A DNA stretch of 38,899 nucleotides from Actinomycetes bacterium (lineage in GTDB: Bacteria > Actinomycetota > Actinomycetes > Prado026), in the NCBI GenBank assembly GCA_036510875.1, contig DATCDE010000329.1, forward strand, positions 1 to 38,899, written 5' to 3'. Positions 1-38,899 of the stretch are shown here, piece after piece. The position numbers were made by a program, and so were the translations under genes. Position 1 is the first letter of the stretch; each line of letters begins with the position of its first letter. The notes under the pieces were generated by a model. The model was not told the origin of the DNA and made no database searches. It worked only from the letters and a program-made list of their open reading frames with translations.

Positions 1-1
1 C

Positions 2-286
2 TTCGGCATGAACCACGCCCCGGTGCAGTCGTTCTTCGGCAACGGGCTGTACTGGCAAGCCGTCGCCCTGGCCCACAACGTTGGGCTGTGGCTACGGACC
101 CTGGCCCTACCCGCGGAGTACCGGCGGGCCGGGGGCAAACGACTGCGGCTGGCGTTCCTCAACGTCCCCGCCAGGCTGGTCCGCCACGGCCGGCGTCTGC
201 ACCTGCGCTTCGGCGCCGCCTACCGACACCTGCAGGCCTTCATCACCGCGCTGAACCGACTACGAGCGCTACCCGCATCCGGCTGA
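2..286 (+). mobile_element. IS1380-type transposase, C-terminal end (partial)
   Basis: The frame is open from the left edge of the window and stops at 286, so only the last ~94 residues are present. The sequence has the pattern of the C-terminal part of IS1380-family DDE transposases: an aromatic, hydrophobic helix (WQAVALAHNVGLWLRTLALP), then a basic stretch with ARLVRHGRRLHLRF. The catalytic residues would lie upstream, outside the window. The element is oriented left to right, and its right end should follow shortly after the stop; a candidate terminal repeat is seen near 523-539. Family assignment rests on remembered family features and not on a search. An intact element cannot be judged from this end alone. 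Confidence 0.7.
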
Positions 287-540
287 CGAACGCAGCAGCC
301 GCAGGGCCTCGTCCCACCTCACCAGTCCGCCCACACCGCGATGCGACACGCCCACACACATCACTCACCGCGCCGCAAAGCTCCAAGACGCCAGCCCGAC
401 AGACTCCAAAACCGGCACGTCGGAGCCAGCGAAAAGATCAGTGACCGCGGCGACGCCGGCTCCGCATCGTCCGCGGTCCGCACACCCGCCCACGCCCCCC
501 ATTTCACGGCCGCAACGATTTGGATGAAAGATCAGGGTCA
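287..540. other. Non-coding stretch after the transposase, with possible IS right end
   Basis: No convincing gene is seen here. Codon use of the short open frames is unlike that of real genes in this window. Near its end (523-539) the sequence GATGAAAGATCAGGGTC resembles the ATGAAA-containing terminal inverted repeats of IS1380 elements, so the insertion sequence probably ends at about 540. The matching left repeat lies outside the window, so this cannot be confirmed. Confidence 0.35.
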
Positions 541-775
541 GAGGAGACTCGTCGGCGGCTTCGAGTAGGCGCACCGAAGTTCCAGGGCGCTCGGTCCGGC
601 AAGTTGTTGGGCGTGGCTCAAGGCAACCAGACGGACCGTGAGAAGGTGCTGCGATGAGGCCGCCGACGTCTATGAGTGGGCCGAGCAGGTTGATCTCGAG
701 GCCGCTACCGCAGATGGGGTGACCTCCAGTGTCGGCTGGATGTATGCCCCTTCGATGCCCGGCAGGAGGGCTTGA
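541..775 (+). pseudogene. C-terminal fragment of an unrecognised gene, frameshifted, next to IS end
   Basis: Two protein-like stretches lie head to tail in different frames. The first (about 571-654) reads GAPKFQGARSGKLLGVAQGN, then QTDREKVLR and a stop at 655-657. The second (about 656-775) reads EAADVYEWAEQVDLEAATAD, continues to YAPSMPGRRA, and stops at 773-775. Joined by a one-base shift they read as one continuous acidic and amphipathic C-terminus (EKVLR-EAADVYEW). The stop overlaps the aminotransferase ATG as TGATG, the usual spacing of coupled genes, so this looks like the remnant of an upstream operon partner cut off by the insertion sequence. I do not recognise the family. Confidence 0.4.
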
Positions 776-2130
776 TGGGCGCTCGGGTGGACCCGGGGAT
801 GGTCGCCGAACTGACGGCTCGGGAGAACGAGGCGTTCGTCGCCGCTCGACCCAAGGGGGCGCAGCTGTGGCGTCGCGCCGGTGAGTTGATGCCCAACGGG
901 GTGCCGATGAGTTGGCTGCGCACCTCCTACGAGCCGGTCCCGATGTTCGTCGCGGGCGGTGAAGGGTCGCGGTTCCGCGACGTCGACGGGCACGAGTACG
1001 TCGACTTCAACATCGCGGACATGTCGATGTTCACCGGGTATGCGCCGCCGGCCGTGGTTCGTGCGGTGTCGACCCGCGTGGCTGCCGGGTCGCAGTTCCT
1101 GCTGCCCAGCGAGGACTCGCTGTGGGTCGCCGAGGAACTCGGGCGTCGATACGGGCTGCCGATGTGGCAGTTCACGCTGTCCGCGACGGGGGCCAACACC
1201 GAGGCGCTGCGGGTGGCGCGGGTCCTCACCGGTCGGGACCAGGTGTTGTTCTTCGACGGCCACTACCACGGTCACTTCGACGAGTCGCTCGTTGAACAGG
1301 TCGACGGCCGGCTGCAGCCGGAGGAGGAAGGGCTCCCGGCGGACGTCGTCAACCGCACGGCCTTGATCCCGTTCAACGACGTCGACGCGTTGGCCGACGC
1401 CTTGGCCGGGGGTCGGGTCGCCGCTGTGGTGACCGAACCGGCGATGACGAACAACGTCGGCCTGGTGATGCCGGACCCAGGGTTCCACGAGCAGCTGCGT
1501 CACCTCACCCGCGTCGCCGGCACGGTCTTGGTCCTCGACGAGACCCACACCCAGGTGGTCGGTCCGGGTGGCCTTACGCGCCTGTGGGGTCTGGACCCCG
1601 ACATCGTGACGATCGGGAAGTCGATCGCCGCCGGCATCCCGCTGGGTGCCTACGGTATGACGCCGGAGGTGGCCGAGACGTTGCAGCGGCCGCTCGGGCG
1701 TGACGACCCGAGACCCGCGGTCGCCACCGGCGGCACGCTGTACGGCAACCCGCTGTCCATGGCGGCGGCACAGGCGGCCATGAGCGAGGTGCTGACCGAC
1801 GAGGCTTATGCCCGTTCGCAGGCGCTTGGCACCCGATTGGCCGACGGGCTGGAGCAGGCGGTGGCCACGGTCGAGCTGCCCTGGACCGTGCACCGCTTCT
1901 GGCCCCGCAGCGGTTACAGCTTCACCGCAGCGCCTCCGCGGAATGCGTCGGAGGCGCGCGCGGCGCTGGACGTGCCATTGCGTCGCCTCATGCGGGTCTA
2001 CCTGGCCAACCGGGGGGTCTGGGAGGCCATCGTGGGGGCCGGGCCGACCTGCTCGGTCGCCGCCGGTCCGGAAGACGTCGACAGCTACCTCACCGCCTTC
2101 GCCTCGCTGCTGACCGAGCTGACCGCCTGA
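775..2130 (+). CDS. Class III PLP aminotransferase, glutamate-1-semialdehyde aminomutase-like
   Basis: This 451-residue protein has the fold-type I pattern of class III aminotransferases: an N-terminal segment with DVDGHEYVDF, a PLP phosphate-binding SATGANTEAL near residue 137, a FFDGHYHGHFDE motif near 160, LDETHT with the cofactor Asp at 255, and the Schiff-base lysine at 282 in IGKSIAAG. Glutamate-1-semialdehyde aminomutase has the same layout, but DETHT replaces the usual DEV, so it is probably a paralogue with an unknown amino-acid or keto-acid substrate and not the haem enzyme. GGAGG at 765-769 lies five bases before the ATG and decides this start over the TTG three bases upstream. The ATG overlaps the stop of the upstream gene fragment. 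Its original operon appears to have been destroyed. Confidence 0.85.
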   Translation: MGARVDPGMVAELTARENEAFVAARPKGAQLWRRAGELMPNGVPMSWLRTSYEPVPMFVAGGEGSRFRDVDGHEYVDFNIADMSMFTGYAPPAVVRAVSTRVAAGSQFLLPSEDSLWVAEELGRRYGLPMWQFTLSATGANTEALRVARVLTGRDQVLFFDGHYHGHFDESLVEQVDGRLQPEEEGLPADVVNRTALIPFNDVDALADALAGGRVAAVVTEPAMTNNVGLVMPDPGFHEQLRHLTRVAGTVLVLDETHTQVVGPGGLTRLWGLDPDIVTIGKSIAAGIPLGAYGMTPEVAETLQRPLGRDDPRPAVATGGTLYGNPLSMAAAQAAMSEVLTDEAYARSQALGTRLADGLEQAVATVELPWTVHRFWPRSGYSFTAAPPRNASEARAALDVPLRRLMRVYLANRGVWEAIVGAGPTCSVAAGPEDVDSYLTAFASLLTELTA

Positions 2131-2276
2131 GCCGGCGCCGTTCGACGGCCGGTTTGACCGGTCCGTGGGGCGAGGGGCATTCCCAACTGTTGACCGACCC
2201 TCCCACCGTCGCGCGGCACGGCAGCGCTATCAGGCGACGATCCCCCAGGCACTCAACTGCGGCTCTCGGCTGATGT

Positions 2277-2453
2277 TCAGGCCGACCGAGCACGCTGGAG
2301 CGTCTGTGGTGCGCCGTGGCAGCGCTTCCATATTCTCTCGCTGCCACAGGTGCAGGGGCCGTTGCGGGCGCGCTTCGCGTCCGCGTCTGCGTAGGTGGCC
2401 ATGAGATCGGACGGTGCGCGGTCCTCCCGCAACAGCTGCGCCATCACTTCCAT
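2277..2453 (-). CDS. Small protein with C-terminal SEC-C zinc motif
   Basis: The C-terminus carries CTCGSERIWKRCH, an exact C-x-C-x8-C-H pattern of the SEC-C metal-binding motif found at the end of SecA and of many small bacterial proteins. The part before it (MEVMAQLLREDRAPSDL) is plausible coding sequence. The ATG at 2453 gives 58 residues, but the frame stays open upstream to a TTG at 2657, and ILSWETARRH just upstream also looks coding, so the true start is uncertain. It could also be the surviving tail of a larger gene. No clear ribosome binding site was found. It lies downstream of the membrane protein gene on the same strand. The function is unknown beyond likely zinc binding. Confidence 0.5.
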   Translation of the reverse strand: MEVMAQLLREDRAPSDLMATYADADAKRARNGPCTCGSERIWKRCHGAPQTLQRARSA

Positions 2454-2697
2454 CGGCGCCTGCGGTCGGCTGGTGTGACGCCGGGCGGTCTCCCAGCTGA
2501 GGATCGTCAAGCCTCCAGTTGGGACGGCACCGGTGCCGTGCCCGGTGGCAGTGCTGGTTGGGGACCGCTGGCTGGGTTCTGGCGTCGGTGGCCGTTGGTC
2601 AGTGGCGAGGCGTTGACGCAGCGCCGGCCCGGTCGCAGCTCTGCTGCATGTGGGCAACGCGCCGGAGCGGCGAGGGAGACTGCTGCGAGGAAGGTCG

Positions 2698-3378
2698 TCA
2701 GAGGATGTTCACGGCCCTGGCCACGACGAGTGCGACCAAGGACAAGGAGATCACTGACTCGGTGATCATCAAGAGTTTGGCCCACCGTCTGACCGCGGAC
2801 ACGTCGGTGGGGCTGAACGCGGTGGCGGTGTTGAACGACAAGGTCAGGTAGTCGGCGAACTGCGCGTACCAGCCGGGCGGGGCGAACTCGGTCAGGGTCA
2901 TCTCGGGGAACACGAACGCAGGGGTGGCTTCGGTCGACCCGGTCGCTCTGGCTGCCGCGCCGCCGCCGTCGAGGTCCCAGTACCACAGCGCGAACGCGAT
3001 GACGTTGGTGAGCCAGATGATGGCCCCGATGGCCAGCAGCTGTCCGGCGGTGTCGAACGACTTGTTCCGCAGGATGCCGAGGATCAGCCGGGTGGCGGCG
3101 AACGCGTTCACCGTGGTGATCAGGGCGATCATCAGCCCGGTCGTCACCCGCAGCCAGCGCCGCTGCCGGTCGATCCGCCCGGGGTCTCCGAGAATCAGAA
3201 CCAGCAGGAACGCGACCAGGAACAGCGGGTAGGCCCAGCGCGGGGACAGCCGAAAGCCCACCGGCAGCAGCTGGTGCAGCACCCCCGCCGCGAGGACGGC
3301 CACCGCCATCGGCCACCGCTGCTCACCGCGAGACCGGCCCGACCCAACGCTTTGGGGTGGCGATCCGTCGTCGGGCAC
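2698..3378 (-). CDS. DUF1345-like multi-pass membrane protein
   Basis: This is a 226-residue protein starting with GTG. Hydrophobic segments are visible at about residues 24-40, 48-64, 80-100, 112-132 and 203-224, giving at least five membrane helices. Near the C-terminus it has FADYLTLSFNTATAFSPTD followed by a final helix ending ARAVNIL, which is the layout of DUF1345 proteins and resembles the pore-region arrangement of two-helix ion channels. The protein is full length for this group (about 215-230 residues). The function is unknown; membrane transport or ion permeation is a guess from the fold-like pattern only. It stands alone between the SEC-C fragment and the divergent chimeric regulator/transporter gene. 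Confidence 0.7.
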   Translation of the reverse strand: MPDDGSPPQSVGSGRSRGEQRWPMAVAVLAAGVLHQLLPVGFRLSPRWAYPLFLVAFLLVLILGDPGRIDRQRRWLRVTTGLMIALITTVNAFAATRLILGILRNKSFDTAGQLLAIGAIIWLTNVIAFALWYWDLDGGGAAARATGSTEATPAFVFPEMTLTEFAPPGWYAQFADYLTLSFNTATAFSPTDVSAVRRWAKLLMITESVISLSLVALVVARAVNIL

Positions 3379-3574
3379 ACCGCATTGTCGCGCGCCGACT
3401 TCCGCAGCGGCGGCCGTTCGGCGAGGCCGGCCGGCTCGCAGGCGTGGGCGGACACGCCGGCCGCGCCGATGCCGTGGTGGTGGCTGTCACCCCTCGGAGT
3501 CGACCTGCCGCAGCGGTCACCGGGCTGTCCGTGGCCCCTTCGGACGACATCCCTCGGTCTAGGCTCAGAGTTGA

Positions 3575-5698
3575 GTGGGGTTGGGGAGGTCGCGTGGTCG
3601 CGGAGGCGGAGCCGGGCGCCGGGCTGGGGGCGCCTGGCGGGCTCGGTGTGGGACTATTAGGGCCAAGCTGGCCCCGAACCGGTTGCCTCGGGGGGTGGTG
3701 TGTCGACCCCGGCTGCTCGACGAGCTCCGCCAAGGTCGTGATCGGGCGCTCACTTTGGTGTCTGCCCCGGCGGGGTTCGGCAAGACCACCTTGCTCACGG
3801 AATGGGTCGAGACTGACGCGGCGACTCGTTTCGCCTGGGTGACGCTTGACCCGGGTGACGTTGAGCCGGTTCGGTTGTGGACCCATGTCATCGCTGCGAT
3901 CGCTCAGCGCGAGAGCGCGGTCGGTGGTCGCTCGCTGGAGGCCCTGCGGTCCAACCCGGACCGGGTCGTCGATGCCGCACTGCCCGTCCTCATCGACGAG
4001 CTGGCAGAAGGGGCCGGAGACCTGGTCGTCATCCTCGATGACTTCCACCGGGCAGAGACCTCAGAGATCAACGCGCAGATCACCGTGTTTCTCCGCTACC
4101 GCCCCTCGCGCGTGCAGCTCGTCATCTCCACCCGCTCCGACCCCGCCCTGGGCGTGGCCAGGCTGCGTGCGTCCGGAGACCTGGTCGAAGTGCGTGCCGC
4201 ATCGCTGCGTTTCGACGACGCGGAGCTCTCCCGCTTCTTCGATGGGAGCGGTGTCACCGGACTGTCGCCGCTCGACCAGCACCGGCTGGCCGAGCGGACC
4301 GGCGGGTGGCCCGCGCCGTTGCGGCTCGCGGCGCTGCTCATGCCTGAGAAGGACCGCGAGCCCTTCATCGAGTCGTTCACCGGGGGCAGCCGTCAAGTTG
4401 TGGACTGCCTCACGCGAGAAGTCCTCGATCTCCTCGAGCCACGGACCCGAGACTTCCTGCTCCAAGTCTCGGTCCTGGACTGGTTCAACGGCGCCTTGTG
4501 TGACGCGGTTCAGGAACGCACCGTTGTCGCGCTGCTCGCCGACCAGGTTTTCGGCCTGACCGCGCTGGTCAGCGGGTTGTCGTTCATCGTGGCCTTCGGC
4601 CCTGGTCAAGGCCATCACCAACTTCTTCGCCGCACGCTGTCCGACCGGTACGGCCGCAAACCCGTCCTGGTGGCCGGCTGGCTGGTCGCCATCCCCGTGC
4701 CGCTGCTGCTGATCTGGGCGCCCAGCTGGGGCTGGGTCGTGTTCGCCAACGTGCTGCTCGGGGTCAACCAGGGCCTGACCTGGTCCACCACCGTCATCAT
4801 GAAGATCGACTTGGTCGGCCCAGCCCGCCGCGGGCGGGCCATGGGGTTCAACGAGGCGGCCGGCTACGGCGCGCTGGCGCTGACCGCGATGGCCACCGGC
4901 TACCTCGCCCAGACCTACGGGCTGCGGCCCACCCCGTTCTACCTGGGGATAGCCTTCGTGGCCCTCGGGCTCGGCCTGTCGGCGTTCGCGGTCAAGGAGA
5001 CCCGCGATCACGCCCGGTTCGAGGCCGCCAACCACGTCAACCGGCACGACCACCTGCACGGCGGGCGCACCACGCGGCAGATCTTCTGGCTCACTAGCGT
5101 CAAGGAACGCGCGCTGTCCGCGGCCAGCCGGGCCGGTCTGGTCAACAACCTCAACGACGGCCTGGCCTGGGGCGTGTTTCCGATCCTGTTCGCCAGTCGT
5201 GGCCTGTCGATCACCCAGATCGGCGTCCTGGCCGGGATCTACCCCGCGATGTGGGGGATCGGCCAGCTGCTCGCCGGGGGGCTGTCCGACCGCCTCGGCC
5301 GCAAGTGGTTGATCGCCGTCGGGATGTGGGTGCAGGCCGTCGGCATCGCTGTCGTCGCGCTCGGGACGACGTTCGCCGTGTGGGCCGTAGCCGCTGCCGT
5401 CATCGGCGCCGGCACTGCCATGGTCTACCCCACCCTGCTCGCCGCGATCGGTGACGTCGCCCACCCGGCTTGGCGGGCCCGCTCAGTCGGGGTCTACCGG
5501 CTGTGGCGCGACAGCGGCTTCGCCGTCGGCGCCCTGCTCGTCGGCATCGTCGCTGACGCCACCACCCTGGTCGCCGCGATCTGGGTCGTCGCCGCCATCA
5601 CCGCCGCCTCCGGCGTGGTCGTCGCGATCCGCATGTTCGAGACGCTCGGCCACCACGCGTCAACCACGCCGGGCGTGGGGCAGGTACCGGCGGGCTGA
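3575..5698 (+). CDS. Chimera: MalT/LuxR-type STAND ATPase fused to an N-truncated MFS transporter
   Basis: One open frame of 707 codons joins two unrelated families. Residues ~28-312 match the ATPase part of MalT/LuxR-type regulators: KLAPNRLPRG start region, Walker A APAGFGKTT (65-73), Walker B VVILDDFH (151-158), then ERTGGWPAPLRLAAL. The TPR and DNA-binding HTH that should follow are missing. From about residue 313 (ERTVVALLADQVFGLTALVSG) the protein is an MFS transporter with the loop motif LSDRYGRKP and a second DRLGRK in the C-half, but without its start and first helix. Inside the MFS part, residues 343-353 are read in a shifted frame (4601-4633); the neighbouring frame gives the expected LVKAITNFFA. 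The GTG start at 3575 is only a best guess, since there is no clear Shine-Dalgarno. It is probably a deletion fusion and may be non-functional. Confidence 0.75.
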   Translation: MGLGRSRGRGGGAGRRAGGAWRARCGTIRAKLAPNRLPRGVVCRPRLLDELRQGRDRALTLVSAPAGFGKTTLLTEWVETDAATRFAWVTLDPGDVEPVRLWTHVIAAIAQRESAVGGRSLEALRSNPDRVVDAALPVLIDELAEGAGDLVVILDDFHRAETSEINAQITVFLRYRPSRVQLVISTRSDPALGVARLRASGDLVEVRAASLRFDDAELSRFFDGSGVTGLSPLDQHRLAERTGGWPAPLRLAALLMPEKDREPFIESFTGGSRQVVDCLTREVLDLLEPRTRDFLLQVSVLDWFNGALCDAVQERTVVALLADQVFGLTALVSGLSFIVAFGPGQGHHQLLRRTLSDRYGRKPVLVAGWLVAIPVPLLLIWAPSWGWVVFANVLLGVNQGLTWSTTVIMKIDLVGPARRGRAMGFNEAAGYGALALTAMATGYLAQTYGLRPTPFYLGIAFVALGLGLSAFAVKETRDHARFEAANHVNRHDHLHGGRTTRQIFWLTSVKERALSAASRAGLVNNLNDGLAWGVFPILFASRGLSITQIGVLAGIYPAMWGIGQLLAGGLSDRLGRKWLIAVGMWVQAVGIAVVALGTTFAVWAVAAAVIGAGTAMVYPTLLAAIGDVAHPAWRARSVGVYRLWRDSGFAVGALLVGIVADATTLVAAIWVVAAITAASGVVVAIRMFETLGHHASTTPGVGQVPAG

Positions 5699-5709
5699 GC
5701 CCGCGTCGG

Positions 5710-6897
5710 TCAGGCTCGGCCGCCGGTGCCGGCCCGCGCAGCCTCGGCCAGGACTGCCGCGGCCCGTTTGACGTCGGCCGGCTCGGTCCAGCGGCCGGCC
5801 GAGAGCCGGATGGCGGACATGGCGTCGTCCGGATCCACCCCCATGCCGACGAGGACGCCGGAGGGTTCGTCCCGTCCGGCGTGGCAGGCCGATCCGGTGG
5901 AGGCGGAAATGTCCGTTGTCGCGGCCAACAGCGGGAGGGCCTGGACTCCGGTGATGCGCAGGTTGAGCGTGTTGGGCAGCCGCCGGGTGGGATGACCGTG
6001 GATGTGCACGCGGCCAGGGATCAGCTCCTCCAACCAGTCGGACAGCCCGTCGCGCAGGCCAGCGAGCCGAGTCGACTCGCCCGCGGCCAGGCCCTGGCCG
6101 GCCAGGTCTGCTGCCTCGCCGAGGGCGACCGCGACGGCGACGCTCTCGGTCCGTGCGCGCAGGCCGCGTTCTTGACCACCGCCGCCGACAAGGGGATGCA
6201 GGGAGACGCCGTGTCCGACGTAGAGAGCGGCGATGCCCTTGGGCGCGTACATCTTGTGCCCGACGACGGTGAGCAGGTCGACGCCGAGGTCGTCGACGTC
6301 GACAGGGACCTTGCCGACCGACTGCGCGGCGTCGCTGTGCAGCAGGACGCCGTGGCTGCAGGTGATCGCGGCGATGTCCGCAATGCGCTGAAGGGTGCCC
6401 GTCTCGTTGTTGGCGTGCATCACTGAGACGAGGACCGTGTCCACGGTCAGGGCTGCCGCGACGTCGTCGGGGTCGACGACACCGTGACGGTGCACGGGCA
6501 GGTAGGTGACCTCGACTCCATACCATCGCTGCAGCTCCCGGCAGGCAGCCAGGACCGCGGGGTGCTCGGTCACCTGGGTGACCAAGTGAACGTGGTCGCG
6601 GTCCGTGGCCAAGGCGGCAAGCACGGCCCCGCGGATGGCCAGCGCGTCGGCCTCGGACCCGCTGCCCGTGAAGACGATCTCCTCACCGGACGCCCCGATC
6701 AGGGCGGCCACCTGCCGGCGGGCCCGCGTCAGCGCATCGCGCGGTGCCTGGCCGTAGGCATGGGCACTGGAGGGGCTGCCGAACTCGGCCGTCAGGAACG
6801 GCAACATCGCTGCGACGACGCGCGGGTCGACCGGGGTGGTTGCGTTGTAGTCCAGGTAGATGGGCCGCCCGCTGAGGCCCGGATGTTCTTGAGTCAT
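5710..6897 (-). CDS. Cysteine desulfurase, NifS/IscS class
   Basis: The 395-residue protein moves sulfur from L-cysteine to an active-site cysteine as persulfide, releasing alanine. Visible landmarks are the N-terminal YLDYNATTPVDP, His112 (TEHPA, stacks on PLP), Asp189 (HSDAAQ), the PLP lysine 215 in VGHKMYAPKG, and the catalytic Cys338 in SASTGSACHAG. The SSTGSAC-type loop with a long insertion is that of the NifS/IscS group. I chose the ATG at 6897, which precedes the conserved start; the frame remains open upstream to 7119, but that extension is unlike the family. No scaffold or suf/isc genes are adjacent. It diverges from a nucleoside phosphorylase across 270 bases, suggesting a role in a specialised sulfur transfer and not general Fe-S assembly, but this is inference. 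Confidence 0.88.
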   Translation of the reverse strand: MTQEHPGLSGRPIYLDYNATTPVDPRVVAAMLPFLTAEFGSPSSAHAYGQAPRDALTRARRQVAALIGASGEEIVFTGSGSEADALAIRGAVLAALATDRDHVHLVTQVTEHPAVLAACRELQRWYGVEVTYLPVHRHGVVDPDDVAAALTVDTVLVSVMHANNETGTLQRIADIAAITCSHGVLLHSDAAQSVGKVPVDVDDLGVDLLTVVGHKMYAPKGIAALYVGHGVSLHPLVGGGGQERGLRARTESVAVAVALGEAADLAGQGLAAGESTRLAGLRDGLSDWLEELIPGRVHIHGHPTRRLPNTLNLRITGVQALPLLAATTDISASTGSACHAGRDEPSGVLVGMGVDPDDAMSAIRLSAGRWTEPADVKRAAAVLAEAARAGTGGRA

Positions 6898-7167
6898 GCC
6901 ATCAACCCGATTCGTCGGGACGCAGTCAAGCCAACCAGCACCCTTCCGGCGACCAGCGGCCGGCCGGTCGACTCCTCCATGGTGGACTTCCTCGCCCACT
7001 CGTGGCGAACCGACCGAGCGCGACACAGGCGATCCGGTCGGGTTCAGCACGCGGTGCGTGGCGCCTGCAGTCCTCCGGATGACCCTGGGGTCGCCGACTC
7101 GCCTGATCATCGCCAGCACGGGAGCGAGCCACCCGGGTGGGCATCCCTTCCTGGAAGGATGTGGTGC

Positions 7168-7953
7168 ATGGAACTGCCGCTACTTGAGGACGACTTGGAC
7201 TCCCGGTCCATGATCGAACCCAGCCAGGTCGTCCGACCGATCGACGCGTCGCGGCCGATGGTGTTGTGCTTCTTCCGCGAGGTGATGGATGCGCTAGCCC
7301 TGCGGCCCGACTCCCGCACGGTTCAGGTCCTCGACTGGGCGCACGGCGGGCACCCCGTCTACGAGATCGACCACCGGGGCCGCAGCCTGGCTGTCATGCA
7401 CCCCGGGGTCGGCGCGCCACTCGCGGGGGCCCTGCTCGAGGAGGCGATCGCGCTGGGCTACCGCAGCTTCGTCGCGGTTGGTGGTGCCGGTGCCCTGGTC
7501 CCTGACCTGGTGATGGGCCACGCGGTCGTGGTGGAAAGTGCGCTGCGAGACGAAGGAACCTCCTTCCACTACCTGCCCCCCAGCCGCACCGTTGACGCCG
7601 ACGTCGAGGGCGTGGCTGCCCTGGAGGCCACGCTCCGCGACGCGGAGGTCCCCTTCGTCACAGGACGAACGTGGACGACCGACGCTCCCTACCGGGAGAC
7701 CACCAGCCGGGTTCGGCGGCGTACCGCCGAAGGCTGTTTGACGGTTGAGATGGAAGCGTCCGCATTCATCGCGGTGGCGCGGTATCGGGGAGTGGCATTC
7801 GCCCAGGTGCTGTACGCAGGGGACTCGCTGGCTGGACCCGAATGGGATCACCGGGACTGGACCACAGCCACCACGGTCCGGGAACGGATCTTCTGGATCG
7901 CCGCCGACGCATGTCTCCAGCTCGACTCCGGCCCTACCGGACGGGCGTCCTGA
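7168..7953 (+). CDS. Nucleoside phosphorylase (PNP/UDP family)
   Basis: This 261-residue protein has the pattern of the trimeric/hexameric purine and uridine phosphorylase family: a GVGAPLAGALLEEAIALGYR segment binding phosphate, AVGGAGAL, a central substrate region, and the signature LTVEMEASAFIAVARYRG, in which the Glu of VEMEA binds the ribose. It would cleave an N-glycosidic bond with phosphate to give a base and ribose-1-phosphate; the base preference is not clear from the sequence. GGAAGG at 7153-7158 lies nine bases before the ATG at 7168, which decides against the ATG at 7159. It sits between a cysteine desulfurase and the arsenic genes. A link to arsenical nucleoside metabolism is possible but unsupported here. 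Confidence 0.82.
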   Translation: MELPLLEDDLDSRSMIEPSQVVRPIDASRPMVLCFFREVMDALALRPDSRTVQVLDWAHGGHPVYEIDHRGRSLAVMHPGVGAPLAGALLEEAIALGYRSFVAVGGAGALVPDLVMGHAVVVESALRDEGTSFHYLPPSRTVDADVEGVAALEATLRDAEVPFVTGRTWTTDAPYRETTSRVRRRTAEGCLTVEMEASAFIAVARYRGVAFAQVLYAGDSLAGPEWDHRDWTTATTVRERIFWIAADACLQLDSGPTGRAS

Positions 7954-7997
7954 AGCCGACGCGGAGGAAGACCCACGCGTTGTTCGCCGCGTCGGGG

Positions 7998-8351
7998 TCA
8001 GTGCAGGACAGCGGCGATCTCGTCGAGCCGGCCGGGGACGACGGAGTACCAGGCCCAGGTGCCTCGCTTCTCCCGGGCGAGGAGTCCGGCCTCGGTGAGC
8101 ACCTTGAGGTGGTGGCTCACGGTGGGCTGGGAGAGCCCGAGCGGCCCGGTCAGGTCGCAGACGCAGGCTTCGCCGGCGTCGCTGGCCCTGAGCAGAGCCA
8201 GCAGCTGAAGCCGGGCCGGGTCGGCGACGGCCTTGAGCAGGCGGGCCAGGTCCTCCGCGGTGCCACGGTCCAGCGGGGTGGTGAGCCCAGTGGGGCAGCA
8301 GACCGGTCCCTCGGGCCCGGCCGCGGTCAGCACCGGCTCGGCTACCACCAT
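7998..8351 (-). CDS. arsR: ArsR/SmtB-family arsenic-responsive repressor
   Basis: The 117-residue winged-helix repressor binds operator DNA and releases it on binding As(III) or a similar thiophilic ion. The helix-turn-helix is GLSQPTVSHHLKVLTEAGL (72-90) and the sensor is CVCDL (Cys63, Cys65) at the start of the alpha-3 helix; a Cys18-Cys19 pair in the N-terminal arm can complete a sulfur site, as in actinobacterial ArsR. The ATG at 8351 is chosen because GGAGAG lies four bases upstream; the frame is open further upstream to 8474, but that extension runs across both operators. It is transcribed divergently from arsI over a 97-base regulatory region, so it probably controls both genes and itself. 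Confidence 0.92.
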   Translation of the reverse strand: MVVAEPVLTAAGPEGPVCCPTGLTTPLDRGTAEDLARLLKAVADPARLQLLALLRASDAGEACVCDLTGPLGLSQPTVSHHLKVLTEAGLLAREKRGTWAWYSVVPGRLDEIAAVLH

Positions 8352-8374
8352 CCGACTCTCCGTTCGAGAGAAGA

Positions 8375-8392
8375 CATTGACAAGTGTCGATG
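8375..8392. promoter_or_regulatory. ArsR operator 1 with arsI -35 element
   Basis: The sequence CATTGACAAGTGTCGATG is a near-perfect dyad (7 of 8 positions pair). On the + strand it contains TTGACA at 8377-8382, a consensus -35; CAGACT at 8400-8405 is a fair -10 after 17 bases, putting transcription of arsI at about 8412. Repressor bound here would cover the -35. The second site downstream has the same pattern in the opposite direction. Confidence 0.6.
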
Positions 8393-8412
8393 CAGTTGCC
8401 AGACTCCAGCCA

Positions 8413-8430
8413 CATCGACCATCGTCAATG
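8413..8430. promoter_or_regulatory. ArsR operator 2 (inverted copy), arsR side
   Basis: On the minus strand this reads CATTGACGATGGTCGATG, identical to operator 1 outside the central four bases (CATTGAC-N4-GTCGATG). Its TTGACG faces arsR and may be that gene's -35, although the -10 there is weak. The centres of the two sites are 38 bp apart. Confidence 0.55.
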
Positions 8431-8448
8431 TAGATCGGAGTGGTGGCC

Positions 8449-8913
8449 ATGTCCAGGGTGCAGTTGGCGCTCAACGTGTCCGACCTGGAGGCCTCGGTGG
8501 CGTTCTACTCGACGCTGTTCGGGGTCCAGCCGCACAAGCGGCGTCCCGGGTACGCCAACTTCGCCATCGCCGAGCCGCCGCTGAAGCTGGTGCTCATCGA
8601 GGCTCCGGTCGACGCGCGGGGTCACGGCGTGGCTGGCGCGCTGAACCACTTGGGGGTCGAGGTCGAGACGGTCGATGAGGTCACGGCCGGCGCAGCTCGG
8701 CTGAGTGCGGCCGGCCTGGCGACCTTCGATGAGAGCGACACCACCTGCTGCTACGCGCTGCAGGACAAGGTGTGGGTGCACGACCCGGCCGGGGCCCCGT
8801 GGGAGATCTACACGGTCAAGGACGACAATCCGGCCAACCCGAGGCCGGCCTCGGCCTCGCTGCCACTGCTGGAGACGGTGTCGGCGGCTGGTGGGTGCTG
8901 CGGTGCCGGCTGA
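8449..8913 (+). CDS. arsI: ArsI/CadI-type vicinal-oxygen-chelate dioxygenase (C-As lyase)
   Basis: The 154-residue protein belongs to the ArsI/CadI group. ArsI uses Fe(II) and O2 to cleave the carbon-arsenic bond of methylarsenite. Visible here are the VOC start MSRVQLALNVSDLEASVAFY, a likely metal triad Gln5, His67 (NHLGVEVE) and Glu119 (PWEIYTV), and the vicinal Cys100-Cys101 pair in DTTCCYALQDKVWV that binds trivalent arsenic. A second CC pair closes the C-terminus (150-151). CadI proteins, named for cadmium induction, share these residues, so the substrate is inferred from the arsenic neighbours. GGAG at 8436-8439 supports the ATG at 8449 over the upstream GTGs. It is divergent from arsR and preceded by two operators. 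Confidence 0.88.
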   Translation: MSRVQLALNVSDLEASVAFYSTLFGVQPHKRRPGYANFAIAEPPLKLVLIEAPVDARGHGVAGALNHLGVEVETVDEVTAGAARLSAAGLATFDESDTTCCYALQDKVWVHDPAGAPWEIYTVKDDNPANPRPASASLPLLETVSAAGGCCGAG

Positions 8914-9158
8914 CGACACGGACCGGCTGCCCACCGGGGCGGAGTCTCCGGTCGGGGGTGTGGTCGAGGACCTGGCGTCCCGCTTCGACGGGTGTTCAGC
9001 CGGGAGATCACCGGGTTCCTTCCGGTGCCGTCGGCTGATGGCGGCCGCGTGGTTGCACGAGCTGTCCGCGCTCCCCGGGCAAGCGCTACCTGGACTGGGA
9101 TCAGCGGGTCGTTGGACTCCTGGCCGAGCTGCTGCCCGACAGGGTAGGAATGCACTGA
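8905..9158 (+). pseudogene. Shredded arsenate reductase (ArsC) remnant
   Basis: Three pieces of one protein occur in the right order but with most of the gene missing. The first (about 8960-9005) is VVEDLASRFDG-VFSRE, after correcting one missing base, and matches the N-terminal three-helix domain of long actinobacterial ArsC. The second (about 9035-9070) is LMAAAWLHELS, the helix following the CX5R loop. The third (about 9075-9158) is PGKRYLDWD followed by VVGLLAELLPD, the C-terminal part. The catalytic cysteine loop and central sheet are absent and the frames differ, so this cannot encode an active enzyme. It lies between arsI and the intact arsC, suggesting replacement of an older reductase. 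Confidence 0.6.
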
Positions 9159-9195
9159 CCCCTGTGACTGCCCCCCGAGACGAAAGCGATCACGC

Positions 9196-9606
9196 GTGAG
9201 CGACCAGCCGTCCGTCCTGTTCGTCTGCGTGCACAACGCCGGCCGGTCCCAGATGGCCGCGGCCTCCCTGACCCATCTGGCGGGTGACCGGGTGGAGGTG
9301 CGCCCGGCCGGCTCGGCGCCGGCCGACACCGTCAACCCGGCCGTCGTCCAGGCGCTGCTGGAGGAGGGCATCGACAACTCCACGGAGACGCCGAAGGTGC
9401 TCTCCACCGAGGCGGTCAAGGAGTCCGACGTTGTGATCACCATGGGCTGCGGGGATGTTTGCCCGGTCTTCCCGGGCAAGCGCTACGAGGACTGGGTCCT
9501 CGACGACCCGGCTGGCCAGGGTGTCGACGCATTCCGGCCGATCCGAGACGAGATCCGCCGTCGCATCGAGGCGCTGATCGCCGAGATCGCCCCTGTCGCG
9601 GGCTGA
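9196..9606 (+). CDS. arsC: Arsenate reductase ArsC, LMW-phosphatase fold
   Basis: The 136-residue enzyme reduces As(V) to As(III) for export. The N-terminal LFVCVHNAGRSQM holds the CX5R anion-binding loop (Cys11, Arg17). MGCGDVCPVFPGKRYEDW supplies Cys85 and Cys89 for the disulfide relay, and LDDPAG (Asp103/Asp104-Pro105) the general acid. Actinobacterial members of this shape use thioredoxin or mycothiol; which one cannot be told from the sequence. This is the short form without the extra N-terminal helical domain. The start is GTG with only a weak AG-rich ribosome site. Fifteen bases separate it from the pump gene, so the two are co-transcribed, and the arsenite product is passed to that pump. 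Confidence 0.93.
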   Translation: MSDQPSVLFVCVHNAGRSQMAAASLTHLAGDRVEVRPAGSAPADTVNPAVVQALLEEGIDNSTETPKVLSTEAVKESDVVITMGCGDVCPVFPGKRYEDWVLDDPAGQGVDAFRPIRDEIRRRIEALIAEIAPVAG

Positions 9607-9621
9607 GCACGGGGACGACGG

Positions 9622-10713
9622 GTGACCACGCACGCGCACGACGCCGACGAAGCGGCGGTCATCGGCCGGCTGTCGACGCTGGACCGGTTCCTGCCGGTGT
9701 GGATCCTGGCGGCGATGGCGGCCGGGCTGCTGCTCGGCCGGTTGGTCCCATCCGTTCAGTCCTGGCTGGACGCGGTCAAGGTCGGCCAGACGTCGCTGCC
9801 GATCGCTCTGGGCCTGCTGCTCATGATGTACCCGGTGCTGGCCAAGGTCCGCTACGAGGAGATGGGCCATGTCACCGGCGACCGGCGGCTGCTGTGGCTG
9901 TCGGTGGTCCTGAACTGGGTCATCGGCCCGGCGCTGATGTTCACCCTGGCCTGGGTGTTCCTCTACGACCAGCCGGAGTTCCGCACCGGGCTCATCGTCA
10001 TCGGCCTGGCCCGGTGCATCGCCATGGTGCTGATCTGGAACGACCTGGCCTGCGGCGACCGGGAGGCGGCTGCGCTGCTGGTCGCGATCAACTCGGTGTT
10101 CCAGATCGTCGCCTACGCGCTGCTCGGCACCTTCTACCTGAAGATCCTGCCCGGCTGGCTCGGCCTGCCGACGCAGGACGTGCACTTCTCCACCTGGGAG
10201 ATCACCAAGGCGGTGCTCATCTTCTTGGGCATCCCGCTGGTCGCCGGCTACCTCACCCGCAGGATCGGCCTGCGCACCAAAGGCAGGACCTGGTACGAGG
10301 AGAGGTTCATCCCGTTCATCAGCCCGTTCGCGCTGTACGGGCTGCTGTTCACTATCGTGGTGATGTTCGCCTTGCAGGGTGAGGCGATCACGTCCGACCC
10401 GGTGTCCGTGGTGCAGATCGCAGTGCCGCTGCTGGCCTACTTCGCCGTGATGTGGGGGGTCTCGTTCTTCCTCGGGACTCGCGCCCGCCTCGGCTACCCC
10501 AAGACCGCCACTGTGGCCTTCACCGCCGCCGGCAACAACTTCGAGCTGGCGATCGCTGTCAGCATCGGCGTCTGGGGCGTCACCTCCGGCCAGGCGCTAG
10601 CGGGGGTCATCGGCCCCCTCATCGAGGTCCCTGCCCTGGTCGGTCTCGTCTACGTATCCCTGTGGCTGCGTCGCAAGTACTTCACCCCTCAGCCCACCCC
10701 TGCCACCCCCTGA
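9622..10713 (+). CDS. acr3: ACR3-family arsenite efflux permease
   Basis: This 363-residue inner-membrane carrier has ten evident hydrophobic segments, the usual number for ACR3. The conserved cysteine essential for As(III) transport is in GLARCIAMVLIWNDLACGD (Cys132, with another at 144), and the conserved glutamate is in GNNFELAIA (Glu308). ACR3 proteins extrude arsenite with the proton gradient and need no ATPase. The start is GTG at 9622, with GGGG seven bases upstream. It lies directly after arsC. The N-terminal tail carries His and Asp residues (HAHDADE), ordinary for this family in actinobacteria. Confidence in the family is high. Confidence 0.95.
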   Translation: MTTHAHDADEAAVIGRLSTLDRFLPVWILAAMAAGLLLGRLVPSVQSWLDAVKVGQTSLPIALGLLLMMYPVLAKVRYEEMGHVTGDRRLLWLSVVLNWVIGPALMFTLAWVFLYDQPEFRTGLIVIGLARCIAMVLIWNDLACGDREAAALLVAINSVFQIVAYALLGTFYLKILPGWLGLPTQDVHFSTWEITKAVLIFLGIPLVAGYLTRRIGLRTKGRTWYEERFIPFISPFALYGLLFTIVVMFALQGEAITSDPVSVVQIAVPLLAYFAVMWGVSFFLGTRARLGYPKTATVAFTAAGNNFELAIAVSIGVWGVTSGQALAGVIGPLIEVPALVGLVYVSLWLRRKYFTPQPTPATP

Positions 10714-11039
10714 GCGCGGAGCAGCACGCCGGCCGACCTCTCCGCTGACCCTGGTCGATGGGGTCACGGCCATGACCGGGGCTACCCCTCCCGTGCACGG
10801 CTGCTGCGCACCGAACTAGCCGGGCTGCAGCCCCCGGAGCACCGTAAGCGGCGTGGTGTCGACGGTGTGGCGACCAAGCCGGCCCTTCTCGATCACGCCG
10901 GTGGCCTCATGGGGTCTGCTAGATCAAGAACCCTTGGAATACGACATCACGGTGCCTCTGCGTGTCGGAGACCAGATAGGGACTTTGGGCCTTTGAAATC
11001 AGCGTTCCTGTGATGAACCCCCAGCCCTGGGACCGGGGA
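10714..11039. other. Intergenic stretch between acr3 and second arsR
   Basis: No complete gene is seen. On the minus strand, 10816 to about 10920 reads like the end of a protein (HEATGVIEKGRLGRH, then TPLTVLRGLQPG and a stop), and on the plus strand 10900-10999 reads LEYDITVPLRVGDQIGTLGL before a stop. Each lacks a start or a recognisable family, so I treat both as possible decayed fragments. No strong terminator is obvious after acr3. Confidence 0.3.
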
Positions 11040-11075
11040 TTGACCCGGGTCTCCATTCGACGTATTCTTCAAATG
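11040..11075 (+). promoter_or_regulatory. Promoter of the second arsR, leaderless transcript predicted
   Basis: TTGACC (11040-11045) and TATTCT (11063-11068) are separated by exactly 17 bases. The expected start of transcription, seven bases after the -10, falls on the GTG at 11075. No Shine-Dalgarno precedes this codon, consistent with a leaderless mRNA. Confidence 0.65.
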
Positions 11076-11096
11076 TGCCTGCTTCAAATGTGACTG
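11067..11096 (+). repeat. 15-bp tandem duplication spanning the arsR start codon
   Basis: CTTCAAATGTGCCTG (11067-11081) is followed at once by CTTCAAATGTGACTG (11082-11096), with 14 of 15 bases identical. Each copy holds a GTG in the arsR frame (11075 and 11090), so the duplication keeps the frame and gives two possible start codons. Confidence 0.8.
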
Positions 11097-11413
11097 AACT
11101 GATTGCCACCGCTTCGGCGGAGGCCACGGCGGCTCGGTTGGACGCGTCGGTGGCGCTGCTGCAGGCGGTGGCGGACCCGATCCGGTGGACCGTGCTGCAG
11201 CGGCTGGCCTCGAGTGCTGCCTGTGTGTGCACCCTGCAGGAGCACGTGCCGATCGCGGCGAACCTGCTCAGCTACCACCTCAAGGTGCTGCGGGACGCCG
11301 GCCTGGTGACGACGAGCCGCCGGGGTCGCTGGATCGACTACGCGCTCGCCGACGACGCGCTGGACCGGTTGCGGGCAGCCCTGCCCGGTGGGGGGAGCCT
11401 CGGGTCGGCGTGA
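11075..11413 (+). CDS. Second ArsR/SmtB-family repressor
   Basis: The 112-residue winged-helix repressor has AVADPIRWTVLQRL, a CVC sensor (Cys50, Cys52) in AACVCTLQEHV, and a recognition helix LLSYHLKVLRDAGL (64-77) followed by the beta-wing SRRGRWIDY. The CxC pair is the known As(III)/Sb(III)/Cd(II) type of site. GTG at 11075 or GTG at 11090 could be used; the promoter favours the first. Its last codon overlaps the start of the permease (GTGA), so it is the first gene of a three-gene operon with the permease and thioredoxin-like protein. It lacks the N-terminal CC pair seen in the first ArsR, so its ligand may differ. Confidence 0.9.
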   Translation: MPASNVTELIATASAEATAARLDASVALLQAVADPIRWTVLQRLASSAACVCTLQEHVPIAANLLSYHLKVLRDAGLVTTSRRGRWIDYALADDALDRLRAALPGGGSLGSA

Positions 11414-12459
11414 GCATCGTCGAGCGGACCCCCACCTCCAAGCGTGGACAGCGGCTCACGCTGCTGGGCGCCGCGCTGGCGTGGGTGGCGGTGTACCGGG
11501 TGAACCGTTGGCTGTGGGACCGACTGCTCTACGACGGGTTCGGGATGGACCCGTCGGCGCGGTTGACCGAGACCGTCCACTTCTTCCTCTACGACACGGT
11601 CAAGATCGGCCTGCTGTTGGTCGGGATCATCTTCGTGGTCACGGTGCTGCGCTCGTACATGAGCGTGGAGCGCACCCGCGCCCTGCTGGGCGGCAAGCGG
11701 GAGGGCCTGGGCAACGTGATGGCCGCGGGGCTCGGTGTGATCACGCCGTTCTGCTCGTGCAGCGCGGTGCCGGCGTTCATCGGGTTCGTCGCCGCCGGAG
11801 TGCCCATCGGGGTGACCCTGAGCTTTCTGATCGCCAGCCCGCTGGTCAACGAGATCGCCATCGGCATGCTGTTCTCCCTCTTCGGCTGGCAGGTGACCGC
11901 GATCTACATCGGCGCGGGCCTGGTCATCGCGATCGTCGCCGGCTGGGTGCTGGGGCGGATCGGGGTGCAGCGCTGGGTCGAGCCGTTCGTGTTCGAGACC
12001 AAGCTCGGCGGCCAGGTCATCGACAGCACGCTCGGTCTCACCTTCGAGCAGCGACTGCAGATGGGCGCCGAGGAGGCCGCGACCATCCTGCGCAAGATCT
12101 GGCCGTACCTCCTCGTGGGCATCGGCCTGGGCGCGGTCATCCACGGATGGGCGCCGGCCGACCTCTTCACCAGGTACGCCGGTCCCGGGAACGTCTTCGG
12201 GGTGCTGGTCGCCGTCGGCATCGGTGTCCCGCTGTACTCCAACGCCGCCGGGATCATGCCGCTGGTGCAGGCCCTGCACGAGAAGGGCCTGCCCATGGGC
12301 ACCCTGCTCGCGTTCATGATGGCCGTCGTCGCGCTGTCGCTGCCGGAGATGATCCTGCTGCGCCGCGTCCTGAAGCCCCAGCTGCTCGCCGCGTTCATCG
12401 GCGTCGTCGGCACCGGCATCGTCGCCGTCGGCTACCTGTTCAACTTCCTGCTCGCCTGA
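11410..12459 (+). CDS. ArsP-like permease (UPF0718/DUF318)
   Basis: The 349-residue membrane protein has about eight hydrophobic segments and the two family hallmarks: TPFCSCSAVPAFIGF with Cys115 and Cys117, and IGVPLYSNAAGIMPLVQAL in the second half. Some members (ArsP) export trivalent methyl- and phenylarsenicals; others with the same motif have unknown cargo. A soluble loop lies at about residues 185-230. The GTG at 11410 overlaps the arsR stop by four bases, so translation is coupled. With the neighbouring CxxC protein this is the common arsR-permease-thioredoxin set of high-GC bacteria. Export of organoarsenical or free As(III) is inference from family and context. Confidence 0.88.
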   Translation: MSIVERTPTSKRGQRLTLLGAALAWVAVYRVNRWLWDRLLYDGFGMDPSARLTETVHFFLYDTVKIGLLLVGIIFVVTVLRSYMSVERTRALLGGKREGLGNVMAAGLGVITPFCSCSAVPAFIGFVAAGVPIGVTLSFLIASPLVNEIAIGMLFSLFGWQVTAIYIGAGLVIAIVAGWVLGRIGVQRWVEPFVFETKLGGQVIDSTLGLTFEQRLQMGAEEAATILRKIWPYLLVGIGLGAVIHGWAPADLFTRYAGPGNVFGVLVAVGIGVPLYSNAAGIMPLVQALHEKGLPMGTLLAFMMAVVALSLPEMILLRRVLKPQLLAAFIGVVGTGIVAVGYLFNFLLA

Positions 12460-12485
12460 CCTGCCAACCCGAAGGAACCACCGTC

Positions 12486-12728
12486 GTGATCATCAAGGTG
12501 CTCGGCCCCGGCTGCAACAACTGCAAGACCCTCGAACGCCTCACCCGCGAGGCCGTCGACGCCCTCGGCCTCGACGCCACGATCGAGAAGGTCGAGGACT
12601 ACCCGACCATCGTCGGCTACGGGGTCATGTCCACGCCGGCGCTCGTCATCGACGAGCAGGTGGTCCTGTCCGGACGCGTACCCAGGGCCGCCGAGGTCAA
12701 GGACCTGCTCGCCGCTCGAGCAGGCTGA
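12486..12728 (+). CDS. Small thioredoxin-fold protein with CxxC
   Basis: The 80-residue protein has the start VIIKVLGPGCNNCKTLERL with an active-site CNNC (about residues 10-13), a cis-proline-type loop MSTPALVID, and a C-terminal helix, matching the "redox-active disulfide protein 2" group. AAGGAA at 12472-12477 lies eight bases before the GTG start. It follows the permease by 26 bases and probably hands reduced metal(loid) or reducing power to it. The protein is full length for this minimal family. Confidence 0.9.
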   Translation: MIIKVLGPGCNNCKTLERLTREAVDALGLDATIEKVEDYPTIVGYGVMSTPALVIDEQVVLSGRVPRAAEVKDLLAARAG

Positions 12729-12837
12729 ATGGCAGCCTTCCCACCGCTGCGGCCGCGGCCGACCCGAGGTCCGACGGCGACCGTCTCCTGCAGGTGAGGA
12801 CGCTGGGGCCGTCGCGCCCCGATGGGCCCGACTCGGG

Positions 12838-14085
12838 TCACAGGCGGTCGCGGGCGAGGTCGAGCAGCCGTCCCAGCACCCGGCCACCGTCCATCGTCAG
12901 GCCGTCGTGCTCGTACTCGTTGGTGACCCACGGACGCAGTCCCTGGATCCGGGCCCCGGTCTCCTCGGCGAACTCCCGCTCGACGTACATGTCCTCGGCG
13001 TAGATCGCTGCGGCCGTCGGCACCTCGTTCGCGGCCAGCCGCTGGAGGTCGTACAGCGGGCCCCACTCGTGCGCAGCCAGCAGCTCGGCGGTCTCCGCGA
13101 ACGGCGCGAGCCCGGAGTACTCGGCGAACATCCACGGGTACACGTGCTCACCCGTGAGCAGGGTCGGGTCGGCGGCGTACTCCGCCGGCAGCAGCCGCTC
13201 GGCGGCCCAGTGGGTGGGCAGCCCGGGACTGTAGCAGGACTCGTGGACGACGGCATACAACGGGTTGCGAGCGAACGACATCGCCCCGGCGACCTCGTAC
13301 AGGAAGGCGGGGGAGCCGGCTGGGAGCTCCAGCACGAAGTGCAGCCGCTCCGACCCGTCCCCCGTGCCCAGCAGGCTGCCGAGCTGCCGGAACCGGCGCG
13401 GGGTGAGCCGGTCGCCCGACGGCAGCCGGACGTCGTCGGCCGCCAGCCGGTCCACGATCGAGCGGACCCGGGCACGGTCCGCCGGGTAGCGGGCGTAGTG
13501 GCGGGCGACCTTGTCTGCGGTGCGCCGGTAGGTGGCCGTGTAGACCTCGTCGATCGAGCGGTCCAGCGGCGGCAGCCCGCCGGTGATCAGGGCCAGGCTC
13601 AACGACTCCGGATGCATCGACAGGTAGCTGACGATGCAGAACCCGCCGAAGCTCTGCCCGAGCACCCCCCATCGCTCGACCCCGAGCTCGCGCCGGACCT
13701 GCTCGGCGTCGCGCACGATCGAGTCGGCGCGGAAGTGGACGAGCCGTGCCGCGAGCCCGGCTGGACCGTGTGTGACGACGTCGTTCGGTCCGACCGGTGA
13801 CGAGCGGCCCGTTCCTCGCTGGTCGAGCAACAGGACTCGGAACTCCCGCAGTGCCCGGTCCAGCCAGTCCGGGGTGTGTCGCCGCAGCGGGCGGGCGGCC
13901 TCGAAGCCCGGGCCGCCCTGGAGGAAGAGCAGCCACGGCAGGTCGTCGCTCTCCCGACCGGCGGCCACGACCTCGCGGGCGAAGACCTCGATCGGCTCGC
14001 TCGTGGGGTCTCCGTGGTAGAGCGGCACCGAGAAGGTGTGCTCGGTCAGAACGAGGTCAGGGACCCGGTAGGTGGCACTGCGCAT
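12838..14085 (-). CDS. Prolyl aminopeptidase-like alpha/beta hydrolase (S33)
   Basis: The 415-residue protein removes N-terminal proline from peptides in its family. FLQGGPGFEAARP holds the oxyanion GGPG (57-60), LLLDQRGTGRS follows, and VLGQSFGGFCIVSYL has the nucleophile Ser145. It has no signal peptide and is expected to be cytoplasmic. The family is usually 400-440 residues. The ATG at 14085 begins the conserved TYRVPDLVLTEHTFSVPL; the frame is open far upstream, but through the IclR gene. It lies 34 bases downstream of ndgR on the same strand and is convergent with the arsenic operon. Substrate preference beyond proline is not determined. Confidence 0.85.
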   Translation of the reverse strand: MRSATYRVPDLVLTEHTFSVPLYHGDPTSEPIEVFAREVVAAGRESDDLPWLLFLQGGPGFEAARPLRRHTPDWLDRALREFRVLLLDQRGTGRSSPVGPNDVVTHGPAGLAARLVHFRADSIVRDAEQVRRELGVERWGVLGQSFGGFCIVSYLSMHPESLSLALITGGLPPLDRSIDEVYTATYRRTADKVARHYARYPADRARVRSIVDRLAADDVRLPSGDRLTPRRFRQLGSLLGTGDGSERLHFVLELPAGSPAFLYEVAGAMSFARNPLYAVVHESCYSPGLPTHWAAERLLPAEYAADPTLLTGEHVYPWMFAEYSGLAPFAETAELLAAHEWGPLYDLQRLAANEVPTAAAIYAEDMYVEREFAEETGARIQGLRPWVTNEYEHDGLTMDGGRVLGRLLDLARDRL

Positions 14086-14119
14086 CCGCCCATCCTGGCG
14101 GCTCGGACGGGGCGGAGGG

Positions 14120-14833
14120 TCAGCTGGGGCGCAGTGCCTCGGACAAGCGCTGGGCCGCGGTGACCACGGACGTCGCGTGCAGCCGTCCCGGCGTCCGGGT
14201 GAGCCGCTCGATCGGTCCGGACACCGACACGGCGGCCACGACCCGGCCGGACGGGCTGCGCACCGGTGCGGAGACCGACGCGACGCCGGGCTCGCGCTCG
14301 CCCACGCTCTGCGCCCAGCCCCGACGGCGCAGCGCCGACAGCGTGCTGGCCGTGAAGCGGGCTCCGGCCAGCCCGCGGTGCAGCCGGTCCGGCTCCTCCC
14401 AGGCGAGCAGCACCTGGGCGGCCGATCCGGCCTGCATGGACAGCGCCGAGCCGACCGGCACCGTGTCCCGCAGTCCCGAGGGAAGCTCGGCGACGGCCAC
14501 GCAGATGCGCTCGTGGCCCTGGCGGCGGTACAGCTGGGCGCTCTCTCCGGTCGTGTCGCGCAGCCAGGTGAGCACCGGCCCGGCGGCCGCGATGAGCCGG
14601 TCCTCGCCGGCCGCGCCCGCCAGCTCGCCGAGCCGGGGACCGAGGGTGAACCGGCCCTGCAGGTCCCGGGTGACGAACCGGTGATGCTCGAGGGCCAGGG
14701 CCAGCCGGTGGGCCGTGGGTCGAGCCAGGCCGGTGGCCTGGACCAGGCCGGCCAGGGACTGGGGGCCGGCCTCCAGCGCGCCCAGGACGAGGGCGGCCTT
14801 GTCGAGGACGCCGACTCCGCTAGACTTGTCCAT
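14120..14833 (-). CDS. ndgR: IclR-family regulator of leucine biosynthesis (NdgR/LtbR type)
   Basis: The 237-residue regulator has an N-terminal winged helix (GVLDKAALVLGAL, then SLAGLVQATGLARPTAHRLALALE) and a C-terminal effector domain. Position is the strongest clue: IclR genes divergent from leuCD in actinobacteria encode NdgR/LtbR, which represses or modulates leuCD and amino-acid genes. The ATG at 14833 is chosen because MDKSSGVGVLDKAA is the usual start. The 49-base spacer to leuC holds a perfect palindrome, a likely operator for both promoters. The effector ligand cannot be read from the sequence. Confidence 0.85.
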   Translation of the reverse strand: MDKSSGVGVLDKAALVLGALEAGPQSLAGLVQATGLARPTAHRLALALEHHRFVTRDLQGRFTLGPRLGELAGAAGEDRLIAAAGPVLTWLRDTTGESAQLYRRQGHERICVAVAELPSGLRDTVPVGSALSMQAGSAAQVLLAWEEPDRLHRGLAGARFTASTLSALRRRGWAQSVGEREPGVASVSAPVRSPSGRVVAAVSVSGPIERLTRTPGRLHATSVVTAAQRLSEALRPS

Positions 14834-14845
14834 GATCCGATACTA

Positions 14846-14866
14846 GCGTCTCGACATGCGAGACGC
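14846..14866. promoter_or_regulatory. Palindrome between ndgR and leuC, putative operator
   Basis: Arms GCGTCTCG and CGAGACGC are perfect 8-base inverted repeats around ACATG. The site lies in the divergent spacer, 16 bases before the leuC ATG, and includes the region where either promoter should start. NdgR-type binding is inference from position. Confidence 0.55.
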
Positions 14867-14882
14867 ACCAGTGGAGGCAACA

Positions 14883-16283
14883 ATGGCGAAGACGCTGGCT
14901 GAGAAGGTGTGGGAGGCTCACGTCGTCCACCGGGCCGAGGGTGAGCCCGACCTGCTCTACATCGACCTGCATCTCGTGCACGAGGTGACCAGCCCGCAGG
15001 CCTTCGACGGCCTGCGTGAGGCCGGCCGGGGCGTCCGGCGTCCAGGTCTCACCTTCGCCACCGAGGACCACAACGTCCCGACGCTCGACATCGACCTGCC
15101 GATCGCCGACCCGGTGTCGCGCCAGCAGGTCGAGACGCTGCGCCGCAACTGTAAGGAGTTCGGCGTCCCGCTGCACCCGCTCGGGGACGTCGAGCAGGGC
15201 ATCGTGCACGTCGTCGGCCCGCAGCTGGGACTGACCCAGCCGGGCATGACGGTCGTCTGCGGCGACTCGCACACCAGCACCCACGGCGCCTTCGGTGCGC
15301 TGGCGTTCGGCATCGGCACCAGCGAGGTCGAGCACGTCCTGGCCACCCAGACCCTGCCGCTCAAGCCGTTCCGCACCATGGCCGTGACCGTCGACCGGCA
15401 GCTGCCCCCCGGCGTCACCGCCAAGGACCTGGTGCTCGCGGTCATCGCGCAGATCGGCACCGGCGGCGGTCAGGGCCACGTCATCGAATACCGCGGCGAG
15501 GCCATCCGGTCCCTGTCGATGGAGGCCCGGATGACGGTGTGCAACATGTCGATCGAGGCCGGAGCCCGGGCCGGCATGATCGCCCCGGATGAGACGACCC
15601 TCGAGTACCTCAAGGACCGCCCGCATGCGCCGTCGGGCGCGGACTGGGCCGCCGCGGTCGCCTACTGGCAGACGCTGCGCAGCGACGACGACGCCGTTTT
15701 CGACCGTGAGGTGGCCATCGACGCCTCCACCCTGAGCCCGTTCGTCACCTGGGGCACCAACCCCGGACAGGGCGTGCCGCTGTCGGCTGTCGTCCCGAAC
15801 CCGGACGACTTCGCCGATGAGGCCGAGCGGCTCGGGGCCCAGCGCGCACTGGAGTACATGGGTCTCACGGCTGGCACGGCGCTGCGCGACGTCGCGGTGG
15901 ACACCGTGTTCGTCGGCTCGTGCACGAACGGCCGGATCGAGGACCTGCGGGCCGCGGCTGCAGTGATCGACGGCCGGAAGGTGGTGGACGGCGTCCGGAT
16001 GCTCGTGGTGCCCGGGTCGGTGCGGGTCCGGCTGCAGGCCGAGGCGGAGGGGCTGGACGAGGTGTTCACCCGGGCCGGTGCCGAGTGGCGGCATGCCGGC
16101 TGCTCCATGTGCCTGGGCATGAACCCCGACCAGCTGGCACCGGGCGAGCGCAGCGCGTCGACGTCGAACCGCAACTTCGAAGGCCGTCAGGGCAAGGGTG
16201 GCCGGACCCATCTGGTGTCACCGCAGGTCGCCGCGGCGACCGCTGTCACTGGGCGGCTGTCGTCGCCCGCGGACCTGGACTAG
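14883..16283 (+). CDS. leuC: 3-isopropylmalate dehydratase large subunit
   Basis: The 466-residue large subunit of isopropylmalate isomerase converts 2- to 3-isopropylmalate in leucine synthesis and binds a [4Fe-4S] cluster. Visible are [40 protein letters not shown], the cluster ligands in [13 protein letters not shown] and [12 protein letters not shown], and [15 protein letters not shown] at 14872-14876 is six bases before the ATG at 14883, deciding against the in-frame ATG at 14856, which lies inside the palindrome. leuD follows after 11 bases. The length fits the family. Confidence 0.97.
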
Positions 16284-16294
16284 GAGCAGCTGCC

Positions 16295-16882
16295 ATGGAG
16301 AAGTTCGTCGCCCACACCGGACGGGCCGTGCCGCTGCGGCGCAGCAACGTCGACACCGACCAGATCATCCCGGCGGTGTACCTCAAGCGGGTGAGCCGCA
16401 GCGGATTCGAGGACGGGCTGTTCGCCGCCTGGCGGCAGGACCCGGCGTTCGTGCTCAACCAGCCGCGGTACGCCGGCGCCACCGTGCTCGTCGCGGGGCC
16501 GGACTTCGGCACCGGGTCGTCGCGCGAGCACGCGGTCTGGGCCCTGCAGAACTACGGCTTCCGGGTGGTCGTCTCGCCCCGGTTCGCGGACATCTTCCGG
16601 GGCAACTCACTCAAGGGCGGGCTGCTGACCGTGGAGCTGTCCCTCGACGTGGTGGAGCGGATCTGGGCCGCCGTCGAGGCGGACCCGGCCACCGAGGTCA
16701 CCGTCGATCTGGAGGCTCGCGAGGTGCGTTGGAGCGACCAGGCCGTGCCGTTCGTCCTCGACGACTACACCCGCTGGCGGCTCATGGAGGGCCTCGACGA
16801 CATCGGACTGAGCCTTCGCCACGAGGCGGCAATCGACGACTTCGAACACCGCCGTCCGGCCTTTCTGCCGACCACTCCCTGA
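16295..16882 (+). CDS. leuD: 3-isopropylmalate dehydratase small subunit
   Basis: The 195-residue swivelling subunit completes the LeuCD isomerase. [19 protein letters not shown] and [42 protein letters not shown] are the family's conserved regions; the GSSREH serine lies in the active site. GGAG at 16283-16286 is eight bases before the ATG. It is translated from the same mRNA as leuC and under the same control by the upstream NdgR-type regulator. Confidence 0.97.
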
Positions 16883-17116
16883 CAGTCATCAGCTTCGCTG
16901 ATGGAGGAAAGTCCTTGTCCGGTAAGGAGAAACTCTCGCCGTTCAGTCGGTTAACGGGTCGTTAACGGATCCCCGCTCCGTCGTCGTCGCGGACGAAAGT
17001 CCTTGCGACACAACATGACATCGACCCCTCGGTCGTTGCTCCATGGGCACCTGTGCGCATACCGTTTCCCCAATGTCGGGCATCGGCTCGGCCTTACCAC
17101 TCCCGGAGGGGAAGCA
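16883..17116. promoter_or_regulatory. leuD-hup intergenic region with hairpin and repeats
   Basis: A short stem-loop (CATCAGC-TTC-GCTGATG, 16887-16903) follows leuD and may end its transcript, though there is no T-run. GAAAGTCCTTG occurs twice (16907-16917 and 16995-17005), and GTTAACGG occurs twice 11 bases apart (16950-16957, 16961-16968). The region must contain the hup promoter, but no clear -35/-10 pair was found. Confidence 0.45.
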
Positions 17117-17722
<606 letters not shown>

Positions 17723-17736
17723 GACTCCACCAGCGA

Positions 17737-17768
17737 AACGGCCCGGCCCCGTCAGGGGCCGGGCCGTT
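17737..17768 (+). terminator. Rho-independent terminator of hup
   Basis: A perfect 14-bp stem, AACGGCCCGGCCCC and GGGGCCGGGCCGTT, closes a GTCA loop. It lies 15 bases after the hup stop and is followed by CGTTG. The very GC-rich stem with few T residues is typical of actinobacterial terminators. Confidence 0.8.
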
Positions 17769-17830
17769 CGTTGTCGGGGAATCCGCCCGCGCACCGCAGG
17801 GTTGTGGGCGCCATGCAGACCCACGATGCG

Positions 17831-18328
17831 ATGTCGACCGCCCCGATCGCCGTCACGGGTGTGACCGGGCGGCTCGCGCACACCTTCCTGCGGGACAACC
17901 TCTACCTGGACTTCCTGCGCGCGATGGTGGGCGCGGACGGTGTGATCCGCGGACCAGCCGGCTCGGGGCGGGTGGCCGCCGTGGCCATCGACGACATCGC
18001 GGACGCCGCCGTCACCGTGCTGCGATCACCAGGGCAGCACGCGGGCGCCACGTACGACCTCACCGGACCTGCGGCGCTCACGTTCACCGAGATGGCGGAG
18101 GTGCTCACCCGGGCCAGCGGCCGACCGGTGTCCTTCCACGACGAGACCGTCGAGGAGGCCTACGCGTCGCGGGCGCAGTATGGGGCCCCGGGCTGGCAGG
18201 TCGACGCGTGGGTGAGCACGTACACCGCGGTCGCGAACGGTGAGCTGGACGGCGTCACCGACGTGGTGCCGCGGCTGACCGGCCACCCGGCCACTTCCCT
18301 GGCGGAGCTGCTGCGGCGTCCGCGCTGA
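17831..18328 (+). CDS. NmrA-like NAD(P)-binding protein with large internal deletion
   Basis: The encoded protein starts like a Rossmann-fold NmrA/SDR protein ([11 protein letters not shown]) but passes at once to [18 protein letters not shown], which normally lies about 110-120 residues later. The rest ([58 protein letters not shown]) is a normal C-terminal half. The cofactor domain is therefore mostly missing and the product (165 residues) is unlikely to bind NAD(P). The deletion is in frame. The ATG at 17831 precedes the conserved start; an in-frame ATG at 17813 is also possible. It is probably a degraded gene. It is convergent with the lipoprotein gene. Confidence 0.7.
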
Positions 18329-18335
18329 GCCTTGG

Positions 18336-19310
18336 TCAGCCGCCGGGCTTGGGGTGGGTCGCGAAGAACAGCCAGATCGTGGTCGTGGCGTCTAGCGCGG
18401 TCGACGGCGGGTCGGTCCCGAGCAGCTTCTGCACCAACGGTTTCGGTGCGGCACCGGGCCACTGATGCCCCGCACCGGCGATCGTGATCAGCTCCACGGA
18501 CCGGCCGTCCGGGCAGCCGGCCACCGACCGGGTCACCATCCCGGAGGTCGACACCTCGGGGGCGGGGCAGTCGTCGACGGCACGCCAGGACGCGACGACC
18601 GCGCGCACGGCGGGTCCGTCGATCGTCGCGAACCCGTTGCCCTGGCCGCCGTCGTAGGGGATGTTCTGGTCCGCCGTCCCATGGATGTGGATCACCGACA
18701 GGGGTGCCGGGGACGGGCAGCTCCCGAGCAGGGTGGCCGAGTCCGGTCCGATCGCCGCGAACAGCGTGGTGTCGCAGGCCAGCCGGTAGGCGAACATGCC
18801 GCCGTTGGAGATGCCGGTGGCGAACACGCGCGCCGGGTCGATGGGCAGCTCGCGGCTCACGAGGCCGACGACGTGACGCACGAACCCGACGTCGTCCACC
18901 CCGCGGCGGCCCGGCTGGCCGCAGCACCCGCCTTCGACGTTCCAGGCACGGTTGAGTCCGTCCGGGTAGACGACGACGAAGTGGCCGCTGTCCGCCGCGG
19001 CATCCCAGCCGTACGAGGACTCGGCCTGCTCCGCGCTGCCGAACCCGCCGTGCAGCATGAGGACCACCGGAACCCGCCTGGTGAGGGTCAGCGACGGCGG
19101 CAGGTACAGCCGGAACGTGCGCTGCCGCCCGTCGACGCTGACGGTCTGGGTCGACGACCCGGTGGCGACCGTCCCGGCGCCGCTGGTCGCGCTGCCGCCG
19201 GTCGACCCGCGTCCCGCCGTGCAGCCGGTCAGGGCCAGCACGAGCACCACCACGACGACGGCAGCCGAGGACACGAGGCGGGTGCGCCGGCGGGCCGGTT
19301 CGACGGGCAT
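18336..19310 (-). CDS. Secreted lipoprotein esterase, LpqC/PHB depolymerase-like
   Basis: The 324-residue protein has a basic N-terminus, a hydrophobic stretch and the lipobox LTGC (Cys30), so it is anchored outside the membrane. The mature part is an alpha/beta hydrolase of the LpqC/feruloyl esterase/PHB depolymerase group: VPVVLMLHGGFGSAEQ for the oxyanion hole, FATGISNGGMFAYRLAC with the GxSxG serine, HIHGTADQNIPYDGG with the aspartate and AGAGHQWPG with the histidine. A linker rich in Ser/Gly/Thr follows the lipobox. Natural substrates are unknown, probably short polyester or aromatic ester. The gene is divergent from the DUF2237 gene. Confidence 0.87.
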   Translation of the reverse strand: MPVEPARRRTRLVSSAAVVVVVLVLALTGCTAGRGSTGGSATSGAGTVATGSSTQTVSVDGRQRTFRLYLPPSLTLTRRVPVVLMLHGGFGSAEQAESSYGWDAAADSGHFVVVYPDGLNRAWNVEGGCCGQPGRRGVDDVGFVRHVVGLVSRELPIDPARVFATGISNGGMFAYRLACDTTLFAAIGPDSATLLGSCPSPAPLSVIHIHGTADQNIPYDGGQGNGFATIDGPAVRAVVASWRAVDDCPAPEVSTSGMVTRSVAGCPDGRSVELITIAGAGHQWPGAAPKPLVQKLLGTDPPSTALDATTTIWLFFATHPKPGG

Positions 19311-19358
19311 GTGCAGAGTCTGCCGCGACCGCGAGCGGCGCAATGAGAGGCTAGCCGG

Positions 19359-19751
19359 GTGACGAGCGAGCGCAACGTCCTCGGCGGGGACCTCGAGCCG
19401 TGCGGGGTCGACCCGGTCACCTGGTTCTACCGCGACGGGTCCTGCTCCAGCGGCCCGGACGACGTGGGCAGCCACACGGTGTGCGCCGTGGTGATTGCGG
19501 AGTTCCTGGAGCACCAGCTGGCCGTGGGCAACGACCTGGTCACGCCGCGGCCGGAGTACCGCTTTCCAGGGCTGCGCCCGGGGGACCGGTGGTGCGTGGT
19601 CGCGGTGCGCTGGCTACGGGCCCACCAGGCCGGGGTCGCGGCTCCCGTCGTCCTGGCCTCGACGCACGCCCGGGCCCTGGACGTCGTCCCGCTGGAGGCC
19701 CTGCGCGAGAACGCCGTGGACGTACCGCCCGACCTCAGCTCGTTCGACTGA
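19359..19751 (+). CDS. DUF2237 protein
   Basis: The 130-residue protein is a typical DUF2237 member: NVLGGDLEPCGVDPVTWFYRDG, GPDDVGSHTVCAVVIAEFLE, GNDLVTPRPEYRFPGLRPGDRWC and a C-terminal ARALDVVPLEAL. Conserved cysteines at CG, VC and WC fit the family. The function is not known. The start is GTG at 19359. It is followed after 16 bases by the PaiB-like gene, so the two may be co-transcribed. Confidence 0.9.
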   Translation: MTSERNVLGGDLEPCGVDPVTWFYRDGSCSSGPDDVGSHTVCAVVIAEFLEHQLAVGNDLVTPRPEYRFPGLRPGDRWCVVAVRWLRAHQAGVAAPVVLASTHARALDVVPLEALRENAVDVPPDLSSFD

Positions 19752-19767
19752 ACAGCCCCTTCCTGCC

Positions 19768-20406
19768 ATGTACGTCCCCACTCACTTCGCTGCTGACCCG
19801 GAGACGGTGCGCGACCTGCTGCTGCACCAGGGAGCCTCGGACCTGGTGACTGCGACGTCGGACGGACTCGTGGCCACGCTGCTGCCGTTCGTCTACGACC
19901 CGTCGGTCGGTGCGCACGGCGCGCTGCTCGGGCACGTGGCCAGGAACAACGACCAGTGGCGGCTGCCAGCTCTCGGCCAGGCGCTGGTCATCGTGCGTGG
20001 ACCGGACGCGTATGTGTCCCCCAGCTGGTACGCGACCAAGGCGGAGCACGGGCGCGTAGTGCCGACCTGGAACTACGTGACCGCCCACGTTTACGGCGAC
20101 CTGGTGGTGTACGACGACCCGGCATGGGTCGAGTCGCTGGTGCGTCGGCTCACCGACCGTCACGAAGTCCGTGAGCCGCGGCCGTGGTCGGTGGACGACG
20201 CCCCCGCCGAGTAAGTGGCCGGCCAGCTACGGGCGATCGTCGGCGTGGAGGTTGTGATCGGCCGGATCGAGGCCAAGGTGAAGCTGAGCCAGAACCGGTC
20301 GGCTGCCGACATGGACGGCGTGGTGGCCGGTCTGGGGGCACGCGGCGAAGACGTTGCTGCAGCGGTGGTCCGGGCGGCCCGTGACCGCACGCACGGTCAG
20401 GTGTAG
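19768..20406 (+). pseudogene. PaiB-like FMN-binding protein, interrupted by an in-frame TAA
   Basis: Residues 1-148 (MYVPTHFAADPETVRDLL, LVATLLPFVYD, LLGHVARNNDQW, PSWYATKAEHGRVVPTWNY) are the FMN-binding fold of the PaiB family, a ~205-215 residue flavin-binding regulator. The frame stops at TAA 20212-20214 just after DDAPAE. The same frame then goes on to 20406 with VAGQLRAIVGVEVVIGRIEA and KVKLSQNRSAADMDG, which is the conserved C-terminus of that family. Relatives have Tyr at this point (DDAPxxY), so a TAC-to-TAA change explains it. The split product would lack the signature region. It could be a sequencing error, which cannot be excluded. Its end overlaps the convergent small gene by 10 bases. 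Confidence 0.75.
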
Positions 20407-20606
20407 AGCATCCGCAGGCTGCTGACCCGAAGTCTGCCGTCGTCCAGCAGCACCTGGACGCGCTGGCCCGACCGCAGCAGCCGGAAGCCGCTGTCCGCGA
20501 AGGCATCCGCGTCGAAGGTCAGCGGCGTCCCGTCGTCCAGCAGGACGGTCCCGCTGCCCGACTGCGGGTCGAAGGAGCCGACCGTCGCCTGCCGCGTCGT
20601 GCTCAC
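20397..20606 (-). CDS. Small CspA/S1-like beta-barrel protein
   Basis: The 69-residue protein has the cold-shock-like pattern ATVGSFDPQSGSGTVLLDDGTPLTF, then RLLRSGQRVQVLLDDGRLRV. That is the spacing of a nucleic-acid-binding OB fold in which an aromatic FD replaces the usual RNP1. The GTG at 20606 overlaps the cofC stop by four bases (GTGA), so translation is coupled. The role is unknown; RNA binding is suggested by the fold only. Confidence 0.75.
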   Translation of the reverse strand: MSTTRQATVGSFDPQSGSGTVLLDDGTPLTFDADAFADSGFRLLRSGQRVQVLLDDGRLRVSSLRMLYT

Positions 20607-21262
20607 GGCTGCCCGTCGAGGAGCGAGGGGACCAGCGCCTCGGTGAGCGGGCCAACCCCGAGACGCCGCGCGTCCGCGAGGTCCACCTCGGTGTCGACGT
20701 CGCGGTGCAGCGTGGGCAGCCCGGCGAGGGTGATCTCGACGGCTCCGTCGGCGCGGTGCGCGGCCCGTGACCGGTGTCCGAACTGGGGCTGGAAGGGTTC
20801 TCCTGGCCGGGCCGCGAACAGCGTCGTCCCGGTGCCCTCCGCGTCGCTGACGAACGAGACCGGGTGGGTCAGCGCCGCGGCCAGCGCCCGGCCCAGCTCG
20901 GCCGGGCGCAGTGCCGGCAGGTCCGCGGACAGCGCGGCCACGCCCAGCTCGGGAGAGCGTCGGGTGGCGACCGCGGCCCCGTAGGCCAGCGCCGGGTTCA
21001 GCCCCGCGGCGGGCACGTCAAGCACCGTCTGCGCCCCCAGCTCGCGGACCTGGCGGCTCACCTCCGGCTCGTCGGTCACCACCAGCACCCAGGCCACGCC
21101 GGGAGCCTGCAGCGCCGCGGCCACGGTGTCGACCGCGAACGCCGACGCGAGCGCAGCCCGGTGCACCCCGGCCAGCCGGGACAGCCGGGTCTTCGCGACC
21201 TCGAGCCGCTTGACCGGGACGACGACAGCCCAGGCCGGCGGGGTGCTCTGCGCTGACGACAT
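20603..21262 (-). CDS. cofC: Phosphoenolpyruvate guanylyltransferase (CofC/FbiD)
   Basis: This 219-residue nucleotidyltransferase activates phosphoenolpyruvate or 2-phospholactate with GTP early in coenzyme F420 synthesis. AVVVPVKRLEVAKTRL is the nucleotide-binding start, LAALSADLPALRP provides the metal-binding Asp pair, and a late DVDTEVDLADARRLG closes the fold. The ATG at 21262 is the first plausible start and lies near the divergent acyltransferase. Its presence implies that the host makes F420. Other F420 genes (fbiA, fbiB) are not in this window. Confidence 0.9.
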   Translation of the reverse strand: MSSAQSTPPAWAVVVPVKRLEVAKTRLSRLAGVHRAALASAFAVDTVAAALQAPGVAWVLVVTDEPEVSRQVRELGAQTVLDVPAAGLNPALAYGAAVATRRSPELGVAALSADLPALRPAELGRALAAALTHPVSFVSDAEGTGTTLFAARPGEPFQPQFGHRSRAAHRADGAVEITLAGLPTLHRDVDTEVDLADARRLGVGPLTEALVPSLLDGQP

Positions 21263-21347
21263 GACAGGGTGATCCTCGCAGGCTGCCTCGACACCGGTGG
21301 CGGCGGGCGGGAGGATGGGTCCGCGGGATCGAGCGAGAGGAACACCG

Positions 21348-22121
21348 TTGGCACGCACCAAGCCGGGGTTCTGGTTCTGGTTCGCCGTGGTGCTCCTCAA
21401 GCCGCTGCTGCTGCTGGTCACCGGGCGGGACTGGCGGCACCGGGAGCGAGTGCCGAGGCAGGGCGGCGTGGTGGTGGCGACCAACCACAACTCCCACCTC
21501 GACCCGCTCGTCGTCGCGCACTTCCTGTGGGACCTCAAGCGTCCGGTCCGGTTCCTGGCCAAGGTGTCGATGTTCGACGTGCCCTTCGTCGGGATGGTGG
21601 TGCGCGGGGCCAAGCAGATCCCGGTCTACCGCGAGACGGTGGACGCGGGATCCTCGGTGCGGGCGGCCGTCGCCGCGGTCGAGCGAGGCGAGTGCGTCGT
21701 GGTCTATCCCGAGGGCACCCTGACCAGAGACCCGGGGCTGTGGCCGATGGTCGGCAAGTCCGGGGCGGCCCGGATCGCGCTGACGACCGGGTGCCCGGTG
21801 ATCCCGCTGGCGCACTGGGGGGCGAACGAGCTGCTGGCGCCGTACTCGACGCGGCCGCACCTGCTGCCCCGCAAGACCGTGCACGTGACCGTCGGTGAGC
21901 CGGTCGACTTGGACGACCTGCGCGGGCGGCCGATAGACGCCGCGCTGCTGAAGGCGGCGACCGACAGAATCATGGCCGCGATCACCGAGCTGCTGGCCGA
22001 GCTGCGCCAGGAGGAGCCGCCCGCGCAGCGCTTCGACCCGCGCTCGGCGGGAGTGGCCGTGATCGGCAACCCCAAGCGGGCCCGGCGCGCCACCGGCAGC
22101 GGTCCGTCGCGGGAGAACTGA
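21348..22121 (+). CDS. plsC: 1-acyl-glycerol-3-phosphate acyltransferase (PlsC-like)
   Basis: The 257-residue membrane-associated enzyme adds an acyl chain to lysophosphatidate. A hydrophobic segment lies near residues 7-24. The catalytic NHNSHLD (His47, Asp52) and the substrate motif VYPEGTLTRD are present, and the later conserved VIPLAHWG follows. I chose the TTG at 21348, because AGAGG lies seven bases upstream; a GTG at 21297 would add a tail unlike the family. The stop overlaps the gpsA ATG (TGATG), so lipid-precursor genes are coupled. The C-terminal ~30 residues are a basic extension. Confidence 0.9.
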   Translation: MARTKPGFWFWFAVVLLKPLLLLVTGRDWRHRERVPRQGGVVVATNHNSHLDPLVVAHFLWDLKRPVRFLAKVSMFDVPFVGMVVRGAKQIPVYRETVDAGSSVRAAVAAVERGECVVVYPEGTLTRDPGLWPMVGKSGAARIALTTGCPVIPLAHWGANELLAPYSTRPHLLPRKTVHVTVGEPVDLDDLRGRPIDAALLKAATDRIMAAITELLAELRQEEPPAQRFDPRSAGVAVIGNPKRARRATGSGPSREN

Positions 22122-23152
22122 TGAGCAGCCGGACCGGCGGCGGCGGTCCCAGGGCGGCCGTCATGGGCAGCGGCTCCTGGGGCACGGCGTTCGGGATGGT
22201 GCTCGCCGACGCCGGCTGTGACGTTGTCCTGTGGGGTCACGACCCAGAGCTGGCCGCGGAGATCGACGCCACCCACGAGAACCGCCGCTACCACCCGGGA
22301 GTCGCGCTGCCGCCTCAGCTGCGGGCGACCGGTGAGCCTCGGGTGGCGCTGGACGGCGCGGACTTCGTGGTGCTGGCCCTGCCGGCTCAGGTGCTGCGCG
22401 AGAACCTGGTGAGCTGGTTGCCCGGCCTCCCGGCGGACGCCGTCCTGGTCAGCCTGATGAAGGGCATCGAGCTGGGCAGCATGCAGCGGATGAGCCAGGT
22501 GGTCCGCGAGGCCACGGGGATCGCCCAGGACCGGATCGCCGTCATCTCGGGGCCGAACCTGGCCGGGGAGATCGTGCAGCGCCAGCCGGCGGCGACGGTG
22601 GTGGCCTGTACGGCGGAGGAGACCGCCGCCCGGCTGCAGGCGGCCTGCACGACCCGGTACTTCCGGCCTTACACGAACCTCGACGTGGTGGGCGCGGAGG
22701 TCGGCGGGTCGGTGAAGAACGTCATCGCGCTGGCCAGCGGGATGGCCGCCGGCATGGGGTTCGGCGAGAACACCCAAGCCGCGATCATCACCAGGGGGCT
22801 GGCCGAGATGATGCGCTTCGGGCTGGCCCTGGGTGCCAATGCCACCACGTTCTTCGGGCTGGCCGGCACCGGTGACCTGGTGGCCACCTGCTCGTCTCCG
22901 CTGTCCCGCAACCGGACGTTCGGGGAGAACCTCGGGCGCGGCATGAGCATGGCCGAGGCCACGGCCGCGATGAAGCAGACCTGCGAGGGCGTGAAGTCCT
23001 GCGGGCCGATCCTCGAGCTGGCCCACCGGCACGGCGTCGACATGCCGATCACCGAGCAGGTGGTCGCGACTGTGCACGACGGCAGGAGGCCGAGCGAGGT
23101 CGTCGCCGCGCTGATGAGCCGCGACCCGAAGTCCGAGCACTCAACGATGTGA
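22121..23152 (+). CDS. gpsA: Glycerol-3-phosphate dehydrogenase [NAD(P)+]
   Basis: The 343-residue enzyme makes sn-glycerol-3-phosphate from dihydroxyacetone phosphate for phospholipid synthesis. AAVMGSGSWGTAFGMVLADAG is the NAD(P) loop. ENTQAAIITRGLAEM, VGGSVKNVIALASGMAAG (catalytic Lys) and GLAGTGDLVATC follow. The start ATG is fused with the plsC stop, so the two steps of phosphatidate formation are made from one mRNA. The length is normal for the family (330-345). The 9-base gap to the next, convergent gene leaves little room for a terminator. Confidence 0.96.
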   Translation: MSSRTGGGGPRAAVMGSGSWGTAFGMVLADAGCDVVLWGHDPELAAEIDATHENRRYHPGVALPPQLRATGEPRVALDGADFVVLALPAQVLRENLVSWLPGLPADAVLVSLMKGIELGSMQRMSQVVREATGIAQDRIAVISGPNLAGEIVQRQPAATVVACTAEETAARLQAACTTRYFRPYTNLDVVGAEVGGSVKNVIALASGMAAGMGFGENTQAAIITRGLAEMMRFGLALGANATTFFGLAGTGDLVATCSSPLSRNRTFGENLGRGMSMAEATAAMKQTCEGVKSCGPILELAHRHGVDMPITEQVVATVHDGRRPSEVVAALMSRDPKSEHSTM

Positions 23153-23161
23153 CCGGGCCGG

Positions 23162-24283
23162 TCAGCCGGCGGCGGAGTCCAGCGCCCGGCTGAGGTCGGC
23201 CCACAGGTCGTCGACGTCCTCGATGCCGCAGGACAGCCGCAGCAGCGACTCGGGCACCTCGGCGGCCTCGGACTCCCAGCGCCGGCGGCGCTCCAGGGTC
23301 GACTCGACGCCGCCCAGGCTGGTCGCGTGCACCCACAACCGGACAGCGGTGGCGACGGCGTCGGCCGCCGCGCCCCCGCCGCTCACCTCGATGGCCACCA
23401 TGGCGCCGAAACCGGGGTAGCGGACCCGGTCCACCCTCGGGTGCATGCGCAGCCGCTGGGCCAGTGTGGTGGCGTTGCGCTGGCCGCGCTCGACCCGCAG
23501 CGCCAGCGTGCGCAGCCCGCGCAGGACCAGCCAGGCCTCCATGGGGCCGGGCACGGCGCCCTTGAGCCGGCGCTGGTCGTCCAGCCGCGCCAGCACGGTC
23601 GAGTCGCGGGTGGCGACCAGGCCGAGCAGCACGTCGGAGTGGCCGGCGATCAGCTTGGTGGCGCTGTGGACGACCAGGTCCGCGCCGTCGTCCATGGGGC
23701 GGCGCAGCAGCGGGGTTGCAAAGGTCGAGTCGACCACGAGGGCGGCGCCGGCCGCGTGCGCCGCCGCGGCGACGGTCCTGACGTCGGCGACGTCGAGCAG
23801 CGGGTTGGTGGGCGAGTCCAGCCAGACCACGGTGGCGCCGTCGAGAGCGGCCAGCACCTCGGTGGTGTCGGCCGGGTCGACCGGGCGGACCTGCACCCGT
23901 CCGGTCGCTTCCAGGGCGGTGAGCTGGGCGCGGGTCCCGGTGTACGCCGAGCGCGGGGCCACGACCGTGCCGCCGTCGGGCAGGAGCACCTCGAGGACGG
24001 CGGCCACCGCGGCCAGCCCAGACGCGTACGACAGCGCCGAGCCGCCCTCGAGGGCGCCGACCGCGGTCTCCAGCGCCGTCCAGGTGGGGTTGCCGTAGCG
24101 GCCGTACTCGACGTCGCCGCCCGCGTGGTAGGTGGAGGCGAAGGTGACCGGCGGGTTGAGCGGGGCGTCCGGCACCCGTGGCGGGCGGCCGGCCACCACG
24201 GCGACGGTGGCGGGTGCGACTCCGGACAGGTCGAGGTCTGGCCGGTCCGGGTCGGCGGCGGGCTGCTGCGGTGCGTCGGGCAT
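23162..24283 (-). CDS. Trans-sulfuration PLP enzyme (cystathionine gamma-synthase/lyase type)
   Basis: The 373-residue protein has the cystathionine gamma-synthase/lyase family pattern: PPVTFASTYHAGG, YGRYGNPTWTALE, SALSYASGLAAVAAV, WLDSPTNPLLDVADV, VVDSTFATPLLRRPMDDGADLVVHSATK with Asp185 and PLP Lys210. LGGVESTLERR ends the substrate loop. It would form or split cystathionine or related thioethers; which direction cannot be told. The expected Arg and Tyr substrate residues are present. It diverges from ddl, with only 34 bases between the starts, so the promoters must overlap. Confidence 0.87.
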   Translation of the reverse strand: MPDAPQQPAADPDRPDLDLSGVAPATVAVVAGRPPRVPDAPLNPPVTFASTYHAGGDVEYGRYGNPTWTALETAVGALEGGSALSYASGLAAVAAVLEVLLPDGGTVVAPRSAYTGTRAQLTALEATGRVQVRPVDPADTTEVLAALDGATVVWLDSPTNPLLDVADVRTVAAAAHAAGAALVVDSTFATPLLRRPMDDGADLVVHSATKLIAGHSDVLLGLVATRDSTVLARLDDQRRLKGAVPGPMEAWLVLRGLRTLALRVERGQRNATTLAQRLRMHPRVDRVRYPGFGAMVAIEVSGGGAAADAVATAVRLWVHATSLGGVESTLERRRRWESEAAEVPESLLRLSCGIEDVDDLWADLSRALDSAAG

Positions 24284-24304
24284 GGGCGCCAGTATCCCGC
24301 CCGG

Positions 24305-24318
24305 TAGGGTCGGCGCGA
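24305..24318 (+). promoter_or_regulatory. Putative -10 and leaderless start of ddl
   Basis: TAGGGT at 24305-24310 is a good actinobacterial -10, and the expected start of transcription (about 24317-24318) coincides with the ddl ATG. No Shine-Dalgarno is present. A -35 is not evident, so this is tentative. Confidence 0.35.
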
Positions 24319-25433
24319 TGACCGGTTCGGGACGCCGTCCACGGGTCGCCGTGGTGTTCGGCGGCCGCAGCGGCGAGCACGGGATCTCCTGCGTGACCGC
24401 GGGGAGCGTGCTGCGGGTCATCGACCCCGAGCGCTACGACGTCGTCCCGATCGGCATCGCGACCGACGGCCGCTGGGTGCTGGAGGAGTCCGACCCGGAG
24501 CGGCTGGCGATCACCGACGGTCGGCTGCCGGAGGTCGACGGCGAGCGGGCGGCCGTCGTGCTGGCCGGCGACCCGACGTCCCGGGACCTCGTGGTGAGCG
24601 AGCCGGGCGAGGTGCCGCGCGTGCTCGGCGAGGTCGACGTGGTGTTCCCCCTGCTGCACGGGCCGTACGGCGAGGACGGCACGATCCAGGGGCTGCTGGA
24701 GCTGGCCGGCGTGCCGTACGTCGGCTCCGGGGTGCTGGCCAGCGCGGTGGCCATGGACAAGGCCGCGATGAAGGTGCTGCTGGCGGCGGCTGGGCTGTCG
24801 GTGGGCCGGTACGTCGTCGTGACCGACCGCGAGTGGCGGACCGACCCGGCCGTGGCGATAGAGCGGATCCGTGCTCTGTCGCTGCCGGTGTTCGTCAAGC
24901 CGGCCCGGGCCGGCTCGAGCATCGGCATCAGCAAGGTCAAGGACTGGGCCGAGCTGCCCGCGGCCGTCGCGGCGGCCAGGGAGCACGACCCGAAGGTCGT
25001 CGTCGAGCAGGGCATCGACGGCCGGGAGATCGAGTGCGGGGTGCTCGACCGGGCCGACGGCAGCGGCCCAGAGGCCAGCGTGTGCGGTGAGATCCGGGTG
25101 CGTGGGGCGCACGAGTTCTACGACTTCGAGGCGAAGTACCTCGATGCGAGCGACCTCGACGTGCCGGCGGTGCTCCCGGCCGCGGTGGCCGAGCGGGTGC
25201 GGGCGATGGCCTGCCAGGCCTTCGACGCGTTGTCCTGCGAGGGCTTCGCCCGGGTGGACTTCTTCCTGCGGGCGGACGGCGAGGTGCTGGTCAACGAGGT
25301 GAACACGATCCCCGGGTTCACCCCGGTGTCGATGTTCCCGATGCTGTGGGCGGCGTCCGGAGTGGCCTACCCCGAGCTGGTGGACCGGCTGCTCCAGCTG
25401 GCGCTTAGCCGCCGCCCCGGCCTGCTCCGCTGA
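24318..25433 (+). CDS. ddl: D-alanine-D-alanine ligase
   Basis: The 371-residue ATP-grasp enzyme joins two D-alanines for peptidoglycan. VAVVFGGRSGEHGISC, FPLLHGPYGEDGTIQG, KPARAGSSIGISKV, EIECGVL and NEVNTIPGFTPVSMFP are all present. The loop YDFEAKY has the tyrosine of D-Ala-D-Ala ligases and not the residues of the VanA type. It starts at ATG 24318. It is divergent from the trans-sulfuration gene and convergent with the DUF3515 lipoprotein gene. Confidence 0.97.
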   Translation: MTGSGRRPRVAVVFGGRSGEHGISCVTAGSVLRVIDPERYDVVPIGIATDGRWVLEESDPERLAITDGRLPEVDGERAAVVLAGDPTSRDLVVSEPGEVPRVLGEVDVVFPLLHGPYGEDGTIQGLLELAGVPYVGSGVLASAVAMDKAAMKVLLAAAGLSVGRYVVVTDREWRTDPAVAIERIRALSLPVFVKPARAGSSIGISKVKDWAELPAAVAAAREHDPKVVVEQGIDGREIECGVLDRADGSGPEASVCGEIRVRGAHEFYDFEAKYLDASDLDVPAVLPAAVAERVRAMACQAFDALSCEGFARVDFFLRADGEVLVNEVNTIPGFTPVSMFPMLWAASGVAYPELVDRLLQLALSRRPGLLR

Positions 25434-25445
25434 CTTGCCCCCGCC

Positions 25446-25489
25446 CCGCCCCCTTCATGCGGAAGGGACCGTGGCTTTGAAGGGGGCGG
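25446..25489. terminator. Alternative hairpins between ddl and DUF3515 gene
   Basis: A 12-bp perfect inverted repeat (CCGCCCCCTTCA at 25446-25457 and its complement at 25478-25489) encloses a 20-base loop. Part of the left arm can instead pair locally (CCCTTC 25451-25456 with GAAGGG 25462-25467). The convergent position suggests a bidirectional terminator, overlapping the last codons of the DUF3515 gene. Confidence 0.5.
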
Positions 25490-25925
25490 CCAGGTCGACG
25501 AGGAGGTTGACCTCGGGGCGGTAGGCCTGCGGCACCGTGACCTCCACGTTGGCCACCCGGCCGGTCGTGGTGAACCGGTAGCCCTCGGTCAGCTGCTCGG
25601 GCAGCCAGTCCACGCCGTTGACCGTGATCAGCTCCGACGTCGGCTGAAGGGCGGCCGGCTTGGGCACCCCGCAGCGCAGCACGACCGGGTCCTTGCCCCA
25701 GGCCGCCACCAGCGCCGACGAGGGGTCGGTCGGCCGGGCGGTCAGCCCGTTGAGGGTCTTCGGCAGCTCGGTCGCGAGCGCCGCGCACGCAGCGGCGGCC
25801 GTGGCGGGCGGGCTGGCCGGCACGGCCACCCGCACGGCGCCGCTCGAGCAGCCGGCCAACAGCCCGGCCAGCAGCCCGCCCGCGAGCAGCCCGACGGCGG
25901 GCCGGCCGAGACTTCGAACGGTCAG
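25455..25925 (-). CDS. DUF3515 lipoprotein
   Basis: The protein (156 residues from the chosen start) has a hydrophobic N-terminus ending in the lipobox LLAGC, then a DUF3515 domain with CAALATELPKTLNGL, WGKDPVVLRCGVPKP and NGVDWLPEQL. No ATG or GTG is available at the right place. The best start is a CTG at 25925 that overlaps the stop of the Lrp-like gene as CTGA, the four-base coupling usual for ATGA/GTGA pairs. The TTG at 25859 would remove the signal peptide. The function of DUF3515 is unknown. Confidence 0.78.
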   Translation of the reverse strand: MTVRSLGRPAVGLLAGGLLAGLLAGCSSGAVRVAVPASPPATAAAACAALATELPKTLNGLTARPTDPSSALVAAWGKDPVVLRCGVPKPAALQPTSELITVNGVDWLPEQLTEGYRFTTTGRVANVEVTVPQAYRPEVNLLVDLAAPFKATVPSA

Positions 25926-26158
25926 AGGTGGACGACGGGACAGGTCAGGGTCCGGGTGATCCCCTCGACGCCTTGCACCTTGGCGACCACCAGCTTGCCC
26001 AGGTCGTCGACGGACGCCGCCTCGGCGCGGACGATGACGTCGTACGGGCCGGTGACGTCCTCGGCGAGCGTCACCCCGGGAATCTGGGCGATCTGCGCGG
26101 CCACGTTGGCGGCCTTTCCGACCTCTGTCTGGATGAGGATGTACGCCTGGACCACCAC
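25922..26158 (-). CDS. Stand-alone Lrp/AsnC ligand-binding domain
   Basis: This 78-residue protein is only the RAM/ligand domain of Lrp/AsnC regulators, without the DNA-binding helix-turn-helix: VVVQAYILIQTEVGKAANVA, GVTLAEDVTGPYDVIVRAEA and GVEGITRTLTCPVV. Such short proteins form ring-shaped oligomers that bind amino acids and may work with full-length partners. GGAGGAG, five bases before the GTG at 26158, decides the start. It is divergent from thiL and coupled to the DUF3515 gene. Confidence 0.9.
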   Translation of the reverse strand: MVVQAYILIQTEVGKAANVAAQIAQIPGVTLAEDVTGPYDVIVRAEAASVDDLGKLVVAKVQGVEGITRTLTCPVVHL

Positions 26159-26314
26159 GAGGGCTCCTCCCGAGAAAGGCCGCGGGACACGGACTCGGTC
26201 GACGAGGTGTCGGCCGCCTGCGAGGCTATCGCGTCCGGGTGGTGCGGCGGGAGCGGGTCGGCCAGGTCGACGACGAGCGAGAGGATCACGACCACCGTGC
26301 AGCATGGCGAGGAC

Positions 26315-27265
26315 ATGACCGTGGCCGCGTTGGGCGAGTTCGGGCTGATCGAGGCGATCATCGCCCGGCTGCCGGGAGGCGCGGACGTCGTGCTCGGTCC
26401 GGGCGACGACGCCGCGGTGGTGCGCGCCGTCGACGGCAACGTGGTCGTCACCACCGACCTGCTCGTCGAGGGCGTGCACTTTCGGATGGACTGGTCGGAG
26501 GCCAGGGACGTCGGCCACAAGGCGGCCGCGCAGAACCTGGCCGACATCGCGGCCATGGGGGCCCGTGCCACCGCCCTGGTCGTGGGGCTGGCCACGCCCG
26601 CCACGCTGCCGCAGGCCTGGGCCTTCGGCCTGGCCGACGGGCTGGGCTCCGAGGCGGCCAGGGTGGGCGCCGCGGTGGTCGGCGGGGACGTCGTCTCCTC
26701 CGACCGGCTGACCATCGCGGTCACGGCACTCGGGACGCTCGACGGCCGGCGTCCGGTGACCCGGGCCGGCGCCCAGCCCGGTGACGTCGTGGCCGTGGCC
26801 GGCCGGCTGGGCTGGTCGGCGGCCGGTTTCGCGGTGCTGTCCCGGGGCTTTCGCTCACCCCGGGTGCTGGTGGCCGCGCACCGGCGTCCGGAGCCGCCGT
26901 ACCAGCAGGGCCCACAGGCGGCCCTGTCAGGGGCGACGTCGATGGTCGACGTGAGCGACGGCCTGGTCGCCGACCTGCGGCACGTCGCGGCGGCGTCCGG
27001 TGTGGTCATCAACCTGGTGTCGAAGGCGCTCGAGGTCGCCGACCCGCTGCGGGACGCAGCCGCGGCCATGGGCAAGGACCCGCTCGAGTGGGTGCTCACG
27101 GGGGGAGAGGACCACGCGCTCGCCGCGACGTTTCCGGCCACGGTCGGTGCGCCGCCCGGGTGGACGACGATCGGAATGGTGACCGCGGGCGACGCCGACG
27201 TGCTGCTCGACGGGCGGGCCGTGACCGGCCAGGGCGGCTGGACCCACCTGGGTGGGCCCCGCTAG
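26315..27265 (+). CDS. thiL: Thiamine-monophosphate kinase
   Basis: The 316-residue enzyme phosphorylates thiamine phosphate to the diphosphate cofactor. LGEFGLIEAIIARL opens the domain, GPGDDAAVV binds the metal, VTTDLLVEGVHFRMDW and VGHKAAAQNLADIAAMGA follow, and GGDVVSSDRLTIAVTALG and SMVDVSDGLVADLRHVA complete the ATP site. The ATG at 26315 fits the conserved N-terminus; a GTG at 26297 is possible. The gene is divergent from the Lrp-like domain gene and ends just before convergent rpmB. Confidence 0.95.
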   Translation: MTVAALGEFGLIEAIIARLPGGADVVLGPGDDAAVVRAVDGNVVVTTDLLVEGVHFRMDWSEARDVGHKAAAQNLADIAAMGARATALVVGLATPATLPQAWAFGLADGLGSEAARVGAAVVGGDVVSSDRLTIAVTALGTLDGRRPVTRAGAQPGDVVAVAGRLGWSAAGFAVLSRGFRSPRVLVAAHRRPEPPYQQGPQAALSGATSMVDVSDGLVADLRHVAAASGVVINLVSKALEVADPLRDAAAAMGKDPLEWVLTGGEDHALAATFPATVGAPPGWTTIGMVTAGDADVLLDGRAVTGQGGWTHLGGPR

Positions 27266-27269
27266 CGCG

Positions 27270-27455
27270 CTAGCGGGTGACCTTGCCCGCCTTGATGCAC
27301 GAGGTGCACACGTTGAGCTTCTTGGGGGTGCGCCCGACCATGGCCCGAACCGTCTGGATGTTCGGGTCGAACCGCCGACGGGTGCGGCGGTGCGAGTGGG
27401 AGATGCTGTTGCCGAAGCCCGGGCCCTTGCCGCAGACGTCGCAGTTGGCAGCCAC
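27270..27455 (-). CDS. rpmB: 50S ribosomal protein L28
   Basis: The 61-residue protein of the large subunit has [21 protein letters not shown] and [14 protein letters not shown], the L28 pattern. Cys5, Cys8, Cys50 and Cys53 make it the zinc-binding (C+) form. GAGGAG precedes the GTG at 27455. It is alone and divergent from the DAK-domain gene, as is common in actinobacteria. Confidence 0.97.
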
Positions 27456-27620
27456 GGTCGACACTCCTCGATGAACCAGACACGGAAACGGACGCACGAG
27501 CCCAGCGACGGCCGGGCAGCGAAGGATCAGGTTACCGGATCGGCGGGGCCGGACGCCAACCGCGCTCCGATTAGGCTGCCCGGCACAGCGACCGGCACAG
27601 CGGGAGGAGGTCGCAGCACG

Positions 27621-29228
27621 GTGAGCGGATTCGCCGACCTCGACGCCGACGCGGTGCGGGCCTGCTGCCGGGAGGCCCTGGCGGCGCTCGGCCGGGCCAG
27701 GGAGGAGATCGACGCCCTCAACGTCTACCCGGTCCCGGACGGCGACACCGGCACCAACCTCTACCTGACCGTGGAGTCGGCCCTGGAGGAGGTCGAGGCC
27801 CGGCCGCACGACGGTGACCTCCTGCGCACCCTGCGCGCGGCCACGCACGGCGCCCTGCTCGGGGCCCGCGGCAACTCCGGGGTGATCCTCAGCCAGCTGA
27901 TGCGCGGTGCCTCGGAGGTGCTCGTCACAGCCTCCCGCGAGCCCGTGGCGCAACGGGTCCGCAGCGCGCTGGCCGCCGCCGCGGAGGCGGCCTACGCGGC
28001 CGTGGCGCACCCGGTCGAAGGCACCATCCTGACCGTGGCCAGGGCAGCCGCGGAGGCGGCCGCGGTCGAGCCGTCCGAGGACTTCGCGGCCGTGCTCAAG
28101 GCCGCGGCGTCCGGTGCCGCCGAGGCGCTGCGGCACACCCCCGAGCAGCTGGAGCCGCTGCGCCGGGCCGGCGTCGTCGACGCGGGTGGGCGCGGCCTCG
28201 TCGTCGTCCTGGACGCCCTCGTCGCCACGGTCACGGGGGACCGGCCGATGAGGCTGCGCGCCCCCGTGGCGTTGCCGCAGCCGCAGGTGGCCGACGCGGA
28301 GCGGCGCCGCGCGGGCGGCCCGGCGTTCGAGGTCATGTACCTGCTCGAGGCCGGACCGGACTCCGTCGACCGGCTGCGCGCCGAGCTGGAGCCGCTTGGG
28401 GACTCACTGCTCGTCGTCGGCGGCGACGGGCTGTTCAACGTGCACGTGCACGTGGACGACGCCGGCGCGGCGGTCGAGGCCGGCGTCCGCGCCGGGCGCC
28501 CCTACCGGATCGCCATCACCCACTTCGGCGACCAGATCGCCGCCGGGGACGAGGCCACGAGCGACCGGACCCGGGCGGTGATCGCGCTCGCGCCCGGCGA
28601 GGGTCTCGCGCTGCTGGCCGCCGAGGCCGGGGCCCGGGTGGTGCACGGCGCCCCGACCCGCCGCCCGGCCACCCGTGACGTGCTCGAGGCGATCCAGGGC
28701 GCGCACGCCCGGGAGATCGTGGTGCTGCCCAACGACAGCGACACGCTGCCGGTCGCGGAGGCGGCCGCCGAGTACGCCCGCTCGGCCGGGCTGCGGGTGG
28801 CCGTGATCCCGAGCCGCGCCTCGGTGCAGGTGCTGGCCGCGCTCGCCGTCCACGACCCGGGTCGGCACTTCGAGGACGACGTGGTCGCGATGACGGCAGC
28901 CGCCCGGGCCACCCGGCACGGGGAGGTCACCACGGCGGTGCGCGAGGCGCTGACGTCAGCCGGGATCTGCCGCCCCGGCGACGTCCTCGGGCTGCTGGAC
29001 GGCGACGTCGTGATGATCGGCGCCGACGTCCGCGCGGTGGCCACCGACCTGCTCGACCGGATGCTCGCGGCCGGCGGCGAGCTGGTCACGCTGGTCCTCG
29101 GCGAGGACGCCGACCCCGGTCTCGGCCACGGTCTGCAGGAGCACCTGGCCCGGGCCCACCGCTCGGTCGAGTCCTGTGTCTACCTGGGCGGCCAGCCGCA
29201 CTACCCGCTGCTCATCGGGGTGGAGTAG
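27621..29228 (+). CDS. DAK1/DegV-type kinase (FakA/YloV-like)
   Basis: The 535-residue protein has an N-terminal DhaL-type nucleotide domain ([22 protein letters not shown], with [16 protein letters not shown] and [16 protein letters not shown]) and C-terminal domains with [36 protein letters not shown] and a final [17 protein letters not shown]. FakA proteins phosphorylate fatty acids bound by FakB; the actinobacterial substrate is not proven. GGAGGAGG upstream supports the GTG at 27621. recG follows after three bases, so they form one operon. Confidence 0.88.
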
Positions 29229-29231
29229 CCG

Positions 29232-31439
29232 GTGTACGCAGAGCTGTGGGACGAGCCGGCCGGCCGGCTGGTCGGCGGCACCACCGCGCAGACCCTCAGC
29301 AAGAAGCTGGGGATCGAGACCGTGGGCGACCTGCTGCGGCACTACCCCCGCCGCTACGCCGAGCGCGGCGAGCTGACCGACCTGGCCTCGCTGCGGGTCG
29401 ACGACGACGTGACCGTCATGGCCGACATCGCCTCGGCCAAGCTGCACCGGATGAAAAACCGGCCGGGCACCCGACTGCAGGTGGTGGTCACCGACGGCCG
29501 CGGCTACCTCACCCTGACCTTCTTCGACAAGCGCGACCAGAGGTGGCGGGAGCGGGAGCTGCGACCCGGCCGCCGCGGGCTGTTCGCGGGCAAGGTGTCG
29601 GTGTTCAACGGCGCCCGGCAGCTGACCCACCCCGAGTACCTGCTCGTCGACGAGGGCGACGACGGCGACGAGGTGGACGCGCAGGCGGCGGCCGCGTTCG
29701 CGCACGCGCTGATCCCGGTGTACCCGGCCACCGCCGGGTTCCCGTCGTGGCGGGTCGCCAAGGCGGTGCAGCCGGCGCTGGACGTCCTCGGCGAGCTGCC
29801 CGACCCGGTCCCCGACGACGTGCGGGAGCGCCGGGGGCTGGTCGGCCTGGCCGAGGCGCTACGACTGGTGCACCGGCCGGAGACCCGGGCCGAGGTGGCC
29901 AGCGCCCGCCGCCGGCTGGTCTACGAGGAGGCCTTCGTCCTGCAGACCGAGCTGGCCCGACGCCGGGCCGCGACCGCGGCGCTGCCCGCGGTCGCTCGTC
30001 GTCGGGTGGCCGGCGGCCTGGTCGACGCGTTCGACGCGCGGCTGCCGTTCACCCTCACCGACGGCCAGCAGGCGGTCGCCGCCCAGCTGGAGCGGGACCT
30101 GGCCATGGTGCACCCCATGCACCGGCTGCTGCAGGGGGAGGTCGGCTCCGGCAAGACCGTGCTGGCGCTGCGGGCCATGCTCACCGTGGTCGACGCCGGC
30201 GGTCAGGCGGCGCTGCTCGCGCCCACCGAGGTGCTCGCCCAGCAGCACTACCGCTCGGTGCTCGCCCTGCTGGGGCCGCTGGCCGAGCGGGGCCTGCTGG
30301 GCGGCGCCGACGTGGGCACCCGGGTGGTGCTGCTCACCGGCTCGTCCGGCGCGGCGACCCGGCGCGAGGGCCTGCTCCAGGTCGCCAGTGGGGACGCCGG
30401 CCTCGTCATCGGCACCCACGCCCTGCTCGAGGAGCGGGTCGGGTTCTTCGACCTCGGACTGGTCGTGGTCGACGAGCAGCACCGGTTCGGGGTCGAGCAG
30501 CGGGCCGCGCTGAGCGGCAAGGGCGCCCAGCCGCCGCACGTCCTGGTCATGACCGCCACCCCGATCCCGCGCACCGTCGCGATGACCGTGTTCGGCGACC
30601 TCGAGGTGTCCACCCTGACCGAGCTGCCGCGGGGGCGCTCGCCGATCGCCACCCACGTCGTCCCGGCCGACCGGCCGCGGTTCGTGGAGCGCTCCTGGGA
30701 GCGGGTGCGCGAGGAGGTCGCCGCCGGCCACCAGGCGTACGTCGTCTGCCCGCGGATCGGCGACAGCCCCGACCCGGACGACGTGTCGCCGGACGGCGAC
30801 GAGCCCGAGGGCGGCCCGGCCAGCCGACCGCCCAGGGCGGTGACCGAGGTCGCCCCCGAGCTGGCGGAGGGGCCGCTGGCCGGGCTGCGGCTGGAGGTGC
30901 TGCACGGTCGGCTGCCCAGCGACGTGAAGGACGACGTGATGCGCCGGTTCGCCGCCGGCCAGGTCGACGTCCTGGTCGCCACCACGGTCGTGGAGGTGGG
31001 CGTCGACGTGCCGAACGCGACCACGATGGTGGTCATGGACGCCGACCGGTTCGGGGTGTCCCAGCTGCACCAGCTGCGCGGGCGGGTGGGCCGAGGGGCG
31101 GCGCCCGGGCTGTGCCTGCTGGTCACCGACCAGCCGGAGGCTTCACCGGCCCGCGAGCGGCTGGACTCCGTGGCGGCCACCCTGGACGGGTTCGTGCTGT
31201 CCCGGCTGGACCTCGAGCAGCGCCGCGAGGGTGACGTGCTGGGCTCCTCCCAGCACGGCCGGCGGTCGTCACTGCGGCTGCTGTCGGTGCTGCGCGACGA
31301 GGACACCATCGCCGACGCCCGGGAGGATGCCGCGGGTGTCGTCGCGGCCGACCCCGACCTCGACGGGCACCCGGCCCTGCGCACCGCGCTGGCCCAGTAC
31401 GTCGACGACGAGCGCGCCGAGTTCCTGGAGAAGGCGTGA
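29232..31439 (+). CDS. recG: ATP-dependent DNA helicase RecG
   Basis: The 735-residue helicase remodels stalled forks and Holliday junctions. An N-terminal wedge/OB domain (about residues 50-160) precedes the motor: Walker A LLQGEVGSGKTVLAL, DEQHRFGVEQRAAL (DEQH box), MTATPIPRTVAMTVFGDLEVS, and the second lobe ending VDVPNATTMVVMDADRFGVSQLHQLRGRVGRG. A 40-residue acidic insert near PDPDDVSPDGDEPEGG interrupts the motor and is common in actinobacteria. GGTGGAG lies six bases before the GTG. The stop overlaps the rsmD start. Confidence 0.95.
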   Translation: MYAELWDEPAGRLVGGTTAQTLSKKLGIETVGDLLRHYPRRYAERGELTDLASLRVDDDVTVMADIASAKLHRMKNRPGTRLQVVVTDGRGYLTLTFFDKRDQRWRERELRPGRRGLFAGKVSVFNGARQLTHPEYLLVDEGDDGDEVDAQAAAAFAHALIPVYPATAGFPSWRVAKAVQPALDVLGELPDPVPDDVRERRGLVGLAEALRLVHRPETRAEVASARRRLVYEEAFVLQTELARRRAATAALPAVARRRVAGGLVDAFDARLPFTLTDGQQAVAAQLERDLAMVHPMHRLLQGEVGSGKTVLALRAMLTVVDAGGQAALLAPTEVLAQQHYRSVLALLGPLAERGLLGGADVGTRVVLLTGSSGAATRREGLLQVASGDAGLVIGTHALLEERVGFFDLGLVVVDEQHRFGVEQRAALSGKGAQPPHVLVMTATPIPRTVAMTVFGDLEVSTLTELPRGRSPIATHVVPADRPRFVERSWERVREEVAAGHQAYVVCPRIGDSPDPDDVSPDGDEPEGGPASRPPRAVTEVAPELAEGPLAGLRLEVLHGRLPSDVKDDVMRRFAAGQVDVLVATTVVEVGVDVPNATTMVVMDADRFGVSQLHQLRGRVGRGAAPGLCLLVTDQPEASPARERLDSVAATLDGFVLSRLDLEQRREGDVLGSSQHGRRSSLRLLSVLRDEDTIADAREDAAGVVAADPDLDGHPALRTALAQYVDDERAEFLEKA

Positions 31440-32017
31440 CCAGGGTGGTGGCCGGGTCGGCCAGGGGGCGCCGGCTGACCGTGCCGCCCGGGCAGGGCAC
31501 CCGCCCGACGTCCGACCGGGCCAGGGAGGGGCTGTTCTCGGCGCTGGAGTCGATGCTCGGCGGACTGGGCGGCGTCCGGGCCCTCGACCTGTACGCCGGC
31601 TCGGGGGCGGTCGGGCTCGAGGCGGCCAGCCGGGGCGCCACCGCCGTGCTGCTGGTGGAGTCCGACCGGCGAGCGCTCGAGGCGGTCCGGGCGAACGTGG
31701 CGGCCCTGGGACTGCCGGGCACCCAGGTGCGCGGGGACACGGTCGAGCGGGTGGCCGCCGCGGCCAACCCGGGCGCCCCCTACGACCTCGCCTTCCTCGA
31801 CCCGCCGTACGCCGTCGACACCGAGCGGGTCCGGGCGGTGCTGGCCGACCTTCTGGCCCACGGTTGGCTGGGCCCCGGGGCGGTGGTCGTGGTGGAGCGG
31901 GCGACCAGGGACGAGCCCTTCGACTGGCCGCTCGGGTTCGCAGTGGACCGGTCCCGGAGCTACGGCGAGGCCACGCTTTGGTACGGTCGGGCCGCCGGGA
32001 CCGAAGCCGGCGCCTGA
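31436..32017 (+). CDS. rsmD: 16S rRNA (guanine-966-N2)-methyltransferase
   Basis: The 193-residue methyltransferase modifies G966 of 16S rRNA. VVAGSARGRRLTVPPGQGTRPTSDRAREGLFSALES is the family start, ALDLYAGSGAVGLEAASRGA binds SAM and FLDPPYAVD is the catalytic DPPY. The GTG start overlaps the recG stop by four bases, so it is translated with recG. Length and order are normal for actinobacteria. Confidence 0.95.
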   Translation: MTRVVAGSARGRRLTVPPGQGTRPTSDRAREGLFSALESMLGGLGGVRALDLYAGSGAVGLEAASRGATAVLLVESDRRALEAVRANVAALGLPGTQVRGDTVERVAAAANPGAPYDLAFLDPPYAVDTERVRAVLADLLAHGWLGPGAVVVVERATRDEPFDWPLGFAVDRSRSYGEATLWYGRAAGTEAGA

Positions 32018-32056
32018 GCTGCCCCTACCCGGCACCTGCCCTGCGGAGGAGTGAGC

Positions 32057-32536
32057 GTGCGCAAGGTCGTCACCCCCGGCTCGTTCGACCCGGTGACCAA
32101 CGGACACCTCGACATCATCGGCCGGGCCGCCCAGCTGTTTGACGAGGTCACCGTTGCGGTGCTGATCAACAAGAGCAAAGCCAGCATGTTCACCGTCGAG
32201 GAGCGCATGGAGATGCTCCGCCAGGTGACCGGCCAGTGGCCCAACGTGCGGGTCGACGCCTTCCACGGCCTGCTCGTGTACTTCTGCCAGGAGCGGGGGA
32301 TCGCGGCCATCGTCAAGGGGCTGCGAGCGGTCAGCGACTTCGACTACGAGCTGCAGATGGCGCAGATGAACCACCAGCTGGCCGGGGTGGAGACGCTGTT
32401 CGTGCCCACGTCCGCGATCTACAGTTACCTCTCCTCCAGCCTCGTCAAAGAGGTCGCGACCTATGGTGGGGACATCTCCGCGCTGGTGCCCGAGCTGGTG
32501 GCCAGCCGGATGGCGCAGCACCTCGCGCAGCCCTGA
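32057..32536 (+). CDS. coaD: Phosphopantetheine adenylyltransferase
   Basis: The 159-residue enzyme makes dephospho-CoA from phosphopantetheine and [24 protein letters not shown] holds the nucleotide-binding GHLD, then [19 protein letters not shown] and the loop [20 protein letters not shown] at 32045-32051 gives a five-base spacing to the GTG at 32057; the GTG at 32051 would have none, so 32057 is chosen. It follows rsmD after 39 bases. Confidence 0.96.
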
Positions 32537-32572
32537 GACCCGACCCCCTAACGACCGAGGAGCCACCGGCCC

Positions 32573-33091
32573 GTGGACGTCCACGAGAAGCTCGACGAGA
32601 TCACCCAGCTCGTCGAGACTGCCCGCGCCATGCCGATGTCGGCGTCCTGCATGGTCAACCGGGGTGACCTGCTCGCCCTGTTCGACGAACTGCGGGCGCT
32701 GCTGCCCGAGGAGCTCGACCTCGCCGACCGGCTGCTGTCCGACCGCGACCACGTCGTCGCCGAAGGCCGGGTCGAGGCCGACCGGATCGTGGCGGCGGCG
32801 CACGAGGAGCGGATGCGGCTGGTCGCCGAGACCGAGGTGTTCACCCAGGCGCAGCTGGAGGCCCAGCGGGTGCTGCACGAGGCGCAGCAGGAGGCCGACG
32901 AGCTGCGCGACGAGGTCGACCAGTACATCGACGGCAAGCTGGCCACCTTCGAGATCACGCTGAACAAGACCCTCGGCGCGGTGATGCGCGGCCGGGAGCG
33001 GCTGCGCGGGCGCACCGAGGCGGACGACCTCAGCGGCCGGCACTCGAGCAACGAGACCACCCAGGAGCACCTGCCGCTGCGCGGCCGCTGA
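32573..33091 (+). CDS. sepIVA: SepIVA-like coiled-coil septation protein
   Basis: The 172-residue protein begins VHEKLDEITQLVETARAMPMSASCMVNRGDLLALFDELRA and continues in a long, charged coiled coil (about residues 50-140), ending in a polar tail. That matches the conserved actinobacterial DivIVA-like protein studied in mycobacteria as SepIVA, needed for septation. The position between coaD and DUF177-rpmF-rnc fits. The short N-terminal region with a conserved Cys precedes the coil. Function is transferred from the mycobacterial relative. Confidence 0.75.
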   Translation: MDVHEKLDEITQLVETARAMPMSASCMVNRGDLLALFDELRALLPEELDLADRLLSDRDHVVAEGRVEADRIVAAAHEERMRLVAETEVFTQAQLEAQRVLHEAQQEADELRDEVDQYIDGKLATFEITLNKTLGAVMRGRERLRGRTEADDLSGRHSSNETTQEHLPLRGR

Positions 33092-33107
33092 CCGGGCGTC
33101 GGCTCGG

Positions 33108-33137
33108 TTGGGAACCGGCCGTCCGCTCCGGTACCCT
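33108..33137 (+). promoter_or_regulatory. Putative promoter of the DUF177-rpmF-rnc operon
   Basis: TTGGGA (33108-33113) and TACCCT (33132-33137) are 18 bases apart. They lie 33 bases before the DUF177 start, in the only gap of this cluster large enough for a promoter. Confidence 0.35.
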
Positions 33138-33169
33138 GAGCCTTCGGCCTCAACCGAGGCCACTTCGTC

Positions 33170-33796
33170 ATGCCATCGGCGGAGGACACGCTGTCCAGGC
33201 TCGACCCGCGCGCCCCGCTCGTCGTGGATACCCACGACGTCGGACGCCGGGCCGGAACCATGCGCCAGCTGTCCTTCACCGCGCCGGCCCCGGCCGGTCT
33301 CGGTCAAGACGTGATCGGCGTTCCCGAGGGATCTGCCATCGAGCTCGAACTGCGGCTCGAGTCGGTGATCGAGGGGGTGCTCGTGTCGGGGACGGCGCGG
33401 GCGCAGCTGACGGGTGAGTGCGTGCGGTGCCTGGAACCGTTGACCTCCGAGGTGGAGGTCCCGATCCAGGAGCTGTACTACTACCCCGACCAGTACGTCG
33501 AGTTCGAGGTTGAGGACGAAGAGGCCCGGCGGCTCGAGGGTGAGCTGCTGGACCTCGAGCCGGTGCTGCGGGACTCGCTGGTGCTCGCGCTGCCCCCGCA
33601 GCCGGTGTGCCGGGACGACTGCCCCGGCCTGTGCCCGGTGTGCGGGTTCAGGCTGGCCGACGACCCGGAGCACTCGCACGAGGCGGTCGACGCCCGGTGG
33701 GCCGCCCTCGGAGGGCTCCTCGACGACAACAGCGCCAGCACGACCGAGCAGACCGACGAACCATCGGACCGACGCACCAGATCGAAGGAGAGCTAG
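33170..33796 (+). CDS. DUF177/YceD-family protein
   Basis: The 208-residue protein has the family start [22 protein letters not shown] and the cysteine patterns [10 protein letters not shown] and [14 protein letters not shown], likely to bind zinc. YceD relatives sit next to rpmF and affect 23S rRNA or 50S assembly, including in plants. The ATG at 33170 is preferred over the ATG at 33260 because DTHDVGRR is conserved. The stop is two bases before rpmF. The exact role is unknown. Confidence 0.9.
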
Positions 33797-33798
33797 CC

Positions 33799-33972
33799 GT
33801 GGCCGTTCCCAAGCGGAAGATGTCGCGCAGCAACACCCGCAGCCGGAGGGCGCAGTGGAAGGCCACGGCTCCGGCCCTGTCGACCTGCGACCGCTGCAAG
33901 CAGCCCAAGCTGCAGCACATCGCGTGCCCGACCTGCGGCACGTACAACAAGCGGCAGGTCCTCGAGGTCTGA
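33799..33972 (+). CDS. rpmF: 50S ribosomal protein L32
   Basis: The 57-residue protein has [20 protein letters not shown] and cysteines 30, 33, 43 and 46 in [21 protein letters not shown], the zinc-binding L32 form. AAGGAGAG lies just before its GTG start. The two-base gap to DUF177 is the standard arrangement. Confidence 0.96.
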
Positions 33973-34015
33973 CGCGCGTGCGCACCGCGGGCGTTGGACG
34001 GGCTCGGGGGGCCGC

Positions 34016-34726
34016 GTGAGCGTCCCCCGACCGCCGGCCGAGCTGGCCGACCGGCTCGGCGTCCTCGTCGACCCCGCGATGCTGCTGCAGGCGCTGACCC
34101 ACCGGTCCTACGCCTACGAGAACGGCGGCCTGCCGACCAACGAGCGGCTGGAGTTCCTGGGCGACTCCGTGCTCGGGCTGGTCGTCACCGACACGCTGTA
34201 CCGGACCCACCCGGACCAGCCCGAGGGACAGCTGGCCAAGCTGCGGGCGGCGGTCGTCAACGCGAGGGCGCTGGCTGACGTCGGCCGCGAGCTGGGCCTC
34301 GGCGACTTCGTGCTGCTGGGCCGTGGCGAGGAGACCACCGGTGGCCGGGACAAGGGCTCGATCCTGGCCGACACGGTGGAGGCCCTGCTGGGCGCCGTGT
34401 ACCTCGACCGCGGCCTGTCGGTCGCCTCGGACCTGGTGCACCGGCTGTTCGACGGGCTGATCGAGTCGTCCGGCCAGCTCGGCGCCGGGCTGGACTGGAA
34501 GACCAGCCTGCAGGAGCTCACCGCCACCCTGGCGATCGGCGTCCCCGAGTACGTCGTGAGCGAGGACGGCCCGGACCACGCCAAGAGCTTTGTCGCCGAG
34601 GTGCTCGTCGGCGGTCAGGTGCGCGGCCGCGGTGCCGGCCGCAGCAAGAAGGAGGCCGAGCAGGCCGCCGCGGCGACCGCGTGGACGGTGCTGGACGGCG
34701 ACCGGCCGCGCACCCCGACCCTCTAG
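34016..34726 (+). CDS. rnc: Ribonuclease III
   Basis: The 236-residue endonuclease cuts double-stranded RNA during rRNA maturation. [10 protein letters not shown] and the signature [16 protein letters not shown] hold the catalytic acids; [13 protein letters not shown] completes the active site. The C-terminal double-stranded RNA-binding domain runs from [11 protein letters not shown] to [10 protein letters not shown]. The start is GTG. mutM begins nine bases after the stop. Confidence 0.96.
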
Positions 34727-34734
34727 ACGTCCCC

Positions 34735-35601
34735 GTGCCGGAGCTGCCAGAGGTCGAGGTGGTGCGCCGCGGCCTGGAGCGCTGGGTGGCCGGGCGCACC
34801 GTGGCCGACGTCGAGGTGCTGCACCCGCGCGCGGTGCGCCGGCAGCCGGGTGGCGCAGCCGGGCTGGTGGCCGGTCTCGAGGGACGCACCCTGCAGGCGG
34901 CCCGTCGGCGTGGCAAGTACCTGTGGCTGCCCACCGACGACGGCGAGGCGCTGCTGGCCCACCTGGGCATGTCCGGCCAGCTGCTCGTGCAGCCCCCCGA
35001 CGCCCCCGACGAGACCCACCTGCGGGTCCGGCTGCGGTTCACCGACGGCGGCCGCGAGCTGCGCTTCGTGGACCAGCGCACCTTCGGCGGGCTGTCCCTG
35101 GAGCCGATGTCCGGCGGGACCGAGGACGGCGTCCCGCTGCCGGTGGCCCACATCGCCCGTGACCCGCTCGACGCACGCTTCGACGACGCCGCGTTCGCCG
35201 CTGCGCTGCGCCGGCGGCACACCGGGGTCAAGCGGGCGCTGCTCGACCAGAGCCTGGTCTCGGGGATCGGCAACATCTACGCCGACGAGGCGCTGTGGCA
35301 GGTCGGGCTGCACTACGCCCGGCCGACCGAGACGCTGACCCGCGCCCAGGTGGCCCGGATGCTGGCCGCCGTCCGCTCGGTCATGGGCGCGGCGCTGGAG
35401 CGGGGCGGCACGTCGTTCGACTCGCTGTACGTCAACGTCAACGGCGAGTCCGGCTACTTCGAGCGCTCGCTCGAGGCCTACGGCCGCCGCGACCTGCCCT
35501 GCTCGCGCTGCGGCACGCCGATCCGGCGGGACCCGTTCATGAACCGCTCCTCCTACAGCTGCCCGCGCTGTCAGCCCCGGCCGCGCCGGGCGCACTGGTA
35601 G
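34735..35601 (+). CDS. mutM: Formamidopyrimidine-DNA glycosylase
   Basis: The 288-residue glycosylase/lyase removes oxidised purines such as 8-oxoguanine. The protein begins with Pro-Glu ([14 protein letters not shown]), giving catalytic Pro2 and Glu3 after loss of the first residue. [23 protein letters not shown] and the C-terminal zinc finger [24 protein letters not shown] are present. The short 11-base gap to rnc has no ribosome site. The family and length are normal. Confidence 0.96.
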
Positions 35602-35607
35602 CCGGCC

Positions 35608-35898
35608 GTGACCGAGTCGCCGGTGCCACCGGTGCGGGTGACCGTCTGGGCGCGGGGGACCGTGCAGGGCGTGGGCTTTCGCTGGTGGACCCGGGCCCGG
35701 GCGCTCGAGCTGGGCCTGGTCGGGCGGGCCACCAACCTGGACGACGGCCGGGTGGAGGTCGTCGCCGAGGGGCCGGAGCCGGCCTGCCGGGCGCTCGTCG
35801 CGCTGCTGGAGGGGCCCGGCACCCCCGGGCGGGTCCGCGGCGTGGTCCAGCAGTGGTCGCCGGCCCGCGGCGACCTGACCGGCTTCGTCGAGCGCTGA
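35608..35898 (+). CDS. acyP: Acylphosphatase
   Basis: The 96-residue enzyme hydrolyses acyl phosphates. VTVWARGTVQGVGFRWWTRARA holds the phosphate loop with catalytic Arg, and GRATNLDDGRVEVVAEG holds the catalytic Asn. It starts with GTG six bases after mutM. It is full length. Confidence 0.95.
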   Translation: MTESPVPPVRVTVWARGTVQGVGFRWWTRARALELGLVGRATNLDDGRVEVVAEGPEPACRALVALLEGPGTPGRVRGVVQQWSPARGDLTGFVER

Positions 35899-36054
35899 CG
35901 CTGTCACCCGGTCGGCTGAGCGACGGGCCGCGGAGGTTGACCGTTTCGTGATCTCAGTGCGACCCTAAGAACACCGCACCGGCGTCCCGTACGCCTGGCT
36001 CTTGCGCGACCACTGACCTGGTGCCCACGGGCACCCGACCGTGAAGGACCCTCG

Positions 36055-36258
36055 ATGGCGAAGGCCCTGCTCGGCCATCTCGGCGGACCCGACCCGATGG
36101 TCGTCGCCGAGCTCGCCCGGCTCCGCCGCCGGGTAGACGACCTCGAGACCGAGGTCGACCGGCTGAAGACCGCGAACGAGGCGCTCACCTCGCTGGTGGC
36201 GGACGAAGCGCAGGAGCGCTTCCTTGCCGTCCCCGACCGGGAGCCCGCACTCACCTGA
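36055..36258 (+). CDS. Small coiled-coil protein, actinobacterial
   Basis: The 67-residue protein begins MAKALLGHLGGPDPMVVAEL, a start shared by short actinobacterial proteins of unknown function, followed by a heptad coil (LRRRVDDLETEVDRLKTANEAL). AAGGA lies before the ATG. It lies between acyP and smc with 144 bases to smc. Confidence 0.8.
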   Translation: MAKALLGHLGGPDPMVVAELARLRRRVDDLETEVDRLKTANEALTSLVADEAQERFLAVPDREPALT

Positions 36259-36402
36259 CCGTTCGCCGCCCCCGGCCCTGGCGGACCGGTGCGGCTTCAC
36301 GAGGCGGGGTAGGGTGAGGGCGCTTCCCCGCGCTGTGAACTCGTCCTCTCGTCCGATGGTGGCTGTCAGCAGGCACCGCCCCGGCCCAGGAGCGCCCTCC
36401 TC

Positions 36403-38899
36403 GTGCACCTGAAGAGCCTCACCCTGCGCGGCTTCAAGTCCTTCGCGTCGTCCACCACCCTGCGCTTCGAGCCGGGGATCACCTGCGTGGTCGGGCCGAA
36501 CGGCTCCGGCAAGTCCAACGTCGTCGACGCCCTCGCCTGGGTCATGGGCGAGCAGGGCGCCAAGTCGCTGCGCGGCGGAAAGATGGAGGACGTCATCTTT
36601 GCCGGCACGGCCGGCCGCCCGCCGCTGGGCCGGGCCGAGGTCGTCGTCACCATCGACAACACCGACGGCGCGTTGCCGATCGAGTTCGCCGAGGTGTCGA
36701 TCTCGCGGATCATGTTCCGCAACGGTGGTTCCGAGTACGCGATCAACGGCGAGTCGTGCCGGCTGCTCGATGTCCAGGAGCTGCTGTCCGACTCCGGCAT
36801 CGGCCGTGAGATGCACGTGATCGTCGGCCAGGGCCAGCTGGACCAGGTGCTCTCGGCGACCCCCGAGGACCGCCGCGGCTTCATCGAGGAGGCGGCCGGC
36901 GTCCTCAAGCACCGCAAGCGCAAGGAGAAGGCGCTGCGGAAGCTGGACGCGATGCAGGCCAACCTCACCCGGGTGCAGGACCTGACCGCCGAGCTGCGCC
37001 GCCAGCTGAAGCCGCTGGGCAAGCAGGCCGAGGTGGCCAAGCGCGCGCACCTGGTGCAGGCCGACCTGCGTGACGCCCGGATGCGGCTGCTCGCCGACGA
37101 CCTGCTGCACCTGCGGACGACGCTGCAGCAGGAGGTCGCCGACGAGACGGCGCTGCGCGAGCGGCGGGCGTCGGTGGAGGCCGAGCTGGCTCAGGTGCAG
37201 GCCCGCGAGATCGACCTGGAGCAGCGCTCGGCCGCCCAGGCGCCGGTGCTGGCCGCGGCCCAGGAGACCTGGTACCGGCTGTCCGGGCTGCGCGAGCGGC
37301 TGCGCGGCACCGCGTCCCTGGCGTCCGAGCGGATGCGGCTGTCCGCCGAGGAGACCGTCGACGACCGGCCCGGCCGTGACCCGGAGGAGCTCGAGGGCGA
37401 GGCCCGCGCGGTCCGGGTCGAGGAGGGCGCGCTGGGCGAGCAGGTCGAGCAGGCCCGGGTCCGGCTGGCCGCGGCCGTGGCCGCCCGCACGGCGGCCGAG
37501 GAGGCGCTCACCGCGGAGCAGCGGCGGATCGCCACCGTCGAGCGGGCCGAGGCGGACCGGCGGGAGGGGCTGGCCCGGCTGACCGGCCAGGTGGGGGCCG
37601 CGCGCAGCCGGCTGGAGACCCGGGAGACGGAGATCGGCCGGCTCAGCGAGGCGCTGGCCGAGGCCCGCACCCGGGCCGAGCGGGCCGAGCAGGAGTTCAC
37701 CGCCCTGGAGAGCCAGATCGCCGGCTTCGACGAGGGTGAGGTCGACCTCGACACCGAGCACGAGCGGGCCTCCGCGGTGCTGGCCGCGGCGGACGCCCGG
37801 GTGGCCGAGCTGCGCGAGGAGGAGCGGTCGGCGGAGCGGGAAAGGGCCGCGCTGGTGGCCCGGAAGGAGACCCTGGAGCTGGGGCTGGCCCGTAAGGACG
37901 GGTCGAGCACGCTGCTGGCGGCCGGCGACCAGCTGTCCGGGGTGCTGGGCACGGTGGCCGCGCTGGTCAGCGTCGAGCCGGGGTACGAGACCGCGCTGGC
38001 CGCCGCGCTGGGCCGGGCCGCGGACGCCGTGGCGGTCGAGGGCGTGGGCACCGCCGTGGACGCGCTGCGGCTGCTCAAGGACGACGACGCGGGACAGGCC
38101 GGCCTGCTCGTGGGCAGCGCCGAGGACGACGGGTCCGAGGCACCGTGGCCGGTGCTGCCGGGCGAGGCCCGCTACGCGATGGACCTGGTGCAGGCGCCGT
38201 TGGCGCTGCGTCCGTCGCTGACCCGGCTGCTGCGCCGGACCGCCGTGGTCGAGGGGCTAGCGGCGGCCCGCGCGCTGGTGGCAGCCGAACCGACGGTGGT
38301 GGCGGTCACCCGCGACGGGGACGTGCTCGGCGCCGGCTACGCCTACGGGGGGTCGGCGACCGCGCCGTCCCTGCTCGAGGTGCAGGCGGCGTTCGACGAC
38401 GCGACGCACCAGCTGACCGAGGCCGCGCACCGCGCCGAGCGGCTGCGGTTCGACCTCACCCGCGCCGGGCAGGAGCGGGACCAGGCCGCCGAGCGGGTGG
38501 ACGCCGCGCTGAGCCGGCTGCACGAGTCCGACGCGCGGATGGCCGCCGTGGCCGAGCAGCTGGGCCAGCTGGGCTCGGTGGCGCGGGCCGCCTCGGCGGA
38601 GGCGGCCCGGCTGGCCACGTCGTTGGCGAGGGCCAACGAAGCGGCGGCGGTCGACCGGCAGGCGCTGGAGGAGCTGGCCCGCCGGCTGACCACCGCGAGC
38701 GCCGAGCCGATCGAGCAGCAGCCGATGGAGGACCACCGTGAGGAGCTGAGCGCCGCGGCCACGGCCGCGCGGCAGGCCGAGGTGGAGACCCGGCTGGCCC
38801 TGCGCACGGGTGAGGAGCGGCAGCGGGCCCTGGCCGGGCGGGTGGAGCAGCTCGAGCGGGCCGCCGGAGCCGAGCGGGAGGCTCGGCAGCGCGCCGCGG
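36403..38899 (+). CDS. smc: Chromosome segregation ATPase SMC (partial, 3' end outside window)
   Basis: The first 832 codons are present and the frame is open to the window end. SMC with ScpA/ScpB loops and organises the chromosome. VHLKSLTLRGFKSFASSTTL opens the head; Walker A GPNGSGKS is at 31-38 and the Q-loop-like GEQGAKSLRGGKMEDVIF follows. A long charged coil runs to about residue 510, then the hinge (VLGTVAALVSVEPGYETALAAALG, residues ~513-650), then the returning coil. The C-terminal half of the head with the signature motif and Walker B is missing. AGGAG nine bases before supports GTG at 36403. Confidence 0.97.
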   Translation, partial: MHLKSLTLRGFKSFASSTTLRFEPGITCVVGPNGSGKSNVVDALAWVMGEQGAKSLRGGKMEDVIFAGTAGRPPLGRAEVVVTIDNTDGALPIEFAEVSISRIMFRNGGSEYAINGESCRLLDVQELLSDSGIGREMHVIVGQGQLDQVLSATPEDRRGFIEEAAGVLKHRKRKEKALRKLDAMQANLTRVQDLTAELRRQLKPLGKQAEVAKRAHLVQADLRDARMRLLADDLLHLRTTLQQEVADETALRERRASVEAELAQVQAREIDLEQRSAAQAPVLAAAQETWYRLSGLRERLRGTASLASERMRLSAEETVDDRPGRDPEELEGEARAVRVEEGALGEQVEQARVRLAAAVAARTAAEEALTAEQRRIATVERAEADRREGLARLTGQVGAARSRLETRETEIGRLSEALAEARTRAERAEQEFTALESQIAGFDEGEVDLDTEHERASAVLAAADARVAELREEERSAERERAALVARKETLELGLARKDGSSTLLAAGDQLSGVLGTVAALVSVEPGYETALAAALGRAADAVAVEGVGTAVDALRLLKDDDAGQAGLLVGSAEDDGSEAPWPVLPGEARYAMDLVQAPLALRPSLTRLLRRTAVVEGLAAARALVAAEPTVVAVTRDGDVLGAGYAYGGSATAPSLLEVQAAFDDATHQLTEAAHRAERLRFDLTRAGQERDQAAERVDAALSRLHESDARMAAVAEQLGQLGSVARAASAEAARLATSLARANEAAAVDRQALEELARRLTTASAEPIEQQPMEDHREELSAAATAARQAEVETRLALRTGEERQRALAGRVEQLERAAGAEREARQRAA

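Follow-up and report, generated by a model that had tools for sequence, protein, structure and literature searches.

The open reading frame at 3575–5698 (+) looks like an ordinary broken gene or a misassembled join rather than a new working protein. It links the start of a MalT-type regulator gene to the larger part of an MFS carrier gene. The reading we prefer, to which we give an even chance, is that a real and recent rearrangement brought two gene fragments together into a non-functional unit, a pseudogene. The window, i.e. the whole stretch of DNA analysed, comprises all 38,899 nucleotides of contig C329 (DATCDE010000329.1; GC about 70%) from the draft genome of an Actinomycetes bacterium (GCA_036510875.1). 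As the earlier note had described, a single frame of 707 codons (707 aa) joins two gene parts, and both profile homologies bear this out. The features are listed in Table 1.

Table 1. Features at and around the open reading frame, in window coordinates.
Feature	Position	Strand	Description	Evidence
Small membrane protein gene, weak DUF1345	2698..3378	-	upstream of the regulator half, divergent	
5' portion of MalT/LuxR-family (LAL-type) regulator gene	3575..4510	+	NTPase module; homology from ~3656	profile match and alignments
Junction	4505..4514	+	MalT-family '...LCDAV(TG)' fused in frame with MFS-family '(G)QERTV'	alignments
MFS carrier gene without 5' end	4511..5698	+	~30–45 codons missing, TM1 included	profile match and alignments
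Stretch out of phase in the ORF	4601..4633	+	ORF frame PGQGHHQLLRR; other frame is the family motif LVKAITNFFA	
NifS/IscS-like cysteine desulfurase	5710..6870	-	convergent with MFS, 11 bp past the carrier stop	

The first half of the product matched the MalT model NF003420 (E 4.8e-54; ORF residues about 28–315, profile positions 3–291 of 903). Like MalT/LAL-type LuxR regulators, it has an NTPase (STAND) module of about 285 residues in which Walker A (APAGFGKTT) and Walker B (VVILDDFH) are both intact, and it is 44–47% identical to full-length actinobacterial MalT/LAL regulators. Among the latter is a paralog encoded on contig C143 of the same draft, in which the same module is followed by TPR_MalT (PF17874) and GerE (PF00196). 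Unlike these regulators, the ORF half stops at 'LCDAV': no profile match to the TPR (TPR_MalT) region or to the C-terminal LuxR/GerE helix-turn-helix was obtained in the 707-aa product, in agreement with the ATPase module devoid of TPR and HTH that had been noticed at the outset.

The second half scored 137 bits with the MFS_1 profile (cut-off 33.4), with a match from ORF residue 313, and its best relatives are 69–71% identical to it. It resembles the MFS_1 carriers of an ArsR-rhodanese/MBL-rhodanese/NifS cluster, and shares 65–73% identity with actinobacterial members over the part that begins at the SDRYGRKP motif. All close relatives carry an additional N-terminal stretch, LGLRxNxAQFSLLVxVNALVGGMxGQERTV, which contains TM1; homology of the carrier half begins after this helix, at the CAG codon of QERT (4511), in all of them. 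The helix set of the carrier half is thus incomplete and the loss of its first helix, already noticed, is real at the level of the printed sequence. On the other side, the regulator match stops at about 4508, at the codon GTT of 'LCDAV'. The halves, searched and aligned with full-length relatives as had been advised, therefore belong to two separate families that meet at 4508/4511, which sharpens the former estimate of a join at about 4510. No repeats were found at the junction within 2100–7300 (the surrounding 5.2 kb), and a promoter/terminator scan of 3300–6000 gave no candidate.

Inside the carrier, the claim that 4601–4633 is read out of phase and that the frame is then restored was also upheld. 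The frame from 4602 gives LVKAITNFFAA, which aligns with (L/I/A)(V/T)KAxTN(F/Y)FAG of the carrier relatives, and 10 of its 11 codons are GC-ending, whereas the ORF frame has 4 such codons in 11; the displaced frame is therefore still typical coding DNA. In the fetched loci, KAxxNxxAGxxSDR occurs 71 times, and GHHQLLR is limited to the window's own copies. Both slips are one-base run-length changes. In the product, the end of TM2 is exchanged for the polar PGQGHHQLLRR, and motif A between TM2 and TM3, G-x-L-(S/A)-D-R-x-G-R-K, reads RRTLSDRYGRK in the ORF frame, with arginine in place of the conserved glycine. Judged from its sequence, the carrier as printed is almost certainly dead, since TM1, the end of TM2 and the glycine of motif A are all gone. 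The divergence of 4511–4600 was considered as a mark of decay or errors and rejected; the mean identity, 0.56 versus 0.61 for pairs of relatives, is unremarkable.

That one frame stays open through both events had been called odd, and this point did not hold. When 33-nt stretches of either half or of the carrier relatives are shifted by one base, 76–97% of positions give no stop codon, and the chance of an in-frame join is 1/3, so that the open frame needs no selection. Since joins and slips often keep the frame open in GC-rich drafts, an unbroken frame, however long, counts for little there as a sign of a working gene and calls for caution: automatic annotation would name 3575–5698 one 707-aa 'MFS transporter'.

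Comparison with relatives covered 59 carrier loci from GTDB genomes, with flanks of up to 5 kb, and a MalT-type gene was present in none of them. No MFS relative in the material compared (59 GTDB loci, 103 plasmid records and about 34 class genomes) showed the fusion. Throughout 395 class genomes, carrier matches started at query residue 281 at the earliest and regulator matches ended by residue 325; none of the 103 matching plasmid records reached 80% coverage of the ORF, and a literature search on such an architecture gave no match among the titles listed. By these comparisons, the fusion is unique to contig C329 within everything searched. Relatives with both the same fused architecture and the same residues 343–353 would, according to the earlier note, have refuted its observation; the fusion did not appear in the loci, class genomes and plasmids searched, and the residues PGQGHHQLLRR in no relative among the fetched loci. 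The relatives searched included two further genomes of the family of the source organism and zero of its genus, so that there is no close strain to confirm the junction.

The surroundings of the carrier are altered as well. In relatives an MBL-fold-rhodanese gene precedes it, as does an ArsR-rhodanese regulator, in an arrangement that is often divergent, and in three genomes (G016, G055, G021) it is followed by a NifS-type cysteine desulfurase on the same strand. The window carrier also adjoins a NifS gene. It differs from the cluster members in that TM1 is gone, TM2/motif A contains a slip, both upstream partners are missing and NifS is convergent; the regulator half stands where MBL-rhodanese and ArsR-rhodanese sit in relatives. 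Gene order indicates that the carrier has been separated from its customary surroundings, upstream as well as downstream. Elsewhere in the draft (95% complete), searches for an MBL-rhodanese orthologue, an ArsR-rhodanese orthologue, the missing N-terminus of the carrier and the missing C-terminal half of the regulator each returned paralogs or domain-level matches only. None of these matches was an orphan partner of the kind that would establish a swap.

The closest named relatives of the intact cluster are persulfide detoxification operons of the BigR-Blh type. The models for BigR (NF040642) and Blh (NF040641) matched the relatives' regulator and hydrolase weakly, with scores that fall far short of the curated cut-offs. 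Unlike in BigR-Blh operons, the relatives' regulator is fused to rhodanese, and the window has neither gene. The intact cluster thus resembles persulfide-handling operons and may have such a function. Several genomes (L031, L034, L124, L133, L141) have an ArsR-rhodanese regulator on the downstream side of the carrier, which indicates that the cluster is often reshuffled. The contig begins, at 1–542, with a DDE_Tnp_1_4 (IS1380-like) transposase cut down to its 3' end.

What is directly observed is both homologies and their abrupt boundary, the out-of-phase stretch, the lack of the upstream partners and the altered gene order, and a real rearrangement could connect these as follows. A plastic genomic island, marked by an IS remnant, arsenic genes and a flipped NifS, would have undergone a deletion or inversion that cut the MalT-type regulator after its NTPase module, with loss of the C-terminal half, and the MFS gene before its second helix, with loss of the first helix and of the upstream partners ArsR-rhodanese and MBL-rhodanese. 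The two stumps would then have been joined in frame by chance, and the 33-nt out-of-phase stretch would be further damage in a dead carrier or would predate its death. This reading is favoured by the sharpness of the homology boundary and by the order of genes, which is disturbed on both sides given the convergent NifS; that neither the partners nor the two missing gene ends turned up in the rest of the draft is what a real deletion would predict. Further support comes from the IS fragment, as contig C281 of the same draft opens with a stretch 97% identical to the adjoining 183 bp (360–542), and from the remainder of the contig, which by codon usage tiles as intact genes. In a composition test for a foreign left arm, the tetranucleotides of 1–4510 did not stand out (7 of 46 chunks are at least as distant), which is also consistent with a real rearrangement. 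The junction would then exist in the living genome and its product would probably be non-functional; as neither half shows other damage (stops are absent and GC3 is high), the pseudogene would have to be very young. Against a real rearrangement stand the three lesions within about 125 bp, with slips of the one-base run-length kind, which suit a local consensus fault, and the source itself, a 377-contig draft, the junction being known here from one assembly alone.

The same clustering is an argument for an artefact, which we rate close behind the decaying gene and nearly as likely, at somewhat under an even chance. The contig would have been misjoined near 4510 by a chimeric read or an assembler path, the adjacent 125 bp or so would be low-quality sequence with two one-base run-length errors, and the true genes would be separate and intact. 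The draft (4.05 Mb) is fragmented with 3.3% contamination, the other 38.7 kb or so have clean frames, the fusion recurs in no relative seen, and the displaced frame still reads as sound coding sequence with its motif intact, as expected of non-biological slips. However, searches of the bin's remaining contigs did not find the missing halves and operon partners, the left arm is like the genome in composition, with sequence next to its IS fragment occurring again in the bin, and the junction has no repeat around it. The earlier note had asked for a check of raw reads at the slips and had offered a decaying gene kept open by chance or an actual fusion, without naming an artefact; the former stands as viable and the latter is not supported. 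In a genuine functional fusion, the NTPase sensor module, tethered to the carrier, would form with it a regulator of a new kind at the membrane or a gated transporter. The single open frame, the preserved Walker motifs and the presence of most of the carrier speak for such a fusion, but it is seen in no relative, the carrier has the lesions described above, and the module is cut ahead of the TPR and DNA-binding parts that the C143 paralog has. We consider it very unlikely, because a carrier so damaged and a regulator without sensing and DNA-binding parts would hardly work; harder still to credit is a real, expressed STAND-NTPase/MFS fusion whose soluble signalling module replaces the first carrier helix to give a membrane-anchored regulator or gated carrier. 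Least probable of all is that the carrier acquired the out-of-phase stretch long ago, as a compensated frameshift that is functional and independent of the fusion. The exact restoration of the frame and the good conservation of the remaining carrier would fit, but the shifted residues occur in no relative in the fetched loci, a conserved motif is destroyed, and the fully coding-like codon usage of the displaced frame suggests that the slip is young.

If the rearrangement is real, the ORF would be a further instance of a gene decaying within a mobile sulfur/arsenic island. The arsenic gene set of the window (7998–12728) comprises an ArsR-type regulator (Rv2640c-like), an ArsI/CadI VOC enzyme, a low-molecular-weight phosphatase/ArsC-like protein, an ACR3 arsenite efflux protein, an ArsP-type permease and a thioredoxin-like domain. 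In one of the compared genomes (G031; L099, about 7682–12825), the carrier and its ArsR-rhodanese neighbour occur twice in tandem. One of these carrier copies is present as fragments only and is another case of decay in the same carrier family.
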